The translations under genes and the position numbers were made by a program. Source: Eubacteriales bacterium (GTDB taxonomy: Bacteria > Bacillota > Clostridia > Lachnospirales > Lachnospiraceae). From it: 64,000 nucleotides of DNA. The notes beneath the pieces were generated by a model. The model was not told the DNA's origin. It saw only the letters and a list, made by a program, of their open reading frames with translations, and searched no databases. The stretch's first letter is position 1; each line of letters opens with the position of its first letter. This document shows, in pieces, positions 1 through 64,000 of the stretch. Location: positions 54,146-118,145 of the forward strand of contig JAUNHC010000016.1 of NCBI GenBank assembly GCA_030524175.1, given 5' to 3'.

Positions 1-532
1 CAATGCTCTGGTCGATTTCCAGATCCTTTTCCGGGTCAATACCGTTCTCTTTAAGGATATATTCAAATACCATTTCGGGCATTCCGCCCTTCCGTCCTCC
101 CAGTACCTTGCTGTCTTTTAGATCATTCCAGGTAAAGGAAGGCATTTCTTCCCGTGCCACCAGAAAGTTTCCGGCCCTCTGGGTGAGCTGTGCAAAGTTT
201 ACCACCGGGTCAGTGGCGCCTTCCTGGAAGGCATAGACAGATGCCTCTGCGCCCATAAAGCCGATGTCTGCTTCGCCGGAGAGGACAGCGGTCATAGTTT
301 TATCTGCGCCGAATCCTGTAACCAATGTGAGGTCAAGCCCTTCCTCTGCAAAATATCCTTCCTCAATAGCCACATACTGGGGAGCATAAAAGATTGAATG
401 TGCCACTTCATTTAATGTCACCTCAGTAAGCTCTGCGTCTTTAGCGTCCTTTTTGCCTGCAAAGGCAGTCACAGGCAGGGCGGTTGCCGCTAAAATTACG
501 GCTGCCGCCACTGCGATCCATTTCTTCTTCAT
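1..532 (-). CDS. ABC transporter substrate-binding protein, NMT1/SsuA-like (3' end cut by window edge)
   Basis: The N-terminal 177 residues are visible and the rest lies left of the window. A signal peptide (MKKKW start, hydrophobic core, cut near AFAG) is followed by a periplasmic-binding fold of the NMT1/THI5 and SsuA type: a 'FYAPQYVAIEEGYFAEEGLDL' style opening and an 'ADIGFMGAEA' segment typical of binders for thiamine precursors, sulfonates or nitrate-like ligands. The ATG at 532 is supported by AAGGAGGC at 541-548. No lipobox cysteine follows the signal peptide, which is odd for a Gram-positive binding protein. The ligand cannot be told from this part. Permease and ATPase genes would be expected to the left. 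Confidence 0.8.
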   Translation of the reverse strand, partial: MKKKWIAVAAAVILAATALPVTAFAGKKDAKDAELTEVTLNEVAHSIFYAPQYVAIEEGYFAEEGLDLTLVTGFGADKTMTAVLSGEADIGFMGAEASVYAFQEGATDPVVNFAQLTQRAGNFLVAREEMPSFTWNDLKDSKVLGGRKGGMPEMVFEYILKENGIDPEKDLEIDQSI

Positions 533-727
533 ATAATACAGCCTCCTTGTTTTGCTGATATATAATATATGGAGAAAAGGAAAGTTGGTGACTGATAGGG
601 GGTGGATTTTTGAATATAAAAATTGTTTGCAGTGAATGCTAAAACGCGTCCTAATACAATGTGTATAAATGATATAATAAAAAGGTAAGTAGCTTGCCTT
701 ATGAAAAACGTCCTTCTTATATGAATA

Positions 728-958
728 TTAATATTCCAGCTGTTTCAGCCTGCCATTATCAAGTTCCGCTTTTAGAATATCATAAATATATGCTGCCCCT
801 TCTAAATATAATCCGGTTTCCTCATCCAGTATTTTTTCATAGGTTTCGGATGTATAAAGTATCCGCATTGCTTCTGTATAGTCTAATTTTCTGTCATCTA
901 CTAAGAAAGCCACGATATCTTGCGTGATGTATTCCATTAGCTGTTCCTGCTTACTCAT
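728..958 (-). CDS. DUF3791 family small protein (third gene of cassette)
   Basis: A 76-residue protein of the DUF3791 type (Q-x-x-L-M-E-Y-I start, 'LDYTEAMRILYTS' helix, 'LYLEGAAYIYDIL' end). ATG 958 is preferred over an in-frame GTG at 967 because AGGTG at 966-970 gives normal spacing. Its start overlaps the end of the DUF3990 gene by 8 bases, so the two are probably translationally coupled. Function is unknown. In Lachnospiraceae such genes commonly flank DUF3990 genes, and an antitoxin or adaptor role is inference. Confidence 0.75.
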   Translation of the reverse strand: MSKQEQLMEYITQDIVAFLVDDRKLDYTEAMRILYTSETYEKILDEETGLYLEGAAYIYDILKAELDNGRLKQLEY

Positions 959-1460
959 ATATAACACCTGCCTTTTTAAGATACGCTAAAGCCTTGGTCG
1001 TATGGAAGGAGTATTGATTAGTCAGTTTCTTAAATTCCATTTCTTTTACTAACGTATCTACGCTAATCAATTTATTAGAAAACTGGCGGAAAAGCAGTGC
1101 TAAATCATCATTTGCAATGGGACCTGTAACAAAATCATACTTTAGATCATGGTTGCATTCTGTGTCAGTATGATCTTTAAAATCTCGATTGCGGTTATTG
1201 ATCACGAATAATGCCCATTCTTTGCTGGGATTTTGAAAAATACGTGTGCTAAGGTTGGATTGTTTCAATAAAGAATTGTCGAAATCGAACACGGTCGTAC
1301 AAGGTCTGCCGCCATAGATACGAGAAACCCTGTTTGCCATTTTTACAGCCTGTCCTGGCAAGCTGGTGAGATAGAAGCCTTGTCCAAAATCTTTGTAAGG
1401 CCGGCATCTCGATAAATCGATTTCATTTATTTCTATATTTGATCCATGATATAGTTTCAT
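951..1460 (-). CDS. DUF3990 protein, predicted ADP-ribosyltransferase-like
   Basis: 169 residues. The N-terminus has the ADP-ribosyltransferase-like opening 'LYHGS' (His5), then 'FGQGFYLTS' (Tyr30), which resembles the NAD-binding His-Tyr pair of diphtheria-toxin-like ADP-ribosyltransferases. Near the C-terminus a 'QYSFHTTKAL' motif is typical of DUF3990. The start overlaps the upstream DUF3791 gene by ATGA (1457-1460) and the end overlaps the downstream DUF3791 gene. The three genes therefore form one tightly coupled cassette resembling a toxin with small partners. Membership of the ADP-ribosyl clan is recalled family knowledge; activity, target and toxicity are inferred. No signal peptide is visible, so it should act in the cytoplasm. 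Confidence 0.75.
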   Translation of the reverse strand: MKLYHGSNIEINEIDLSRCRPYKDFGQGFYLTSLPGQAVKMANRVSRIYGGRPCTTVFDFDNSLLKQSNLSTRIFQNPSKEWALFVINNRNRDFKDHTDTECNHDLKYDFVTGPIANDDLALLFRQFSNKLISVDTLVKEMEFKKLTNQYSFHTTKALAYLKKAGVIYE

Positions 1461-1681
1461 TCCAGCACACCTCCATTATTTTTACAGATTATTTCTAAAT
1501 CTTCAATGGCATCATCCAGTGATAATGTGTGCTCTACGTCATAATTTTCCTTTAAGAAATCTAGTCCTTTATAATTATAGAGGTATAAAAAAGCGGCACG
1601 AGGATGCAGTGCTTTCTTTCGTGCAAATTCATTTACACAGACTACAGTGTAATTAATTTGTTTTTTGATTGCTTCTGACAT
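1457..1681 (-). CDS. DUF3791 family small protein (first gene of cassette)
   Basis: 74 residues. The ATG at 1681 is chosen over an upstream in-frame start at 1777 because GGAGGG lies at 1690-1696 and the extra N-terminus is unlike the family. The protein has the DUF3791 pattern: a short N-terminal strand, 'FARKKALHPRAAFLYLYNYKGLDFL' type helical core (read here in fragments), then an acidic 'SLDDAIEDLEIICKNNGG' tail. It differs clearly from the second DUF3791 copy, so this is not a recent duplication. Possible antitoxin or chaperone for the DUF3990 protein; not proven. Confidence 0.75.
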   Translation of the reverse strand: MSEAIKKQINYTVVCVNEFARKKALHPRAAFLYLYNYKGLDFLKENYDVEHTLSLDDAIEDLEIICKNNGGVLE

Positions 1682-1800
1682 AAGATCCGCCCTCCTTTTC
1701 TTATCTCTATTATAACCGAAATCACACAGTGAACCAAGATGATTTTTTAAATAGTGACCAGTAACCCAATAACACACCCTGGTAAACCGCAGCTGCCTTG

Positions 1801-3126
1801 TTAATTGGTATGCAGTATAATGTTAACACTGAAGTATTCACTGTCGTGTTTTACCTGCATATGGCCTTTATTTTTCTCTACAACATGTCTCACGGAAAGC
1901 AATCCCACACCGGCGCCTTCATGTTTGGTTGAATAGTACACACGATCTTTTACTAGAATTTTATTTCCGTATGTGTTTTTGATCATCAGTACCAAAAGGT
2001 CATCTTTCATGGCGGCAGTTATATTGATCAATTTATAAACTCCGTTTTGGCTGATGCAGGCTTCGATGGCATTTTCAGCCAGATTTCCGAAGACAATACA
2101 TAAATCAATATCTGAAAGGGACAGGGAACGGGGAAGGTCTGCCTTGATAGTTATAGTGATGCCCTCTGCCTTAGCCATTGCTCTGTAGTGCTGAAGAATG
2201 ATATTTATCACATGGTTCTGACATACAGGGGCATCCTCTTCCGCCAGATATACAGGCATTAAATCGGCTGTATACTTAGTGAGTTCTTCTAATTTCTGTT
2301 CTTTTGCCAATCCGTAAATAGTGAGCAGATGGTGCCGCCAATCATGGCGTATACGTGTTGTTTCAGCGATGTTGTCCAATAGCTGCTGATATTGTTCTTC
2401 CTGCATTTTTAAGTGGGACAGTACCATTCTGGTCTGTTCCTCAGCTGTTATTTTTTGATAGGTCTGGATTAAAAGCAGCAATGCAATACAGAAAAATACA
2501 TAAGAGCTGAAAGACCATAAAATAGAGAAGACCAGGTCGCTTGCCGTCACATATATGGGATCCTCCCAGTAATCATTTATGATTTTTACATAAAAGATTA
2601 AGTAAGTCAGTGCCGGGATCAGCCAGATGTATTTCCAGGCAGAAAAATCTGTCTGGAATTCAATCACTTTTTTATAAAGCCGGAACATTAAAATCCAGAT
2701 CAGGGGTATATACAGGATCAGGAGGCATGCTGATGTCACAGTCCGTGCCATATGCAGAGGGAGGTTCCAGTCCTCCAGACTCACTGCCAGCTTGGCGATG
2801 GTCATAATATCAGCATATAAATTCAAGGCAACAAGAACGATAAATAGAATCTCGCAAAAACTGGATTTTACTGTTATATAAAATATAAAGACAGTATACA
2901 GGATCCAGAAAATAATGGCTGGCGTATTGTATTTCTGATAAGGTGCGCCTGTTGTCAGAAACAGGATTGTCACAAGATCGCTGACAATTATAAGGGATAA
3001 GAGCAGCAGCCCCGTTTTAAGGTTGTTAAAACGGAGCCGGCTCTTTAATGGCACAAATATGAAAAAGAGAAAAATTACACAGCAGAAAAAGATTCTCAGG
3101 GAAATACTGATAATATCTGCTGTCAT
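1801..3126 (-). CDS. GHKL-type sensor histidine kinase (AgrC-like)
   Basis: 441 residues. The N-terminal half has about six hydrophobic segments (residues about 5-200), followed by a coiled linker and a kinase core. The H-box is RHDWRHHL, with a later N-box 'GNLAENAIEAC' and G-box 'GAGVGLLSVRHVVEKN', as in AgrC/CitA-like GHKL kinases that sense peptides or cell-surface signals. The ATG at 3126 overlaps the stop of the upstream secreted SH3 gene (ATGA), so the pair is translationally coupled. No response regulator gene is adjacent, so the partner must lie elsewhere. The ligand is unknown; the SH3 protein is a plausible sensory partner by context only. Confidence 0.85.
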   Translation of the reverse strand: MTADIISISLRIFFCCVIFLFFIFVPLKSRLRFNNLKTGLLLLSLIIVSDLVTILFLTTGAPYQKYNTPAIIFWILYTVFIFYITVKSSFCEILFIVLVALNLYADIMTIAKLAVSLEDWNLPLHMARTVTSACLLILYIPLIWILMFRLYKKVIEFQTDFSAWKYIWLIPALTYLIFYVKIINDYWEDPIYVTASDLVFSILWSFSSYVFFCIALLLLIQTYQKITAEEQTRMVLSHLKMQEEQYQQLLDNIAETTRIRHDWRHHLLTIYGLAKEQKLEELTKYTADLMPVYLAEEDAPVCQNHVINIILQHYRAMAKAEGITITIKADLPRSLSLSDIDLCIVFGNLAENAIEACISQNGVYKLINITAAMKDDLLVLMIKNTYGNKILVKDRVYYSTKHEGAGVGLLSVRHVVEKNKGHMQVKHDSEYFSVNIILHTN

Positions 3127-3932
3127 TCCACTGCGGCGAGATAGTCACTGTAGGAATATCCCACTTCCTTTGTTTTTTCAAAAGTGAAGCGGTACCAGCC
3201 GTTTTCTATTCCGCTGACTTTGACCTTGTCACCGATGGAAAGTGTACCAAGCACAGTACCGTTAAGGGAAGGTTCTGTACGTACATTTACAATATGTGTG
3301 GCTGCCATAGTCTGGGGAAAATCCGGTACAAGATAATCATCGTACACATAAACAGTCTCCCCCTTATTTTCACACTGATACCAGCACAGATTATCCAGAT
3401 TTCCGGTCACATGAATATCAGTTCCTGCCTTCAGTACATCCACAATCGTACCGCCGGGCTGCCTGCGCATATTTACATCTACAGTGGCCTGCATCATAAT
3501 ATCCAGTTTTGTAAACTCATAGTCATCTTCCTGTGAACTCTCGTCTGATGCACCTCCTGTCCGATTGCCAAGATATTCTTCCTCAGGTACAAGGAAGCTT
3601 GTGTACACATAGGCGTTAGAGACATACCCCGGAATCTGATACCAGTCACAGTCAGTACGTCTGGCATTGACATAATATTTTTCACCGGGAGTCAGGACAT
3701 CGATGATATTTCCATTTGGATAATCCCGGACATTTCCTGCACCTGTAGCCACATAATATGTGCCGATATCTTCTAAGAGCGCAGAGTCATCTATCAGATC
3801 TCCGTCCTCCTTTAAATCGTGTTCAAGTGCTTCTCTGATATCAGAAGGCATAGCACTTACAGGTGCTGTGAATGCCAGTGAAACAGCAATTACGGCTGCG
3901 CCTCCAAGGATGTTTCTGTTTTTCATCTTCAT
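3123..3932 (-). CDS. Secreted protein with three bacterial SH3 (SH3b) repeats
   Basis: 269 residues. A signal peptide (cut near 'PVSAMP') is followed by an acidic linker and three SH3b-like repeats, each recognised by a 'VNVR..P...G..V..L..G' pattern (around residues 60-115, 150-195 and 210-265). SH3b domains bind peptidoglycan cross-bridges or other wall ligands. No hydrolase domain is present, so it is a wall-binding or sensing protein rather than a lysin. AAGGAG eight bases upstream supports ATG 3932. It is the first gene of a two-gene unit with the GHKL kinase. Confidence 0.85.
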   Translation of the reverse strand: MKMKNRNILGGAAVIAVSLAFTAPVSAMPSDIREALEHDLKEDGDLIDDSALLEDIGTYYVATGAGNVRDYPNGNIIDVLTPGEKYYVNARRTDCDWYQIPGYVSNAYVYTSFLVPEEEYLGNRTGGASDESSQEDDYEFTKLDIMMQATVDVNMRRQPGGTIVDVLKAGTDIHVTGNLDNLCWYQCENKGETVYVYDDYLVPDFPQTMAATHIVNVRTEPSLNGTVLGTLSIGDKVKVSGIENGWYRFTFEKTKEVGYSYSDYLAAVE

Positions 3933-4154
3933 AATGTTTTCTCCTTATTGTTTTCATATATTTTGCCTTTGATTCAATTTGCTTTTAAACAACATGTTTT
4001 ATATCCTTCATACGGACAGGCAAGTTATATGTTAATAAATACCATTCTATTTTATAATATTTTGTAAAATAATGCATCGGTAATGTGGGGGTATTTTGTC
4101 AAAAATTACTTGAGAAGGTAAAATTGGTTGTAAAAAAATAAAGAGGATTGGATG

Positions 4155-4183
4155 TTGAAACATATAAAAACCACGATTATAAT
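4155..4183 (+). promoter_or_regulatory. Sigma-A promoter for the mocR operon
   Basis: TTGAAA at 4155-4160, 17-base spacer, TATAAT at 4178-4183. Transcription would start around 4190, inside the palindrome at 4187-4204. Confidence 0.75.
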
Positions 4184-4186
4184 AAA

Positions 4187-4204
4187 AATTGGTTGCAACC
4201 AATT
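4187..4204. promoter_or_regulatory. Perfect 18-bp palindrome at the mocR transcription start (probable operator)
   Basis: AATTGGTTGCAACCAATT is its own reverse complement. It lies between the -10 box and the ribosome binding site (GGAGGGG at 4205-4211). A further half-site (AAATTGGTTGTAA) sits upstream of the -35 box around 4121-4133. The position suggests autorepression by the MocR protein encoded just downstream. The dyad could also form a small RNA hairpin beside the ribosome binding site. Confidence 0.6.
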
Positions 4205-4214
4205 GGAGGGGAAT

Positions 4215-5723
4215 ATGAAAATTCAAATTGACAAGTCAAAAAAAGTACCGTTATATAGACAGATTGCAGAGCAAATACAGATGCAGATAGCTTCCGGGGA
4301 AATTCCGGAGGGTTTCCAGTTTCCGTCAGAACGCCAGCTGGCAGATGCCCTGGGCGTGAACAGGACAACAGTGCTGAACGCCTACAAGGAACTGAAAGCA
4401 GACGGATTGATGGTTTCTCATGTGGGCAGGGGCACCATTGCCGCAAAGGGAGGCGGTGACGGGGTTTATAAGGAGAATTACCAAAAGGAACCTATATGGG
4501 AGTATTTGTACAGTGATTATCTGAAAAATCATGATAACTTTGATGTAAATAAATATCTGGAAATCGCCAACCAGAAAAATGTCATATCCTTTGCCGCGGG
4601 TATCGCTTCTTTTGAACATCTGCCGTTCCAGGCCTATGAGGGATTAGAACGGGAGTTATTGTCTAAACAGAAAGAACTGCTGGTTTCTCCTGTCACTGGC
4701 TTTTCTTCTCTCCGGCAGGCAATATGTTCTTATATGGAAAAAAGATCTTGTTTCTGTAAGCCCTCAGAAATAATGGTATTATCCGGCTCTCAGCAGGGGA
4801 TTGATCTTATTGCCAGGGCGTTTGTGAATCCGGGGGATGTTGTGATCATTGAAGAGCCTTCCTTCTTTCCTGCTATTCAAAGCTTTCGTATGGCAGGCGC
4901 CAAGCTGATGGCTGTGCCTGTGGAAGAAGACGGAATGAATATGGATATCTTAGAGCATCTTATGTCCCGTTATCAGCCCAAACTGATATATACAATGCCT
5001 GTGTACCATAATCCCTCCGGTGTTTCCATGAGTATGACAAAGCGTATCCGTCTGCTGGAGCTGTCCGGCCGGTACGGTGTGCCTGTGCTGGAGGATGACC
5101 CCTACAGTGAACTCTATTATGAAGGGGAGTCCATAACTCCGCTAAAGTCCATGGACAAGAGTGGTTATGTTATCTATCTCAGCACCTTTTCAAAGACAGT
5201 ATCTCCGGGACTGCGGCTTGGGTGGATGTGTGCCGGCAAAAAGCTTATTCATGAGCTTGCTAATATCAGGCAGCTGGTGGACCTCCACGCTAATTGTATT
5301 TCCCAGCTGATTGCAGAACGTTTTATTGTAAGCGGGCAGATGGAAATATACCTTGAATCGATCAGGAAAGAGTACCGGGACAGACGTGATATCATGACAG
5401 ACGCTTTGAGGCGGTATGCACCGTCTGGATTATCCTGGAACAGTCCGGCAGGGGGATATTACCTCTGGTGCAGACTTCCCCGGGGGCTGCCGGCGGAGAA
5501 GCTGGCGTCTGAAGCAGCAAAAAACGGTGTGGCTGTATTACCGGGGATGCCCTCTTTTCTTGTGAATGCTAAAGGCGAAAACTATATCAGATTAAATTAC
5601 ACATTTCCGCCCAAAAATAAGATTGCTGAAGGGATCAGGATACTGTGTGAGGTTATAAAAAAGCTTATCTCTAAGGAGACGGAGGAAGTTCCGGTCTCCA
5701 ATGAAATAAATCCCATATTATAA
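4215..5723 (+). CDS. MocR-type GntR regulator with aminotransferase-like domain
   Basis: 502 residues from ATG 4215, chosen for GGAGGGG at 4205-4211. Residues about 5-75 are a GntR winged helix ('PLYRQIAEQIQ', 'FPSERQLADALGVNRTTV'). A fold-type I aminotransferase domain follows, with the PLP lysine in 'STFSKTVSPG' (Lys327) and the 'YTMPVYHNPSG' and 'VLEDDPYSELYY' motifs. MocR proteins use PLP or its adducts as effector and usually control a neighbouring amine, vitamin B6 or amino acid gene. The next gene is an aminotransferase 11 bases downstream, its likely partner and target. A palindrome at the promoter suggests autoregulation. Confidence 0.9.
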   Translation: MKIQIDKSKKVPLYRQIAEQIQMQIASGEIPEGFQFPSERQLADALGVNRTTVLNAYKELKADGLMVSHVGRGTIAAKGGGDGVYKENYQKEPIWEYLYSDYLKNHDNFDVNKYLEIANQKNVISFAAGIASFEHLPFQAYEGLERELLSKQKELLVSPVTGFSSLRQAICSYMEKRSCFCKPSEIMVLSGSQQGIDLIARAFVNPGDVVIIEEPSFFPAIQSFRMAGAKLMAVPVEEDGMNMDILEHLMSRYQPKLIYTMPVYHNPSGVSMSMTKRIRLLELSGRYGVPVLEDDPYSELYYEGESITPLKSMDKSGYVIYLSTFSKTVSPGLRLGWMCAGKKLIHELANIRQLVDLHANCISQLIAERFIVSGQMEIYLESIRKEYRDRRDIMTDALRRYAPSGLSWNSPAGGYYLWCRLPRGLPAEKLASEAAKNGVAVLPGMPSFLVNAKGENYIRLNYTFPPKNKIAEGIRILCEVIKKLISKETEEVPVSNEINPIL

Positions 5724-5734
5724 GGAGTATTACC

Positions 5735-6916
5735 ATGGAATATAAGTATGCAAAGAGAATGGAACATATAAAAGCATCCGAAATCAGAGAACTTTTAAAA
5801 CTTACGGAAAAACCGGAAGTGATTTCTTTTGCCGGAGGACTGCCGGCACCGGAGCTGTTTCCTGTGGAAGAAATAAAGGCAGTGAATGATCATGTATTGG
5901 ACCATCACGGGGAACAGGCACTGCAGTATGCCACTACAGAAGGTTACAAGCCCCTGCGGGAATGGATCGCGAAGAGGATGAATGCTAATTTAGGTACCTC
6001 TTTTAGCGATGACAATATTATGATAACACATGGATCACAGCAAGCCCTCGACCTTTCCGGCAAGGTGTTTCTGGATGAGGGGGATGTTGTGCTGTGTGAA
6101 AGCCCTACTTACCTGGCTGCCATCAGCGCCTTTAACGCCTATGGCTGCCGGTTTGTGGAAGTAGAGACTGACGAGGAAGGAATGATAATCACAGAATTGG
6201 AAAAAGCACTGAAAGTGAACCCCGGCTCTAAACTCATTTATGTGATCCCTGATTTCCAGAATCCAACAGGCAGGACCTGGAGTCTCAAGCGCCGCCGGGA
6301 ACTGGCAGATATGGCGGCAAAATACCAGGTTATGGTGTTAGAAGACAATCCATACGGAGAGCTTAGATATGAAGGTGAATTCCTGCCTTCCGTAAAGTCC
6401 TTTGACAGGGTGGGCAGCGTGGTTTGCACAGGTACATTTTCCAAAGTTTTCTGCCCCGGCTACAGGATTGGGTGGATTGCAGGTGAGAAAGAAGTTATCC
6501 GCAAGTATGTTCTGGTAAAGCAGGGGGTGGATCTGCAGTGTAATACCATAGCACAGATGGTGATCGCCGCTTATCTGGAGAAATATGATATTGATGCCCA
6601 TATTAACAAAATACGGGAAGTGTACAGAAAGCGGCGGGATGTGGCCTTGGATGCTGTCAGCAGGTATTTCCCTTCTGATATAAAATATACGAAACCGGAA
6701 GGAGGACTTTTTCTTTGGATTGAACTGGGGGAATCCGTTAATACGGTTGACCTTCTTGAAAAATGTCTGGAATACGATGTGGCATTTGTTCCTGGAAATT
6801 CCTTTTACCCCAACCAGAATAAGTGTAATACACTCAGGATCAACTTTTCAAATATGCAGGAAGATAAAATCACAGAAGGGATCGCACGTATAGGCAGGAT
6901 CCTCCGGCACAGCTGA
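5735..6916 (+). CDS. PLP-dependent aminotransferase, class I/II (2-aminoadipate/aromatic type)
   Basis: 393 residues, fold-type I. Visible motifs are 'YATTEGYKPLREWIA', 'YVIPDFQNPTGRTWS' and the PLP-binding lysine in 'GTFSKVFCPGYRIGW' (Lys237), with the conserved C-terminal 'LRINFS' arginine. The class resembles LysN-like 2-aminoadipate and multi-substrate aromatic or branched-chain aminotransferases. It follows the MocR gene with an AAGGAG site and probably shares its transcript. Its catalytic core is clearly related to the MocR C-terminal domain, so regulator and enzyme may respond to the same substrate. The exact substrate is not determinable here. Confidence 0.88.
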   Translation: MEYKYAKRMEHIKASEIRELLKLTEKPEVISFAGGLPAPELFPVEEIKAVNDHVLDHHGEQALQYATTEGYKPLREWIAKRMNANLGTSFSDDNIMITHGSQQALDLSGKVFLDEGDVVLCESPTYLAAISAFNAYGCRFVEVETDEEGMIITELEKALKVNPGSKLIYVIPDFQNPTGRTWSLKRRRELADMAAKYQVMVLEDNPYGELRYEGEFLPSVKSFDRVGSVVCTGTFSKVFCPGYRIGWIAGEKEVIRKYVLVKQGVDLQCNTIAQMVIAAYLEKYDIDAHINKIREVYRKRRDVALDAVSRYFPSDIKYTKPEGGLFLWIELGESVNTVDLLEKCLEYDVAFVPGNSFYPNQNKCNTLRINFSNMQEDKITEGIARIGRILRHS

Positions 6917-6929
6917 CTCAATGCAGGGG

Positions 6930-9440
6930 TTAAGGTTCGTCCAAGAGATGAAGCCGTCGGATTATCTGAATGGCTTCATCCATAGAGCCGGCATCCAGTT
7001 TTCTGTAGATCAGCTCTATGTGGGAGCGGACAGTAGAAAACTGAACACCCAGTTCCTCCGCAATTTTGCGGTAGCTGTAGCCCTGGCACATGAGTCTGGC
7101 AACTTTCTTTTGCTTCTGGGTAAGCTTTATTTCCGGTTCCTTTCTCTCATTTTTAGTAATGGTGCTGCAGCTATCCTGTTCTGCAGCGCCTATGTACAGC
7201 TTTCTGACAAAGGTAGGCGAAAGCGGGCCTGTATAGTCACTGCGCATGGTCCAGTTTTTAAGGCTTGATAAAATATTTTTCAGATTGGCACCGTGGCTGA
7301 TAAAGGCCTGTTCATACCCTATAGGCTGGGCGGTCAATACTGCTTCCTCCAGACAGGACAGTGCCTGCTTATGGGATCCGCGTTTCTTTTTCCAATAAGA
7401 GACTGCAAGGAGAATCTCAGCCTCTATGATATCAGCAGTTCTTTTCATGGCTTTGCACATCTCAAGAAGTTTTTCCAGCAGGATAATGGAATGGCTGTAA
7501 TCTTCCAGGACAATGTAAGCTTCGGCTGTGGTGAAATGTCCGTACAGCCTGTAGAAATCCAAGGGGCCATACACCTCAGTCCCTCTGGATTCAAGCCATC
7601 TGCGGGCAGCTTCGGTGTCGCCGGATCCCATCTGGTTTCTGCACACTGCGGCATCAAAATTGAACTGAAGATAGAGTGCCTTATCCTTGTCGATCATTTT
7701 TTGGATATCTTTCTGGATCAAGGCTTCCTGTTCCGGCTGTTTCATGGCGTGAGTCACAGCCAGCAGCAACATCATAGCGCAGAAATTTGATTCCGGCGCA
7801 AAGCCGTCCTGCAATTCAGTGACTGCACAGACTGCCAGTTCCTGGGCACGCTGCATATTTCCCTGTTCATAATAAAGCCCTCCGCGGATACAGTCCAGCA
7901 CCATGGTGCATTCACTTCCCAGAAGAGGCCCGAGTATCTGCCCAAGGCTCATGACGCTTTCATCAATATCCCCTGGCAGCAGTTCTGAAAAATCTCTGTA
8001 AGATTTGTGATAGAAGGGAAGATACAGGGTGGCTGAACCGCGCACGCCCTGGAACATGCCGGAGAATTGTGCTTCGGAAGCGGCTTTTGCAATTTCTTTT
8101 AAAGTGATACGGAAATCCATGGAGTACAGAAAGAAGATATTGTGTGCCAGTTCAGGATTCCGTTCTGCAATCTTAGGATAATTCCGGTAATAATTGTCCG
8201 CATAAATCTTGAAATCTTCAATTTGTCCTTCATTGCGGGCGGTGAAGGCCATCATAAAATACAGATGAGGATATCTTACCAATATGTTTTCGTCAAGGGT
8301 ACTGCGGACAGCAAGCATGACCTGTTCAGCATCAAATCCGGCCCTGTCCATTTCCTCCAGCAGATCAAAGCAGCGGGCTATATGCTCATAGTCTTTGATA
8401 TAAGAAAATCTTTCCACTGCATGATAAAAATCTTTATGCGCCAGATACCATTTTCCGGACTTCTGAATCTGGCCTTCACGGTATTCCGGGGGCATATCAA
8501 GAAACAGCTTTCTCAGAAATTCCCGGAACAGTCTGTGAAACCTGTAAGTGTGTCCCTCTTGTTTGTATAAAAACGCACCTTTTGTCACCAGTTCTTCAAG
8601 AAATCCAAGGCTGTCTTTTTCTCCTGTCAGCGCGCAGCAGATTTCTTCTGACAACTCTTCTTCTATACATGTCCCAAGCATAAATTTCTTAATGCGGTCA
8701 TCCCATATTTCCCACACCTGGGTTTTCAAAAAACTTTCCAGCCAGTGAGGCGACAGGTTTTTATCCGGCATATGACTGGCGGAAAGGAGCAGGGCGTTAA
8801 TTCCGATAGGCCAGCCTTCCGTAAGCCGGAGAATCTCATCGGCCTCCGCGGGGGTTATGGCAAGGCTTTTATTTTTGTACAATTCACAGATTTCCCTGTT
8901 ATCAAAAAGAAGCTGCTCCTGGGGAATAAATTGAATCTGATTTTTCAGAACCAGCCCGCTGAAGGCTTCCGGAAGTGAACTTCTGCTCAGAATGCATATT
9001 CTTATCCCTGAGGGAAGGCGAAGGATAAAATCCTTCAGGAGTTTTTGCGCAGAAAGATCTGTCAAATAGTGAAGGTCATCTATGACGAGATTAGCCGTTA
9101 AGTTTCCGGGCAGGGTTATGGCAGCCCTCATAAGAAATTCCACGGGGGCTTTGGTGAAGCCGGGATGTCTTGTGTATGCAGTTACGGTTTCCGGGAATTC
9201 CTCTGTGCACATAGCCTCCAAGGCTTTTTTCAGCTTGCAGCATATATCTGCCGGTGTATTGTCGTATTCATCTATGGTGATCATCCCGGAGGGCCCTTTT
9301 CTGCTGTCCAGCCATTGTGCTGCAAATATTGTCTTGCCGTAACCGGCGGGAGCCTGTACGTACAGGATACGGCATTGGCCCATTGCTTCTGCCAAGTCTG
9401 TCAATCTGCTGCGATGAATCATAATATTAGATGATATCAC
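6930..9440 (-). CDS. LuxR-family transcriptional regulator, MalT-like (STAND ATPase)
   Basis: 836 residues. An N-terminal P-loop ('APAGYGKT', near residue 30) and a 'NLVIDDLHYL' Walker B mark a STAND/AAA-type signal-transduction ATPase. A long helical, TPR-like middle follows, and a C-terminal LuxR helix-turn-helix occupies about residues 765-830 ('LTQKQKKVARLMCQGYSYRKIA', then 'VRSHIELIYRKL', read in parts). Such proteins are ATP-dependent activators with a small inducer. The start is a GTG at 9440 with GGAGGT at 9446-9451. It converges on the aminotransferase (13-base gap) and is divergent from the ribokinase, so the ribokinase/nucleoside genes are a possible target (inference). Confidence 0.85.
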   Translation of the reverse strand: MISSNIMIHRSRLTDLAEAMGQCRILYVQAPAGYGKTIFAAQWLDSRKGPSGMITIDEYDNTPADICCKLKKALEAMCTEEFPETVTAYTRHPGFTKAPVEFLMRAAITLPGNLTANLVIDDLHYLTDLSAQKLLKDFILRLPSGIRICILSRSSLPEAFSGLVLKNQIQFIPQEQLLFDNREICELYKNKSLAITPAEADEILRLTEGWPIGINALLLSASHMPDKNLSPHWLESFLKTQVWEIWDDRIKKFMLGTCIEEELSEEICCALTGEKDSLGFLEELVTKGAFLYKQEGHTYRFHRLFREFLRKLFLDMPPEYREGQIQKSGKWYLAHKDFYHAVERFSYIKDYEHIARCFDLLEEMDRAGFDAEQVMLAVRSTLDENILVRYPHLYFMMAFTARNEGQIEDFKIYADNYYRNYPKIAERNPELAHNIFFLYSMDFRITLKEIAKAASEAQFSGMFQGVRGSATLYLPFYHKSYRDFSELLPGDIDESVMSLGQILGPLLGSECTMVLDCIRGGLYYEQGNMQRAQELAVCAVTELQDGFAPESNFCAMMLLLAVTHAMKQPEQEALIQKDIQKMIDKDKALYLQFNFDAAVCRNQMGSGDTEAARRWLESRGTEVYGPLDFYRLYGHFTTAEAYIVLEDYSHSIILLEKLLEMCKAMKRTADIIEAEILLAVSYWKKKRGSHKQALSCLEEAVLTAQPIGYEQAFISHGANLKNILSSLKNWTMRSDYTGPLSPTFVRKLYIGAAEQDSCSTITKNERKEPEIKLTQKQKKVARLMCQGYSYRKIAEELGVQFSTVRSHIELIYRKLDAGSMDEAIQIIRRLHLLDEP

Positions 9441-9818
9441 TGTATACCTCCATGGCTTACGAAATTTTGTCTATATCTTCCTCTTCAGGGCACTTATGTG
9501 TGATAGGACTGATTGAAACCCTGATGGATTCAGTACAGAATAATTTTATCATTCTTAGAGCGGCCAGTCAAATTTGCCGGAGCTTTTTTGTCAGATTGTG
9601 ATTGGTGTCACGGATTTTTCAGGGGGTAATAAGGTAGAATCATGGTAACTGTTCAGTACAGGACTGTGCATTTACTGCACAGTCCGTGCGAAAACGTTGA
9701 ACAGCCAAAAGCAAGCCCCATCGCCAAAGGCGATTTTCATGGGCTTGCGGCGTAACTGTTCATGGTTCTGAACAGTTACGAATCATGATATTACATTCTA
9801 CCATTTGGAGGTATCACT
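9441..9818. other. Divergent intergenic region between LuxR regulator and ribokinase
   Basis: A 378-base stretch with no credible gene. The left part holds the upstream region of the LuxR gene. The right part (9633-9802) is a compact hairpin-rich inverted-repeat element ending right at the ribosome binding site of the ribokinase (TGGAGGT). No clear sigma-A promoter for the ribokinase was found by eye. Confidence 0.7.
9633..9802. repeat. 170-bp inverted-repeat element with internal hairpins (MITE- or REP-like)
   Basis: The outer ends GGTAGAAT (9633-9640) and ATTCTACC (9795-9802) are inverted. Further in, CATG and GTAACTGTTCAG on the left (9641-9656) match the reverse complement of the right arm (9768-9787). 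Inside are three hairpins: GGACTGTGC with GCACAGTCC (9661-9685), GCAAGCCCCA with TGGGCTTGC (around 9711-9748), and CGTAACTGTTCA with TGAACAGTTACG (9751-9780). No open reading frame fits. Origin as a miniature mobile element, or function as RNA, is undecided. Confidence 0.6.
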
Positions 9819-10733
9819 ATGAAGATATTGAATTTTGGCTCTTTAAATATAGACTATGTTTATTCTGTAGATCATATTGTCCGGGGCGGAGAAACCATAC
9901 TTTCTACAAAGTCAGAAACTTTTTGCGGCGGCAAAGGATTAAACCAATCCATAGCCCTGGCCAGGGCAGGTATACAAGTATACCATGCAGGCCTTATCGG
10001 CCGGGAGGGACAGCTTCTCCTGGAGACATGTGCCAGATACGGGGTGGATACTACATATATCAGGGAACTCCCGGAAAAGGGAGGCCATACAATGATCCAG
10101 GTAGATTCGGACGGACAGAACAGTATCATACTTTATGGCGGGACGAATCAGATGCAGACACGGGAATATATCGATGAGGTTTTATCCCACTTTGAATCCG
10201 ATGATTTCCTGATCCTACAGAATGAAATAAATCTGCTTCATTATATCATTGATAAAGCATATGAGAGAGGGATGAAAATCGTATTAAATCCTTCACCTTT
10301 TGACAATAAGCTGAAGGCCTGTGATTTATCAAAAATATATTTATTTATGCTGAACGAAATCGAAGGGGAACAGTTTACAGGGTTTTCTGATGCAGAAGAA
10401 ATTCTGGAAAGCCTTGCAGGTAAATTTCCGGAGGCTAAATTTGTTCTGACTTTGGGAAGCAACGGTTCTGTGTACTATGACGGTAAAGTTAAGTTATATC
10501 AGGGGATTTTTCCTGTGGATGCAGTGGATACCACGGCAGCCGGGGATACCTTTACAGGTTTTTTCATGGCCTCTGTGATAGCGGGAAAAAGTGTTGAAGA
10601 AGCGTTGTGTACAGCTTCTAAGGCATCCTCAATAGCAGTGTCCAGGCCTGGTGCCTCAGTTTCTATTCCTTCAGCCTCAGAGGTGAGTGAAAGCCTTCAG
10701 GAGCAGAGAAGACTAAAAATAACATCATGGTGA
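9819..10733 (+). CDS. PfkB-family sugar kinase, probable ribokinase
   Basis: 304 residues, full length for RbsK. The N-terminus has 'GSLNIDYVY' and the substrate/Mg motif 'GGKGLNQSIALARAG'; the C-terminus has the anion-hole and catalytic motif 'DTTAAGDTFTG', the same form as in E. coli ribokinase. It should phosphorylate ribose (or a close pentose) at O5. TGGAGGT precedes the ATG. It lies about 200 bases upstream of exported nucleoside hydrolases and a ribose-type ABC importer, which fits ribose salvage from nucleosides. A second kinase domain for the same role exists in the LacI fusion at 17826-19745. Confidence 0.85.
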   Translation: MKILNFGSLNIDYVYSVDHIVRGGETILSTKSETFCGGKGLNQSIALARAGIQVYHAGLIGREGQLLLETCARYGVDTTYIRELPEKGGHTMIQVDSDGQNSIILYGGTNQMQTREYIDEVLSHFESDDFLILQNEINLLHYIIDKAYERGMKIVLNPSPFDNKLKACDLSKIYLFMLNEIEGEQFTGFSDAEEILESLAGKFPEAKFVLTLGSNGSVYYDGKVKLYQGIFPVDAVDTTAAGDTFTGFFMASVIAGKSVEEALCTASKASSIAVSRPGASVSIPSASEVSESLQEQRRLKITSW

Positions 10734-10932
10734 CAACTATCACAGATAATAGACATGTAAAGAATTATAATGACAATACTTAATGAGTTTGCAGGCGTGG
10801 ATTTAGAATCTATCCGGTAAACTTGTAATATTAAGACAATTTCAGAATATGAAATTTATGTGAGCAAGGGCGCCGGACTCAGATAGGAAGGTATTTCTGG
10901 AACTGTAAAAAACAAAAACCAGGAGGGATATG

Positions 10933-12132
10933 ATGAAGAAGCTATTAGCTATGGCTCTAACAGCCACTATGGTAGCTGCAATGGCAGCACCGGCAGCAGT
11001 ATATGCGGAAGGAACGTCAGAGGAAACTGCAGCAGAGGCAGCAGCGGACACGGCAGAAGAGACGCCGGCAGTAAAACGTGCAATTCTCGATACAGATATG
11101 GGATATTTGAACGATGATGCAATTGTAATGTTTATGCTGGCCCAGGCAGACAGCCTTGGGGAATGTGACTTCCTGGGAGTAAGCACTGTGGGCGGAAATT
11201 CCTGGGTGGCAAGCGGAACTACGGCGGCACTTCGCCAGCTTGAACTCATAGGACGGGAGGACATTCCTGTATACAGCGGATGTGATGTTCCTCTGCTGGG
11301 GTTCCGTAACATGAAGGCAGAAAGTGAACTTTGGGGTATGCCTGAGTACAGCGGTGCTTATTGGGACTGGGGATCAAGTGACTTCTGTGATGTGAATGAA
11401 CGACCTACGGATTATAAGAATCTCCCAAGTGAGCCGAAATACGGTTACGCCACGACAGAAGCACAGGATGAACATGCTGTTGATTTTATTATTGAACAGG
11501 TACATAAATATCCGGGCGAGGTTACGATTTTTGTAATTGGTGCAGGTACAAATATGGCCCTTGCAGTCCGGAAAGATCCAACAATTGTCGAAGACGCAGC
11601 CGGAGTTATTTATATGGGCGGTGCGGTTGATATTCCCGGAAATTCCAGCCCGTCTGCAGAATTTAACTGGTATTATGACCCGGAGGGTATAAGAGTATGT
11701 CTGAATTCAGCATGGAAGGATCAGCTGATCGTTCCCAATGATGTGGCAGAAGCTGTTTTCTATACAAAAGATATTTATGACAGGATTTCTGAAAAACAGG
11801 GGAATGAAATTTCCAAGCTGATCGTGGAAGGTCAAAAGGACAGGTTTACTGAGAATCCGGAAGCATCCAGTTTCGTCTGGGATGCCATTACCGCAGCTGT
11901 ATGGCTCCACCCGGAAATTGCAGCCGATATCCAGGAACGTTATGTGACAGTGGATACTAACTACGGCCCGAATTACGGACGAGTTGTAAGCTGGTGGAAT
12001 TCCCGCAACAGAGATGTACAGGCTGGTGAAGGAATGCCTTACGGTGTACAGAAATGCAACGTACTTTTTGATATTGACAGAGAAGCGTTCTGGAACTTCT
12101 ATGTGGATATTTTGACAACGACAGTAGAGTAA
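10933..12132 (+). CDS. Exported nucleoside hydrolase-like protein (copy 1)
   Basis: 399 residues from ATG 10933 (AGGAGGG at 10921-10927; the ATG at 10930 is too close). A signal peptide (cut near 'VYAEG') precedes an acidic linker and an inosine-uridine nucleoside hydrolase fold. The calcium/substrate aspartate motif reads DTDMGYLNDD instead of the usual DTDxGxDD, i.e. with two extra residues. Other family segments are 'EVTIFVIGAGTNMALA', 'GVIYMGGAVDIPGN' and 'AEFNWYYDPEG'. It would cleave nucleosides to base and ribose outside the membrane. It is 19 bases upstream of a paralogue and in line with the ribose importer. Confidence 0.85.
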   Translation: MKKLLAMALTATMVAAMAAPAAVYAEGTSEETAAEAAADTAEETPAVKRAILDTDMGYLNDDAIVMFMLAQADSLGECDFLGVSTVGGNSWVASGTTAALRQLELIGREDIPVYSGCDVPLLGFRNMKAESELWGMPEYSGAYWDWGSSDFCDVNERPTDYKNLPSEPKYGYATTEAQDEHAVDFIIEQVHKYPGEVTIFVIGAGTNMALAVRKDPTIVEDAAGVIYMGGAVDIPGNSSPSAEFNWYYDPEGIRVCLNSAWKDQLIVPNDVAEAVFYTKDIYDRISEKQGNEISKLIVEGQKDRFTENPEASSFVWDAITAAVWLHPEIAADIQERYVTVDTNYGPNYGRVVSWWNSRNRDVQAGEGMPYGVQKCNVLFDIDREAFWNFYVDILTTTVE

Positions 12133-12151
12133 AAGAAAAGGAGAATGACAG

Positions 12152-13294
12152 ATGAAGAAAAAAGTATTATCACTTGTATTAGCAGCAGGAATGGCAGGAA
12201 GTCTTTTATCACCTTTAACAGCATCAGCAGCATTAGAGGACTATGAAATAGCAACCACCGCAGAGTCTAATAAAGTGATTTTAGACTGTGATATGGGGTA
12301 TCTGGGAGATGATGCGTACTGTTTGTTTATCCTTGCACAGGCAGATAAAGCCGGCTGGCTTGACTTGCTGGGCGTAACCGCGGTAGGAGGAAATGAGATC
12401 GTATCCAGCGGTACCAATGCAATTCTTAATCAGCTGGAAGCTATAGAGAGAACAGACATTCCTGTTTATATGGGTACAGACGTGCCGATAATGGGATTCC
12501 GTGATCTGGCATTGGATCAGCCTGTAACAGGTGGATTCCAGTGGACCGGCGGATACCGTCAGCTTGATTCCTATGTGGAACCCCAGAAGTATCATGAGCT
12601 GGGCGACCTTGTGGATGAGTCCTGGGGATATTCCAAAACAGAAGCTCAGGCAGATATGAATGCAGTGGAATTCATGATCAAGTCTGTAAAAGAGAATCCC
12701 GGTGAGGTGACAGTGTTTGCTATCGGTTCTTGTACAAACGTTGCTTTAGCCTGCATGATGGATCCCACTTTTGCTGAAAATACAGCAGGTATCATCTACA
12801 TGGGCGGTGCAATTGATGTTCCCGGCAATGCAAATGCATGCGGCGAGTTCAACTGGTTTTATGATCCCGAGTCAGTTCAGATTTGTCTGAATAATGATTT
12901 TCCGTATCAGATCGTTGTACCTCATGATATCGCATCCAAGGTTCCCCTTGAAAAAGATGTATTTGATATGATGAAAGAAAAGAATAATACACCGATCACA
13001 CAGCTGTTTATGGACCGTGTATATCCTGATTATGAAGAGAATCCTACACAGTCACATTACTGCTGGGATGCTATCACTGCAGGAATCTTCCTTTGCCCGG
13101 ACCTTATTACAGAGACTGAGAACAGAGATCTTGCAATTGACTGCAACAGCACCAGCTACAGCTATGCAAATGCTGTGACATGGGAAAGCGGCAATGGACC
13201 TTACAACTCAAAGAATGTACAGATCGTGTTCAATATTGACAGAGATGCATTCTGGACATTTGTGACAGATCTTTATGGTACACAGTTCGAATAG
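12152..13294 (+). CDS. Exported nucleoside hydrolase-like protein (copy 2)
   Basis: 380 residues with a signal peptide (cut near 'ASAALE'), a tandem paralogue of the preceding gene. The metal-site motif is DCDMGYLGDD, again with two extra residues, and the threonine between the aspartates is replaced by cysteine. It shares 'EVTVFAIGSCTNVALA', 'GIIYMGGAIDVPGN' and 'GEFNWFYDPES' with copy 1. Retention of both copies and their divergence suggest different nucleoside preferences (inference). No cell-wall anchor or lipobox is visible, so the enzyme is released or held by other means. Confidence 0.85.
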   Translation: MKKKVLSLVLAAGMAGSLLSPLTASAALEDYEIATTAESNKVILDCDMGYLGDDAYCLFILAQADKAGWLDLLGVTAVGGNEIVSSGTNAILNQLEAIERTDIPVYMGTDVPIMGFRDLALDQPVTGGFQWTGGYRQLDSYVEPQKYHELGDLVDESWGYSKTEAQADMNAVEFMIKSVKENPGEVTVFAIGSCTNVALACMMDPTFAENTAGIIYMGGAIDVPGNANACGEFNWFYDPESVQICLNNDFPYQIVVPHDIASKVPLEKDVFDMMKEKNNTPITQLFMDRVYPDYEENPTQSHYCWDAITAGIFLCPDLITETENRDLAIDCNSTSYSYANAVTWESGNGPYNSKNVQIVFNIDRDAFWTFVTDLYGTQFE

Positions 13295-13367
13295 AAAACT
13301 AAGGGATGGGCTTACTCCCATCCCTGAATAAAGAAACAGTAAACGTGCACAGGAGGTAGAATGCTCT

Positions 13368-13943
13368 ATGAAGAAAAGACTGGTAATTATGCTCACCTTG
13401 GCAACGATGCTGGTGGGAACTTGTGTTACCGCAGGTGCAGCGGAAAAAGAGGCTGACAAAGCCGCAGTCCAGGAGACAGAAGCAGCAGATGAGGATGGCG
13501 GAAAAGCAGAGGACCGTAACTATGATCCCGAAGCCGGCACAGGATGGCTTGCGGCAGATTTGAATGAGGAGCCTGTAGAATTTGAGTTTGACAGTGCTGC
13601 AAAAGGTATGACAGGCACTACATATACATTTAAATCCGAAAACTTCACAATGACTTTCATGCTCAATAAATCATTGGAGGTCGGAACGGAGATGGACAAA
13701 AACGCAATCACACAGATTGAGGTTGTAAGCTCAGACAAAGCCTCTGTGGGATACTATTTTGTGAAAAAATCTCCGGGACAGGATGTAGACAGCACAGTTA
13801 CATTAGAGAAATCAGAGGACGGACTGGTACAGGGAACCTTCACAGTTACAGTACCTACAGCCGAGAGATATGTAGGCGACAACAAGCCCGGCATACTCGA
13901 ACAACTAGTATTCACCGAAGGCGAATTCTGCTTTCATGAATAA
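13368..13943 (+). CDS. Small exported protein of unknown function
   Basis: 191 residues. A signal peptide is followed by a charged, glutamate- and alanine-rich linker (residues about 25-60) and a predicted beta-rich domain of about 120 residues ending 'EGEFCFHE'. I do not recognise the family. AGGAGG at 13352-13357 supports the ATG. It sits between nucleoside hydrolase 2 and the ribose-binding protein, all in one direction with short gaps, so it is probably part of the same uptake system, for example a wall-associated binding or assembly factor. That role is inferred from position only. Confidence 0.6.
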   Translation: MKKRLVIMLTLATMLVGTCVTAGAAEKEADKAAVQETEAADEDGGKAEDRNYDPEAGTGWLAADLNEEPVEFEFDSAAKGMTGTTYTFKSENFTMTFMLNKSLEVGTEMDKNAITQIEVVSSDKASVGYYFVKKSPGQDVDSTVTLEKSEDGLVQGTFTVTVPTAERYVGDNKPGILEQLVFTEGEFCFHE

Positions 13944-14043
13944 AAAACAGCTGAGCTGAAGAGCGAAGCTGTTTCCAACAAGCCAGCTGAGCCGAAGGTG
14001 AAGCTAAAGACTTTATAACAACGAAAATCAGGAGGAAAATGAA

Positions 14044-15120
14044 ATGAAAAAAATGATGGTAGGAACAGCGTTGGCACTTATTGCATCTATGAGTATGAGT
14101 ATGACTGCATTTGCAGCAGAGGATCTTCCGAGTGCTGATGTAGCAGAGCAGGGTTATGATTTTTATAAGGATGCAGTTTCTTATAATGATCTGAGAGAAA
14201 AACTTGGGGTAGTACCTAAAATTGAAGATGAGATCACAATCGGTTTTGCTACAAAGACTTTTGAAAATGAGTTCTGGCGTATGGAAAAAGAAGGCGCTGA
14301 GGCAGCTGCAAAAACATTCCAGGATGCAGGCTATAAGCTTACAGTTGACGTGCGCGGTGCACAGACTGAGACAGACGAAGAAGGCCAGCTGACACTTCTT
14401 ATGGATATGGTTAATAAGAAATATGACGGAATTCTGATTTCCGGTATTTCAGAAGCAAACCTTGTACCAGGCATGGAGGCTGCTATTGAAGCCGGCATCG
14501 ACATGACAACAGTTATGGATGCATTTACACCTTATGCAACAACAACAGTAGGCGCATGGCATTATCAGGCAGGTGTTCAGGGCGCTGAGTGGATCTACAA
14601 CAAGATTGGTGAAGAAGGAAAAGTTGCTTGTATCACAGGCCTTTCACAGGCAACAGCAGCTCAGGCACGTACACAGGGCTTCAATGACTTTTACGCTGAC
14701 AAGGATAAAATTGAAGTGGTAGCAGTACAGAACGGTGACTGGGACCGCCAGAAAGCTTATGACATTACAGAGACACTGCTTCAGCAGTATCCTGACCTTG
14801 CCGGAATCTACTGCAACAATGATACTATGGCAATGGGCGCTCTCGAGGCAGTTGTGGCAGCAGACAGTGAGTGTGTGATCGTAGGAACAGACGGAACAAG
14901 TGAAGCAACCGAGTCTATCAAAGCCGGCGAACTTGATGCAACTGTAGACTTCTTCCCGAACAAAATGGCAGAAATCGCTGTTGAAATGCAGATCCGTAAA
15001 CTGGCAGGCGAGGAACTTCCTAAGGTTATTTATGCTCCGCAGAGCATCCGTGACGGCGAAAATGTAGACAAATCCTTTGAAGAAATCTTTGGATATGACT
15101 ACAGCCCGGTTTTTGAATAA
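14044..15120 (+). CDS. Ribose/monosaccharide ABC transporter substrate-binding protein
   Basis: 358 residues. A signal peptide (cut near 'AFAAED') is followed by a type I periplasmic-binding fold of the RbsB/LacI-like class: 'ITIGFATKTFENEFW', 'GILISGISEANL', 'GIYCNNDTMAMGAL', and 'VIVGTDGTSEA' with 'LDATVDFFP'. It binds a sugar (ribose expected by context) for the RbsA-RbsC importer encoded next. There is no lipobox cysteine, unusual for a Gram-positive binding protein. AGGAGG stands about 8 bases before the ATG. Confidence 0.88.
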   Translation: MKKMMVGTALALIASMSMSMTAFAAEDLPSADVAEQGYDFYKDAVSYNDLREKLGVVPKIEDEITIGFATKTFENEFWRMEKEGAEAAAKTFQDAGYKLTVDVRGAQTETDEEGQLTLLMDMVNKKYDGILISGISEANLVPGMEAAIEAGIDMTTVMDAFTPYATTTVGAWHYQAGVQGAEWIYNKIGEEGKVACITGLSQATAAQARTQGFNDFYADKDKIEVVAVQNGDWDRQKAYDITETLLQQYPDLAGIYCNNDTMAMGALEAVVAADSECVIVGTDGTSEATESIKAGELDATVDFFPNKMAEIAVEMQIRKLAGEELPKVIYAPQSIRDGENVDKSFEEIFGYDYSPVFE

Positions 15121-15252
15121 TTTTAATCTCATTATCTGGAGATTATGAGCAAGTAGCGAAGGGGATCATAAATATCCGCTTTGGCTGAAAGCAGGGGGCG
15201 GTATGGTAGCCGCCCCCAAGTTTTTTCTGAACTTCAAACGGAGGGTGTATCT

Positions 15253-16749
15253 ATGGATAAACACATCGAATTTGAGCATATTGTTAAAACCTTTCCGGGT
15301 CAGAAAGCTCTGGACGATGTCAGCTTTTCAATACGCAAGGGAGAGATCCATGCGATCATTGGAGAAAACGGAGCAGGAAAGAGTACGCTGCTGAACATAC
15401 TGCACGGTGTTTTTCCGGCAACATCAGGAGAAATAAAAATTGCAGGAAAGGCGGTAAAATTTTCAAGTATAGCAGACGCCATCAATTTTGGTATTGTAAA
15501 GGTTCATCAGGAGATTGTAAGCATCCCGGAGATGACAGTGGCAGAGAATCTCTTTATGGGTAAAGAGCCGGGACGTTTTGGAATCGTGGACAAACAGAAG
15601 ATGAACAAAGACACCGAAGAACTCTTAAAGCGTCTTAAATGTGATATCCGTCCTACGGATAAAATGGGCGATCTTTCAACAGGCCAGAAGCAGATGATTT
15701 CCATCGCAAAGGCTTTGGAGGTTAATGCCAGTATCATATCTTTTGATGAGCCCACTTCATCGCTGAGCGATAAGGAGGTTGAGACTTTATTCGGAATTAT
15801 TGAAGATTTAAAGAATAAGGGAATTACTATTTTATACATAAGCCATAAAATGAACGAAATTTTCAGGATGTGTGACCGGTCAACCGTACTTCGGGACGGA
15901 AAATTCATTAAGACGATTGAGATGGATAAAACTACCCGCGATGAGGTGATACAGGCAATGGTAGGACGGGATATCTCACTTTTTGCTAAACGTACCATGC
16001 CCTGCCAGAAGAAAGGTGACGCACCGGTGCTTCAGGTAGAAGGTTTGTGCGGAGAGCGGTTCCGTGATATCAGCTTTGACTTGTATCCGGGAGAAATCCT
16101 TGGATTTTTTGGGTTGGTAGGAGCTGGGCGGACAGAGGTTATGCGTGCTATTTTTGGAGCAGATTCCTATGGCAAAGGAACTGTACGTCTCAAAGGGCAG
16201 GAAATTCACTGTAAATCTCCCTATGACGCCATAGAGAGAGGAATAGCGCTGATCTCTGAGAACCGTAAGGAAGAAGGAGTTCTGCCAAACTTTGATAATA
16301 TGGATAATATAGCTCTGGCCAGCTTGAAAAAATATATGTCCGGAATGGTGATAAACAACGGTAAAAAGATTAAAAACGCCAAAGACAAAGGATCACAGGT
16401 AGGATTAAAACCAAATGATCCGTCTTTTATGACGGTAAGTCTTTCCGGAGGTAACGCACAGAAAGTAATTTTGGCAAGATGGATGTCAACAGACGCATAT
16501 GTAATGATTTTCGATGAACCTACGAAAGGGATTGATATCGGTGCCAAAGCAGATATTTATCTCTTAATGGAAAAAATGGCTGCCGCAGGACTTGGAATTA
16601 TTATGGTTTCGTCAGAATTGACAGAAGTTATGGGAATGAGTGACCGTATCCTGGTAATGAGCGACGGTGCCATTACCGGAGACCTTTCAAAGAGTGAATT
16701 TTCTGAGGAAAATATTCTGAATTATACAGTGGAGGAGAGTGTGTCATGA
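15253..16749 (+). CDS. Ribose-type ABC transporter ATP-binding protein (RbsA-like)
   Basis: 498 residues with two fused nucleotide-binding domains. ATG 15253 is chosen over 15181 because GGAGGG at 15240-15245 precedes it and the protein then starts like RbsA. The first domain has 'GENGAGKST' and 'LSTGQKQM'; the second has 'GLVGAGRTE' with the degenerate Walker A usual for CUT2 transporters, then 'LSGGNAQKV' and 'IFDEPTKGIDIG'. It energises ribose uptake through the permease encoded next, whose ATG overlaps this stop (ATGA). Confidence 0.92.
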   Translation: MDKHIEFEHIVKTFPGQKALDDVSFSIRKGEIHAIIGENGAGKSTLLNILHGVFPATSGEIKIAGKAVKFSSIADAINFGIVKVHQEIVSIPEMTVAENLFMGKEPGRFGIVDKQKMNKDTEELLKRLKCDIRPTDKMGDLSTGQKQMISIAKALEVNASIISFDEPTSSLSDKEVETLFGIIEDLKNKGITILYISHKMNEIFRMCDRSTVLRDGKFIKTIEMDKTTRDEVIQAMVGRDISLFAKRTMPCQKKGDAPVLQVEGLCGERFRDISFDLYPGEILGFFGLVGAGRTEVMRAIFGADSYGKGTVRLKGQEIHCKSPYDAIERGIALISENRKEEGVLPNFDNMDNIALASLKKYMSGMVINNGKKIKNAKDKGSQVGLKPNDPSFMTVSLSGGNAQKVILARWMSTDAYVMIFDEPTKGIDIGAKADIYLLMEKMAAAGLGIIMVSSELTEVMGMSDRILVMSDGAITGDLSKSEFSEENILNYTVEESVS

Positions 16750-17711
16750 ATGCTATTTACAAAAAATACCGCAGAGAATGGAGTACATTGATCGCGCTGT
16801 TCATTACGATCATCCTGTTCAGTGTACTGGAACATTCCTATTTGTCCGCAACAAATATTGCGACAATTGTTACACAGTCTGTCACATATGGTCTGATGGG
16901 AATTGGTATGACCTGTGTCATCATCACAGGAGGGATTGACCTTTCCGTTGGTTCGTCACTGGCGCTGCTGGCTTGTGTCGGTGCCCAGCTTGCCAAAGCG
17001 GGGATGCCCATACCTGTATGGATCGTTGTTTGTCTTGCTCTCGGATTTCTTATGGGAGTTGTCAATGGAGTTCTTGTAGGTGTCATGGGACTTCAGCCGT
17101 TTATTGCAACTATGGGTACCATGCAGGTGTTCAGAGGTATTGCCTACATTATCACCGGAGGTTTCCCGGTACTGAACGTACCCAGGGAATACAGGAATGT
17201 ATTTAACTTTAAGATAACATCTGTTATTACTTTTTCTGTAGTTGTATTTTTCATTTTCGCAATCATCATTACCTTTGTTCTGAAGAAAATGAGAATCGGT
17301 ACTTATGCATATGCAATCGGCGGAAATGAGGACGCTGCCAGACTGTCTGGCGTACGTGTGAAAAGGACAAAAGCATTATTGTATGGAATCGGAATGCTGG
17401 GAACAACCCTTGCAGCCCTTATTATGATCGGAAGACTGGGTACAGGCGATCCGTCCACTGGTCAGGGATATGAAATGGATGCCATCGCAGCAGCAGCGAT
17501 CGGCGGTACATCAATGGCCGGCGGCCGTGGTAATATTTTCGGTACTGTTATCGGAGCTGTTCTTTTCTCTGCTTTGAAGGTAGGCCTTGTGGTTATGGGT
17601 GTTGATACATTCTATCAGTACATTGTTACCGGTATCGTAATTGTGATAGCAGCTTACATAGAAATTGTCCAGGGAAATATGCTGTCCAAACAGAAAGAGA
17701 AGAGTAAATAA
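16746..17711 (+). CDS. Ribose-type ABC transporter permease (RbsC-like)
   Basis: 321 residues, about eight to ten hydrophobic segments. It carries CUT2-permease signatures: 'GGIDLSVGSSLAL' near residue 60, 'GLQPFIATMGTM', and 'GGTSMAGGRGNIFGTVIGA' near the C-terminus. It forms the membrane channel of the importer with the upstream ATPase, with which it overlaps by 4 bases. A strong terminator follows at 17765-17794. Confidence 0.92.
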   Translation: MNAIYKKYRREWSTLIALFITIILFSVLEHSYLSATNIATIVTQSVTYGLMGIGMTCVIITGGIDLSVGSSLALLACVGAQLAKAGMPIPVWIVVCLALGFLMGVVNGVLVGVMGLQPFIATMGTMQVFRGIAYIITGGFPVLNVPREYRNVFNFKITSVITFSVVVFFIFAIIITFVLKKMRIGTYAYAIGGNEDAARLSGVRVKRTKALLYGIGMLGTTLAALIMIGRLGTGDPSTGQGYEMDAIAAAAIGGTSMAGGRGNIFGTVIGAVLFSALKVGLVVMGVDTFYQYIVTGIVIVIAAYIEIVQGNMLSKQKEKSK

Positions 17712-17764
17712 AACAGAGCGGCAGGATTGCCGCTGCTGGATATCTTCATTTTGATCAATATATG

Positions 17765-17794
17765 GGGGCTGTCAGAAATGACAGCCCCTTTTTT
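17765..17794 (+). terminator. Terminator of the nucleoside/ribose operon
   Basis: GGGGCTGTCA, GAAA tetraloop, TGACAGCCCC, then six T. It lies between the convergent permease and LacI-kinase genes. Confidence 0.9.
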
Positions 17795-17825
17795 CGTCGT
17801 GAATCACTCACAAAACAGTTACAGG

Positions 17826-19745
17826 TCAGCTTTTGGAAGAATCGGGCCTGAGAAGATAAGGCTTGTTTTTGGTGATATAAACTTCAAGGCTGTTATGATC
17901 AATGAGTGCGGAGGATACGCCTTGTCTGGAAACGCAGAAGCCAGCGGCGATCATTGCAATCTGGATAGCCTTTTCCAGACTGTAGCCTTCGTACAGATAA
18001 GAGGCGAGAGCCGATATGAATGCATCGGCACCTCCGGTAGTGTCAACTGCGCTCCAGTGGGAAGCGGAGAAATACTGCATGGTATCTTTTGTTTTCAGGT
18101 AGCAGCCTTCATGTCCCAGAGTTATGATGACTGTGGGAATACCCCGCCTGAAAAAATAATCGGCCTGTTGTTCCACAGAAGCATATTCAGGACAGAGAAC
18201 AGAGGCTTCTTTTCTGTTGGGGATCAGGATATCAATTGTTTCGTATAATTCTTCCGGCATTTTCTCCAGAACGGTAGGCTTAAAGATGGTGGTAACATTG
18301 TTTTCCTTTGCGATCCTTGCAGTAGCGATCACTGTTTCCAGCGGAATTTCGCTTGAAATGAGACAAAAGCAGGCATTTCGGAAAAGATGGCTGCTGTTTT
18401 CTATATCTGCCGGTACCAGTTCATCATTTGCCCCTCCGAGAATGGTTATGGCACTTTCACCGTCACTTTTTGTGTAAATAAAAGCTGTACCAGTCTGATT
18501 GTTCTTGTTTCGCAAAATACCTTGCGTAGAAACGTTTTCCTTTTCCAGGGCATTAAGTACAAAAGTACCGTCAATATCATTTCCCACTGCACAGATAAGA
18601 CTTACCGGATGGCCCAGTTTGGCAATGCCGATTGCCTGATTGGCTCCTTTACCTCCAATGGAAGTGGCTGAATTGTGGATTTTTAAGGTATTTCCCAGTT
18701 GAGGCATCATACTCACATTAAAGGTATTATCCTTATGGATACTGCCCACGGAAATAAACATTTTCTTCTTCATATATGAGGGCTGGCTGATGCTCTTTTC
18801 ATGGTTAAGCTCCCAGGAAGGTGAAAATTGATAGGAGGGATCCCCTTCCAGTGCCTTTTCACAAATCTTTATGAACTCACTGCATACGTGGTGCCCGAAT
18901 TCTTCATACGGTATGGTTACACTGGATACAGGCGGATGTGAGGAAACATCGTAGCACCCGCCCCTCAGGCTGATGATTGAAAAGTCAGAAGGAATAAAGT
19001 AACGCTGCTTGTTCAATGTCTCATACAGGGAGAGGGCATTGTCAAAGTGTGTACTTACGGCGCCGGTAATATTATACTGAAGCATTTTAGGAATAAAGGA
19101 ATCATCGCAGGTATAAAAAATCATATCGTCAGAATAGGGGAGCTGATTGTTGTAGAGACATTTCCGGAGGCCCTTCACAAACGGTATGGAACGGATGCTG
19201 CCTTTTTTCAGCAGGCAGGCAATGTTTGTGTGTTTTTTATCTATTAATTTCTGTGTCAGGGTATATCCCAGGCTGGCGTAGTCGATCTCATAGGATGGGT
19301 ACTGGAGAGGGCTGTTGATGAAACAGAAGGGAATCATATACTTGGTCAAATCCTGGCTTCGTTCATAGCTGTTGTCGGATATGGGTTCCCAGATAACCCC
19401 GTCCACGTTATTTTTACAGAAAATTGTGATATTTTTTGCTTCACGCACGCAGTCTCCCTGGCTTTCCAGAAGCAAAACTCCGTAACCATGTTCCTGGGCA
19501 GTCTCCAGAATACTGTTTAACAGCAGGCTGGATTTTACAGTGGACCGAAGAAGGACACCCAGAAGAAATTTCTTTGGGCCTAAGGTGTTTTTGACAGCTC
19601 CGTATGGTGTGAAATTGTATTCTTTTACCAGTTGGAGGACTCTTGCCCGCGTATTGGGATTAACGTGCTCATCCTTTCCATTGATGATTTTTGATACAGT
19701 GGCGATGGATACGCCGGCCATTTTGGCTATATCTGTTATGGTCAT
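17826..19745 (-). CDS. LacI-family regulator fused to a ribokinase-like kinase
   Basis: 639 residues, about the sum of a LacI repressor and a ribokinase. Residues 1-55 are a LacI helix-turn-helix ('TITDIAKMAGVSIATVSKI'), residues about 60-315 a periplasmic-binding-like sensor domain, and from Met325 a complete PfkB kinase begins ('FISVGSIHKDNTF', 'GGKGANQAIGIAKLG'). The C-terminal anion-hole motif reads DTTGGADAF where DTTGAGDAF is usual; the catalytic Asp is kept. It converges on the ribose importer operon, its probable target. The fusion could couple repression to ribose or ribose-5-phosphate. No stop or frameshift separates the halves, so the fusion is real in this sequence. Confidence 0.88.
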   Translation of the reverse strand: MTITDIAKMAGVSIATVSKIINGKDEHVNPNTRARVLQLVKEYNFTPYGAVKNTLGPKKFLLGVLLRSTVKSSLLLNSILETAQEHGYGVLLLESQGDCVREAKNITIFCKNNVDGVIWEPISDNSYERSQDLTKYMIPFCFINSPLQYPSYEIDYASLGYTLTQKLIDKKHTNIACLLKKGSIRSIPFVKGLRKCLYNNQLPYSDDMIFYTCDDSFIPKMLQYNITGAVSTHFDNALSLYETLNKQRYFIPSDFSIISLRGGCYDVSSHPPVSSVTIPYEEFGHHVCSEFIKICEKALEGDPSYQFSPSWELNHEKSISQPSYMKKKMFISVGSIHKDNTFNVSMMPQLGNTLKIHNSATSIGGKGANQAIGIAKLGHPVSLICAVGNDIDGTFVLNALEKENVSTQGILRNKNNQTGTAFIYTKSDGESAITILGGANDELVPADIENSSHLFRNACFCLISSEIPLETVIATARIAKENNVTTIFKPTVLEKMPEELYETIDILIPNRKEASVLCPEYASVEQQADYFFRRGIPTVIITLGHEGCYLKTKDTMQYFSASHWSAVDTTGGADAFISALASYLYEGYSLEKAIQIAMIAAGFCVSRQGVSSALIDHNSLEVYITKNKPYLLRPDSSKS

Positions 19746-19824
19746 ATTTCTTTCCTCATTTATTATCAGTTATAGTGCTCATATTTTCCGGTGGGGTGAA
19801 GTATTTCCCCCTTTGTCTACTGAT

Positions 19825-19853
19825 ATTATCGGATAAACGACTATATTTGTCAA
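19825..19853 (-). promoter_or_regulatory. Sigma-A promoter of the LacI-kinase gene
   Basis: On the minus strand TTGACA (19848-19853), 17-base spacer, GATAAT (19825-19830). The -35 box abuts the terminator hairpin of the upstream Crp gene. Confidence 0.7.
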
Positions 19854-19896
19854 CAAAAAAACAGCAGCTTGCTGGTGGGGCGGGCTGCTGTTTTTT
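19854..19896. terminator. Terminator hairpin after the Crp/Fnr gene
   Basis: ACAGCAGC (19861-19868) pairs with GCTGCTGT (19884-19891), with A-runs on the left and T-runs on the right, so it can work in both directions. It ends the minus-strand Crp/Fnr transcript before the LacI-kinase gene. Confidence 0.75.
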
Positions 19897-19917
19897 ACAT
19901 TATGGGTATTAAATTTA

Positions 19918-20625
19918 TCAGCTTACCATCCATACCAAATCCTTTACATTATCATTATTGTACGCCAGCATTTGAATACTTTTGCGTTTGATTTTAATAA
20001 TGTTTTCTTCCTCTAATTTTTTGAGAAGTCTGGAAATCACTTCTCTGGATGACGCCAGCTCGTCAGCAAGCTGTTCATGTGTCAATGGTATGATATCGGT
20101 TTGATTCAGAAGGCAATATTCGCAAAGTTTCTTTCTGAGCCGTTCCTTCAGGGATAAGAAGCTCAGGTCGTTAATAAGCTCCAGCAGTTTGGAAACTATT
20201 TTCATTGAGCACTGAGTCTGCCACTTTCTTACACTGGGGCATTCATTATACATACGGATACTCAACTGTTCAGGAATGTAACACAACTCTGTTTCACCCA
20301 CGCACCTTGCTTCAATGGTGTAAAACAGTGAATCCAGACATCCTTTCGGAAATATAAAGCCTGAATTGTCTACAGTGATTTTTAAAAAGACAATAGTTTT
20401 CCCTTCCATATCCCGCATGATGAAATGAAGCTCTCCCTTCAACAGGGTCCATATCTTGGGGACGCTGAAAAATTCTTCAATATTAATGGTCTCACAGTCA
20501 TCGAATTTGCAGACAACCATTCTGTCCTTTACCTCTGCTTTTGTTTCCATTTTAAGGTCATTTAAATGGCGGCTTAATTTTCTGCAACTGTCAAAATTTT
20601 CTGCATTGATTATATGCTTTTTCAT
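19918..20625 (-). CDS. Crp/Fnr-family transcriptional regulator
   Basis: 235 residues. Residues about 20-130 form a cyclic-nucleotide-binding-type beta barrel, and a Crp winged helix lies at about 170-215 ('LTHEQLADELASSREVISRLLKKL'). The canonical cAMP-binding residues are not obvious, so the effector is unknown. The long upstream region is shared with the divergent hexitol PTS operon, which could be a target (inference). Promoter TTGACA-18-TATTAT is at 20795-20824, giving a leader of about 160 bases. Confidence 0.85.
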   Translation of the reverse strand: MKKHIINAENFDSCRKLSRHLNDLKMETKAEVKDRMVVCKFDDCETINIEEFFSVPKIWTLLKGELHFIMRDMEGKTIVFLKITVDNSGFIFPKGCLDSLFYTIEARCVGETELCYIPEQLSIRMYNECPSVRKWQTQCSMKIVSKLLELINDLSFLSLKERLRKKLCEYCLLNQTDIIPLTHEQLADELASSREVISRLLKKLEEENIIKIKRKSIQMLAYNNDNVKDLVWMVS

Positions 20626-20794
20626 CTATAACCCTCCCAATACTTCAATGAAGCCGTTAAAGCCATCCTAAATACAGTTTATTTGTTTGTTCTGAATTAG
20701 GGCATCCCTCCTGCATAAATTTGCATGTTTTTTGTGCATTTTTTGGTTACTGACTTGATCGATTAAAAACTTTCGTAAAACTTTTTCTTAACTT

Positions 20795-20824
20795 ATAATA
20801 CCATATAAGTTTCGCAATTGTCAA
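20795..20824 (-). promoter_or_regulatory. Promoter of the Crp/Fnr gene
   Basis: On the minus strand TTGACA (20819-20824), 18-base spacer, TATTAT (20795-20800). A small dyad (CTTATA/TATAAG) overlaps the -10 region and may be an operator. Confidence 0.6.
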
Positions 20825-20981
20825 TATAAATTAGCTATTTACACAAAGAAATAGTAAGTATTTGCGACTGCAATTGTGAAAAATGTCTGATGGAATGAAG
20901 GAAACTCAGAAATGTGATTGTTCAATGTGCGCGAGGGGAAACGAGCGGGATTTTTTTGTATTTTACCTGTTTTTTTATTAC

Positions 20982-21012
20982 AGATTTGGCGCTAATCTTT
21001 AGTGCCAAATCT
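20982..21012. promoter_or_regulatory. Inverted repeat upstream of the PTS promoter, probable MtlR site
   Basis: AGATTTGGCGCTA, five bases, TAGTGCCAAATCT: 13-base arms with one mismatch. A related repeat with the same 5-base spacer lies before mtlF (26195-26221). In both, 15 bases separate the end of the GCCAAAT half from the -35 box. Confidence 0.65.
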
Positions 21013-21025
21013 CTTTTTCTATTAA

Positions 21026-21055
21026 TTGAAAATTTTCCTTGCAGAAGGATATAAT
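21026..21055 (+). promoter_or_regulatory. Promoter of the first PTS transcription unit
   Basis: TTGAAA (21026-21031), 18-base spacer, TATAAT (21050-21055). The operator-like repeat lies just upstream. Confidence 0.75.
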
Positions 21056-21131
21056 AGACTCAGGTAGCAGGAGATTGATTGGCCAATCATACCTCTATGG
21101 TTAGGACTATATAAAAAGAGGTGTGAAATCA

Positions 21132-22532
21132 ATGAAAGAAAAAGTACAGGTTTTTGGAAGGTTTTTAAGCGGCATGGTTATGCCGAATATCGGTGCATTT
21201 ATTGCCTGGGGGATCATTACAGCGCTGTTTATGGAAAAAGGCTGGCTGCCAAATGAAAATTTTGCACAGCTTATAACACCTATGTCCACAATGCTTCTTC
21301 CTCTCTTAATAGCATATACAGGAGGCAGCGCGGTGGCCGGACAGAGGGGCGGTGTGATCGGCGCCATAGCCACAATGGGAGTGATCGTAGGGTCGGATGT
21401 ACCTATGTTTATCGGGGCTATGCTTGCAGGTCCGTTGTCCGCATGGGTGATCAAAAAGTTTGATAAATTTATGGAAAACAAGGTGAAGGCCGGTTTCGAA
21501 ATGCTGGTGAATAATTTTTCCCTTGGTATCATCGGCGCATTGCTGGCATTGTTTGCAATGATAGGAATCACTCCCCTTGTATCTGCTTTGAATGGTGTGA
21601 TGAGTGCAGGCGTCGGCTTCTTTGTGGACCATGGACTTCTTCCGCTTACAAGTGTGTTTATCGAACCGGCGAAGGTGTTGTTTCTGAATAATGCTGTTAA
21701 CCATGGCATTTTATCTCCCATGGGAATACAGCAGGTTGAAGAGCTGGGAAAATCTGTTTTCTTCCTGCTGGAAGCAAATCCGGGGCCCGGCCTTGGGATT
21801 TTGCTGGCCTACTGTATAGCAGGTAAAGGAAGTGCAAAAAGTTCGGCACCAGGTGCTGCGATCATCCACTTTTTCGGCGGTATCCACGAAATTTATTTCC
21901 CGTATATCCTCATGAATCCTTTGCTTATATTGGCAGTTATGGCAGGCGGTGCCGCAGGCATTTTCGTATTTACCATTATGGGCGTAGGGCTTACGGCACC
22001 TGCTTCACCGGGAAGTATTTTCGCTGTATTGATGATGTGCGAACGCCACAGTTATCTGGGATTATTGCTGGGGATTGGAGCAGCTGCGGCTGTATCTCTC
22101 CTTGTGGCTTTGCCTCTTCTGAAATTTATGGGCAAAGATGCCAGTCTTGAAGAAGCCCGGCAGAAAAAGGATTCCATGAAACGTCAGGCAAAGGGTATTG
22201 TCCAGGATTCAGAAAACAAAGCCGTTTCCGCATCAGAGGGGACTGTCAGAAAAATTGCGTTTGCCTGTGATGCAGGCATGGGTTCCAGCGCTATGGGCGC
22301 CACTGTCTTAAAGAAGAAAATTGCGGCAGCCGGGCTTGAAGGCATTGAGGTGATACATACCCCTGTGTCTTCCATACCTGCAGACGTACAGATTGTTGTC
22401 ACCCACAAAGAACTGGGAGAACGTGCAGCCCACAGTAATCCCGGCGCAGAGAGGATTCTTATCACTAATTTCCTGGCAGCTCCGGAATACGATGAACTGG
22501 TGGAGGAGCTGAAAAAGAGGAATAACAGATAA
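21132..22532 (+). CDS. mtlA: PTS hexitol (mannitol-type) EIICB component, copy 1
   Basis: 466 residues from ATG 21132 (AGAGGTG upstream; an in-frame GTG at 21123 overlaps that site). The EIIC membrane domain covers about residues 1-335 with mannitol-family motifs 'VNHGILSPMG', 'FLLEANPGPGLG' and 'GGIHEIYFPYI'. The EIIB domain starts near residue 375 with the phosphorylated cysteine in 'FACDAGMGSSAMGA' (Cys379). No EIIA domain is fused; it is encoded by mtlF at 26314. The protein imports and phosphorylates a hexitol. Mannitol is the default guess, but the operon lacks mannitol-1-phosphate 5-dehydrogenase. Confidence 0.9.
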   Translation: MKEKVQVFGRFLSGMVMPNIGAFIAWGIITALFMEKGWLPNENFAQLITPMSTMLLPLLIAYTGGSAVAGQRGGVIGAIATMGVIVGSDVPMFIGAMLAGPLSAWVIKKFDKFMENKVKAGFEMLVNNFSLGIIGALLALFAMIGITPLVSALNGVMSAGVGFFVDHGLLPLTSVFIEPAKVLFLNNAVNHGILSPMGIQQVEELGKSVFFLLEANPGPGLGILLAYCIAGKGSAKSSAPGAAIIHFFGGIHEIYFPYILMNPLLILAVMAGGAAGIFVFTIMGVGLTAPASPGSIFAVLMMCERHSYLGLLLGIGAAAAVSLLVALPLLKFMGKDASLEEARQKKDSMKRQAKGIVQDSENKAVSASEGTVRKIAFACDAGMGSSAMGATVLKKKIAAAGLEGIEVIHTPVSSIPADVQIVVTHKELGERAAHSNPGAERILITNFLAAPEYDELVEELKKRNNR

Positions 22533-22635
22533 AAGATGAAAAAGCAGTGCGGTGAGTATGAAAGGCATACTGGTCACGATGCCTGTAGTTTGGTATAATA
22601 AAAGGCAAGAAAAGTCTGCTGGGAAAAGGAAGATT

Positions 22636-23994
22636 ATGAGAAGCTTATTATATAAAACAGGTAAATTTTATACGAGGATGATCATAAGCAATATTGGCAT
22701 ATTTATCTTTGTCGGCCTGCTGTCTGTTTTGTTCGGCAGCTATGGTTGGTTTCCCGATAAAAATATGTATGCCATTTCCCAGCTTGCTTACAGATTCATA
22801 CTTCCTGTCCTGATCAGCTATGAGGGAGGCAGGCAGATCGGCGGTCAGAACGCAGGTGTTCTGGCTGTTCTTGCCGTGTCGGGAATCTTGGCTGCGGATT
22901 TAGAAAATGGACTTTGGGGCGCTATGGTGATGGGACCGGCGGCTGGCTTTTTGTGGAAACATGTTTATGGGCGGGTTTCCGGTGCAGTAAAGGCCGGTCT
23001 TCAGATGCTTTTCCGTAATCTGTCTCTGGCGGTGATGGGAGCATGTTTAGGAGCAGCAGGATTTTTCTGCCTTGCACCCCTTCTTGAGATATTTGGGACA
23101 GGTCTTGGAGCATGTGTGGAGTTCCTGGTACAGCATGGGCTGACAGGGGTGATCAGTATCATCACAGAGCCTGCAAAAGTATTTTTTCTCAATAACCTGA
23201 TGAATCATGGGATTTTCATTCCTATCGGAATGGAGCAGGCTGCGGATACGGGCCGCTCTCTTTTCTTTCTTTTGGAGGCAAACCCGGGGCCGGGAATGGG
23301 CCTGCTTTTGGCTTTTATATGCTGTAACAAGGAAAGGCGCAGCGAATACGGGGCAGCTTTATTTACACAGGCGGCAGGAGGGCTTCACGAAGTATATTTT
23401 CCCTATGTATTGTCGGATCTTAGGCTCTTGCTTCCGCTGACGGCAGGAGGCCTGGCAGGAAATATTGTATTCAGGCTGACAGGGGCAGGGCTTTTTGGGG
23501 CTGTGTCGCCGGGAAGTGTGGTCACAATATTCTTGATGGCAGGCAAGGGGGAGATCCTTCCGGTGTCAGCGGGGATCCTGGCTTCCGCGGCAGTTGCTTT
23601 TGCAGGAAGTATTCTGGTATTAAAGGGAAGGAGGATGCTTCCCGTGGATGAGAGGAAACAGGGAGTGGATTGTGAGATGGAGAAAGCCGTTAAAGAAAGC
23701 TTTGAGAACATAAAAAGAATTGCAGTAGTATGTGACGGCGGAGTGGGAACCAGTGCCATGGGTGCTGCCTTGCTGCGGAGAAGGCTGGCCCAGGAAAAGA
23801 TTGACGGCATAAAAACAGAAGCCTGGGCAGCAGATCTGGTGCCTGAGGATGCGGATCTGATCGTGTGTCAGAAGGATTTCGGAGAACATATCCCTGAGAA
23901 GCTTAAAAGCAGAAATATATTTATGGCGGATAGTCTGCTGAATGCAGAGGCTTATGGAGAATTGGCGAGAAAACTTCAGGAAGGTATAAGGTGA
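22636..23994 (+). CDS. PTS hexitol (mannitol-type) EIICB component, copy 2
   Basis: 452 residues from ATG 22636, selected by AAAAGGAAG just upstream rather than an unlikely GTG at 22552. It is a diverged tandem paralogue of the preceding gene: 'MNHGIFIPIGMEQ', 'FLLEANPGPGMG', 'GGLHEVYFPYV', and EIIB with the active cysteine in 'VVCDGGVGTSAMGA' (Cys366). All key residues are kept, so it is probably active, perhaps with another hexitol as substrate or as a heterodimer partner. Its stop overlaps the start of mtlR. Confidence 0.88.
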   Translation: MRSLLYKTGKFYTRMIISNIGIFIFVGLLSVLFGSYGWFPDKNMYAISQLAYRFILPVLISYEGGRQIGGQNAGVLAVLAVSGILAADLENGLWGAMVMGPAAGFLWKHVYGRVSGAVKAGLQMLFRNLSLAVMGACLGAAGFFCLAPLLEIFGTGLGACVEFLVQHGLTGVISIITEPAKVFFLNNLMNHGIFIPIGMEQAADTGRSLFFLLEANPGPGMGLLLAFICCNKERRSEYGAALFTQAAGGLHEVYFPYVLSDLRLLLPLTAGGLAGNIVFRLTGAGLFGAVSPGSVVTIFLMAGKGEILPVSAGILASAAVAFAGSILVLKGRRMLPVDERKQGVDCEMEKAVKESFENIKRIAVVCDGGVGTSAMGAALLRRRLAQEKIDGIKTEAWAADLVPEDADLIVCQKDFGEHIPEKLKSRNIFMADSLLNAEAYGELARKLQEGIR

Positions 23995-26090
23995 GTGCAA
24001 TGGATTTTACCCCCAGAATGAAACAGATCCTTCAGATCCTTCTAAAGGAAGAAGGCAGCATTCCCGTGAAAAAGCTGGCGGAAGAGATAGGGATAAGCAA
24101 GAGGACTGTGCAGAGAGAGCTTGGTTATATGGAGAAAGCATTGAAGCCATACCGCCTTGATTTCGTCTCAAGGACAGGAGTCGGGGTGCGGATTGAAGGG
24201 CAGACAGAGGATAAGCACAGCCTGCTGTCAGAAATCACCAGCGGTGATTTTTATGATGTGGGCAACAAAGAAGAGCGGCGGAAAAGGCTGATACTGGAAA
24301 TCCTGAAGGAAAAAGGACTGAAAAAACTGTTCTATTACAGCAGCCGTTTTCAGGTAAGCGAGGCCACTATCAGTACAGACCTGGACGCCATTGAGGAATG
24401 GCTTAACCAGTACGGCCTTTTTATCAGAAAAAAGCCGGGAAGCGGTATTGAGGTGGAGGGCGGCGAAGCTGATTACCGCCGGGCCATACGGGCATTTATT
24501 GATGAAAATATCGATACCAGCCTGATACGCGAGGCTTATGAAACTGATGAGAGTACACAGGGATATGAAGGACTGCAGAAGAGCAATGTGGCCCAAATTT
24601 TAAATGATGATATTCTGAAACGGGTGATCAACTGTATTATGGGGATGAATAATGCCCGGGTACTGACCTTGACGGAGAATTCTTATGTAGGACTTGTCAT
24701 CCATATTTCCATAGCGATCAACCGCATTCTGAAAAACGAAACACTTAAGCCTGAGGAAGGCTGGGAGAAGAAAACAGCGGAGGATGAGGATTACCATTTG
24801 TCCCGCCAGATCGTCAGGGAGCTTGAGGAGGAGTTTGAAATAGAAATCCCGGAGGTGGAGGTATCCTACATCTGGCTTCATATAAAAGGTGCAAAACACG
24901 AAAAAATCCCATGGGATAAGGGAAAGACCATAGAGATGGGAAGCAGGGAGCTTCAGCAGCTTATCAATGATATGATTGATGTTTTTGACGAGAAAAAAGC
25001 CTATTATCTGAAGCAGGATGACGAGTTTATCCAAGGACTTCTGGCACATCTTCAGCCCACACTCATCAGGCTTGTTTATGGAATGAAGATTCAGAACCCT
25101 GTTCTTGAGGACATCAAACGCAGTTATCCGGAAATTTATGACCGGTGCCGGAAGGTGTCAGCGGTGTTGGAAAAGAAAATAAATAAACAGGTTCCGGAGG
25201 AGGAAACGGGGTTTCTGGCTGTGCATTTCGGCGCTGCCATCGTAAGGATGGACGGCAGAAATGAGAAAATACGTCAGGTCCATGCAGGTGTGGTCTGCTC
25301 CAGCGGTGTGGGAATTTCAAGGCTGATGTCCACAAAGCTTGAGAAGATTTTCCGGGACAGAATGACAATTGCCACCTACGGCAAGAATGATATTACACCT
25401 TATGTTATCGGAAAGACGGATTTCTTTATTTCCAGTCTTCCTCTTGAGCAGAAGGAAATCCCGGTGATTCCTGTCAATCCTCTGCTCAGTGAGGACGATA
25501 TTGAGGAAATCCGCCGAATGGTTTACCAGTATGAGAGAATGCCTGAGAAACGTAACTCAGAAAGTGAATTTACACATCAGCTTGATGAGATCAATGTGAT
25601 GGCAGCCCAGATCAATGCCGTGATCAAGTATATGGAATTTTTCAAGGTTGATAACTGGATCACGCTGGAGGAACTTCTGATCGCCATAGGCGAGAAGATG
25701 AGTCCTTATTCTGACAGAAGCCAGATGATACAGGATGACATTATGCGCAGAGAAAAAATAGGGACTCAGGTTTTTGCAGAGTTTGGATTTGCCCTCTTTC
25801 ATACAAGGACTAAAGGCGTTATCCGGCCAAGCTTTTCCGTGTGTATGACAAGAGATCTGAGTGCCTTTAAAGACCAGTATTTTAAAGGGATATCTGTTAT
25901 TTTCGTCATGCTTGTCCCTGAGGATGAAAACCTGCGTGTAAACAGTGAGATACTGGGCTATATCAGTACACTCCTCATAGAGGAATATGAATTTATGGAG
26001 GTAGTGATGCAAGGAGATAAGGAGGAAATCAGAGGTTGTCTGTCCTCATATCTAAAGAAATTTTTCAATAAATATCTGTCCGGATTATAG
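23991..26090 (+). CDS. mtlR: MtlR-like PTS-regulated transcriptional activator
   Basis: 699 residues. The start is GTG 23991 (overlapping the previous stop) or ATG 24000; both have a possible ribosome site. Order of domains: helix-turn-helix (residues about 8-60, 'SIPVKKLAEEIGISKRTVQREL'), Mga-like HTH (about 105-170), two PRD domains (about 190-425), an EIIB-like domain with Cys436 in 'GVVCSSGVGISRL', and an EIIA-like C-terminus with the histidine in 'FALFHTRTKGV'. This is the MtlR/BglG class controlled by PTS phosphorylation. Unlike RNA-binding antiterminators it has DNA-binding domains, fitting the matched inverted repeats before both PTS promoters. Confidence 0.88.
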   Translation: MSAMDFTPRMKQILQILLKEEGSIPVKKLAEEIGISKRTVQRELGYMEKALKPYRLDFVSRTGVGVRIEGQTEDKHSLLSEITSGDFYDVGNKEERRKRLILEILKEKGLKKLFYYSSRFQVSEATISTDLDAIEEWLNQYGLFIRKKPGSGIEVEGGEADYRRAIRAFIDENIDTSLIREAYETDESTQGYEGLQKSNVAQILNDDILKRVINCIMGMNNARVLTLTENSYVGLVIHISIAINRILKNETLKPEEGWEKKTAEDEDYHLSRQIVRELEEEFEIEIPEVEVSYIWLHIKGAKHEKIPWDKGKTIEMGSRELQQLINDMIDVFDEKKAYYLKQDDEFIQGLLAHLQPTLIRLVYGMKIQNPVLEDIKRSYPEIYDRCRKVSAVLEKKINKQVPEEETGFLAVHFGAAIVRMDGRNEKIRQVHAGVVCSSGVGISRLMSTKLEKIFRDRMTIATYGKNDITPYVIGKTDFFISSLPLEQKEIPVIPVNPLLSEDDIEEIRRMVYQYERMPEKRNSESEFTHQLDEINVMAAQINAVIKYMEFFKVDNWITLEELLIAIGEKMSPYSDRSQMIQDDIMRREKIGTQVFAEFGFALFHTRTKGVIRPSFSVCMTRDLSAFKDQYFKGISVIFVMLVPEDENLRVNSEILGYISTLLIEEYEFMEVVMQGDKEEIRGCLSSYLKKFFNKYLSGL

Positions 26091-26112
26091 GGAATAAATA
26101 ACTAAAACAGTG

Positions 26113-26160
26113 CTGCTGTATCTGTGATTTTTCAATCATTGATGCAGCAGTATTTTTTTT
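26113..26160 (+). terminator. Terminator after mtlR
   Basis: CTGCTGTATC (26113-26122) pairs with GATGCAGCAG (26141-26150, one mismatch), followed by eight T. It separates the EIICB-mtlR unit from the mtlF unit. Confidence 0.75.
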
Positions 26161-26200
26161 GAAATCCAACAAATACGGAGCTGAAATCCAACAAATATGG
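26161..26200. repeat. 22-bp direct repeat upstream of the mtlF promoter
   Basis: GAAATCCAACAAATA occurs at 26161-26175 and again at 26183-26197, exactly 22 bases apart (two helical turns). The second copy runs into the inverted repeat at 26195. It is not present before the first PTS promoter. Confidence 0.6.
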
Positions 26201-26221
26201 CACTATCGGATGATGCCAAAT
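26195..26221. promoter_or_regulatory. Second MtlR-type inverted repeat
   Basis: ATATGGCACTA, five bases, TGATGCCAAAT. It matches the core of 20982-21012 (TTTGGCRCTA-N5-TRRTGCCAAAT) and sits 15 bases before the -35 box, as the other copy does. Confidence 0.65.
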
Positions 26222-26236
26222 CCCATCTTCTTTCAG

Positions 26237-26266
26237 TTGAATTTTCGTGTTTTCACCCACTATAAT
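26237..26266 (+). promoter_or_regulatory. Promoter of the mtlF unit
   Basis: TTGAAT (26237-26242), 18-base spacer, TATAAT (26261-26266). The spacer length equals that of the first PTS promoter. Confidence 0.7.
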
Positions 26267-26313
26267 TAAGACATAGCAAAGGAACGCAGATAGTCTAAAA
26301 GGAGGAAATAGAT

Positions 26314-26781
26314 ATGTTTTTTAAGAACAAAAAAAAGGAAAATGAAAAAAAACAGCTTCTGTATAAAGAGAATATTCGTGTGAACTGTGCACCTGATACA
26401 CAGGAGAATGTGATCCGGAAAGTAGGGCAGATGCTGGTGGATTCAGGTTATGTAGACCAGCCCTATGTGGAGGCAATGGTTGAGAGAGAAGCAAGCCTCT
26501 CTACTTATATGGGAAATGGTCTGGCCCTTCCCCACGGAGTTGAGGCGGCAAAGAAAGAAATCCGGTCATCAGGGATTGCGGTGATGGTTTTTCCGGAGGG
26601 GACACCCTGGGGAGAGGAAAAGGTAAATATTGTGATCGGGATTGCAGGAGTGGGTGAAGAGCATCTTTCCATCCTGTCAGTCATCGCAGATAAAATGCTT
26701 GATGCAGATGCGGCAAGCGAGCTTACCAGCGGGGCAGCAGATGCAGATACGATCTATAAAATCCTGGCAGGAAAGGAGTAA
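26314..26781 (+). CDS. mtlF: PTS mannitol-type EIIA component
   Basis: 155 residues, full length for a free EIIA of the mannitol/fructose family. The phospho-histidine is His74 in 'MGNGLALPHG', followed by the 'SGIAVMVFPEG' strand. It accepts phosphate from HPr and must serve both EIICB paralogues, since neither carries its own EIIA and no other EIIA is present here. A lysine-rich N-terminal stretch (residues 4-14) is extra. AAGGAGG precedes the ATG. First gene of a separate transcription unit with fruK, the dehydrogenase and HPr. Confidence 0.9.
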   Translation: MFFKNKKKENEKKQLLYKENIRVNCAPDTQENVIRKVGQMLVDSGYVDQPYVEAMVEREASLSTYMGNGLALPHGVEAAKKEIRSSGIAVMVFPEGTPWGEEKVNIVIGIAGVGEEHLSILSVIADKMLDADAASELTSGAADADTIYKILAGKE

Positions 26782-26786
26782 ATCAC

Positions 26787-27722
26787 ATGATAGTAACAGT
26801 GACTATGAATCCGGCTATTGACAAGACTGTTGAAATCGGAGAACTGATCCACGGCGGTTTGAACCGGATTCTTAAGGTGGAATACGATGCAGGAGGGAAA
26901 GGCATCAATGTGTCTAAGACTATCCGGGAACTTGGAGGAGAAAGCATTGCCACCGGATTCCTGGGAGGAAATGCAGGCAAGACAATAGAAAATGTGTTAA
27001 AGGAACGGGGAATTGCCTGTGATTTCATCTGGGTTCAGGGAGAGACAAGGACAAACACCAAGGTGTTTGAGAAGACAGGAGAAGTGACAGAGTTAAACGA
27101 GCCGGGACCGGATATCAATGCATCACAGATGGAGGAACTCTATGCCAGACTGGAGAAGTATGCAGGAGAAGATACCTTGTTTATCCTGGCAGGCAGCATC
27201 CCCAACGGCGTGGAAAGTAATGTTTACGAGAAGATGATCCGCCTTCTGCACAAAAAAGGGGCTAAGGTTCTTCTGGACGCAGACGGAAAACTTTTCAGCC
27301 AGGCATTGGAAGCAGGTCCGGATATGATCAAGCCTAACCGGGCAGAACTGGAAGGATATATGGGGATAGATTACAGGGCCTCAGATAAAGAATTGTGCTG
27401 GACAGCAAAGAAGCTGCTGGATAAAGGAATTGACACGGTGGCTGTATCCATGGGGCGAAGCGGCGCTATGCTGGTCCGCCGGGGCTATGAGGTGAAATGT
27501 CCTGCACTTTCCGTGAAAGCCCATTCCACAGTGGGAGCAGGAGATGCCATGGTTGCAGCCCTTGCTTATTCCTGGGATAAGAAATCAGGGGATGAGGAAA
27601 CAATGCGCCTCTGTATGGCTGCATCGGCGGGAGCTGTTACCACTGTGGGAACAAAACCCCCGTCAAGGGAACTGGTGGAGGAACTGGCAGAACAAGTAAT
27701 AATAGAGAAGATAGGAGAGTAA
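26787..27722 (+). CDS. fruK: 1-phosphofructokinase family kinase
   Basis: 311 residues, PfkB fold. 'TMNPAIDKTVEI' at the start and 'DAGGKGINVSKTIRELGG' are hallmarks of the FruK/LacC/PfkB-1 group, and the C-terminal anion-hole and catalytic motif 'STVGAGDAMVA' is intact. It should phosphorylate fructose-1-phosphate (or tagatose-6-phosphate) to the bisphosphate. It starts 5 bases after mtlF and ends 3 bases before the dehydrogenase. No fructose PTS EIIBC gene is present, so its substrate probably comes from the neighbouring dehydrogenase. Confidence 0.85.
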   Translation: MIVTVTMNPAIDKTVEIGELIHGGLNRILKVEYDAGGKGINVSKTIRELGGESIATGFLGGNAGKTIENVLKERGIACDFIWVQGETRTNTKVFEKTGEVTELNEPGPDINASQMEELYARLEKYAGEDTLFILAGSIPNGVESNVYEKMIRLLHKKGAKVLLDADGKLFSQALEAGPDMIKPNRAELEGYMGIDYRASDKELCWTAKKLLDKGIDTVAVSMGRSGAMLVRRGYEVKCPALSVKAHSTVGAGDAMVAALAYSWDKKSGDEETMRLCMAASAGAVTTVGTKPPSRELVEELAEQVIIEKIGE

Positions 27723-27725
27723 AAA

Positions 27726-28991
27726 ATGAAAACAAAAGCAGTGAGAATGTATGGAACAAGGGATTTAAGACTGGAAGAATTCCAATTGCCGCAGATCAAG
27801 GATGATGAAATACTGGTAAAGGTAATGAGCGACAGCATATGTATGTCCACCTACAAGCTGGCAGAGCAGGGGAAAAAGCACAAAAGAGCACCTCAGAATA
27901 TAGATACGAACCCTATTATCATAGGGCATGAATTTGCCGGAGTGATCGTGGAGGTAGGCGATAAGTGGAAGGATCAGTTCAAACCCGGGATGAGATTTGC
28001 CCAACAGCCTGCTTTAAACTACAAAGGAAGCCTGGCATCTCCGGGATATTCCTACGAATTTTTCGGAGGAGCCTGCACCTACTGCATTATCCCTCATGAG
28101 GTGATGGAGCTTGGAGCACTTATGGAATACAAAGGGGAAAGCTTCTTTGAAGCATCTTTAGGCGAACCTATGAGCTGCATTATCGGCGGTTACAGAGGCA
28201 ACTACCATACAAATAAGCGCGACCACAGCCACGCCATCGGCACCAAAGAGAACGGAGATATTATCATCCTTGGAGGGTGCGGACCTATGGGGCTTGGGGC
28301 TGTAAGCTACGGTATCCAGTTTGAAAATAAGCCAAAAAGGATTGTTGTTACAGATATTGATGATGCAAAAATTGAAAGAGCCAGAGAGGTGATTTCTGAA
28401 TCAATGGCAGCCCGGGAAGGCGTAGAATTAATATATGTAAATACTGCTAAAATGGCAGATCCGGTAGAGGAGTTGAAAGCTATTACCGGAGGAAAAGGGT
28501 ATGATGATGTATTTGTATATATTCCAAACAGAGCAGTGGCAGAAATGGGAGATAAGCTTCTTGCATTTGACGGATGCCTGAACTTCTTCGCAGGGCCTAC
28601 AGACAGTCAGTTTAAATCTGAGATCAATCTCTATAACTGCCATTATACAAGCACTCACATTATGGGAACCACAGGCGGCAACAATGATGACTTGATAGAG
28701 GCTCTTGAGCTTTCCGCAAAAGGTGCCATCGAACCTACTGTTATGGTGACTCATGTGGGAGGTATTGACAGTATTGCACAGGCAACCCTGGATCTTCCAA
28801 AGATTCCGGGCGGTAAGAAGCTTACCTACACACAATTTGACATGCCTCTGACAGCCATCGAAGATTTCGGCAAGCTGGGTGAGACAGACCCCTTATTTAA
28901 AAAACTTGATGAGGTGTGCAGGAAAAACAGAGGCTTATGGAGCGGAGAAGCAGAGAAAATCCTGTTTGAACATTTTGGCGTAGAAGCATAG
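27726..28991 (+). CDS. Zinc-type alcohol dehydrogenase, L-sorbose-1-phosphate reductase-like
   Basis: 421 residues of the medium-chain dehydrogenase superfamily. The N-terminus ('RMYGTRDLRLEEFQLP', 'SDSICMSTYKLA', 'NPIIIGHEFAGVI') is the pattern I associate with SorE, L-sorbose-1-phosphate reductase; the Rossmann motif is 'ILGGCGPMGLGAVSYG'. SorE interconverts a ketose-1-phosphate and a hexitol phosphate at the carbon next to the phosphorylated one. In this operon it would oxidise the PTS product to a ketose-1-phosphate for FruK. The substrate is inferred, not shown. Confidence 0.8.
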   Translation: MKTKAVRMYGTRDLRLEEFQLPQIKDDEILVKVMSDSICMSTYKLAEQGKKHKRAPQNIDTNPIIIGHEFAGVIVEVGDKWKDQFKPGMRFAQQPALNYKGSLASPGYSYEFFGGACTYCIIPHEVMELGALMEYKGESFFEASLGEPMSCIIGGYRGNYHTNKRDHSHAIGTKENGDIIILGGCGPMGLGAVSYGIQFENKPKRIVVTDIDDAKIERAREVISESMAAREGVELIYVNTAKMADPVEELKAITGGKGYDDVFVYIPNRAVAEMGDKLLAFDGCLNFFAGPTDSQFKSEINLYNCHYTSTHIMGTTGGNNDDLIEALELSAKGAIEPTVMVTHVGGIDSIAQATLDLPKIPGGKKLTYTQFDMPLTAIEDFGKLGETDPLFKKLDEVCRKNRGLWSGEAEKILFEHFGVEA

Positions 28992-29002
28992 GAGGAAAAG
29001 TT

Positions 29003-29266
29003 ATGGTATCACAGAAAGTTACAATTATAAATTCATCAGGTCTTCACGCAAGACCGGCAGGTGTTCTTGCCAAGACAGCAGGAAAATGCAGATCAGAAGT
29101 AAAAATTCTTGCCAGCGGAAAGACTATTCAGGCGAAAAGTATTCTGAATATCATGGCGGCAGCTATCAAAAAAGGTACAGAAGTGGAGATTCAGTGTGAA
29201 GGCGACACAGAAGTAGAGGATCTGAAAACGATAGTGGAACTTGTTGAAAGCGGATTAGGGGAATAA
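29003..29266 (+). CDS. HPr-family phosphocarrier protein
   Basis: 87 residues, normal HPr length. The active His15 lies in 'SSGLHARPAG', and Ser46 in 'QAKSILNIMAAA' is kept, so it can take part in PTS transfer and may be an HPr kinase target. It is the last gene of the mtlF-fruK-dehydrogenase unit, 11 bases behind it. A second general ptsH would be expected elsewhere in the genome, making this a dedicated or auxiliary HPr. Confidence 0.9.
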   Translation: MVSQKVTIINSSGLHARPAGVLAKTAGKCRSEVKILASGKTIQAKSILNIMAAAIKKGTEVEIQCEGDTEVEDLKTIVELVESGLGE

Positions 29267-29303
29267 TAAGAGGATATAGAATAAGAGGATATAGAATAAG
29301 AGG
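29266..29303. repeat. 15-bp tandem repeat (2.5 units)
   Basis: ATAAGAGGATATAGA twice, then ATAAGAGG, starting at the last base of the HPr stop codon. Probably a slippage-prone spacer. Confidence 0.85.
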
Positions 29304-29309
29304 TGTTGA

Positions 29310-29338
29310 AATCCGGGAGGCTGACTCCCGGATTTTTT
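29310..29338 (+). terminator. Terminator of the PTS operon
   Basis: AATCCGGGAG, loop GCTGA, CTCCCGGATT, then a T-run. A strong perfect 10-bp stem. Confidence 0.9.
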
Positions 29339-29354
29339 GGGGGTTAGAGGGACG

Positions 29355-29644
29355 CTTTTGCGTAAGGCTGCGGCTGGGGCGGGCCGGGGGAGTATGTTCG
29401 GTGGTACGTTCGTTTCGCATGGAATCACTAAGCGGGTGAGCCGGCCTGTTTTGTCGGAGCGGTCGCCAACTCGGAAAATTCTCTGATGAGAATTTTCCTC
29501 AGACAGGGCTTCCTTGATTTTGTGCTTGTAGCACAAAATCACCTCGGCGCAGGCCGGCTCACCCGCTAAGTGATTCCAAATGCTTACTCAAAGCACCGCC
29601 GAACATACTCCCCGGCCCGCCCCAGCCGCAGCCTTACGCAAAAG
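29355..29644. repeat. 290-bp long palindromic element with nested arms
   Basis: The outer arms (29355-29405 and 29595-29644) are about 50 bp, very G+C-rich, with one inserted G and one mismatch. A second pair of arms, 29421-29448 and 29550-29577, is 28 bp with one mismatch. The centre holds two more hairpins (GAAAATTCTC/GAGAATTTTC and GATTTTGTGCT/AGCACAAAATC). No coding frame is convincing. It looks like a mobile intergenic palindrome or a highly folded RNA. Confidence 0.75.
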
Positions 29645-29863
29645 CTGGCGTTTCAGGGCGGAAGTGTACTTTTTCATTTTCATGGGATATTCTGGATATT
29701 GAAGTAAACTTTTTCTTTGGTTGGCTGTATTCATAGAGTTCTGTTATGTTGTTTAGATATGAGATATAATTTAATAAAAAATTATATTTGCGAGAACCAT
29801 TTGGGTTTGGGGAGTATCTAATTAGTGTAAAAACAATCGGCCGATGGAAATGGAGGTTTTAAT

Positions 29864-30346
29864 GTGACGAGGGATAGGTTTATAGCAGAGGTCCGGGCAT
29901 CTGAGGCTATGCTTTACCATGTTTCGAAGTCCATTCTGAAAAATGATGCGGACTGTGCGGATGCAGTGCAGGAGGCTTTGCTTAAGGGGTATGAGAAGCT
30001 GCATACACTGAAAAATGAAGAGTTTTTCAAAACATGGATGACAAGGATATTGATACATGAAAGTTACAAAATCTTAAAAAAAAATAAGAACATTGTTCCT
30101 TTTGAGGAATATATGGAGTCTGCGAAGCTGTGGGAAGAGGGGCGGTACAGCCAGCTTTATCTGGCGGTTCTGAATCTGCCCCAGGAACTGCGTGTCCTGG
30201 TAACTCTTTACTATCTGGAAGGGTTCAGCCAAAAGGAGATCAGTGAAATTCTCAATATACGGGAGGGCACTATAAAGAGCAGACTGTCCAGAGCCCGGAA
30301 AATGTTAAAGGAAGAATTGTCAGGTGAGGAGGAATTATTATGTTAG
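29864..30346 (+). CDS. RNA polymerase ECF sigma factor (module 1)
   Basis: 160 residues. Region 2 ('DADCADAVQEALLKGYEKL', 'FFKTWMTRILIHESYKIL') and region 4 ('LPQELRVLVTLYYLEGFSQKEISEIL', 'TIKSRLSRARKML'), read in parts, make an ECF sigma-70. The start is GTG 29864 behind GGAGG. The 3' end overlaps the next gene (DUF4179 protein) by 7 bases, the typical sigma/anti-sigma arrangement. A second such module lies at 58733-60492. Confidence 0.9.
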   Translation: MTRDRFIAEVRASEAMLYHVSKSILKNDADCADAVQEALLKGYEKLHTLKNEEFFKTWMTRILIHESYKILKKNKNIVPFEEYMESAKLWEEGRYSQLYLAVLNLPQELRVLVTLYYLEGFSQKEISEILNIREGTIKSRLSRARKMLKEELSGEEELLC

Positions 30347-31425
30347 ATAACAGAGAATGGAAACAGGCAGCGCCGGAGATTCCGGGGGAGTTTCATGACC
30401 GCTTTGAAAGAACATTGCGGACCATTGAAATGGCGAAACGCCCCAAAAGAACTGTCAGGTTCCGTGTGCTGGCTGTGGCTGCGGCAATATGTGCATTATG
30501 TACGGCATCAGTGGCCGCGGATGCGGTATTTCACTGGAGCGACGCCCTTTTAGAACGTTTCCAGCCGTCACAGGAGCAGCAGCAGAAAATGGCGGACAGC
30601 GGGAATATACAGGGTGTGGGCCAGACAGTCACCCAAAACGGGGTTACGGTAACTCTGGAGCAGGCTGTTATGGACAAAGCCCGTCTCTACATGCTGTTTA
30701 CCGTAGAGACACCTGAGGATATTTCTCTTGATGAGACAGCAGAATTTGAAAACGGTCTGGACGTCACACTTGACGGGAAGGATATTATGGAGGCAGCAGG
30801 GGACGTCAGCGGCGGAGGAAACGGATCTTTTGTGGATGAAAAATTGTTGGGCGGCCAGTCACCCCATAAGCGATTTTATGAAATCAGTTATAATATAATG
30901 GATGGATTTGACTTTAGCGGTAAAACAGTAGGAGTGACTTTGGAGAACCTTGCTCTGGGAGGCGTTAAAGCTTCGCCGGGGGAGGTAGTGACAGAAGGTA
31001 AGTGGGAATTTACCTGGCATACAGGGGAAATTCAAAAAGGAAAAGTATTTGAGATTAATAAGACGTATGATTTGGGCGGATACGACATCCTTGTGAAGAA
31101 TGTGGAGATCACTCCATTGAGCTATACTATAAGTGCAGATCTGAATGATGCCCTGAAGGTGGAGGAAGATGAGAGAAATACATTTGCCTACAACGGAGAT
31201 GACCCGGGTATGGAGATAGACCAAAGGATCGGAGTGAGCGCAGTGGAATATGCGGACGGTACAAGGATTGAGACAGGTTATTTCGGCGGGGGCACAAATG
31301 TAAAAGAGGAGGAGCAGGAATATGTTGTGACTGAGGGCTTTAACAACGCTGTTGATGCAGAAAAGATAGAAAGCATCTATATTATGCAGGGACAGATAAA
31401 GATTCCTGTGAAACCTGCTGACTGA
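30340..31425 (+). CDS. DUF4179 membrane protein, probable anti-sigma factor (module 1)
   Basis: 361 residues. A cytoplasmic N-terminus of about 40 residues precedes one transmembrane helix (about 44-62) and an extracellular domain of DUF4179 type ('VTQNGVTVTLEQAVMDKARLYMLF', read in parts). It overlaps the sigma gene, which implies coupled translation. It would hold the sigma factor at the membrane until an envelope signal arrives. The anti-sigma role is inferred from topology and pairing. Confidence 0.8.
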   Translation: MLDNREWKQAAPEIPGEFHDRFERTLRTIEMAKRPKRTVRFRVLAVAAAICALCTASVAADAVFHWSDALLERFQPSQEQQQKMADSGNIQGVGQTVTQNGVTVTLEQAVMDKARLYMLFTVETPEDISLDETAEFENGLDVTLDGKDIMEAAGDVSGGGNGSFVDEKLLGGQSPHKRFYEISYNIMDGFDFSGKTVGVTLENLALGGVKASPGEVVTEGKWEFTWHTGEIQKGKVFEINKTYDLGGYDILVKNVEITPLSYTISADLNDALKVEEDERNTFAYNGDDPGMEIDQRIGVSAVEYADGTRIETGYFGGGTNVKEEEQEYVVTEGFNNAVDAEKIESIYIMQGQIKIPVKPAD

Positions 31426-31448
31426 TATTTGCGGGTGAAGATTCTTCG

Positions 31449-31478
31449 GTAACAGTTCAGGCTTGCCTGAACTGTTAC
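31449..31478. terminator. Perfect hairpin after sigma/anti-sigma module 1
   Basis: GTAACAGTTCAGGC, TT, GCCTGAACTGTTAC: 14-bp perfect arms, then ATTTTG. Stable enough to terminate, but the T-run is weak. The arm shares GTAACNGTTCA with hairpins at 9751, 31589 and 63641. Confidence 0.65.
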
Positions 31479-31588
31479 ATTTTGCAGATAAAATGAAGAG
31501 AAAACCATCCTTCTTTTCGTTGACAACTTCTGTTAAATATGCAACTATTATTATATCAAACGGGATAGGGGTCAAGAGGTGTTTTGGC

Positions 31589-31615
31589 GTTACTGGTCAC
31601 AGAGTGAACAGTAAC
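31589..31615. repeat. GTTACTG(T/G)TCAC hairpin repeat
   Basis: GTTACTGGTCAC, AGA, GTGAACAGTAAC: 12-bp arms with one mismatch, upstream of malQ. It belongs to the same hairpin family as 9751-9780 and 31449-31478. Confidence 0.6.
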
Positions 31616-31650
31616 GTTTTGACTAACCGGATAGGGTAAAAGGAGAGCGT

Positions 31651-33150
31651 ATGGCAGATCAGAGAAAGTGCGGGGTGCTGCTTCCTGTCAGCAGCCTGCC
31701 GTCAAAATATGGGATTGGATGTTTTTCAAAAAGTGCGTATGAATTTGTAGATGCCCTTAAGGAGGCAGGACAGAGTTATTGGCAGATACTGCCTTTGGGG
31801 CCTACAAGCTATGGGGATTCCCCTTACCAGTCATTTTCCACATTTGCAGGGAATCCTTATTTTATCAGCCTGGAGGATTTGATAGAGGAAGGTGTCCTGA
31901 CAAAAGAGGAATGTGACAGTGTGGATTTTGGCAGCAAGGCTGACAGTGTAGACTATGCTAAAATCTATAATGGGCGTTTCGGGCTTTTGCGGAAAGCTTA
32001 CGAGCGCAGCAATATCAGTCAGAATGAGGCGTTTTGCAGATTTCAGCAGGAGCAGGGGTACTGGCTTAAGGATTATGCCCTTTTTATGGCTGTGAAAGGG
32101 CGTTTCGGGGGTGCGCCCTGGAGTGAGTGGGCTGAGGATATCAGACTCAGGTGGCAGAATGCACTTGATTACTATAACCGGGAATTATATTTTGATATTG
32201 AATTTCAGGAATATATACAGTTTAAGTTCAGAGAACAGTGGGGGAGACTGAAGGCATACGCCAATGGAAAGGGGATCCGCATTATCGGAGATATCCCTAT
32301 TTATGTGGCCATGGACAGTGCTGATACATGGGCAAGCCCCTGGCTGTTTAAGCTCGATGAGAGAAATCAGCCTACACAGGTGGCCGGATGTCCGCCGGAC
32401 GGATTTTCGGCAACAGGACAGTTATGGGGAAATCCCTTATATAACTGGGATGTACATATGGAATCCGGTTTTGACTGGTGGGTGAAGCGTATTGCTCATT
32501 CCTTTACCATGTATGATGTGGTAAGAATAGATCATTTCCGGGGATTTGACGAGTATTATGCAATTCCCTTCGGGGACAAAACTGCCGAGAACGGCTGGTG
32601 GGAGAAGGGGCCGGGAATGGAACTGTTCTGGGCGCTTTCCCAGCGCCTTGGACAAAAAGATATTATCGCAGAGGATTTAGGGTTTATGACTGACTCTGTG
32701 AAATGGCTGGTGGGGGAGAGCGGATACCCCAATATGAAGGTGATCGAGTTTGCCTTTGATGAGCGTGATACAGGAAATGCCAGTGACTATCTTCCCCACA
32801 ATTATCCGAGGAACTGTGTGGTCTATACAGGAACCCACGACAATGAAACTCTGGCGGGCTGGTTCAAAGATATCAAGGCTTCGGAGAGGCGTATGGTCAG
32901 GGAGTATCTTCACAATTTCCATACTCCTGATGACAAAATTTATAAAGACTTGATCAGTCTGGTTATGAGCAGTGTGGCAGATTTGTGCATTATCCCCATG
33001 CAGGACTATCTGGGGCTGGATAACCGTGCCAGGATAAACCAACCGTCAACACTTGGGAAGAACTGGAAGTGGCGTTTAAAGGAAGGACAGTTTCCGGGGA
33101 AACTCCGCAGGGAGATGGCAGAATTGGCGGTGCGATACGGACGACTGTAA
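31651..33150 (+). CDS. malQ: 4-alpha-glucanotransferase (amylomaltase, GH77)
   Basis: 499 residues, normal for short bacterial MalQ. GH77 motifs are 'GVLLPVSSLPSKYGIG' at the start, the nucleophile Asp294 in 'VVRIDHFRGF', the acid/base Glu341 in 'IIAEDLGF', and the third aspartate in 'GTHDNET'. It transfers maltosyl and longer glucan chains between acceptors in glycogen or maltodextrin metabolism. It stands alone here with its own upstream region and a strong downstream hairpin. Confidence 0.95.
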   Translation: MADQRKCGVLLPVSSLPSKYGIGCFSKSAYEFVDALKEAGQSYWQILPLGPTSYGDSPYQSFSTFAGNPYFISLEDLIEEGVLTKEECDSVDFGSKADSVDYAKIYNGRFGLLRKAYERSNISQNEAFCRFQQEQGYWLKDYALFMAVKGRFGGAPWSEWAEDIRLRWQNALDYYNRELYFDIEFQEYIQFKFREQWGRLKAYANGKGIRIIGDIPIYVAMDSADTWASPWLFKLDERNQPTQVAGCPPDGFSATGQLWGNPLYNWDVHMESGFDWWVKRIAHSFTMYDVVRIDHFRGFDEYYAIPFGDKTAENGWWEKGPGMELFWALSQRLGQKDIIAEDLGFMTDSVKWLVGESGYPNMKVIEFAFDERDTGNASDYLPHNYPRNCVVYTGTHDNETLAGWFKDIKASERRMVREYLHNFHTPDDKIYKDLISLVMSSVADLCIIPMQDYLGLDNRARINQPSTLGKNWKWRLKEGQFPGKLRREMAELAVRYGRL

Positions 33151-33188
33151 ACAGGAGCGTATGAAATAGATATGTGACAGAAATAGGG

Positions 33189-33239
33189 AAGTCCCCTGCT
33201 ATAGAGCCTTGACGGAATAGGTACTATAGCAGGGGACTT
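33189..33239. terminator. Hairpin between convergent malQ and mgtE
   Basis: AAGTCCCCTGCTATAG (33189-33204) and CTATAGCAGGGGACTT (33224-33239) are perfect 16-bp inverted arms around a 19-base loop. Likely a bidirectional terminator. Confidence 0.75.
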
Positions 33240-33319
33240 CTTTCAAATGCGCCCGGCAGCGCGTGTTTCCAAACGGTAAGAGTCTGCCCTTCATTATCAC
33301 AAGCCGATGGGGGCGGCTG

Positions 33320-34657
33320 TCACACAGACAGATGAAATATAAGGGTTGCCACATTAAAGTATATGAGTATGGAACAGGTATCAACCAAGGTGGTGATCAG
33401 CGGGGCTGCCATGATTGCCGGGTCCAGATGAACTTTTTTTGCCAGCAGCGGAAGGATACAGCCGATGAGCTTGGAGAGCATAATAGTGGCAGCCAGGGAA
33501 ATACCGATGACAACAGCCAAAGATGGATTTCTGTACATGATAAGGATACGTATTCCATTGGCCAGTGCAAGAGCACTTCCCACTAAAAGGGAGATGCGGA
33601 ATTCCTTAAACATAACCCGGAAAATGTCCTTGAATTGTATTTCACCAAGTGCAATACCGCGGATTACAAGGGTAGAGCTTTGGGAACCGCAGTTTCCTCC
33701 TGTATCCATAAGCATAGGGATGAAAGATACCAGGATAGGAATCACGGCAAAGGCGTTTTCATATCTGGTGATTATGGTCCCTGTTATGGTTGCGGAGAGC
33801 ATCAGGATCAAAAGCCAGAGAATACGGTTCTTTGCGTGCTGGAAAACCGTGGTGTCGAAATACGGTTTTTCACTGGGGTTGATGGCTGCCATGAGGGTGA
33901 TATCCTCAGTGGCCTCATCCACAACGACATCCATGGCGTCATCAACAGTCACGATACCCACCATGCGGCCGTCCACATCCAGCACCGGAAGCGCCAGTAA
34001 GTCATATTTGGAGAAAAGTTGTCCAACTTCTTCTTTGTCATCATGTGTATTCACACAAATGATTTCCGTTTCCATCAGGTCTTCAATGGTTTCATTATCA
34101 TCTGCAGTCATTAAGTCTTTGGCAGTGACAATACCGATAAGCCTGCGGGCATCCAGAACATAACAGGTGTAGATGGTTTCCTTGTGGATCCCCACCTCCT
34201 TGATATGTGCCATTGCCTGGCTTACTGTCATCCACTTCCGCAGATCCACATATTCAGTGGTCATGATGGTTCCGGCACTGTCTTCAGGATAATGCAGCAG
34301 GACATTTATCTGGCTGCGCTTTTCCTGTCCGATGGTTTCCAGAATACGTGTAACCACATTGGCCGGAAGTTCCTCCAGAAGATCTACAGTGTCATCCATA
34401 AACATATCGTCCAGGATATCCTTTAATTCTTTTTCTGTAAATATATTGATGAGATAGCCCTGCATGGTATTGCTCATATTGGCAAATACCTCTGCGGCCT
34501 TGTCCTTGGGAATGAGGCGGAAGGCCTGAGCCAATTCCTTATCTTTAAGCTCTGACAAAAGTGAGGCTATATCTATGGCGTTCATTACATCCAGAATACT
34601 GCGTACTGCCTTGAACTGTCTCTTTGCCAGAAGCTCCATGAAAATATTCTTGTCCAT
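33320..34657 (-). CDS. mgtE: Magnesium transporter MgtE
   Basis: 445 residues with the full MgtE order: an N-terminal superhelical domain (about 1-120), two CBS domains (about 125-250) that sense cytoplasmic Mg2+, and five C-terminal membrane helices. The pore motif is 'PMLMDTGGNCGSQSSTLVIRG' (read in parts), with the selectivity-helix acidic end near 'HLDPAIMAAPLITTLVD'. It imports Mg2+ down the membrane potential. An M-box riboswitch with its own terminator lies about 400 bases upstream on the same strand, so expression should fall when Mg2+ is high. Confidence 0.95.
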   Translation of the reverse strand: MDKNIFMELLAKRQFKAVRSILDVMNAIDIASLLSELKDKELAQAFRLIPKDKAAEVFANMSNTMQGYLINIFTEKELKDILDDMFMDDTVDLLEELPANVVTRILETIGQEKRSQINVLLHYPEDSAGTIMTTEYVDLRKWMTVSQAMAHIKEVGIHKETIYTCYVLDARRLIGIVTAKDLMTADDNETIEDLMETEIICVNTHDDKEEVGQLFSKYDLLALPVLDVDGRMVGIVTVDDAMDVVVDEATEDITLMAAINPSEKPYFDTTVFQHAKNRILWLLILMLSATITGTIITRYENAFAVIPILVSFIPMLMDTGGNCGSQSSTLVIRGIALGEIQFKDIFRVMFKEFRISLLVGSALALANGIRILIMYRNPSLAVVIGISLAATIMLSKLIGCILPLLAKKVHLDPAIMAAPLITTLVDTCSILIYFNVATLIFHLSV

Positions 34658-34768
34658 ATTTCATGCTCCTTTTCGTTTTGTTATTTTTTGTTATAAGCTG
34701 CGAATGATAGCTACTGACACCAGATTCCATAAACCTCACCTGCCTTTCATTACATTAAATATTTTGAT

Positions 34769-34821
34769 GTCGGTATCAAAAGGGAGACAGTGCCTGCCCC
34801 GGCTCCCTTTTGACACCGACA
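34769..34821. repeat. Inverted repeat in the mgtE leader
   Basis: TGTCGGTATCAAAAGGGAG and CTCCCTTTTGACACCGACA form 19-bp arms with one mismatch around a G+C-rich loop. It lacks a T-run toward mgtE, so it is not a clear terminator. Confidence 0.6.
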
Positions 34822-34828
34822 TATATTT

Positions 34829-34890
34829 TATATACTAGGAAAGTACTCCATTTTGTTCTGACCAGAAGGTTATGACTTTCCTAGTATATA
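34829..34890. repeat. 16-bp inverted repeat containing a three-copy intergenic motif
   Basis: TATATACTAGGAAAGT (34829-34844) and ACTTTCCTAGTATATA (34875-34890) pair perfectly. The left arm continues into ACTCCATTTTGTT, a sequence that recurs at 56263-56291 (one mismatch over 29 bases) and 58568-58590 in other intergenic regions. Confidence 0.7.
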
Positions 34891-35029
34891 AAAACCCTCC
34901 GGGGGATGCACACAATGTGCAGAGGAAGGCTGCTTCGCAGCTGCACATTGGCGCACAAAGTGTACAAGTCCCTCATGAGTGAGGGATTCAGGGAGTTGAA
35001 GTGGACTTGTCCACTTTGTTCTATGATAT

Positions 35030-35056
35030 AAAAAAATCTCCGTCTAAGACGGAGAC
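35030..35056 (-). terminator. Riboswitch expression-platform terminator
   Basis: On the minus strand, GTCTCCGTCT pairs with AGACGGAGA(C) and is followed by seven T. It follows the M-box aptamer by about 80 bases, as an intrinsic terminator controlled by Mg2+ binding would. Confidence 0.85.
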
Positions 35057-35134
35057 ATGCGCACGTAAATAACTGTTTACAGCCGGCATGGCACAACCAG
35101 CGTAAAAGAGAATATCTGCACGATCATCATGATT

Positions 35135-35310
35135 TCCGTCGTCCAAGCTTTAGCATCACAGGGCATATGAAATTGCATTAGGTTATGCCTTATACCGACA
35201 TAGCCTGCTGACCAACGATTTGTGTCTCCACAATTTTGCGGCAGCAATCTTAGGTAGAACCCAATCCCTGTGGTAACCTCACCTACCGAAATATTTATTT
35301 CATGTTCAAG
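35135..35310 (-). ncRNA. M-box (ykoK) magnesium riboswitch
   Basis: Reading the minus strand, conserved M-box blocks appear in order: TAGGTGAGG near the 5' end (around 35277-35286), CACAGGGA, ATTGCTGCCGC, the GTCAGCAGG block, and GATGCTAAAGC near the 3' end (around 35140-35156). Size (about 175 nt) and spacing fit the M-box, and the downstream gene is mgtE, the usual target. An open frame of 129 codons on the same strand is explained by this RNA. Exact ends are approximate. Confidence 0.85.
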
Positions 35311-35428
35311 CCTATTGTATCCGCTGGAAATAACGGTGTCAATAGTTTTTTGAAATAAGAGGAGCTTTACTTCATTCATGGGAAGAACTATAATTTTAGT
35401 AAAGGATCCAGAAAGGAGATGTACAGGT

Positions 35429-35809
35429 ATGAAAAAGTCCGAGGACCGTTTTGGAATCAATATCATTACATATTGCCGTGATCATGAGAAATATATAGAA
35501 GTCAGGCTTGCAGCCGGGGAGGAACCGGAAAAGCTGCTTGAGTGGCATGAAAAAAAGCTTGGGTGGCTTCAGCATGAAAGACTGATCCATTTGATGGTCA
35601 CCATACTTACCACCATTGCATTCATATTTTCAGCCGTGCTGGCAGTGTATCTGGAGGGAAATACAGCTGCGCTCTTTTTGGCTCTGATACTTTTTGTCCT
35701 GCTGGCTGCATATCTGGCTCATTATTTCAGATTGGAAAACAGAGTCCAGCACTGGTACCGGATTGCAGAGCAGCTCCATGACAGATCAGGTCAAAACAAG
35801 AAATTATAG
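35429..35809 (+). CDS. Small membrane protein of unknown function
   Basis: 126 residues from ATG 35429 (GAAAGGAGA about 9 bases upstream; longer in-frame starts are not supported). An N-terminal cytoplasmic part of about 55 residues is followed by two transmembrane helices (about 58-80 and 84-106) and a short basic tail. I do not recognise a family. It starts about 120 bases beyond the M-box on the opposite strand and is followed by a terminator at 35832-35867. Confidence 0.65.
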   Translation: MKKSEDRFGINIITYCRDHEKYIEVRLAAGEEPEKLLEWHEKKLGWLQHERLIHLMVTILTTIAFIFSAVLAVYLEGNTAALFLALILFVLLAAYLAHYFRLENRVQHWYRIAEQLHDRSGQNKKL

Positions 35810-35831
35810 TGTTTCTGAAAAAACAAAAAAA

Positions 35832-35867
35832 CAGAACCCAGTATACAACTAAGGTTCTGCTTTTTTT
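35832..35867. terminator. Bidirectional terminator
   Basis: CAGAACC (35832-35838) pairs with GGTTCTG (35853-35859), with a T-run to the right and an A-run to the left. It serves the convergent membrane-protein and hicB genes. Confidence 0.75.
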
Positions 35868-35873
35868 GCACAA

Positions 35874-36152
35874 TTATTCATCCCATCCGTCAGTAAAACG
35901 GATATTTACAGAAATGTTTCGCACAATGTCTCCCTCTTCCAGGGCCAGATCGCTTTCATCTGAAACAGACGGAAGTTCACCGTCAAATTCCATAAGCTCT
36001 GCATAAATCCAGTCGTAGGCGGCAGCATTCGCATTTTCAATAGCATCATCCAGAGTGTCGCCCTCTGCATAGCAGCATTCAAGGTTTGGGAAAAAAGCTT
36101 TGTATTTACCGGATTCTTCTTTGCGGAAAACGGCCGGATATATAAATTTCAT
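35874..36152 (-). CDS. HicB-family antitoxin-like protein (orphan)
   Basis: 92 residues from ATG 36152, chosen by a GAAAGGAG site. The HicB fold is recognised by 'YPAVFRKEESGKYKAFFPNL' (in parts), the acidic turn 'CYAEGDTLDDAIENANAAAYDWI' and a short C-terminal strand. HicB proteins usually pair with a small HicA RNase toxin encoded next to them. No HicA-like frame is seen on either side, so this is a solitary HicB, possibly a stand-alone regulator or a relic of a TA pair. Confidence 0.8.
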   Translation of the reverse strand: MKFIYPAVFRKEESGKYKAFFPNLECCYAEGDTLDDAIENANAAAYDWIYAELMEFDGELPSVSDESDLALEEGDIVRNISVNIRFTDGWDE

Positions 36153-36388
36153 GTGAAAACTCCTTTCATCTAAACATAATGTGCCCGAAAGCACAGATAT
36201 TTTCAGCTAAGGGAAGTATATAATAATTTAAGACATTAGGCAAGGAGTTCATACATGAGATTATTACCAAACAGAGAGTAAACAGCACGTTATTGTTTAC
36301 TGTTAATCACCTGTGAGGTGCTTTTACGTATACATGCATAAAAATTCTGAAAATTATTTGTTTGACGACTAAGAAAAATAACTTTTTA

Positions 36389-36417
36389 TTTACAGATAAT
36401 TGTGGAGGATATATAAT
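36389..36417 (+). promoter_or_regulatory. Promoter of the Fn3/Big2 protein gene
   Basis: TTTACA (36389-36394), 17-base spacer, TATAAT (36412-36417), 35 bases before the ATG. Confidence 0.6.
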
Positions 36418-36451
36418 AATTTTTATAACAACAGAAACAGGAGGGGAAGGT

Positions 36452-37570
36452 ATGGAGAAGATGAAAAAGTTAATAAGTCTGCTGCTAATGTGTGTGATCA
36501 TAGGAGCAGGCAGTGCTCAAGTGGTACAAATCATCAGCCCGCTTGAGGTGGAGGCAGCAGTGCAGGTGGCAGCACCTAAACTTATTTCAGTGAAAGAGTC
36601 AGGCACTGCCAAAGCAGTGGTGAAGTGGAATTCCGTGAAAGGGGTCAACGGCTACAGAGTTTACCGCAAAACAGACGGACAGAACTGGAAGGCCCTCAAA
36701 ACGATTGCCGGAGCTGCCAAAGTTTCTTACACAGATTCAGGGCTGAAAACAGGTACAAGATATTACTATACGGTAAAAGCATATAAAAACTCAGGCGGAA
36801 AAACTGTTTGGAGCAGCTATGATAAGAAAGGGTTAAACCTTATTGCCGGATTGTCTAAGCTAAAGCTGAATAAGACAGCTTTGACACTTCAAAAGGGAAA
36901 AACTTATACATTAAAGCTTTCAGCGGCAACACCCGCACCTAAATGGACATCCAGCAATACGAATGTGGCAGCAGTGAGCAGCAAGGGTAAGGTGACAGCT
37001 AAGAACAAAGGCACAGCAACTATCACAGCAGCTCTCGGCGGAAAAAAATTCACATGTAAGGTAACCGTGACGGCAAGCAATACAGCCACTGGAATGACAA
37101 AACTCAAAAACTATATTTTGAAAAATGGAATAACAAACAGCGATGGAAACAGATTTATTAAAGGAGAGATTTACGACGATGGAATTTTTTCCTGGGCAAT
37201 AATATATGAAGCGGCAAAGAAGAGATTTTGTTTTTTATGTATGACAGATCTTAATGATTCAGGCACAGAATCAGCGTTAAACATGTATGTAAATGCTGGA
37301 GATATAAACTATCTGAATCCGGAGTTTCTGTTTATTGCCAAGGACTATGTCCTGGGATTTTCTGCAACGGCAAAATTCAAAGCCTCTTCTTATACCGGAA
37401 AAAATTCGGTATACTTTAGTGTGACTTCCTCCACCGGAGGGGTAAGCGACCAGAATATACAGAAACTGGCGAATACAAATTTGCAGATAGCCTTCGCAGG
37501 CTGGCAGGAACTGCTGCAGATCTATGTGGGGATTTCATTGCGTGATATAGGGTTTACATCATATTATTAA
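36452..37570 (+). CDS. Secreted protein with fibronectin type III and Big2 domains
   Basis: 372 residues from ATG 36452 (GAGGGGAAGG upstream). A signal peptide (about 1-30) is followed by a fibronectin type III domain (about 40-125; 'NGYRVYRKTDGQNWKAL', 'TRYYYTVKAY'), a bacterial Ig-like Big2 domain (about 135-210; 'WTSSNTNVAAVSSKGKVTA' in parts, 'KGTATITA'), and a C-terminal domain of about 150 residues I do not recognise. No sortase signal is visible. Likely a surface or extracellular adhesion/binding protein. Confidence 0.8.
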   Translation: MEKMKKLISLLLMCVIIGAGSAQVVQIISPLEVEAAVQVAAPKLISVKESGTAKAVVKWNSVKGVNGYRVYRKTDGQNWKALKTIAGAAKVSYTDSGLKTGTRYYYTVKAYKNSGGKTVWSSYDKKGLNLIAGLSKLKLNKTALTLQKGKTYTLKLSAATPAPKWTSSNTNVAAVSSKGKVTAKNKGTATITAALGGKKFTCKVTVTASNTATGMTKLKNYILKNGITNSDGNRFIKGEIYDDGIFSWAIIYEAAKKRFCFLCMTDLNDSGTESALNMYVNAGDINYLNPEFLFIAKDYVLGFSATAKFKASSYTGKNSVYFSVTSSTGGVSDQNIQKLANTNLQIAFAGWQELLQIYVGISLRDIGFTSYY

Positions 37571-37586
37571 GTGATTTACAGGGGTG

Positions 37587-37615
37587 TCCGGCAGGTGGTT
37601 CTGCCGGATATTTTT
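37587..37615 (+). terminator. Terminator after the Fn3/Big2 gene
   Basis: TCCGGCAG, loop GTGGTT, CTGCCGGA, then TATTTTTG. Confidence 0.8.
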
Positions 37616-37719
37616 GTCCCTTTTATATTGCAGCAATAGATGAATTTCGGAGAGCAGCATGATATACTGGAGGAAGAAACACATAAACCAATGGGTAACT
37701 TTCCTTTGGAGGTGCTGTT

Positions 37720-40617
37720 ATGAATATTTTGAGGAGAGCCTGTCTCTATCTTAGCAGGAAAAAAATAAGAAGTGTGTTGCTGTTCTTGATTCTGTTGACT
37801 ATGGGACTTTTTATGCTGGTGGGCCTTTCTATCCGGTCCAGTGCAGGAAAAGCGGCAGCCGACATGAGAAAGAGTATCTCTACCGGATTAAATTTAGAAA
37901 TGAATAATATCCCCGGCAATGAAATCTATTTAAGCACTTATAACGAAGATGGAGAATTAGTGCGTACATTAAAGCTTCCTCTTATCACGGAATCTGTTGC
38001 TGAAGAGCTTGCATCCATTGAGGGTGTCAGTGGATTTTACAGTGAAATGGGTGCTGAAATGCTGTACACAGGGCTGGATTTACAGCCGGGAGGATATACG
38101 CGGGAACTGCAGGAAGCTGAGCGGAATGGAGTAAATGATTCTGAATATATTGCTTCTGCGGAAGCTTGGAGACATTCCAATGATTTCCGTATTGTACAGG
38201 AAAGCGAATATTATCCGTATTTTAGTAACGGCGCACTGGAACTCACTGAAGGCCGGCATCTTAACATGGATGATTCTGGGAAGATCATTATTTCAGAAGA
38301 ACTTGCCCGGAGAAATGATCTTAAAGTTGGTGATCATATAGACGGCCGCAATTTCGATGTTGTGACAGGAGAACAATACGGAGAAACCTATCATGCTGAA
38401 ATTGTAGGGATTTTCAAAATAAATTTTCAACAGGATCTTTCTCAATGGACTGCAGAACCGAATATCCTGGCAAATACGGTTTTTGCTCCTTTTGAACTTC
38501 GATATTGGGGACAGGTGCAATATAATAACTTTTATAAGGGGAAAGTACTGGCTCATGAAGAAGACAGGCTTCTTGGCAGTATCACTCTATTTGTGGAAGA
38601 CCCTGCTGATTTGGATATTGTTGAACAGCGAATCAGAGAAAATGAGCATGTGGACTGGAGTTATTACCTTATCAGCCGCTATGATAAGGATTACAAAGCT
38701 GCTGCAAAGCCGCTTCTTTCCATGGTGATGTTTGCTACATCCCTGGCTGTTATTATGATAGCCGGTGCTTTGATTATATTGTCCCTGATCCTTGCCATGT
38801 GGATGCGCAGCAGAAAACAGGAAATTAATATTCTCAAATCCCTTGGTATTGGCACACGGAGTATTCTGGCACAGCTTCTTGTGGAGATAAGTATGATTAC
38901 CATTGCAGCTTTTTTTGCAGCGGGATTATTGGCTGGCCCTATAACTCATGTTGTAGGAGATGCATTGACAGAATTTACAAATCCCGCTGAAGATTCATCG
39001 GCTTTCCGTACAACGTATGAAGTTGAAACGGGCATTACTCAGATAGACAGAGCTCCTTTGCACCAGAAACCGTTGTCTTATACGCTTTTACCGGGTGAAA
39101 TGATTCTGACATTTCTGTCAATGCTGTTTGTTTCCTGCGGTACTATTGTATTTACTTTTATGCGGATGAAAGGGCAGCATCTGCTGACTTACGCATCATC
39201 CGGCATACATCATTGGAAATTCCAAAATGTATGCAGAGAGGGAGAAATGAAAGCTCACCATAGAGCATTTCTATATATTACACGTAAAACTGGTAAAAGT
39301 GTGCTGCTTTTATTAACATTATTTGTCATGATGGTGCTGCTCATCTCCGGAATGTCGGTCCGTTTCGCTTCTAAGAGTGCCGCGGCACAGGTGCGGGAGA
39401 GGATAGGAGGCTATTTCAAAATATCTTCGGATGACAGCAAAGCTAATACAGAGAACATGGTGAATCAGGTGTTAGTCAATCGTATCTCGGCATTGAATGG
39501 AATTAAGGAATCCAATGTTATGGATGCGTGCTACATGGATATATCCGGATTAGGACTGAAACCCGGCAAATTTTCCGGCATAGGAGATGATAAAGCGCAT
39601 TTGACAAGAATTCTGGGTAATAAGAATACCAGTCTCCACGAATATTTTTCTCTGGGGATTTTTGAACTTACTGAGGGCCGTCATGTGGAAGCTTCGGATG
39701 TGGGAAAAGCTCTTATATCTGAGGAACTGGCACAGTTAAATAATCTGGGGCTGGGGGATCACTTTATAATGCAGCCGCCGGGAGATGGTGCTGACTATGG
39801 TTCCTCACTGAAAACATATGAGTTGGAAATTGTGGGAATGTTTGCTGAAGTGCAGGAAACACATATTTCACAGGAAACACCAGAGTGTGATATGCCGGCC
39901 AACTTCATTTTTACTGATATAGGTACTACCCAGCAGATCATACAAGATGTGAAATCGGGAGAGGATGCTTTTTATTCTGGCGGGGCAGTTTTCTTTGTTA
40001 AGGATCCGGAAAATTTAAACCAGTTAGTTAGGGATATAAGAGAATTGGATATCTTTGATTCCAATAATATAAAACTTACGGTGAATAATGCAGGCTATCA
40101 GAGCAGTATGGAACCGCTGAAACAACTGAGCAACATTTCATTGCTCATGCTTACATTTATTGCAGTGATTGGTGTGGTTTTGCTTACTCTGATTCTCACA
40201 CTTTGGGAAAGGGATCGTATTTATGAGGCGGGCATTTTAATATCAGTGGGCATACCCAAGCGGAACCTTCTGTGGCAGCATTTCTTGGAATGCGCGTCTA
40301 TTTTTCTTGTAGCGTTTTGTATTTCTACGGCAGTTCTGCTGCCTGTTGGTACGCGGATGGGCGATTGGCTTTATGAGAATGCAACAGAAAAGACAGAACA
40401 GCCGGATAATGCTTATACGAGCAATGATATTTATGAAGAGGAGACGATGAATGTAAATCTGATTGAAAGTGATATTTCATTTGATGCGGGACTACAGCCA
40501 GTCACTATCATATATGCAGGTCTGGCGGGGATTTTTTTAACCGGGTTATCAACAGGAGTAGCTTTTTCGGTCATAGCACGGCATAAACCAAAAGAATTAC
40601 TTACTATCATGGAATAG
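37720..40617 (+). CDS. FtsX-like ABC transporter permease (two fused FtsX halves)
   Basis: 965 residues. Each half has the MacB/FtsX plan: an N-terminal helix (about 16-38 and 525-547), a large extracellular domain, and three C-terminal helices (about 330-485 and 810-955). The extracellular parts repeat an 'ELTEGRHxxxxDxGKxxISEELA' pattern (around residues 170 and 650), showing internal duplication. Such permeases drive lipoprotein or peptide export or bacitracin-type resistance with a separate ATPase. No ATPase gene is adjacent, so the partner is encoded elsewhere. TTTGGAGG precedes the ATG. Confidence 0.85.
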   Translation: MNILRRACLYLSRKKIRSVLLFLILLTMGLFMLVGLSIRSSAGKAAADMRKSISTGLNLEMNNIPGNEIYLSTYNEDGELVRTLKLPLITESVAEELASIEGVSGFYSEMGAEMLYTGLDLQPGGYTRELQEAERNGVNDSEYIASAEAWRHSNDFRIVQESEYYPYFSNGALELTEGRHLNMDDSGKIIISEELARRNDLKVGDHIDGRNFDVVTGEQYGETYHAEIVGIFKINFQQDLSQWTAEPNILANTVFAPFELRYWGQVQYNNFYKGKVLAHEEDRLLGSITLFVEDPADLDIVEQRIRENEHVDWSYYLISRYDKDYKAAAKPLLSMVMFATSLAVIMIAGALIILSLILAMWMRSRKQEINILKSLGIGTRSILAQLLVEISMITIAAFFAAGLLAGPITHVVGDALTEFTNPAEDSSAFRTTYEVETGITQIDRAPLHQKPLSYTLLPGEMILTFLSMLFVSCGTIVFTFMRMKGQHLLTYASSGIHHWKFQNVCREGEMKAHHRAFLYITRKTGKSVLLLLTLFVMMVLLISGMSVRFASKSAAAQVRERIGGYFKISSDDSKANTENMVNQVLVNRISALNGIKESNVMDACYMDISGLGLKPGKFSGIGDDKAHLTRILGNKNTSLHEYFSLGIFELTEGRHVEASDVGKALISEELAQLNNLGLGDHFIMQPPGDGADYGSSLKTYELEIVGMFAEVQETHISQETPECDMPANFIFTDIGTTQQIIQDVKSGEDAFYSGGAVFFVKDPENLNQLVRDIRELDIFDSNNIKLTVNNAGYQSSMEPLKQLSNISLLMLTFIAVIGVVLLTLILTLWERDRIYEAGILISVGIPKRNLLWQHFLECASIFLVAFCISTAVLLPVGTRMGDWLYENATEKTEQPDNAYTSNDIYEEETMNVNLIESDISFDAGLQPVTIIYAGLAGIFLTGLSTGVAFSVIARHKPKELLTIME

Positions 40618-40739
40618 GAAGTATGGTAGCTTGCCTTTTTATCTGATGTAAAAGTAAATATAAAGATACAGGAATGAAAGCATAATATTAATGCTCTTTT
40701 CCTTGAAATCATTTGTATTCTATGATATATTTAGAACAG

Positions 40740-40823
40740 AAAAGGAGCAACCGCCCACAAAGTGGTTAACCTCCGGGGATTAATAAACTACCCTGACTGG
40801 CTAAAGTTACAGGGTAGTTTTTA
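40740..40823 (+). ncRNA. Structured element ending in a terminator (possible small RNA or leader)
   Basis: A nested hairpin GGAG(C)AACC..CCAC AAA GTGG TT..CCTCC (about 40744-40773) is followed 10 bases later by a strong terminator, AAACTACCCTG (40785-40795) with CAGGGTAGTTT (40810-40820) and a T-run. No coding frame fits. It stands between the FtsX gene and the XRE fragment. A promoter was not identified, so a small RNA is only a suggestion. Confidence 0.45.
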
Positions 40824-40901
40824 TTTGCGCTTGTTTTTCCTATCTGTAGGCAAGTAGTGCTATGAATGAACGATAACTAAGAACTTCTGGGAGAAATGCT
40901 T

Positions 40902-41071
40902 ATGGACTATCTGACTATTATTAGGAATTTACGTGAGGACAGAGACTATACTCAAGAATATGTAGCAAAGCTCTTAAATGTAGGACAACGCACCTATACA
41001 GATTATGAACTGGGTAAAACACGTATTCCTTTTGATTCCATGATTAAGTTGGGGGATTTCTTTGATGGTGC
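40902..41071 (+). pseudogene. Truncated XRE-family helix-turn-helix regulator
   Basis: The frame from ATG 40902 (or the ATG at 40896) encodes a normal XRE domain start ('MDYLTIIRNLREDRDYTQEY', 'VGQRTYTDYELGKTRIP') but loses homology after 'IKLGDFFD', about residue 56. From about 41072 the sequence becomes the inverted N-terminus of an IS256-family transposase. The domain therefore lacks its last helix and the gene is probably dead. Confidence 0.75.
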
Positions 41072-41285
41072 CACAAGGAGATTCTTTAGCATTTTCTGTA
41101 CATCCTCTGCGGACTGGATCTCGTACTCTTGCAGGAGCTGCTGAATGATGTTTCGCTTTCCATCTGTCATTTCTACTTTGTGTACTGGTTTCTTTTCTCT
41201 TGCCATAATAAAAGGCCTCCTATGATTTTAGTTTATCATAGAAGACCTTCATAATCTCTATTTACAGAAAAACTTTCACAGACTC
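41072..41285 (-). mobile_element. Relic of an IS256-family insertion sequence (transposase N-terminus)
   Basis: On the minus strand, ATG 41206 opens 'MAREKKPVHKVEMTDGKRNI' followed by 'QQLLQEYEIQSAEDVQ', which I recognise as the start of IS256-family (Mutator-like) transposases. Only about 45 residues remain before the frame runs into the XRE gene near 41072. The outer end is probably the GTCTGTGAAAG sequence (reverse strand, about 41275-41285). The rest of the element, including the catalytic DDE part, is gone. Confidence 0.75.
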
Positions 41286-41356
41286 CAGGTTTTGTCAATA
41301 TGTCTATGCCAATACAAAAGGAATCGTGATAAAAACTTATCTTCAGTCAAATTACT

Positions 41357-42802
41357 TTATTCATAAAGTTTAATTGCATCAATGCGTACAATGCTGTCTG
41401 TACTGTTCGTATTTTTTTCTTCAGAAATTACCAGTTTTAGGGTATGTTTTCCAGGCTCTAATTCCCTGGCAGAATATAGACATTTACTACCAACCCGCTT
41501 TTCTGCATAGGTATCAATAACAGAAACCTCCTGTCCATCTAGCTGCACTGACAGCATACCTTGGTCTGCGTCTACACCGCCATAAAGATCAAATCCTACT
41601 CCTTCAAAATCCAGTGTCATATACGCACCTGGCTGTCCGGCATAGTTTACCAGCTGATCATTCTTCCATACGCCCCAGGTCTCGCCGTTGGCTCCATAAC
41701 GCATAATTCTGCCGTTTTTATCTTCAATGCACACAACCTTTTCCTCGTTGGGATTGTTTTTCTTGGCAGAAATCATTATTTCGTTCAACCTTGCTTCCAC
41801 TTGGGTTACATCTGCTTTGGCTACAAGAAATGCCCGTGCTCCAGTCTTTTCATTTTTTTCAAAGGTGTCTTTTCCATCTTCTAAGACAGAAACATCGCCT
41901 CGTTCCATTGACCAATAATCCTGTAGCCCTTCTACGGCGTAGAGCACTGCAGAAAGATCCCAGCTCCACCGTGTTCCAAGGCCTGTATCATCTGAAAGAT
42001 ACAGATCATAGCTTAAACGTACCGGATCATCTTGGGCCATCTCGTACCTGCGTTCACCTGTATCCAGGTTGATCCCAATCTCAGAACCGCTGAACATGAT
42101 TGGGGCCGGACACTTATTTACCATCAGTTGTGCTGCAGCAGGATCACACATAAAGTTATATTCTGCGGAGTCAAAATCCTGAAAGTTTCCTCCCATGCAG
42201 CTTACAAGTTTTACCTTTTGCCGAACTAATTCTATACCATTCAGATCACTGTACTCATCCGGCTGTGAATTTAGGAGTTCCGTCAGGTTGGTAAGAAAGC
42301 CTACAGAAACAATTGTCACACTGCCATCAGGCTGAGAGGCCAGTACCTCACGGTATATATCCACAGCATCCCGCGCATCATTGCCATCCCGCAAGGTGGT
42401 TTGATATTTCATGGTTACTGGTTTGCAGTAGGTGTAGCCTTCTGGGGCTACTTCGGAATCGCCTTTGTAGGTTCCCACAGGGATGTCCGGACGACCATAA
42501 TAAGTATTAATTGCCTCCGCACAGGAAACACTATAAAGACATGAACTGTCAGCTACCACTGCAAGCAAATTTGCCTTACCCTGATCTGCATAGGCGTGAA
42601 GCATGGCAAGTGCTCCGGCATCATCCACGTCAGCAGCAAGATCTGTATCGTAAATTATATTAGCTACTTCCTGGCCTGGTTCAGGCCATGCATGTTCATA
42701 CTGTACATATGACGATTGTCCTTGTGCTGAAACTGTTCCTGCAGTCATTCCAAATACTGCAGCCGTTCCGATTACCATCATTACAAAATTTTTTTTCTTC
42801 AT
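41357..42802 (-). CDS. Exported nucleoside hydrolase-like protein with C-terminal extension (copy 3)
   Basis: 481 residues. A signal peptide (cut near 'VSAQG') precedes a nucleoside hydrolase domain with the metal motif DTDLAADVDD, again longer than the classical DTDxGxDD, and 'VTIVSVGFLTNLTELL' and 'CMGGNF'. From about residue 365 a beta-rich module follows, resembling a galactose-binding-like or sugar-binding domain ('YMTLDFEGVGFDLYGG', 'LEPGKHTLKLVIS'). It is distant from the ribose locus and lies between an IS relic and an integrase relic, so it may be acquired. It would release ribose from nucleosides outside the cell. Confidence 0.8.
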   Translation of the reverse strand: MKKKNFVMMVIGTAAVFGMTAGTVSAQGQSSYVQYEHAWPEPGQEVANIIYDTDLAADVDDAGALAMLHAYADQGKANLLAVVADSSCLYSVSCAEAINTYYGRPDIPVGTYKGDSEVAPEGYTYCKPVTMKYQTTLRDGNDARDAVDIYREVLASQPDGSVTIVSVGFLTNLTELLNSQPDEYSDLNGIELVRQKVKLVSCMGGNFQDFDSAEYNFMCDPAAAQLMVNKCPAPIMFSGSEIGINLDTGERRYEMAQDDPVRLSYDLYLSDDTGLGTRWSWDLSAVLYAVEGLQDYWSMERGDVSVLEDGKDTFEKNEKTGARAFLVAKADVTQVEARLNEIMISAKKNNPNEEKVVCIEDKNGRIMRYGANGETWGVWKNDQLVNYAGQPGAYMTLDFEGVGFDLYGGVDADQGMLSVQLDGQEVSVIDTYAEKRVGSKCLYSARELEPGKHTLKLVISEEKNTNSTDSIVRIDAIKLYE

Positions 42803-42846
42803 TTTGTTCCACCAACCCTTTCTTGATGTTGTGACAGATCATCTGG

Positions 42847-42859
42847 TTAAACGATTTAA
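42847..42859. promoter_or_regulatory. Possible LacI-type operator upstream of nucleoside hydrolase 3
   Basis: TTAAA-CGA-TTTAA, a short dyad with central CG as in many LacI-family sites, in the 5' region of the minus-strand hydrolase gene. No matching copy was found before the other hydrolase genes. Confidence 0.25.
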
Positions 42860-42937
42860 ATCAAATAAATAATATCCTTTCTTTCCTTTCTTTTCAGTGA
42901 GCTTAGTCACACGTCTAGGGAGAGGGAGGGAACATTT

Positions 42938-43314
42938 CTAGATTGAAAATCCTACAATCAAAGAAGTGTTCTCGGAATGGAACTTCAGATGTCTACAGCA
43001 TGAAAAGATTTGTAAAGCAACACACCTTCGTAACCAGCAGGTGTTTAACAGGTACTACAAGATTTTGGGGAAAGAAAAACCAAGTAAATGAATCTCAAGA
43101 CCATCCCAAGAGGTTTCCTGAAGCGTGCAAAATCATGTTTGTTAGAGGAATCAGAATCGGAGAAGTAGTAGCTTTGAAACATGAAGACTTCATAGCCAAC
43201 GCATTTAATATCCGAAGGACAGAAACCAGATATATTGATGATTCCGGGAAATTTGTGTGTGATGTGGCAGATTTCCCAAAGTCACAAGCAGGACAAAAAC
43301 AGAAGAAGTATTGA
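42938..43314 (+). pseudogene. Frameshifted tyrosine-recombinase (phage/ICE integrase) remnant
   Basis: One frame (from about 42944) reads 'NPTIKEVFSEWNFRCLQHEK' and 'THLRNQQVFNRYYK', matching integrase core-binding domains, then stops near 43091. Another frame continues with 'ACKIMFVRGIRIGEVVALKH' and 'NIRRTETRYIDDSGKFVCDV', the catalytic-domain start with the first Arg in 'RIGE'. The C-terminal catalytic residues are missing. The two frames together show a decayed gene. It lies just beyond the 3' end of tRNA-Gly, the usual place for an integrase. Confidence 0.75.
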
Positions 43315-43453
43315 CGCGAAAGTGCAGATATTAAGTGATATTCCAGAATTCCAGGCAAAATAAAAATAACCAGAACAATTGTTCTGATTACTTTTTTGCT
43401 TACCTTCGATTTACCAAAGTCCCACAACCCCAGTAAAATCAAGCTTTTCAGCA

Positions 43454-43524
<71 letters not shown>

Positions 43525-43690
43525 GTATGCTGTTATTATACCATGTTTTCTCCAGAAATCAATTATTTTTTTAATACTTTTTGTGTGCATTTTGAATATT
43601 TTGAATTATATTTTGAATTTTGAATCCGGCTTACAGATGACAGAGCAGGGATTTGATGTTAGAATAGAAAGAAATGGTAAGGAGAGGTTC

Positions 43691-44116
43691 ATGAAGAAAC
43701 AGGTAAACCATACGATACGTAAGCACTTTAATGAAGTGATTTATCACACTGCCCGTTATACGGAGATTTTCTTGTCGGTACTGATCTTGGTTGTGATCGC
43801 CAAGGCGACGATTCCCCTTATCCATCAATTGATAAATACGCCGGTCCTTGATATGGAGATGGAGTATTTCACAGCTTTTCTGGGACAGGCTTTGTCGCTG
43901 GTGGTGGGTGTGGAATTTGTGAAGATGCTGTGCAGGCATACGGCAGAGACAATGGTTGAGGTGCTTTTGTTTGCCATTGCAAGGCAGATGGTGGTGGAGC
44001 ATTTGCAGACATGGCAGACTCTGGTGGGTGTTGTGGCAATTGCAATCCTATTTGCTGTCCGTAAATATCTGCTTCTTAAGGAGGATGAGACAACCCGGCA
44101 TGTAGACAAACTGTAA
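43691..44116 (+). CDS. PsiE-family membrane protein
   Basis: 141 residues from ATG 43691 (GGAGAGG upstream; longer in-frame starts lack a ribosome site). Four hydrophobic helices with the pattern of phosphate-starvation-inducible PsiE proteins: 'RYTEIFLSVLILVVIAK' near the start, 'VGVEFVKMLCRHTAETMVEV' in the middle and a final 'LVGVVAIAILFAVRKYLL' helix (in parts). The function of PsiE is not known. No Pho box was identified. Confidence 0.75.
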   Translation: MKKQVNHTIRKHFNEVIYHTARYTEIFLSVLILVVIAKATIPLIHQLINTPVLDMEMEYFTAFLGQALSLVVGVEFVKMLCRHTAETMVEVLLFAIARQMVVEHLQTWQTLVGVVAIAILFAVRKYLLLKEDETTRHVDKL

Positions 44117-44285
44117 GGCACACAAGGGTTGCTGTTCATTTGGTGATATCCCGCCAGGTGTTTTTATCCATATATGCAAGAAAATCCCGGGACATACGAG
44201 GTAAAATGCCTGCTTTACTTATGGGGTTGTTTGTACTATACTGAAATCACAGTTTTTTAAGTTTTTTGGTTACTATTCTTAATTA

Positions 44286-44314
44286 TTCACAGTAATTTCT
44301 ATGATAACTGTGAA
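44286..44314. promoter_or_regulatory. Dyad upstream of the ferritin gene
   Basis: TTCACAGT (44286-44293) and ACTGTGAA (44307-44314) around a 13-base spacer, about 55 bases before the ATG. It may bind an iron or peroxide regulator, but it does not match the classical Fur or PerR box. Confidence 0.4.
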
Positions 44315-44367
44315 ATTAGGGAGAGTCATTTATATTTATAAAAAATACTATGACAAGGAGTGATAAG

Positions 44368-44880
44368 ATGTTAAAGGAAACAGTGGCAGGATTATTGAAT
44401 GCACAGGTTAATAAAGAATTTTATTCAGCATATTTATACCTGGCATTTGCCAATTTCTATGAAGAGGAAGGGTTGAAAGGCTTTGCTAACTGGTATCGTG
44501 TGCAGGCTCAGGAGGAGCGTGACCATGCTATGCTCATGATGCAGTATCTGCAGAACAATGACTGCAAGGTGGAGTTAGAGGCAATTGATAAGCCGGATGC
44601 TAATCTTGATAAGAAAATAGACCCATTGAGACAGGGATATGCCCATGAGCAGTATGTGACCGGACTGATCAACAATATTTACGATGCTGCTTATAAGGAG
44701 AAAGACTTTCGGACCATGCAGTTTCTGGACTGGTTTGTCAAGGAACAGGGGGAAGAAGAGACAAATGCTCTCGATCTGATAAAGAAGATGGAACTGTTCG
44801 GGGAAGATGCAAGAAGTCTTTATATGTTGGACAGTGAGCTTAACGGACGTGTTTACAACCCACCTTCACTGGTGCTGTAG
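44368..44880 (+). CDS. Ferritin (bacterial non-heme, FtnA type)
   Basis: 170 residues from ATG 44368 (AAGGAG seven bases upstream). The four-helix ferritin fold is shown by 'NKEFYSAYLYLAFANFYEEE' (in parts), the metal-site pair 'EERDHAMLMMQYL' and 'DWFVKEQGEEETNALDLI'. Ferroxidase-centre glutamates and histidine are present. It stores iron in the cytoplasm as a 24-subunit shell. Single gene, with a dyad in its promoter region. Confidence 0.92.
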   Translation: MLKETVAGLLNAQVNKEFYSAYLYLAFANFYEEEGLKGFANWYRVQAQEERDHAMLMMQYLQNNDCKVELEAIDKPDANLDKKIDPLRQGYAHEQYVTGLINNIYDAAYKEKDFRTMQFLDWFVKEQGEEETNALDLIKKMELFGEDARSLYMLDSELNGRVYNPPSLVL

Positions 44881-45050
44881 TAACTGTTTTTAATAGGAAG
44901 CGGGGGCTGCTCCGCAGCTTGGTTTATAATCTGAATGAAGTAGTGGATATGCGAAACCTGAATGCAGGACTGCCGGATAAAATCACCAGGCAGAGATATA
45001 TGTATGAAATATAGTGAAATTCAGACACAAAGGATTCCGGAGGATAAGTA

Positions 45051-45845
45051 ATGAAAATAGGTTTTATAGGATGCGGAAATATGGCAGCAGCTATGATAGG
45101 CGGCATTCTCCGCAAAGGTATATTCAGCAAAGATGAGATCATCGTATCAAATCTTACGAAAGAGGGCAGTGCTCGCAGCAGAGATAAGCTTGGGGTTATG
45201 ACGACTATGGATAACCGTGAGGTGGTGAAAAGCGCAAGAATAGTTGTTCTTGCCGTGAAGCCTCAATTTTACGAAGAGGTCCTTGGAGAAGTAAGGGATC
45301 TGTTCACTCCGGAGCATATGGTTGTGGGGATTGCACCGGGCAAGACTCTGGCGTGGCTGGAAGAGAAGTGCGGGCAGCCTTTAAAGGTGGTACGTCTCAT
45401 GCCAAATACTCCGGCTCAGGTTGGAGAGGGTATGACTGGTGCCTGCATCAATGACAAGGTAACAGACGAGGATTTAAAACAGGTATGCGAAATTACAGAC
45501 AGTTTCGGCCGTACGGAGGTGGTTCCGGAACGTCTGATGGATGCGGTAGGTGCTGTGAGCGGCAGCTCCCCGGCTTATGTCTTTATGTTTATCGAAGCTA
45601 TGGCAGACGCTGCTGTTGCCCAGGGTATGCCAAGAAAACAGGCATATCAGTTTGCCGCCCAGGCAGTTCTGGGCAGTGCCAGGATGGTTCTGGAGACGGG
45701 AATGCATCCCGGTGAGCTGAAGGATATGGTATGCTCTCCTGCGGGCACAACGATCGAGGGTGTGCGCACGCTGGAAAAGGCCGGGCTTAGAAGTGCTGTT
45801 TTCGAAGCTCTTCAGGCTTGTGCGGAGAAAGGGAAACGTTTATAA
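45051..45845 (+). CDS. proC: Pyrroline-5-carboxylate reductase
   Basis: 264 residues, full length. The NAD(P) motif 'GFIGCGNMAAAMIGG' is at the N-terminus, and the C-terminal dimer and substrate region carries 'AVSGSSPAYVFMFIEAMADA' (in parts) and 'PAGTTIEGVRTLE'. It reduces pyrroline-5-carboxylate to proline as the last step of proline synthesis. GGAGG at 45040-45044 precedes the ATG. No other proline gene is adjacent. Confidence 0.95.
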   Translation: MKIGFIGCGNMAAAMIGGILRKGIFSKDEIIVSNLTKEGSARSRDKLGVMTTMDNREVVKSARIVVLAVKPQFYEEVLGEVRDLFTPEHMVVGIAPGKTLAWLEEKCGQPLKVVRLMPNTPAQVGEGMTGACINDKVTDEDLKQVCEITDSFGRTEVVPERLMDAVGAVSGSSPAYVFMFIEAMADAAVAQGMPRKQAYQFAAQAVLGSARMVLETGMHPGELKDMVCSPAGTTIEGVRTLEKAGLRSAVFEALQACAEKGKRL

Positions 45846-45852
45846 AGGATGG

Positions 45853-45873
45853 CTGCCCCATAATGTGGGGGCA
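45853..45873 (+). terminator. Hairpin after proC
   Basis: CTGCCCC (45853-45859) with GGGGCAG (45867-45873). The T-run is poor, so termination is uncertain; a second, larger hairpin (45883-45926) overlaps the end of the convergent CYTH gene. Confidence 0.45.
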
Positions 45874-45903
45874 GATATATATAAGGAGTGCCCCGGCAGC
45901 AGT

Positions 45904-46368
45904 TCAGCTGTCTGAGGGCGCTCCTTTGCTTAAGGTGCTGTTGTGGTATTGTGTGGAATAGGTTACATCTTCTCCAAACCATGAAGGGGGCTTGTAGCTG
46001 TTGGCTGCCTCTTCCGTGGGAAATTCAACTTCTGCCAGCAGAAGTTTGTCATAGGGAGCCATAAATACGTCAAGCTCAATAGAAAGATTATCTTTTTCCG
46101 GAATCACATATCGTTTCTTGGCAATGAGGATGCCGTCAGTTTTGGGCTTTAGATGTTCATAGGCTTCTTTGGTCAGAGGCAGGTTGTATTCTTCTCTTGC
46201 CATCATTCCCTTAGATTTATAGGTGAGATAATAGGAGTCGTTCTGGCGGCGGATGCGGACCACCGGTGTGGTGCACAGATATCCCTGCTCTATTTCCAGA
46301 CAGGGGTAAGAGTCCAGATTTTTTGGAAGATTTTTTGCATCAATAAGAAATTTTCTCTCGATTTCCAT
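45904..46368 (-). CDS. CYTH domain protein (triphosphate tunnel metalloenzyme)
   Basis: 154 residues from ATG 46368; an ATG two codons upstream is too close to the AGAAAGG site. The CYTH signature ExExK is at the very start (MEIERKFLI), followed by 'EIEQGYLC', 'VRIRR', 'YLTYKSKGM', and 'SIELDVF', the charged strands of the tunnel. Members hydrolyse inorganic triphosphate or other organic triphosphates. The physiological substrate is not evident. It converges on proC. Confidence 0.88.
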   Translation of the reverse strand: MEIERKFLIDAKNLPKNLDSYPCLEIEQGYLCTTPVVRIRRQNDSYYLTYKSKGMMAREEYNLPLTKEAYEHLKPKTDGILIAKKRYVIPEKDNLSIELDVFMAPYDKLLLAEVEFPTEEAANSYKPPSWFGEDVTYSTQYHNSTLSKGAPSDS

Positions 46369-46468
46369 GATCATATACCTTTCTGAAAACTTTTGTTTTC
46401 ACTGTTAAGAACAGCGAGGATGCTGCTCAAATTGTTGTATTTGAATTGAGAATAGTATACCCTTTTTA

Positions 46469-46497
46469 TTGTAAAAAAGAAAGGAAAATGATATAAT
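46469..46497 (+). promoter_or_regulatory. Promoter of the DJ-1/PfpI gene
   Basis: TTGTAA (46469-46474), 17-base spacer, TATAAT (46492-46497), about 90 bases before the start codon. Confidence 0.6.
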
Positions 46498-46587
46498 TAG
46501 TCGTTGTAAAAGCGCAGCAGAGTTATTGCAGACAGTTTATAAGATTTTGTATCTATGGTTGTGATATTTGTATAAGGAGGATTTATC

Positions 46588-47139
46588 ATGGGTAAAGTGT
46601 ATATATTCCTGGCAGACGGATTTGAAGAGGTTGAAGGGCTGACTGTTGTGGATTTGCTGAGACGGGCAGGGATAGAGATTGAGACAGTATCTATTAAGGA
46701 AACCAGGGATGTGGTCACCTCTCATGGGATTTCCCTTCTGACAGACAGGATATTTAGAGAAACTGATTTCTCAGATGCAGATATGCTGGTGCTTCCCGGA
46801 GGAATGCCCGGTACACGTAATCTGGCAGCGTACAAGCCTCTGACCGATCTGTTGGAAAGCTTCTATAGTAAAGGGGGCAGAGTTGCAGCAATCTGTGCGG
46901 CTCCCAGCGTGTTTGGCTCTCTGGGCTTCTTGAAAGGGAGAAAGGCCACCTCGTATCCTTCCTTCATGGATCAATTATATGGCGCTCACACATGTGAGGA
47001 AGCAGTGGTGGTGGACGGCAATGTGACAACCAGCCGCGGAATGGGGACGGCCATCCAGTTCGGTCTTTCGCTGATCCAACAGCTGCTGGGCAGAGAAAAA
47101 GCCGGGGAAATCGCTGAATCTATCGTATATTCCTGCTAA
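46588..47139 (+). CDS. DJ-1/PfpI family protein
   Basis: 183 residues. The nucleophile elbow cysteine is in 'VAAICAAPSVFG', with the conserved glutamate in 'DGFEEVEGLTVVDLLRRAG' (in parts) and 'VLPGGMPGTRNLA'. The same architecture is often named ThiJ or YajL, with roles proposed in protein deglycation or stress protection. TAAGGAGG precedes the ATG. It lies directly upstream of the trigger factor gene but with its own promoter. Confidence 0.88.
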   Translation: MGKVYIFLADGFEEVEGLTVVDLLRRAGIEIETVSIKETRDVVTSHGISLLTDRIFRETDFSDADMLVLPGGMPGTRNLAAYKPLTDLLESFYSKGGRVAAICAAPSVFGSLGFLKGRKATSYPSFMDQLYGAHTCEEAVVVDGNVTTSRGMGTAIQFGLSLIQQLLGREKAGEIAESIVYSC

Positions 47140-47326
47140 TTCCTGCGAAAAAACACTGGCGTTTTTCAGATTCTTATGTTATACTACCGTAATGACTGTA
47201 AATATATAGGAAATCCAGCGGAAATGGTACTGTGCCGCAGACTGCTGGTTTAGTAAGCCACACTGAAAAAGAAAGAGTAAATATAATAAGTATATTTTAC
47301 CTGAATATTAAGGAGGAACACGAAAC

Positions 47327-48613
47327 ATGAGTTTACAGGTGGAGAAAATGGAAAAAAACATGGCGAAGCTTACCATCGAAGTTTCTGCCGAGGATTTAGA
47401 CAAGGCAATGCAGAGTGCATACCAGAAGGCAAAAGGAAGAATTTCCATTCCTGGATTCCGTAAAGGAAAAGCTCCGAGAAAAATGATTGAGCAGATGTAT
47501 GGAAAAGGTATTTTCTTAGAAGATGCAGCTAACGCCCTGATTCCTGAGCATTACAGCAAGGCTCTGGAAGAATGTGAGCTGGAGATCGTTTCCCAGCCGC
47601 AGATCGACGTTACACAGGCAGAGCCTGGCAAGCCATTCATCTTTACTGCTGAAGTAGCTGTGAAACCAGAAGTGACTTTAGGTGAATATAAAGGCGTGGA
47701 AGTAGCCAAGGCTGAAATCGAAGTAACAGAAGAAGAAGTAGAGGCAGAACTTAAGAAAGAGCAGGAGAAAAACTCCAGAACTGTCACAATTGAGGACCGT
47801 GCTGCTCAGAACGATGACATTGTAACTATCGACTTCGAGGGATTTGTTGACGATATCGCTTTTGACGGCGGAAAAGGCACAGAATATCCGCTGACTCTTG
47901 GTTCCAACACCTTCATTCCGGGATTTGAGGAGCAGCTTGTAGGCGCCAAGACCGGAGACCACGTGGAAGTAAACGTTACATTCCCGGAAGAATACCAGGC
48001 ACCGGAGCTTGCCGGAAAAGCCGCAGTATTTAAATGCGATGTGAAGAAAATCGAAGCAAAAGAGCTTCCGGAGCTGGATGATGATTTTGCAAAAGATATT
48101 TCAGAATTTGACACTCTTACAGAGTACAGAGAGTTCGTAAAGAAAGAACTCCTTGAGAAGAAAGAAAAAGAAGCTGTACGTGCGAAAGAAGACGCAGCAG
48201 TAGATAAAGTGATCGAGAATGCGCAGATGGAGATCCCGGAAGCCATGATCCAGACACAGTGCCGTCAGATGGCTGATGATTTCAGCAGAAGAATGCAGTC
48301 CCAGGGATTATCCATGGAGCAGTATTTCCAGTTCACAGGACTGACATCTGAGAAAATGATGGAAGACATGAAACCGCAGGCACTTAAGAGAATCCAGACA
48401 AGACTTGTTCTGGAGAAGATTGCCGAAGTTGAGAATATCCAGCCAAGTGAAGAAGAAGTAAATGAAGAAATCGCTAAAATGGCTGAAATGTATAAAATGG
48501 AAGCTGACAAATTAAAAGGGCTTCTTGGCGAGCGTGAATTAGAGCAGATGAAGAAAGATATGTCTGTTCAGAAGGCAGTTACATTAGTTGCCGACGCAGC
48601 AAAGGAAGTTTAA
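47327..48613 (+). CDS. tig: Trigger factor (ribosome-associated chaperone, PPIase)
   Basis: 428 residues. The N-terminal ribosome-binding domain has the 'GFRKGKAPRKMIEQMYG' signature (residues about 43-60), an FKBP-type PPIase domain covers about 150-245, and the C-terminal chaperone arms follow. It binds nascent chains at the ribosome exit. AAGGAGGA stands before the ATG. It heads the tig-clpP-clpX-lon-engB cluster usual in Firmicutes. Confidence 0.97.
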   Translation: MSLQVEKMEKNMAKLTIEVSAEDLDKAMQSAYQKAKGRISIPGFRKGKAPRKMIEQMYGKGIFLEDAANALIPEHYSKALEECELEIVSQPQIDVTQAEPGKPFIFTAEVAVKPEVTLGEYKGVEVAKAEIEVTEEEVEAELKKEQEKNSRTVTIEDRAAQNDDIVTIDFEGFVDDIAFDGGKGTEYPLTLGSNTFIPGFEEQLVGAKTGDHVEVNVTFPEEYQAPELAGKAAVFKCDVKKIEAKELPELDDDFAKDISEFDTLTEYREFVKKELLEKKEKEAVRAKEDAAVDKVIENAQMEIPEAMIQTQCRQMADDFSRRMQSQGLSMEQYFQFTGLTSEKMMEDMKPQALKRIQTRLVLEKIAEVENIQPSEEEVNEEIAKMAEMYKMEADKLKGLLGERELEQMKKDMSVQKAVTLVADAAKEV

Positions 48614-48645
48614 TGACGCAGTAAATGCGTACAGGAGGCATGAAT

Positions 48646-49227
48646 ATGAGTTTAGTACCTTATGTCATCGAACAGACAAGCAGGGGGGAAAGAAGCTACG
48701 ATATTTATTCCAGGCTTCTTAAAGACAGGATCATATTTCTGGGAGAAGAAGTGAATGATGTGAGCGCAAGCCTGATGGTGGCTCAGCTTCTCTTTTTGGA
48801 AGCAGAGGATCCGGGTAAGGATATACAGCTGTACATCAACAGCCCGGGCGGATCAGTGACAGCCGGCATGGCGATCTATGATACCATGCAGTATATAAAA
48901 TGCGATGTTTCCACCATTTGTCTCGGAATGGCGGCCAGTATGGGAGCTTTTCTTCTGGCAGGCGGTACAAAGGGTAAGAGATTTGCTCTTCCGAACTCTA
49001 CAATTATGATTCACCAGCCTTCCGGCGGTGCCCAGGGGCAGGCTACGGAAATCCAGATTGTAGCGGACCATATCGCAAAAACCAAAAGAACTTTAAATGA
49101 GATTCTGGCAGAGAACACCGGCCAGCCAATCGAGGTTGTTGAGCGGGATACCGATCGTGACAATTATATGTCATCGGAAGAGGCAAAAGCATACGGCTTG
49201 ATTGATGGTGTTGTCATGCATAAATGA
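48646..49227 (+). CDS. clpP: ATP-dependent Clp protease proteolytic subunit
   Basis: 193 residues from ATG 48646; AGGAGG at 48633-48638 selects this start over ATGs at 48625 and 48640. The catalytic triad is Ser98 (GMAASMGAF), His123 (MIHQPSGG) and Asp172 (RDTDRDNYM), at canonical positions. It forms the tetradecameric chamber that degrades proteins unfolded by ClpX, encoded next. A hairpin follows the gene. Confidence 0.97.
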
Positions 49228-49236
49228 TGCAAAAGA

Positions 49237-49267
49237 AAGACTCCTGTTAGCAAGCCGCAGGAGTCTT
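49237..49267 (+). terminator. Hairpin between clpP and clpX
   Basis: AAGACTCCTG and CAGGAGTCTT, 10-bp perfect arms. There is no good T-run, so it may attenuate or stabilise rather than terminate. Confidence 0.5.
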
Positions 49268-49307
49268 ATCTTGCTATATAGGAATAGAAAGGAAAAGTAG
49301 AATATCC

Positions 49308-50627
49308 ATGGCAGATAAAATAAGAGATGGAAAAGTCAGATGTTCTTTTTGTCATAAATCAGAGGATCAGGTCAGGAAATTGATCGCAGGTCCTGACGGG
49401 GCTTTTATATGTGACCAGTGTATCGGCATCTGTGCGGAAATCATGGAAGAAGAATTCGGCATGTACGATCAGGAGGAGGTTTACGATTCAGATGTAAACC
49501 TGCTGAAGCCGGAAGAGATTCATTCTATTCTGGATGACTATGTTATCGGACAGGATGAGGCCAAGAAGACTTTGTCTGTAGCTGTATATAATCACTATAA
49601 GAGAGTTGCCGCATCCAGGAATCTAGATGTGGAGCTGCAGAAGAGCAACATTCTCATGCTGGGGCCAACAGGTTCCGGTAAAACTCTCCTTGCCCAGACA
49701 TTGGCAAGGCTTTTGAATGTGCCTTTTGCCATTGCTGATGCTACCACCCTCACAGAGGCGGGATATGTAGGAGAGGATGTGGAAAACATTCTTCTGAAGA
49801 TCATCCAGGCAGCAGAATATGATGTTGAGCGTGCACAGTATGGCATTATTTATATTGATGAGATTGATAAAATCACAAGAAAGTCTGAGAATGCGTCTAT
49901 CACCCGGGATGTATCCGGTGAAGGCGTACAGCAGGCACTTCTGAAAATACTGGAAGGAACGGTAGCCAGTGTACCGCCCCAGGGAGGAAGAAAGCATCCT
50001 CATCAGGAGTTTATCCAGATTGATACTACAAATATCCTCTTCATCTGCGGCGGTGCTTTTGATGGACTTGAGAAGATCATTGAGTCCAGAAAAGATACAA
50101 AAGCAATCGGCTTCGGCGCTGAAGTTACCGCAAAGGAAGAGCTGAATGTAGGGGAGATCCTGAAGGATGTCATGCCTGAGGACTTTATAAAATACGGTTT
50201 GATCCCTGAATTTATAGGAAGGGTTCCGGTGGTTGTGACCCTGGATGCCCTGGATGAAAATGCACTGATCAGAATTTTGAGAGAGCCGAAAAATTCTCTC
50301 ACAAAACAGTATCATAAATTATTTGAGTTGGATGGAGTGGAGCTTGATTTCCAGGATGAGGCCCTTGAAGTTGTGGCCAGAAAATCACTGGAGCGCAAGA
50401 CAGGCGCCAGAGGACTGCGTGCTATTATGGAGAATTCACTTATGGATCTGATGTATAAGGCACCATCCGATGATACGATCCGTAAATGTATTATCACAAA
50501 AGAAGTTGTGGAAGGTACCGGAGAGCCGGAGATCGTCAGAAGTGAGACGCCGGCCCCTGCACCAGCTCCAGCAGCAGGCAGAAGGAGTTCACACTCCAGA
50601 AAAAAAGGAAAGCCTGAAACTGCTTGA
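49308..50627 (+). CDS. clpX: ATP-dependent Clp protease ATP-binding subunit
   Basis: 439 residues. The N-terminal zinc domain has four cysteines (CSFCHKS...CDQCIGIC), followed by AAA+ motifs: Walker A 'GPTGSGKT', Walker B 'IIYIDEIDK', sensor and the ClpP-docking loop 'AIGFGAE'. It recognises tagged substrates, unfolds them and feeds ClpP. A proline/alanine-rich C-terminal tail (about 415-430) is longer than in most homologues. Confidence 0.97.
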
Positions 50628-50645
50628 TGAAGGGACGGAAGACAA

Positions 50646-52964
50646 ATGAAAAATCCGATTAACGTGCTGCCGGCTATCGCACTCAGGGGGACGACTATCC
50701 TTCCTGGTATGATCGTCCATTTTGATGTGAGCAGAGAGCGCTCTGTGAGGGCGATTGAAGCCGCTATGCTGCACGACCAGAAGATTTTCCTGATAACCCA
50801 GAAGAATCCCGAGGTTGAGACCCCGGGACTTCTGGATTTATATCAGATTGGAACCATTGCATATATTAAACAGGTAGTAAAACTGCCCCAGAACCTCCTT
50901 CGTGTACTTGTGGAGGGAACGGAACGGGCGGAGCTTCTTTCATTGGAACAGGAATTTCCCTATCTGAAAGGGGAAGTGGCGCTCTTTAACCACGAGGAAA
51001 CAGAGAATCTGGCCCCGGCGGTGAAAGAAGCCATGCACAGGAGCCTCAGGGAGCTTTTCCATCAGTATTGTGTGGAAAACGGCAAGGTGAGCAAGGAATT
51101 GGTGGCTCAGATCCTGGCTATCGAAGAGGTGGAAGAGCTGGCAGAGCAGATAGCAGTAAATATCCCTCTGTCATACCAGAATAAACAGAAACTGCTTGAG
51201 GCAATATCCCTGGAAGAACGTTATGAGCTTCTGGGAGCCATTCTTGGCAATGAAATTGAAGTAATGCAGATCAGCAAAGATCTGCAGAAAAAGGTGAAAG
51301 CCCGTATTGATAAGAACCAGAGAGAATATATTCTCCGGGAACAGCTCAAACTTATCAGAGAAGAGCTTGGAGAAGAGAATACTGCTGACGATGCAGAGGA
51401 ATTCAAAAAGCAGCTCAAGGCTCTCCAGGCCTCAGATGAGGTAAAAGAGAAAATCGGCAAAGAGATAGACCGCTTTAAGGGTATGAACAGCAATGCCGCA
51501 GAGAGTACCGTACTGCGGGGATATATCGAGATGCTGCTGTCCCTTCCCTGGGATAAGCACTCCCAGGATTCCGATGATCTGAAGGAAGCCTGGAAGATTC
51601 TTCAGGAAGGCCATTATGGGCTTAAGGATGTAAAAGAGCGAATCATGGAATTTCTGTCTGTGCGCAAACTGACAAAGAAAGGGAAAAGCCCCATACTTTG
51701 TCTCGTGGGACCTCCCGGAACAGGCAAAACATCTATTGCAAAGTCCGTGGCAGAAGCTATGCATAAGAAATATGTGCGTATCTGCCTTGGCGGTGTGAGG
51801 GATGAGGCTGAAATCCGCGGCCACAGAAAAACTTATGTGGGTGCCATGCCGGGCAGGATCACAGTGGCTCTTCAGCAGGCAGGCGTGAATAACCCGCTGA
51901 TGCTTTTGGACGAAATTGACAAGACAAGCAGCGATTATAAAGGGGACACGGCATCCGCACTTCTGGAGGTACTGGATCCCGAGCAGAATAACCATTTTAA
52001 CGACCATTATGTGGAGATTTCCCAGGACTTATCCGAGGTGTTGTTTATAGCAACCGCAAATGATGTGCAGGGAATCCCCCGCCCTCTACTGGACCGTATG
52101 GAATTAATTGAGATTTCAGGTTATACGGAAAACGAAAAGGAACATATTGCCAAAGATCATCTGATACCCAAGCAGATGGACACTAACGGCATTGAAAAAG
52201 GAAGACTGGTGATCCAAAGCAGTGCTTTGAAAAAAATCATCAACAATTATACAAAAGAAGCAGGTGTCCGTAACCTGGAGCGGAGCATCGGACAAATCTG
52301 CCGCAAAACAGCCAGGGCAATTATGGAGGATGGCAAGGATAAAGTGACTGTCACCTCCAAAAACCTTTCCGACTATCTGGGAAAAGAAAAATTCAATTAT
52401 ATGATGGCAAATAAAAAGGATGAAGTGGGAATTGCCAGAGGTCTGGCCTGGACACAGGTAGGTGGTGATACGCTTCAGATCGAAGTCAACGTTATGCCTG
52501 GAAAGGGAGAACTGATGCTTACCGGTCAGCTGGGAGATGTGATGAAGGAATCTGCCCAGGCGGGGATTTCTTATATCCGGTCTGTAGCCGGCAATTACGG
52601 CGTGTCCCAGGAATTTTTCCAGGAAAACGATATCCACGTACATATCCCGGAGGGGGCAGTTCCCAAGGACGGCCCATCCGCGGGTATTACTATGGCCACA
52701 GCCATGCTCTCCGCCATTATAGGGAAACCTGTCCGGGCAGATATTGCCATGACAGGAGAGATCACTCTCCGGGGACGTGTTCTGCCGATCGGCGGGCTGA
52801 AAGAAAAGCTTCTGGCAGCCAAATATGCCAAGATCAAGCAGGTTCTGGTGCCAAAGGAAAATAAAACAGATATTGAGGATATGGATAAAGAAATTCTGGA
52901 TGGACTCACCATTTCTTTTGTAGATAATATGAGTGAAGTGGTGGCAGAAGCTCTAAGAAAATAG
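50646..52964 (+). CDS. lon: ATP-dependent protease La (Lon)
   Basis: 772 residues, LonA type. It has an N-terminal substrate-binding domain (about 1-200), AAA+ with 'GPPGTGKTS' and 'MLLDEIDK', and a C-terminal protease domain with the Ser678-Lys721 dyad (DGPSAG; LKEKLLAA). It degrades misfolded and regulatory proteins. It lies 18 bases after clpX and its stop touches the engB ribosome site. Confidence 0.97.
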   Translation: MKNPINVLPAIALRGTTILPGMIVHFDVSRERSVRAIEAAMLHDQKIFLITQKNPEVETPGLLDLYQIGTIAYIKQVVKLPQNLLRVLVEGTERAELLSLEQEFPYLKGEVALFNHEETENLAPAVKEAMHRSLRELFHQYCVENGKVSKELVAQILAIEEVEELAEQIAVNIPLSYQNKQKLLEAISLEERYELLGAILGNEIEVMQISKDLQKKVKARIDKNQREYILREQLKLIREELGEENTADDAEEFKKQLKALQASDEVKEKIGKEIDRFKGMNSNAAESTVLRGYIEMLLSLPWDKHSQDSDDLKEAWKILQEGHYGLKDVKERIMEFLSVRKLTKKGKSPILCLVGPPGTGKTSIAKSVAEAMHKKYVRICLGGVRDEAEIRGHRKTYVGAMPGRITVALQQAGVNNPLMLLDEIDKTSSDYKGDTASALLEVLDPEQNNHFNDHYVEISQDLSEVLFIATANDVQGIPRPLLDRMELIEISGYTENEKEHIAKDHLIPKQMDTNGIEKGRLVIQSSALKKIINNYTKEAGVRNLERSIGQICRKTARAIMEDGKDKVTVTSKNLSDYLGKEKFNYMMANKKDEVGIARGLAWTQVGGDTLQIEVNVMPGKGELMLTGQLGDVMKESAQAGISYIRSVAGNYGVSQEFFQENDIHVHIPEGAVPKDGPSAGITMATAMLSAIIGKPVRADIAMTGEITLRGRVLPIGGLKEKLLAAKYAKIKQVLVPKENKTDIEDMDKEILDGLTISFVDNMSEVVAEALRK

Positions 52965-52975
52965 TGAGGAAATCA

Positions 52976-53587
52976 ATGGTAATAAAAAATGTATCCCTTG
53001 ACATTGTATGCGGCATCACAAGCAAACTGCCGGAAACCCAGCGGCCGGAGGTGGCCTTTGCCGGAAAATCAAATGTAGGCAAATCGTCCCTCATAAACGG
53101 ACTGATGAACCGCAAATCCCTGGCCCGTACCAGTGCACAGCCGGGAAAGACGCAGACAATCAATTTCTATAATATCAACGAAACAATCTATCTTGTGGAT
53201 CTTCCCGGCTACGGCTACGCCAAGGTTGCCCAGTCAGAAAAGGAAAAGTGGGGCAAGATGATAGAGAGATACCTTCATACATCAAAGGATCTGAAAGCTG
53301 TATTCCTGCTTATCGATATCCGCCATGACCCGTCGGCTAACGATAAAATGATGTATGACTGGATTCTGCATAATGGTTATGAACCTATCATCATAGCCAC
53401 CAAACTGGACAAGCTGAAGCGGAGCCAGGTGCAGAAGCATGTGAAGATGATCAAAGAAGGGCTGAAGCTGCGCCCCGGAAGTATCATAATCCCTTTTTCG
53501 GCAGAGACGAAGCAGGGGAGAGATGAAATCTGGGAGCTGATTGACGAGTTGACCGGACAGGTTCCGGCAGCTACCGAAGAGGCCTGA
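52976..53587 (+). CDS. engB: Ribosome biogenesis GTPase EngB/YsxC
   Basis: 203 residues from ATG 52976 (GAGGAA upstream; an in-frame GTG at 52964 overlaps the lon stop). The TRAFAC GTPase motifs are G1 'GKSNVGKSS', G3 'DLPGYG', G4 'TKLDK'. It is needed for large ribosomal subunit assembly. Position after lon is usual in Firmicutes. Confidence 0.95.
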   Translation: MVIKNVSLDIVCGITSKLPETQRPEVAFAGKSNVGKSSLINGLMNRKSLARTSAQPGKTQTINFYNINETIYLVDLPGYGYAKVAQSEKEKWGKMIERYLHTSKDLKAVFLLIDIRHDPSANDKMMYDWILHNGYEPIIIATKLDKLKRSQVQKHVKMIKEGLKLRPGSIIIPFSAETKQGRDEIWELIDELTGQVPAATEEA

Positions 53588-53605
53588 TAAGAAGCGAGGA
53601 AGAAA

Positions 53606-54451
53606 ATGGGAATAATCAAGGCGTTCAAGCTGGGATTTGACTATCTCAAATACGATGAGGACGGCAATGTGCAGGATACACAGCGTGCCGTCAATGATGT
53701 AAACCTGGACATTGAAGCAGGGGAATTCGTGGCGATCCTGGGACATAACGGTTCCGGGAAATCCACCCTGGCAAAGCATATGAATGCGCTTCTTCTGCCT
53801 ACAGAGGGAACTTTGTGGGTAGATGATATGGACACTGCACAGGAGCCGGACCTGTGGAAAATCCGCCAGAAGGCGGGAATGGTTTTCCAGAATCCGGACA
53901 ATCAGATCATTGGTACCGTAGTGGAAGAGGACGTAGGTTTTGGCCCTGAAAATATGGGCGTTCCCACAGATGATATCTGGAAACGTGTAGATGACAGTCT
54001 TAAGAAGGTGGGTATGACGGCATATCGCCATCACTCGCCTAACAAGCTGTCGGGCGGTCAGAAGCAGAGGGTTGCCATTGCGGGGGTGGTTGCCATGCAT
54101 CCCCAATGTATTGTATTGGACGAGCCTACTGCAATGCTGGATCCCAACGGCCGCAAGGAAGTGCTGGAAGCTGTGCGGGAGCTGAACCAGAGAGAGAAAG
54201 TGACAGTCATCCTTATCACCCATTATATGGAAGAGGTGATCCATGCAGACAGGGTGTTTGTGATGGACGGCGGCGATGTGGTGATGCAGGGGACACCCAG
54301 GGAAATCTTTTCCCAGGTAAAAACCCTGAAAGAATACAGGCTGGATGTACCTCAGGTTACACTGCTGGCCCATGAGCTCCGGGAGTCCGGTGTGGATATT
54401 CCGGAGGGAATACTGACTACGGAGGAATTGGTGAGTGCCTTATGTCAATAG
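53606..54451 (+). CDS. ecfA1: Energy-coupling factor transporter ATPase EcfA1
   Basis: 281 residues. ABC motifs are Walker A 'GHNGSGKST', Q-loop 'VFQNPDNQ', signature 'LSGGQKQR' and Walker B '[11 protein letters not shown]'. With EcfA2 and EcfT it energises uptake of vitamins or metals through interchangeable S components encoded elsewhere. Its end overlaps ecfA2 by 10 bases. Confidence 0.94.
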
Positions 54452-55428
54452 AATTGAAAAATGTAACCTACACTTATAGTCCGGGTACTACTTACGAGAT
54501 CCATGCCCTGAAGGATATCAGCCTGACCATACCGGACGGTCAGTTCATTGGCGTTATCGGCCACACCGGAAGCGGTAAATCTACACTTATCCAGCATTTT
54601 AATGCTTTGATCCAGCCAACTTCAGGCACAATTCTCTATAATGGTGAAGACATTTGGGCTGAGAAATACAACCGCCGTGCCCTTAGAAGCGAGGTAGGCC
54701 TTGTATTTCAATATCCTGAACATCAGCTTTTTGAGAGCGATGTGCTTTCAGATGTGTGCTTTGGTCCTGTAAATCAGGGCCTGACCAGGGAAGAAGCAGA
54801 AACAGAGGCGAAGAAAGCCCTGGAGCAGGTTGGATTTAAAGAGAAAAATTACAGCAAATCACCTTTCGAACTGTCCGGCGGGCAGAAAAAGAGGGTGGCA
54901 ATCGCAGGGGTGCTGGCTATGAACCCCAAAATCCTTATTTTGGATGAGCCCACAGCAGGGCTGGACCCAAAAGGCAGAGACGATATTCTGGATCAGATCG
55001 CAGAGCTTCATAAAGTGAGAGGGATAACCATTATCCTCGTATCCCACAGTATGGAGGATATAGCAAAGTATGTGGAGCGCCTTATTGTCATGAATAAAGG
55101 GGAGGTTGCTTTTGACGATACGCCGAAGGTGGTTTTCTCTCATTATAAGGAACTGGAAGCCATGGGGCTGGCGGCACCTCAGATTACGTATATCATGCAC
55201 GCACTCACAGAGAAGGGACTTCCTGTGGATGCTGACGCAACTACGGTTGAAGAAGCTAGGGAGAGTATCTTAGAGGCATTAAGGAAGTCAGGTTCTCCTT
55301 TGCTGAAGCCAGGGTCCGGGACGACAGAACCCCGGAAGCCAGGGTCCGGGACGGCAGAACCTGTGAGGTCAGAGTCCGGGAAGTCAGGATCCGGAAAGAC
55401 ACAGACAGGAGGACAGGCTCATGATTAG
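54442..55428 (+). CDS. ecfA2: Energy-coupling factor transporter ATPase EcfA2 with repeat-rich tail
   Basis: 328 residues. The core (about 1-283) has Walker A 'GHTGSGKST', signature 'LSGGQKKR', and Walker B '[11 protein letters not shown]'. From about residue 284 a tail of some 45 residues contains KPGSGTTEP / KPGSGTAEP repeats and ends in a Gly/Lys-rich stretch; family members usually stop near 285. The tail is encoded by a 30-bp direct repeat (about 55306-55395), a sign of DNA slippage. It overlaps ecfT by 8 bases. Confidence 0.93.
55306..55395. repeat. 30-bp direct repeat within the 3' end of ecfA2
   Basis: AAGCCAGGGTCCGGGACG recurs at 55306 and 55336 with 30-base spacing, followed by two more degenerate copies (GTCAGAGTCCGGGAAG, GTCAGGATCCGGAAAG). 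It encodes the Pro-Gly-Ser tail of EcfA2. Confidence 0.8.
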
Positions 55429-56224
55429 AGATATCACTCTCGGCCAGTATTATCCGGCCGATTCCGTCCTTCATAAGCTGGATCCCAGGACAAAATTCCT
55501 TGGAACCTTTGTGTTTATTGTATCCGTGTTTTTATTCCATACCATACCCGGATACGGAGTTGCCACCCTTTTTCTGGCGGCTATGATCTTTTTATCAAAA
55601 GTCCCTGTAAAGTTTATGTTCAAGGGATTAAAAGCAATTCTGGTGATCTTGATGGTGACAGTGGTGTTTAATATACTTCTTACCCCCGGAGAAATCCTTT
55701 GGAAATGGGGATTTCTTAAGGTCACCAAAGAGGGCCTGGTGCTTGCCGGAAAGATGGCGATCCGCCTTACCTACCTGGTGATCGGTTCCTCCATCATGAC
55801 ACTGACCACCACTCCCAATCAGCTCACAGACGGCCTGGAACGGCTTCTCCGTCCTTTGAACAAAATCCATGTGCCTGTACATGAGATTGCCATGATGATG
55901 TCTATTGCCCTCCGTTTTATCCCTATTCTTCTGGAGGAGACAGATAAGATTATGAAAGCCCAGATTGCCAGAGGTGCAGATTTTGAGACAGGAAATCTTA
56001 TTCAGAAGGCGAAAAATATGGTTCCCCTTCTTGTGCCCCTGTTTATCTCTGCCTTCCGCCGGGCAAATGACCTGGCAATGGCAATGGAAGCGCGCTGTTA
56101 TCACGGCGGCGACGACAGGACTCAGATGAAACCCTTGAAGTATTCTCCCAGGGATTACATGGCCTATGTGCTATTGGCTGTTTATCTCGCTGTGGCTATT
56201 GGTTTCCGTGTGGCGGGAATCTGA
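55421..56224 (+). CDS. ecfT: Energy-coupling factor transporter transmembrane protein EcfT
   Basis: 267 residues with about five to six transmembrane helices. The cytoplasmic coupling helices carry the first Ala-Arg-Gly motif in 'QIARGADFETG', and the second site reads 'EARCYHGG' where ARG is usual. It links EcfA ATPases to S components. The start overlaps ecfA2. A G+C-rich hairpin follows the stop. Confidence 0.93.
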   Translation: MIRDITLGQYYPADSVLHKLDPRTKFLGTFVFIVSVFLFHTIPGYGVATLFLAAMIFLSKVPVKFMFKGLKAILVILMVTVVFNILLTPGEILWKWGFLKVTKEGLVLAGKMAIRLTYLVIGSSIMTLTTTPNQLTDGLERLLRPLNKIHVPVHEIAMMMSIALRFIPILLEETDKIMKAQIARGADFETGNLIQKAKNMVPLLVPLFISAFRRANDLAMAMEARCYHGGDDRTQMKPLKYSPRDYMAYVLLAVYLAVAIGFRVAGI

Positions 56225-56262
56225 ATCAGAGAGGCTCCTGCCGTCCTGCGGCGGGGGCTTTT

Positions 56263-56291
56263 TATATACTATGAAAGTACTCCATTTTGTT
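56263..56291. repeat. Second copy of the GGAAAGTACTCCATTTTGTT motif
   Basis: Matches 34829-34857 over 29 bases with one mismatch. It lies between ecfT and truA, close to the truA ribosome site. Confidence 0.7.
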
Positions 56292-56315
56292 AATCGTGTG
56301 ATGAAGGAGGAATTT

Positions 56316-57056
56316 ATGAAACGAGTAGGACTTGTGGTAGCTTATGACGGGACAAACTACTGCGGCTGGCAGACACAGCCAAACGGAGTGACCATACAAG
56401 GCATCCTCAATGAAAAATTATCAGAACTTTTGGGAGAGGAAATTGAGACCATAGGGGCAAGCCGCACGGATGCAGGCGTCCATGCTCTGGGAAATGTGGC
56501 TGCGTTCGATACAAACACACGTATTCCCGGTGAGAAAATTTCTTATGCTTTGAATCAGCGGCTGCCTGATGATATCCGTATCCAGCTTTCCGAGGATGTG
56601 GAGCCGGATTTTCACCCCCGGTACTGCGACAGTGAGAAAACTTACGAATACCGGATCCTCAACAGGCGTTTTCCCGTGCCCACGGAGAGATTGTACTCCT
56701 ATTTTTATCACTACAAGCTTGATGTGGATAAAATGCGGGAAGCAACCTCCTATCTGATCGGGCGCCATGACTTCGCCAGCTTCTGCGGAGCCAAAGCCCA
56801 GGTAAAAACTACCATCCGTACAGTCACTGGCATAGACGTATGGCGGGACGGTGATATCATCACCATCCGCGTATCCGGGACAGGCTTTCTCTACAATATG
56901 GTGCGGATCATCTCAGGAACTCTGATCGAAGTAGGAAACGGCCAGTATCCTCCGGAACGGGTAAAGAAGATCCTCGACGCCTGCAGCCGGGAAGCAGCGG
57001 GGCCTACGGCCCCGGCACATGGGCTTACGCTGATGGGGATTGAATTTTTTGATTAG
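56316..57056 (+). CDS. truA: tRNA pseudouridine(38-40) synthase
   Basis: 246 residues from ATG 56316 (AAGGAGG at 56304-56310). The catalytic Asp is in 'GASRTDAGVHALG', with 'FHPRYCDSEKTYEYRI' and 'FLYNMVRIISGTLIEVG' (in parts) further on. It modifies tRNA anticodon-stem uridines. In many Clostridia rplM-rpsI follow; here a BlaI locus follows instead. Confidence 0.95.
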   Translation: MKRVGLVVAYDGTNYCGWQTQPNGVTIQGILNEKLSELLGEEIETIGASRTDAGVHALGNVAAFDTNTRIPGEKISYALNQRLPDDIRIQLSEDVEPDFHPRYCDSEKTYEYRILNRRFPVPTERLYSYFYHYKLDVDKMREATSYLIGRHDFASFCGAKAQVKTTIRTVTGIDVWRDGDIITIRVSGTGFLYNMVRIISGTLIEVGNGQYPPERVKKILDACSREAAGPTAPAHGLTLMGIEFFD

Positions 57057-57080
57057 AAAAGAATGTTAAAATAGAACAAA

Positions 57081-57109
57081 TTGTAACAGGGCAGCCTGCC
57101 CTGTTACAA
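57081..57109. terminator. Hairpin downstream of truA
   Basis: TTGTAACAGGG, loop of 7, CCCTGTTACAA: perfect 11-bp arms, no long T-run. It lies inside the 3' part of the truncated BlaR1-like frame. Confidence 0.55.
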
Positions 57110-57129
57110 CGAATTTGATATGACAGAAG

Positions 57130-57399
57130 GTGTGATTTAGTGGGGGCATTTATTATAGAGTTTGTTGGCAGGTACAGATCAGACAATAAAGAGGCATCAG
57201 GCATGGCGCGCTTCAATTCTGCTACTATCCGCGGCATTATTAAAGGCAGGGGTACCAGATAAAAAAATAAAGTGATACAAAGACTGAATAACCTCTGCAG
57301 GGGAGAAAACTTGTGGTGAAATACCAAACAAATAAGTAAATAACAAATATAGGAAAGGGTTCCCATTAAACACATAAAAAGTAATGCATTATTCATCAT
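57130..57399 (-). pseudogene. Truncated BlaR1/M56-type membrane protein
   Basis: The frame from ATG 57399 encodes two membrane helices of the BlaR1/MecR1 type ('LLFMCLMGTLSYICYLLICL', 'LCITLFFYLVPLPLI'), then an abnormal tail that runs through a hairpin into the end of truA (stop at 57025). The zinc-protease HExxH region and the sensor domain are absent. A complete BlaR1 is usually much longer. It overlaps the end of blaI by 11 bases, the expected gene order, so this is a cut-down partner. The 3' limit of homology is approximate. Confidence 0.7.
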
Positions 57400-57760
57400 A
57401 CAGACCTTTCAGGATTTTTTTCTCTTCTTCTGTTAGTTTGCTGTTTCCGGTAAGTGCACAGATGAATGCATTTAGTGAACCATGATAGCTTTTCTCCAAA
57501 AAAGACTGTGCCCATTTTTGTTCATAGCCGGTTTCATTTGTGGCCGGTGAATACAGAAGTTTATGCCCGGATTTCTTTGTAGTAAGAGCTTCTTTTTTTA
57601 CCAGCCGCTGGAGGTATGTCTTGACTGTCCCGATTGAAGGTTTGAAGTTCCGAATCTTCAGTAATTCATCAATCTCTGCCAAAGTCATTTCTTGGTCGTG
57701 TTCCCATAAAATCTGCATAATTGTATATTCTTGGGGGGATAGATTGTATTTTGCGTTCAA
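57389..57760 (-). CDS. BlaI/MecI/CopY-family transcriptional repressor
   Basis: 123 residues. The winged helix ('LSPQEYTIMQILWEHDQEMTL' in parts, 'IGTVKTYLQRLVKKEAL') and the C-terminal dimer helices match BlaI/MecI. The start is TTG 57760 with AAGGAGA about 6 bases upstream. BlaI represses its own operon and is normally cleaved by BlaR1. Here the BlaR1 partner is truncated, so induction by that route should be lost. No TACANNTGTA operator was found upstream; A/T-rich dyads lie around 57790-57840. Confidence 0.88.
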   Translation of the reverse strand: MNAKYNLSPQEYTIMQILWEHDQEMTLAEIDELLKIRNFKPSIGTVKTYLQRLVKKEALTTKKSGHKLLYSPATNETGYEQKWAQSFLEKSYHGSLNAFICALTGNSKLTEEEKKILKGLYDE

Positions 57761-58038
57761 TTATTGTCTCCTTTCTGAATAGATACATTTATGAATCCAA
57801 TATATTATACATTAAATATCAGTATATATCAAGTCTTGTTATAAAGAATTATTTCATATATAATAAAGATACGAAAATGTATCCATATAGAGTTTTTGAA
57901 TATGTGGAAAAGCAAGAAATGAAAGGCTTTCAGGCGGCAGAATATTCAGAGAAATGATCAAACGCCGGATAAATTGAATTAAATTTTGTTGCCTGAAGTG
58001 TTCTCGAGACTGAATTCATCTGGAGGGAGGCAGGATCT

Positions 58039-58359
58039 ATGGATGACCGTATGCTTAGGTTTACATTAATATTTTTAGCATTATCTATTTTGTGTTTTGC
58101 AAAAAAAGTAAAGATTGTAAAGCTTGCTGCAGAGAAGGACGGCAAAGATGTTGACAAGTCATTCTATTTAATGGGATGGATTTTAGCTGGATTCGCGATA
58201 CTAAGTTTTATTGGTTATATCGGAAAGGATAACTATTTAATAACAATATTGGTTATAGCCGGCGGTGTATTGACTGTTATAGGAGGCATTAGATATAATA
58301 TGCGGAGTGATTCAGACAGTAAAGGTGAGAAAGAGGATGAAGGTGAAAAAAAGGATTAA
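58039..58359 (+). CDS. Small membrane protein of unknown function
   Basis: 106 residues with three hydrophobic helices (about 6-22, 44-62 and 67-85) and a highly charged C-terminal tail rich in Glu and Lys. GGAGGGAGG precedes the ATG. I do not recognise the family. It is isolated between the blaI region and a palindromic element. Confidence 0.6.
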   Translation: MDDRMLRFTLIFLALSILCFAKKVKIVKLAAEKDGKDVDKSFYLMGWILAGFAILSFIGYIGKDNYLITILVIAGGVLTVIGGIRYNMRSDSDSKGEKEDEGEKKD

Positions 58360-58405
58360 AAGAGTGATGACTGCGTCACAAGACATGTCCGTTTTATACA
58401 GCACA

Positions 58406-58571
58406 CTAGAGCGTGTTTGAAAATTGCTTTCGAGAAGATGTGCGTCACAATTTGTGGGAGATTTGGCTCCGATGAGGGAGGCGTAGCGGGCTACGCTGAC
58501 CGAATTGGAGCCAAATATACCGCAAAGTGGGGCGTGCAGATTGTCGGAATGAATTTTCAAACACGCTCTAG
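58406..58571. repeat. 166-bp palindromic element with 20-bp perfect ends
   Basis: CTAGAGCGTGTTTGAAAATT at the left (58406-58425) is exactly inverted at the right (58552-58571). Inside, GGCTCC (around 58465) pairs with GGAGCC (around 58507) and GCGTAGC with GCTACGC. Both ends finish in CTAG, which could be a target duplication. No coding frame. It looks like a MITE or REP-type element, probably repeated elsewhere in the genome. Confidence 0.8.
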
Positions 58572-58647
58572 GAAAGCACTCCATTTTGTTTTAGTGATAC
58601 ACAGGGATTAGACATTCAGTCCCTGTGTTTATTTTTTTATTTCTTTA

Positions 58648-58677
58648 TGAGACTTTTTCTATGAATCCTACGTCTAA
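58648..58677 (+). promoter_or_regulatory. Candidate ECF-type promoter of sigma module 2
   Basis: TGAGAC (58648-58653), 17-base spacer, CGTCTAA (58671-58677). This resembles the TGAAAC/CGTC class used by ECF sigma factors, suggesting positive autoregulation. Confidence 0.5.
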
Positions 58678-58732
58678 TAAGTAAGAACGTTCAACGAAAG
58701 TAATAAATCTGTACATGCAGGAAGGAGCACAT

Positions 58733-59251
58733 ATGGATGATTTAATTAAGAGGGCTAAAGCACGTGATGCAGATGCATTTACCCAGCTGATGCAGTCGCA
58801 GATGCAGACCATGTATAAGACTGCGCGGTCTGTTCTCCGGGATGATGAAGATGTGGCAGATGCTGTGTCAGATACAATTCTTACCTGTTGGGAGAAATTG
58901 GGACAGCTTCAGGAGGACAAGTATTTCCGCACATGGATGACAAGGATTTTGGTGAACAAATGCAGAGATATACTGCGGAAGAAGGAATACCTGTTTTATA
59001 CCGATAAAGTTCCGGAGGTGGAGAGCAGGGAAAGGGGCTTTGAGAATCTGGAATGGGAGCAGGCACTTGCGGCCTTGGCAGAACATTACAGGTCGGTAGT
59101 GATACTTTACTATGTAGAAGGATTTAAGACATCCGAGATAGCGCAAATACTTCAGATACCGGAATCCACGGTACGTACAAGACTTGCCCGGGCCAGAGAG
59201 AAGCTGGCAGAGGATTATTTTCCTCAGGAGAGAAGGAGGGGCGTTTTATGA
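58733..59251 (+). CDS. RNA polymerase ECF sigma factor (module 2)
   Basis: 172 residues from ATG 58733 (GAAGGAGC upstream). Region 2 ('DDEDVADAVSDTILTCWEKL', 'YFRTWMTRILVNKCRDIL') and region 4 ('VVILYYVEGFKTSEIAQIL', 'STVRTRLARAREKL') are complete. Close in sequence to module 1 (29864-30346). The stop overlaps the anti-sigma start by ATGA. Confidence 0.92.
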   Translation: MDDLIKRAKARDADAFTQLMQSQMQTMYKTARSVLRDDEDVADAVSDTILTCWEKLGQLQEDKYFRTWMTRILVNKCRDILRKKEYLFYTDKVPEVESRERGFENLEWEQALAALAEHYRSVVILYYVEGFKTSEIAQILQIPESTVRTRLARAREKLAEDYFPQERRRGVL

Positions 59252-60492
59252 AAGAGCGTGATAAAGTGATAAGAAGGCATCCACAGGAATCCAGGCCGGA
59301 TACAGGAGACATTTTAAGTATTCTTCAGGAAGATATTATAATTCCTGATATTGTGCAGAAAAAGGCAGAGGCTGCCTTTGAGGCTGTCAGGAAGGAGCAG
59401 GCGAATGAGGAAAGGCAAGAAAAATCCGGGGAGAAAAGAGCAGTATCCAGACGAAGAAGAATGACGAAAAAGCAAATAGGACTTCTTATGAGCGCGGCTG
59501 TGCTGGCGGCCGGAGCGGTGACAGCCGGGGCTGCTGCATATATGAAATGGAGCAAGAGCCTTTCCCAGGGAATGCAGGCAAGTGATGAGATGCAGAGAAA
59601 ACTGGAAGATGTGAAGATGGTGGTACCGGTGAATAAAACTTCAGTGTGCAATGGGATTACCGTGACAGCAGAGCAGTCCATTGTGGACAACTATTATGCG
59701 CAGATCATCTTTCGGGTGGAGGGATATCAGCCGCCGGAAGGAGAACAGCCGGGCTTTGAAAATATGACTGTGACACTGGATGGTTATGAACCTATTAAAA
59801 ATTGGGGCACATCGGATTATGATGAAAAATCAGATTTTAGCTATATTGGTGGCTTTTATAATGGACTTATAGCAGGAGAAGATGGACGGGCAGTGCGGGC
59901 AGACGGATCGATCCCAAAGGACACGGAAAATATTGCGAAGTATGTGCAGGATGATGGAAGCATGGAATATATAGTTACATTGAGTAATCCCAGACAAAAA
60001 GGGATCTTTCTTAATAAGGCTGTTCATATTGAACTAAAAAATGTAGGGACACTAGCGAAAGCGGAATATTATCCTGATCTGGAAGGCATCTGGACCTTTG
60101 ATTGGATACTCACCGGAAGTGAGGAGATGAAAGTATATGATCTGGATGCTCCTGTGGGAGATACCGGGGCCAAGGTTATACATGCGGAAATTTCTCCTAT
60201 CTCTTTACGTGTTACTTATCTTCTGCCCAGAGAGGTGCTGGAAAAAAGCGCAGGTGAGTTTGCATTCGGGGGATATCCATTCAGTATGCCTGGAGTGAAA
60301 ATGAAAGACGGTACCCTCTATCCTGATTTATATCTTGGACCTGGAAGCATAGGGTACCTATCTGAGGAATCAGATGAGTATTCCACAGCATTTCCCATTG
60401 ACAGAATCCTGGATGTGTCTCAGACAGATGCGCTGATTATCAAGAATATAGAGGATGATAATGATTTCTATGTTATTCCTCTGGAAGAATAG
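59248..60492 (+). CDS. DUF4179 membrane protein, probable anti-sigma factor (module 2)
   Basis: 414 residues. A cytoplasmic, strongly charged N-terminus of about 72 residues precedes one transmembrane helix (about 75-95) and a DUF4179-type extracellular domain ('KTSVCNGITVTAEQSIVDNYYAQIIF' in parts). It is translationally coupled to the sigma gene. Presumed to bind the sigma factor at the membrane. It shares layout with the module 1 protein but has diverged outside the membrane, so the two modules probably sense different signals. Confidence 0.8.
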   Translation: MKERDKVIRRHPQESRPDTGDILSILQEDIIIPDIVQKKAEAAFEAVRKEQANEERQEKSGEKRAVSRRRRMTKKQIGLLMSAAVLAAGAVTAGAAAYMKWSKSLSQGMQASDEMQRKLEDVKMVVPVNKTSVCNGITVTAEQSIVDNYYAQIIFRVEGYQPPEGEQPGFENMTVTLDGYEPIKNWGTSDYDEKSDFSYIGGFYNGLIAGEDGRAVRADGSIPKDTENIAKYVQDDGSMEYIVTLSNPRQKGIFLNKAVHIELKNVGTLAKAEYYPDLEGIWTFDWILTGSEEMKVYDLDAPVGDTGAKVIHAEISPISLRVTYLLPREVLEKSAGEFAFGGYPFSMPGVKMKDGTLYPDLYLGPGSIGYLSEESDEYSTAFPIDRILDVSQTDALIIKNIEDDNDFYVIPLEE

Positions 60493-60500
60493 AAATGCAG

Positions 60501-60562
60501 AAACCGGCATAAAGGAAGCCTACCGGGAAGTATTCCGGGGCTGGCCTTTGTGCCGGTTTTTG
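60501..60562. terminator. Bidirectional terminator between anti-sigma 2 and the CDF gene
   Basis: AAACCGGCATAAAGG (60501-60515) and CCTTTGTGCCGGTTT (60545-60559) with one mismatch, then T residues. Confidence 0.8.
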
Positions 60563-60571
60563 AGATGATCT

Positions 60572-61741
60572 TCAGCAATAAGCTTTGTCGATCTGGATTA
60601 CTGCGAAGTATTTTCCTCCGGGCAGGGCATGGATCTGTTCTTTTAATTTATTGATGACATCATTGTCTGTGTAAATGCTGTCATAGGGCATTACCACATC
60701 GAAAATCAGGTTGGTGTGGGTGGGGCCTTCTACCATGCGGAAATCATGTATGGAAAAACGGGAATCTAAATTCTTTGCCATTTTTGAAATAACCCGGTGC
60801 ATCTCGTTGATTTCTGCATTGTCTGTGACAATGGGGTCCATATGGATGGTGGCAGAGCATTTGAGTTTTTCCTGCAGCTCGTGCTCAATATTGTCAATCT
60901 CGTCATGTATGTTCAGGAGATTCCCGTCAGCAGATACTTCTGCGTGCAGGGAAATCATCAGTCTCCCGGGGCCGTAATCATGGACTATAAGATCGTGGAT
61001 TCCATGGACCATAGGATGCCCCATGACAATTTCATGTATTTGAGTGACAAGCTCTTTCTGGGGAGGCTGTCCCAGAAGAGGATCCATAGTATCCTTCAAT
61101 GTTTTAAATCCTGTATAAAATATGAACAATCCGACCAAAACCCCGAACCAGCCGTCCAGGAGGATTCCTGTAAGCTGACTGATGATAGTAGCTGCCAGGA
61201 CAAGGGTGGTGGAGACGGTATCACTTAAGCTGTCCATGGCTGTTGCCTGCATGGCGGCACTTTTAAGCTTCCTGCCCAATGCACTGTTGTAGTAAGCCAT
61301 ATATACCTTTACGAGAATAGAGGCCGCCAGGATTGCCAGGATAAGGGGGCTGCTTTCAATGGGCGCGGGGTGGAGCAATTTTTCCACAGAGGATTTAATA
61401 AGTTCAAATCCCATGATCAATATTGCCACTGATACAAAAAGTCCTGAAATATATTCCATTCTGCCGTGCCCGAAAGGATGCTCAGGGTCTGGCTTTTGTC
61501 CCGATAATTTGAAGCCTATGAGGGTGATAAGGGAAGAACCTGCATCAGATAAGTTGTTAAAAGCATCTGCCGTGATGGCTATGGAACCGCTTAAGGTTCC
61601 TGCCAGCCATTTTCCGAAAAACAGCATAATATTTAATGCTATACCAACAGCACCGCTGAGTATTCCGTATGACTGGCGTACAGCCGGTGATTGATAGTCT
61701 TCATAATTTTTGATCAGTATACGTGATAAAAAAGTAATCAT
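60572..61741 (-). CDS. Cation diffusion facilitator family transporter
   Basis: 389 residues. Six membrane helices with the zinc-site motifs 'ADAFNNLSDAGSS' in helix 2 and 'ATAMDSLSDTVSTT' in helix 5 (the DxxxD type), then a C-terminal metallochaperone-like domain (about 210-385) that is longer than average. It exports Zn2+, Mn2+, Fe2+ or similar in exchange for protons. The metal cannot be told. No regulator gene is adjacent. Confidence 0.92.
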   Translation of the reverse strand: MITFLSRILIKNYEDYQSPAVRQSYGILSGAVGIALNIMLFFGKWLAGTLSGSIAITADAFNNLSDAGSSLITLIGFKLSGQKPDPEHPFGHGRMEYISGLFVSVAILIMGFELIKSSVEKLLHPAPIESSPLILAILAASILVKVYMAYYNSALGRKLKSAAMQATAMDSLSDTVSTTLVLAATIISQLTGILLDGWFGVLVGLFIFYTGFKTLKDTMDPLLGQPPQKELVTQIHEIVMGHPMVHGIHDLIVHDYGPGRLMISLHAEVSADGNLLNIHDEIDNIEHELQEKLKCSATIHMDPIVTDNAEINEMHRVISKMAKNLDSRFSIHDFRMVEGPTHTNLIFDVVMPYDSIYTDNDVINKLKEQIHALPGGKYFAVIQIDKAYC

Positions 61742-62015
61742 TATATAAATCTCCTGAGTTTTTATGTACCAGGAAATGGTATCACAATTCTATAAAAACT
61801 GCCAGTAGGATTTTATTTCTTTTTCTATAGGCACAGCGTATGTGATTTTATACAATAATTTGTTGGAGAGTGTTGGACTGAAAGGAATATTTATGTTAAA
61901 ATAAGGAAAAATAGACGAAATATAGATATAATTTGGAGAAAAGTATATTGATATCGCACAATAAACCTCCCTTATTTGCTCTAGATTTCGCGGTAAATAT
62001 TCGGAGGTGCACTTT

Positions 62016-63626
62016 ATGAAAAACAAAGAACGGGGTAAAAAAAGCGGTTGGTTTGCAGTTATTTTTGCAGTCATCAATATACTGGCAATAGTGGCGGTAT
62101 ACCGAAGAGAAACAGTATATATAGACTACAGTTTATCTGGACATGCCCAGGAAATTAAAAGAAAAACAGAGGATGTGATGGAAAATTATAAGCATTCCTT
62201 CCAACTGTTCACTCAAATGCTTTCCAGGGAAATAGAAAATAATCCTGACCCGGATGATATCTGGGACTACCTGAAAAAAATAGACCCTGTTATGCTTGGA
62301 ATTGAAGGGGACACCTTTGACGGATTGTATATGTATTATAAGGACCGATATCTGTATAGCTGGGATACCCCGTATTCCCAGTATGAGGATACAGGGTATA
62401 TTGCCACGGAAAGACCGTGGTATAAGGATGCGGTTGCTGGCAATGGTGATATTGTTTTTACCCCGCCTTACATGAGCTATGCAAATCATTATATACTCTC
62501 TACCATATCCCAGCTTCAGCCCGATGGTGAAACAGTTTTTGCCTATGATATCAAGATGGGAGATATTCAGAATCTTGTATCTACTCTCCAGGCTTACGGG
62601 GACGAAGAAATGATAATATTTGACTATCAGGGAACCATAGTCGGCAGTACAAATGATAAATATCTGGGAGGGAGTCTTTCCGCTTCAACAGAGGATTCTG
62701 CCAAATCACTGTCAGAGGCAAAGGCTGCCCTGGACAATGCAGGAGATATCACTGAAGACGAGAAATCCAAGCTTGAGGATCAGGTTAAATCAGCAGATGC
62801 TTTCCATACTTTCAGAAAGAACATAGATGAGGGACTTTCGGACTTGATGGAAGATGAGGGAAAAGCAGGAACACTGAAAATCGGCAATAAGAGTTATTAC
62901 GGCTTTTTACTTCTTGGGGATGAGTATAGTTTTCTGATCACGGTTCCCTTCTTTACCATGCTGAAAGCTACAGTGCAGATTTGGCTTCTGCCTCTTTTGG
63001 TATTGGAACTGCTTCTTATTTATATATTAAGCCGTATAGGAAAATGGCAGAGGAATCGCGAACTGCAGGCTGCTTACGTAGAATTAGGGCAGACTCAGAA
63101 ACGTCTGGAGATTGCTTTAAGCGCAGCGCAGAAAGCAGCGGCCATTGATGACTTGACAGGAATGATGAACTTCAAATCATTCCGTAAAGGTGTTGCGGAT
63201 ATATTGGAGGAAATGGAACCTGACGAGACAGGTATTCTTATTATGATAGATGGGGATCACTTTAAGCTTGTCAACGACAAATTCGGCCATACTGTCGGTG
63301 ACGAGGTTATTAAGCTGTCAGCCCAGATGATCATAGGACGTATCAGGACCATTGACCTTGCATCCCGCCTGCACGGAGATGAGTTTGCCATTTTTGTCTC
63401 GAACACAGATGACTATTCTGTTGCACAGACAATTATGAAGGATATCAACAGTACTTTGGCAAAAGAAGCGGCCAGAAGGAAGATGCCGTCCATAACCATG
63501 TCGGCCGGGGCTGTTATTGCAAAGCATGGAGATATCTACGCGAATCTTGCAAAAGCAGCTGATGCGGCAATGTATAAGGCAAAGGAAACCCATAACGGCG
63601 GATTCGCCAGTGTTGACGACTTATAG
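62016..63626 (+). CDS. Membrane-bound diguanylate cyclase-like protein with Cache sensor
   Basis: 536 residues from ATG 62016 (CGGAGGTG at 62002-62009). One membrane helix (about 11-30), an extracellular Cache-type sensor (about 45-305; 'YIATERPWYKDAV', 'DIKMGDIQNLV'), a second helix (about 310-335), a coiled linker and a C-terminal GGDEF domain (about 370-535). The active-site motif reads RLHGDEF in place of GGDEF, i.e. the first glycine is His. Metal-binding aspartates are kept ('IMIDGDHFKLVNDKFGH'). It probably makes or senses c-di-GMP in response to a small extracellular ligand. Confidence 0.88.
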   Translation: MKNKERGKKSGWFAVIFAVINILAIVAVYRRETVYIDYSLSGHAQEIKRKTEDVMENYKHSFQLFTQMLSREIENNPDPDDIWDYLKKIDPVMLGIEGDTFDGLYMYYKDRYLYSWDTPYSQYEDTGYIATERPWYKDAVAGNGDIVFTPPYMSYANHYILSTISQLQPDGETVFAYDIKMGDIQNLVSTLQAYGDEEMIIFDYQGTIVGSTNDKYLGGSLSASTEDSAKSLSEAKAALDNAGDITEDEKSKLEDQVKSADAFHTFRKNIDEGLSDLMEDEGKAGTLKIGNKSYYGFLLLGDEYSFLITVPFFTMLKATVQIWLLPLLVLELLLIYILSRIGKWQRNRELQAAYVELGQTQKRLEIALSAAQKAAAIDDLTGMMNFKSFRKGVADILEEMEPDETGILIMIDGDHFKLVNDKFGHTVGDEVIKLSAQMIIGRIRTIDLASRLHGDEFAIFVSNTDDYSVAQTIMKDINSTLAKEAARRKMPSITMSAGAVIAKHGDIYANLAKAADAAMYKAKETHNGGFASVDDL

Positions 63627-63912
63627 GGGAACAATCAGGCGTTACTGTTCACTGGCAATGTCAGTTAGTTAAGAAGACGAAATAAGATGTCCTCTGCTAA
63701 AAGCTACTTGTGAGGCACGGAAGAAGGGCGTTAGACATAGAAATACAAGTTGGATTGAACATGGTCGTTTTGTTTTGGACATGACAAAAAGACAGATTCA
63801 CATCTGCTTCAAAATGGGATATACTGATTGTGGTTAGTTTCATATTATGAAAAACGGTAGGTGAAGCTGACTGGTACACGGAATCTGTGCTGACGGGCAT
63901 AGTTCCGCTCAG
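63627..63912. other. Gene-free region at the right end
   Basis: Begins with GTTACTGTTCAC (63641-63652), the same word as in the hairpins at 9751 and 31589. A short frame around 63690-63835 resembles coding sequence weakly (Arg/Lys-rich) but has no start site or recognised family. Confidence 0.5.
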
Positions 63913-63950
63913 GCCTGATAGGCAGTGTATTCTGCCCTATCAGGCTTTCT
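63913..63950 (+). terminator. Intrinsic terminator at the intron insertion point
   Basis: GCCTGATAG-GCAG pairs with CTGCCCTATCAGGC (one bulge) and is followed by TTTCT. The group II intron begins at the next base. Confidence 0.75.
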
Positions 63951-64000
63951 GTGCGCCTGGCGGCGCACGTTTCTAATAGGTGAAAGTCCTTAATTCGCCC
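63951..64000 (+). mobile_element. 5' end of a group II intron, probably class IIC (continues past window)
   Basis: GTGCGCCTGGCGGCGCAC starts with the group II 5' consensus GTGYG and is followed by TAATAGGTGAAAGTCC, matching the conserved domain I opening of bacterial IIC introns. Its position right after a terminator hairpin is the known target preference of class IIC. The reverse transcriptase gene would lie to the right. Confidence 0.7.

What the first reader, a model, noticed from the sequence alone, without database searches (positions are those of the whole stretch)
9819..19745. Complete extracellular nucleoside-to-ribose route in one locus
Two exported nucleoside hydrolases, a small exported protein, a ribose-type ABC importer, a ribokinase and a LacI-ribokinase regulator lie together. 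Known nucleoside hydrolases in bacteria are mostly cytoplasmic and follow nucleoside import. Here cleavage seems to come first, outside the cell, with only the ribose imported and the base left outside. This would be a distinct strategy for feeding on gut or host RNA-derived nucleosides.
Basis: partly seen in the sequence, partly recalled or inferred. Interest (0 to 1): 0.72.

Follow-up and report, generated by a model that had tools for sequence, protein, structure and literature searches.

The report
Secreted nucleoside hydrolase and ribose-uptake regulon
A bacterium, probably a gut Lachnospiraceae, carries a conserved operon that appears to cut nucleosides outside the cell with secreted enzymes and then import the freed sugar, and one shared DNA switch sits before the secreted nucleoside-cutting genes found in its genome.

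Summary
Window 9819-19745 encodes a ribokinase, two exported nucleoside hydrolases (NHs), a small exported protein of no known family, a CUT2 sugar ABC importer, and a convergent LacI-ribokinase fusion. The same 8-gene order recurs in two other genomes at about 50-87% protein identity. All 17 aligned exported NHs keep the catalytic residues and carry Trp where RihB has His, as purine-specific NHs do.

LacI-ribokinase fusions elsewhere usually sit beside nucleoside genes (14 of 17 loci examined). Where the importer is nucleoside-type (Bmp) the hydrolases lack signal peptides; where it is this CUT2 importer they are exported. That supports "cut outside, import the sugar".

New here: a CRP-type palindrome, GTGA-N6-TCAC, precedes 10 of 10 exported-NH/RK units tested in two genomes, against 2 of 156 other genes (both share a target's intergenic region). 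A CRP-family gene lies beside the operon in all three genomes with such sites.

Not shown: substrate, sugar specificity (the binding pocket differs from RbsB and AlsB at two positions common to both), base left outside. Many exported NHs stand without a sugar importer nearby. The strategy has precedents (P. aeruginosa Nuh; B. theta Rus). New variant of a known kind.

The parts
9598..9611 (.). CRP-type palindrome GTGA-N6-TCAC upstream of RK (207 bp before the start; shared intergenic region with the divergent gene 6930-9440)
   Evidence: sites also upstream of RK in L036 and L037
9819..10733 (+). RK: stand-alone ribokinase-type PfkB kinase with N-D, GGKG-x-NQ, E and AAGD motifs
   Evidence: (TIGR02152 213.6 bits, below its 299.65 cut-off)
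10730..10743 (.). CRP-type palindrome upstream of NH1 (186 bp before the start)
   Evidence: present in L036 and L037 with a different spacer
10930..12132 (+). NH1: exported nucleoside hydrolase, group-I-like fold with Trp317 in the position of the catalytic His
12152..13294 (+). NH2: exported nucleoside hydrolase paralogue (44% identical to NH1)
13368..13943 (+). SEP: small exported protein, predicted beta-rich fold, no known family; found in 6 loci and in each directly after an NH2 orthologue
14044..15120 (+). SBP: CUT2 sugar-binding protein, signal peptide without lipobox; pocket closest to AlsB but with Met and Phe at two positions that RbsB and AlsB share
15194..15217 (+). GC-rich hairpin plus T run between SBP and ABC (possible attenuator giving more SBP than importer)
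   Evidence: consensus scan only
15253..16749 (+). ABC: CUT2 ATPase
   Evidence: start inferred from L036/L037 orthologues
16746..17711 (+). PERM: CUT2 permease (best NCBIfam match ribose permease, 224.8 bits, below its cut-off of 398)
17764..17789 (+). terminator-like hairpin between the convergent operon and LacI-RK gene
   Evidence: consensus scan only
17826..19745 (-). LacI-RK: LacI regulator fused to a ribokinase domain (GSIHKD and DTTGGAD motifs differ from the stand-alone ribokinases compared)
19918..20625 (-). CRP/FNR-family regulator with a CRP-like recognition helix (SREVISR); candidate reader of the palindromes
41357..42802 (-). NH481: further exported NH-superfamily protein, member of the same putative regulon
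42897..42910 (.). CRP-type palindrome upstream of NH481

Best explanation
The operon is a 'cleave first, import the sugar' nucleoside-scavenging system. NH1 and NH2 are exported and cut N-ribosides, most likely purine nucleosides, outside the membrane. The CUT2 ABC importer takes up the freed sugar, most likely ribose, and RK phosphorylates it to ribose-5-phosphate. The LacI-ribokinase fusion senses the incoming sugar and controls the genes. A CRP-family regulator next door sets a wider regulon of exported NHs through GTGA-N6-TCAC sites. Shown by sequence: gene content, conservation of order, signal peptides (by inspection), intact NH catalytic set, CUT2 transporter type, association of the fused regulator with nucleoside genes, the shared palindrome and its co-occurrence with the CRP gene. 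Inferred: substrate, sugar identity, direction of regulation, binding of the CRP protein to the sites, the role of SEP.
Against: SBP pocket: D89 of RbsB/AlsB aligns with Met (a one-residue shift would put Asp there) and Q235 with Phe, so ribose is not assured (pocket positions recalled). RK, NHs, SBP, ABC and PERM score below the equivalog cut-offs of NCBIfam. Exported NHs also stand without a CUT2 importer alongside: C23 (L030), L035, L040-L042, L043, L109, L110 and NH481, so the coupling to sugar import is not general. Export without lipobox or a wall anchor that I could see would lose NHs and SBP to the medium in a monoderm. 3 of 17 LacI-RK loci lack nucleoside genes, and four others have CUT1- or apparently ECF-type transporters instead of Bmp. 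No LacI operator was found (strict screen). The genomes with the palindrome are few (3) and related; orthologous sites are not independent and one of the ten is an identical tandem copy. The targets were named after the pattern was seen.
Confidence: 0.66

Rival explanations
1. The exported NHs act on other N-ribosides (nicotinamide riboside, modified tRNA nucleosides, plant cytokinin ribosides) and the importer takes ribose from these; canonical nucleosides go through the Bmp/NH-inside route that the same genome has.
For: The subfamily has a long divergent insertion (residues about 120-170 of NH1); a nicotinate phosphoribosyltransferase lies divergently beside RK in 1XD42-54; the genome has Bmp hits (4 strong, 1 weak) and an NH without signal peptide beside one.
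Against: Five exported NH paralogues in one genome fit a bulk nutrient better than a rare vitamin (inference); the NAPRTase neighbour is seen in one genome only.
Confidence: 0.2
2. The ABC importer is for another sugar or sugar derivative and sits with the NHs only because both answer to the same regulator; ribose enters by another route.
For: SBP's best solved relatives are allose-binding proteins and its pocket lacks D89 and Q235 that RbsB and AlsB share; a search of the genome with SBP gave 51 matches, itself and possibly LacI-type sensors included, so other ribose binders are possible.
Against: RK, ribokinase-fused LacI and NHs are in the same conserved block with the importer; importers beside this regulator elsewhere are of nucleoside type in 8 of 17 loci.
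Confidence: 0.2
3. The purpose is the base or removal of a signalling nucleoside (adenosine, inosine) near the host, with sugar uptake secondary.
For: Four PF00860 base-permease hits in the genome; exported NHs without anchor act at a distance; several exported NHs have no sugar importer nearby.
Against: None of the four PF00860 hits lies on the contigs with exported NHs (C95, C23, C13); ribose-handling genes do lie in the operon.
Confidence: 0.13

Closest known systems
Bacteroides thetaiotaomicron Rus locus (BT2803-2809, Glowacki et al. 2020)
   Same: Gut bacterium; one locus for ribose utilisation; [quoted passage not shown] that the locus encodes a nucleoside hydrolase and two ribokinases is recalled)
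   Different: SusCD-type Gram-negative system with its own regulator RusR (SusCD part recalled); here a CUT2 ABC importer, LacI-RK fusion and CRP-type sites in a presumed monoderm
Pseudomonas aeruginosa Nuh
   Same: NH outside the cytoplasmic membrane (periplasmic), releases ribose and base from adenosine and inosine (PMC5437708, section 7 read)
   Different: Quorum-sensing controlled; that paper argues that adenine rather than ribose is what the cell is after and that ribose uptake is impaired
E. coli rbsDACBK-R and rihB-nupX-yeiI/yeiL
   Same: rbs: CUT2 importer + ribokinase + LacI regulator. rihB region: NH, putative nucleoside transporter, a PfkB kinase with an N-terminal extension (an HTH, recalled) and regulator YeiL side by side
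   Different: rbs has no NH; RihB starts at its catalytic strand and is paired with a nucleoside transporter; YeiI has a short N-terminal part, not a LacI; the YeiL helix differs from the window's CRP-family protein
Clostridial Bmp nucleoside-ABC + NH + LacI-RK loci (G057, G191, G315, G042, G083, G081)
   Same: Same fused regulator (30-46% identity), RK-like kinases in some (44-55%), NH
   Different: NHs without signal peptide and a nucleoside importer: import first, cut inside

Membership tests
Nucleoside hydrolase (PF01156) | Family profile match above the gathering score | tested here: met
   NH1 209.1 and NH2 187.4 bits against cut-off 34.2
Nucleoside hydrolase (PF01156) | Ca-binding and ribose-binding residues (DxD..DD, N, T, E-x-N, last D) | tested here: met
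   invariant in 17 of 17 aligned sequences; aligned to RihB; residue roles partly recalled
Nucleoside hydrolase (PF01156) | N-ribohydrolase activity | not testable with these tools
   needs assay
Group I (IU-NH) nucleoside hydrolases | His immediately before the last Ca-binding Asp | tested here: not met
   Trp in 17 of 17; definition from passages of PMC8910321
Group II (IAG-NH, purine) nucleoside hydrolases | Trp before the last Asp | tested here: met
   Trp317-Asp318
Group II (IAG-NH, purine) nucleoside hydrolases | second Trp in the beta3-alpha3 loop, and group-II fold | tested here: inconclusive
Ribokinase (RbsK) | Sugar and ATP motifs (G-S-x-N-x-D, GGKG-x-NQ, E, D-T-T-A-A-G-D) | tested here: met
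   RK has all, aligned with E. coli RbsK; roles recalled
Ribokinase (RbsK) | NCBIfam equivalog cut-off TIGR02152 | tested here: not met
   RK 213.6 bits and fusion 257.5 bits against 299.65; so called ribokinase-type
RbsB ribose-binding protein | Ribose pocket residues | tested here: not met
   N13, F15, R141, N190, D215 kept; N64 to S, D89 to M, R90 to D, Q235 to F, F16/F164/F214 to W/W/T (residue list recalled)
CUT2 ABC sugar importer | PF13407 + double ABC ATPase + PF02653 in one operon | tested here: met
CRP-controlled regulon | GTGA-N6-TCAC sites upstream and a CRP-family protein with an R-E-x-x-x-R recognition helix | tested here: met
   (E. coli consensus and helix reading recalled)
CRP-controlled regulon | binding of the protein to the sites | not testable with these tools
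   needs gel shift or footprint

The most novel reading that the evidence does not exclude
A small lineage of gut Lachnospiraceae-type bacteria runs a dedicated, CRP-family-controlled regulon whose targets are exported nucleoside hydrolases: five NH-superfamily paralogues in four places of this genome, plus the ribose uptake operon. It converts luminal purine nucleosides to bases and captures the ribose, with a LacI-kinase fusion as sugar or kinase-substrate sensor. It evolved from the common 'import nucleoside, cut inside' clostridial loci by swapping both enzyme location and importer type while keeping the regulator-kinase.
Probability: 0.4. Interest if true: 0.68.

Novelty: new variant of a known kind. 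Interest (0 to 1): 0.52.

Why it matters
Gut nucleosides such as adenosine and inosine are both food and host signals (general knowledge). A secreted-enzyme route in a Gram-positive-type gut bacterium would change luminal nucleosides outside the cell and share bases with neighbours. Enzyme location paired with importer type, across loci with the same regulator, gives a testable case of how an import-first pathway can turn into a cleave-first one. The palindrome gives a handle for finding the regulon and testing its regulator.

Tried and rejected
LacI operator: a screen for inverted repeats (9+9, at least 8 of 9 paired) and shared 16-mers upstream of RK, NH1, SBP and LacI-RK genes gave no common operator. 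The screen is strict: it also missed the CRP-type site as a palindrome. Several 16-mers were shared between orthologues (some A/T-rich or promoter-like, before LacI-RK); the one between RK and NH1 in all three genomes contained GTGA-N6-TCAC and was followed up.

Other full GTGA-N6-TCAC matches in fetched loci that are not before exported NHs: L034:6780, L042:12499 and 13611, L065:13655, L109:13390 lie inside my ORFs; L041:4781 lies outside any ORF and 5 kb from the NH.

YeiL as closest relative of the window's CRP-family gene: rejected, weak alignment and different helix.

Fused kinase as inactive: considered because 16 of 18 fused proteins lack the last Gly of GAGD and 3 of 18 have His for Asn. 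Not concluded, as the catalytic Asp is kept; one stand-alone row (the kinase of L038) was read in a wrong frame by me and dropped.

Signal-peptide heuristic: scores of exported and other NHs overlap and its cleavage test passes most sequences, so I rely on inspection. Two of the Bmp-locus NHs (L066:1996, L107:919) have longer N-termini by my start choice, without a hydrophobic stretch.

Alignment A1 holds 17 of 23 exported-NH places seen; left out were an identical tandem copy, a truncated copy and one full NH2 in L036, one in L038 masked by my ORF choice, and two fragments at contig ends. NH481-type proteins are not in A1.

Neighbourhoods: 17 of 19 LacI-RK loci were examined; G065 (3.2 kb contig) and G205 were not. 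In some searches only the 3-5 best candidates per genome were scored and thresholds were strict (1e-60, 1e-100), so '2 of 392' and '18 of 392' count genomes with a strong match, the own genome included.

Literature: searches (listings with abstract starts; all 10 allowed) showed no paper on an exported NH in Lachnospiraceae or on LacI-ribokinase fusions with NHs; the library holds open-licence papers only and most hits were not opened. Seen: passages of PMC12596196, passages of PMC8910321, passages and section 7 of PMC5437708. Glowacki 2020 was not held.
Full report
Observation. Order on the plus strand: RK 9819-10733, NH1 10930-12132, NH2 12152-13294, SEP 13368-13943, SBP 14044-15120, ABC from about 15253 to 16749, PERM 16746-17711. 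The LacI-ribokinase gene, 17826-19745, is convergent. A GC-rich hairpin with T run lies between SBP and ABC (15194-15217) and another at the operon end (17764-17789) (consensus scan only; 18 such sites found in 10.8 kb against 8.5 in shuffles). The listed start of ABC at 15181 lies upstream of the first hairpin, and orthologues start at the ATG, so 15253 is preferred.

Conservation and spread. A scan of genome contigs with NH1 gave 9 loci. Two genomes keep the whole block: L036/L095 (Bacterium 1XD42-54; G394, the same contig by length and content) and L037 (titled uncultured Lachnospiraceae). Protein identities to the window are 71-74% (RK), 81-85% (NH1), 77-79% (NH2), 50-56% (SEP), 84-87% (SBP, ABC, PERM) and 60-62% (LacI-RK). 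L036 has a tandem duplication of RK-NH1-NH2 with a truncated NH2 copy followed by a second RK stretch. L035, L038 and L043 keep NH clusters with SEP in other surroundings. L039 keeps SBP-ABC-PERM, a separate LacI gene, RK and NH1. L040-L042 have a lone exported NH. In the order, 2 of 392 sampled genomes (own and G394) have a strong match to this NH subfamily and 18 of 392 to the LacI-RK fusion. In an earlier set of 61 genomes, none of 36 of the same genus had more than a weak general NH match (best E 1.5e-18). So the exported system is rare and patchy; transfer between lineages or repeated loss is possible. The window's taxon is not told; 'Lachnospiraceae' is inferred from record titles of the relatives.

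Importer. SBP is CUT2-type (PF13407). Its best solved relatives are allose-binding proteins (E 3e-38 on); proteins titled ribose-binding follow from E 1e-29. Of the recalled RbsB pocket positions N13, F15, R141, N190 and D215 are kept, three follow AlsB (W, W, T), and N64, D89, R90 and Q235 differ from both in window, L037 and G394 alike. The ligand is probably a monosaccharide but not proved to be ribose. SBP has no lipobox; of ten other binding proteins of this genome checked, seven have signal peptides without one, one (L051) has a lipobox-like LWGC that my pattern missed, and two were unclear or truncated.

Regulator-kinase. LacI-RK fusions were examined in 17 of 19 loci. NH-superfamily genes are beside 12 and Bmp nucleoside importers beside 8; 14 of 17 have one or both. 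Exceptions are G353, G381 and G150 (Pfam check of a subset). C86 and G384 have CUT1-type binding proteins (for Pfam), G388 and G416 apparently ECF-type genes. Six loci have Bmp plus NH, and there the NHs lack signal peptides; the window, G394 and L037 have the CUT2 importer, and there the NHs are exported. The own genome also holds the import-first type: C26 has Bmp ABC, an NH without signal peptide and a PfkB kinase (L064). This pairing of enzyme place with importer type is the strongest argument for 'cut outside, import sugar'. Against it, many exported NHs elsewhere stand without a CUT2 importer alongside (C23, L035, L040-L043, L109, L110, NH481). In the fused proteins 16 of 18 lack the last Gly of the GAGD motif and 3 of 18 have His for Asn in the sugar motif, unlike 5 of 5 stand-alone RKs compared. 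A sensing rather than catalytic role is possible.

Regulon. Comparing intergenic regions of the three orthologous operons pointed to GTGA-N6-TCAC between RK and NH1, the CRP-type palindrome (consensus recalled). The window holds three (0.68 expected; 4 of 100 shuffles reach 3): before RK, before NH1 and before another exported NH-superfamily gene, 41357-42802. In own-genome and G394 stretches it lies within 250 bp of 10 of 10 exported-NH or RK units and of 2 of 156 other genes, both of which share a target's intergenic region (Fisher p 2e-14). Leaving out the NH1 sites that suggested it, 7 of 7 against 2 of 156 remain (p 7e-11). Orthologous sites share ancestry, and the targets were named after the pattern was seen, so the p-values are a guide only. 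A stricter pattern over both genomes gave 22 hits at 21 places (5 for the reversed control) in the own genome and 8 at 7 places (0 control) in G394. By my ORF calls, own-genome hits outside genes are five: four precede exported NH or RK units and one a GntR gene; one more (L130) overlaps the first codons of an ORF of uncertain start. In G394 five of seven places precede RK, NH1 (two copies), the C7 NH, or, on C34, a gene that I first took as covering the site. Its likely start is 120 bp downstream and it is an exported NH-superfamily protein, 63% identical to 41357-42802. The four PF01156 genes of the own genome without signal peptides (C26, C92, C86, C33) lack the site in the stretches checked. 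The CRP-family gene beside LacI-RK has a CRP-like recognition helix (SREVISR against SRETVGR). Its orthologue is in 3 of 3 genomes with the sites; six other genomes with exported NHs have at best a 28% match, and the upstream stretches examined in them lack a full site (one has 7 of 8 bases, L035). Whether it activates or represses is unknown.

Compared with what is known. P. aeruginosa Nuh is periplasmic and serves growth on adenosine and inosine, but that paper argues for base rather than ribose use (PMC5437708). The B. theta Rus locus scavenges ribose, with RusT proposed to bring free ribose into the cytoplasm (PMC12596196, passages). NH activity on lumenal uridine by Drosophila gut flora is also on record (PMC8910321, passage). 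E. coli has rbs (importer, ribokinase, LacI regulator) and, elsewhere, rihB beside a putative nucleoside transporter, a PfkB kinase with an N-terminal extension and the regulator gene yeiL. So each part and the general strategy are known; the combination with CUT2 import, LacI-RK fusion and CRP-type sites was not seen in print in the searches (open-licence library only). Verdict: real, conserved, a new variant of a known kind, with substrate and sugar still to be tested.

Noticed in passing
window 41357-42802 (-): Exported NH-superfamily protein of 481 aa with a C-terminal extension and a CRP-type site at 42897-42910; in L035 its homologue (86% identical) follows SEP directly, and G394 has one (63%) on contig C34 with a weak CE2_N match in its tail.
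   Followed up: partly
L063 (own genome C86) and L096, L106: LacI-RK fusions beside a divergent NH-superfamily protein (DTDTYNEIDDQ motif in C86) and a CUT1 or apparently ECF-type transporter; at C86 a PF00860 base permease is also near: possibly another riboside pathway.
   Followed up: partly
L036 8775-15860 / L095: Tandem duplication of RK-NH1-NH2 in Bacterium 1XD42-54, with a truncated NH2 copy running into a second RK stretch.
   Followed up: no
window 14044-15120 and own loci L045-L047, L049, L060-L062: Several substrate-binding proteins of this genome have signal peptides without a lipobox, unusual for a monoderm; how they stay at the cell is unclear.
   Followed up: partly
L111 (own genome C49): A 647-aa protein joins a lipobox-like signal, a solute-binding-protein-like match and a 5'-nucleotidase C-terminal domain: an odd architecture.
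   Followed up: no
L095 17349-18824: Nicotinate phosphoribosyltransferase gene divergent from RK in 1XD42-54; a possible hint at nicotinamide riboside.
   Followed up: no
window 6930-9440 (-): MalT-like LuxR regulator divergent from RK and sharing its upstream region in the window; not beside RK in 1XD42-54.
   Followed up: no
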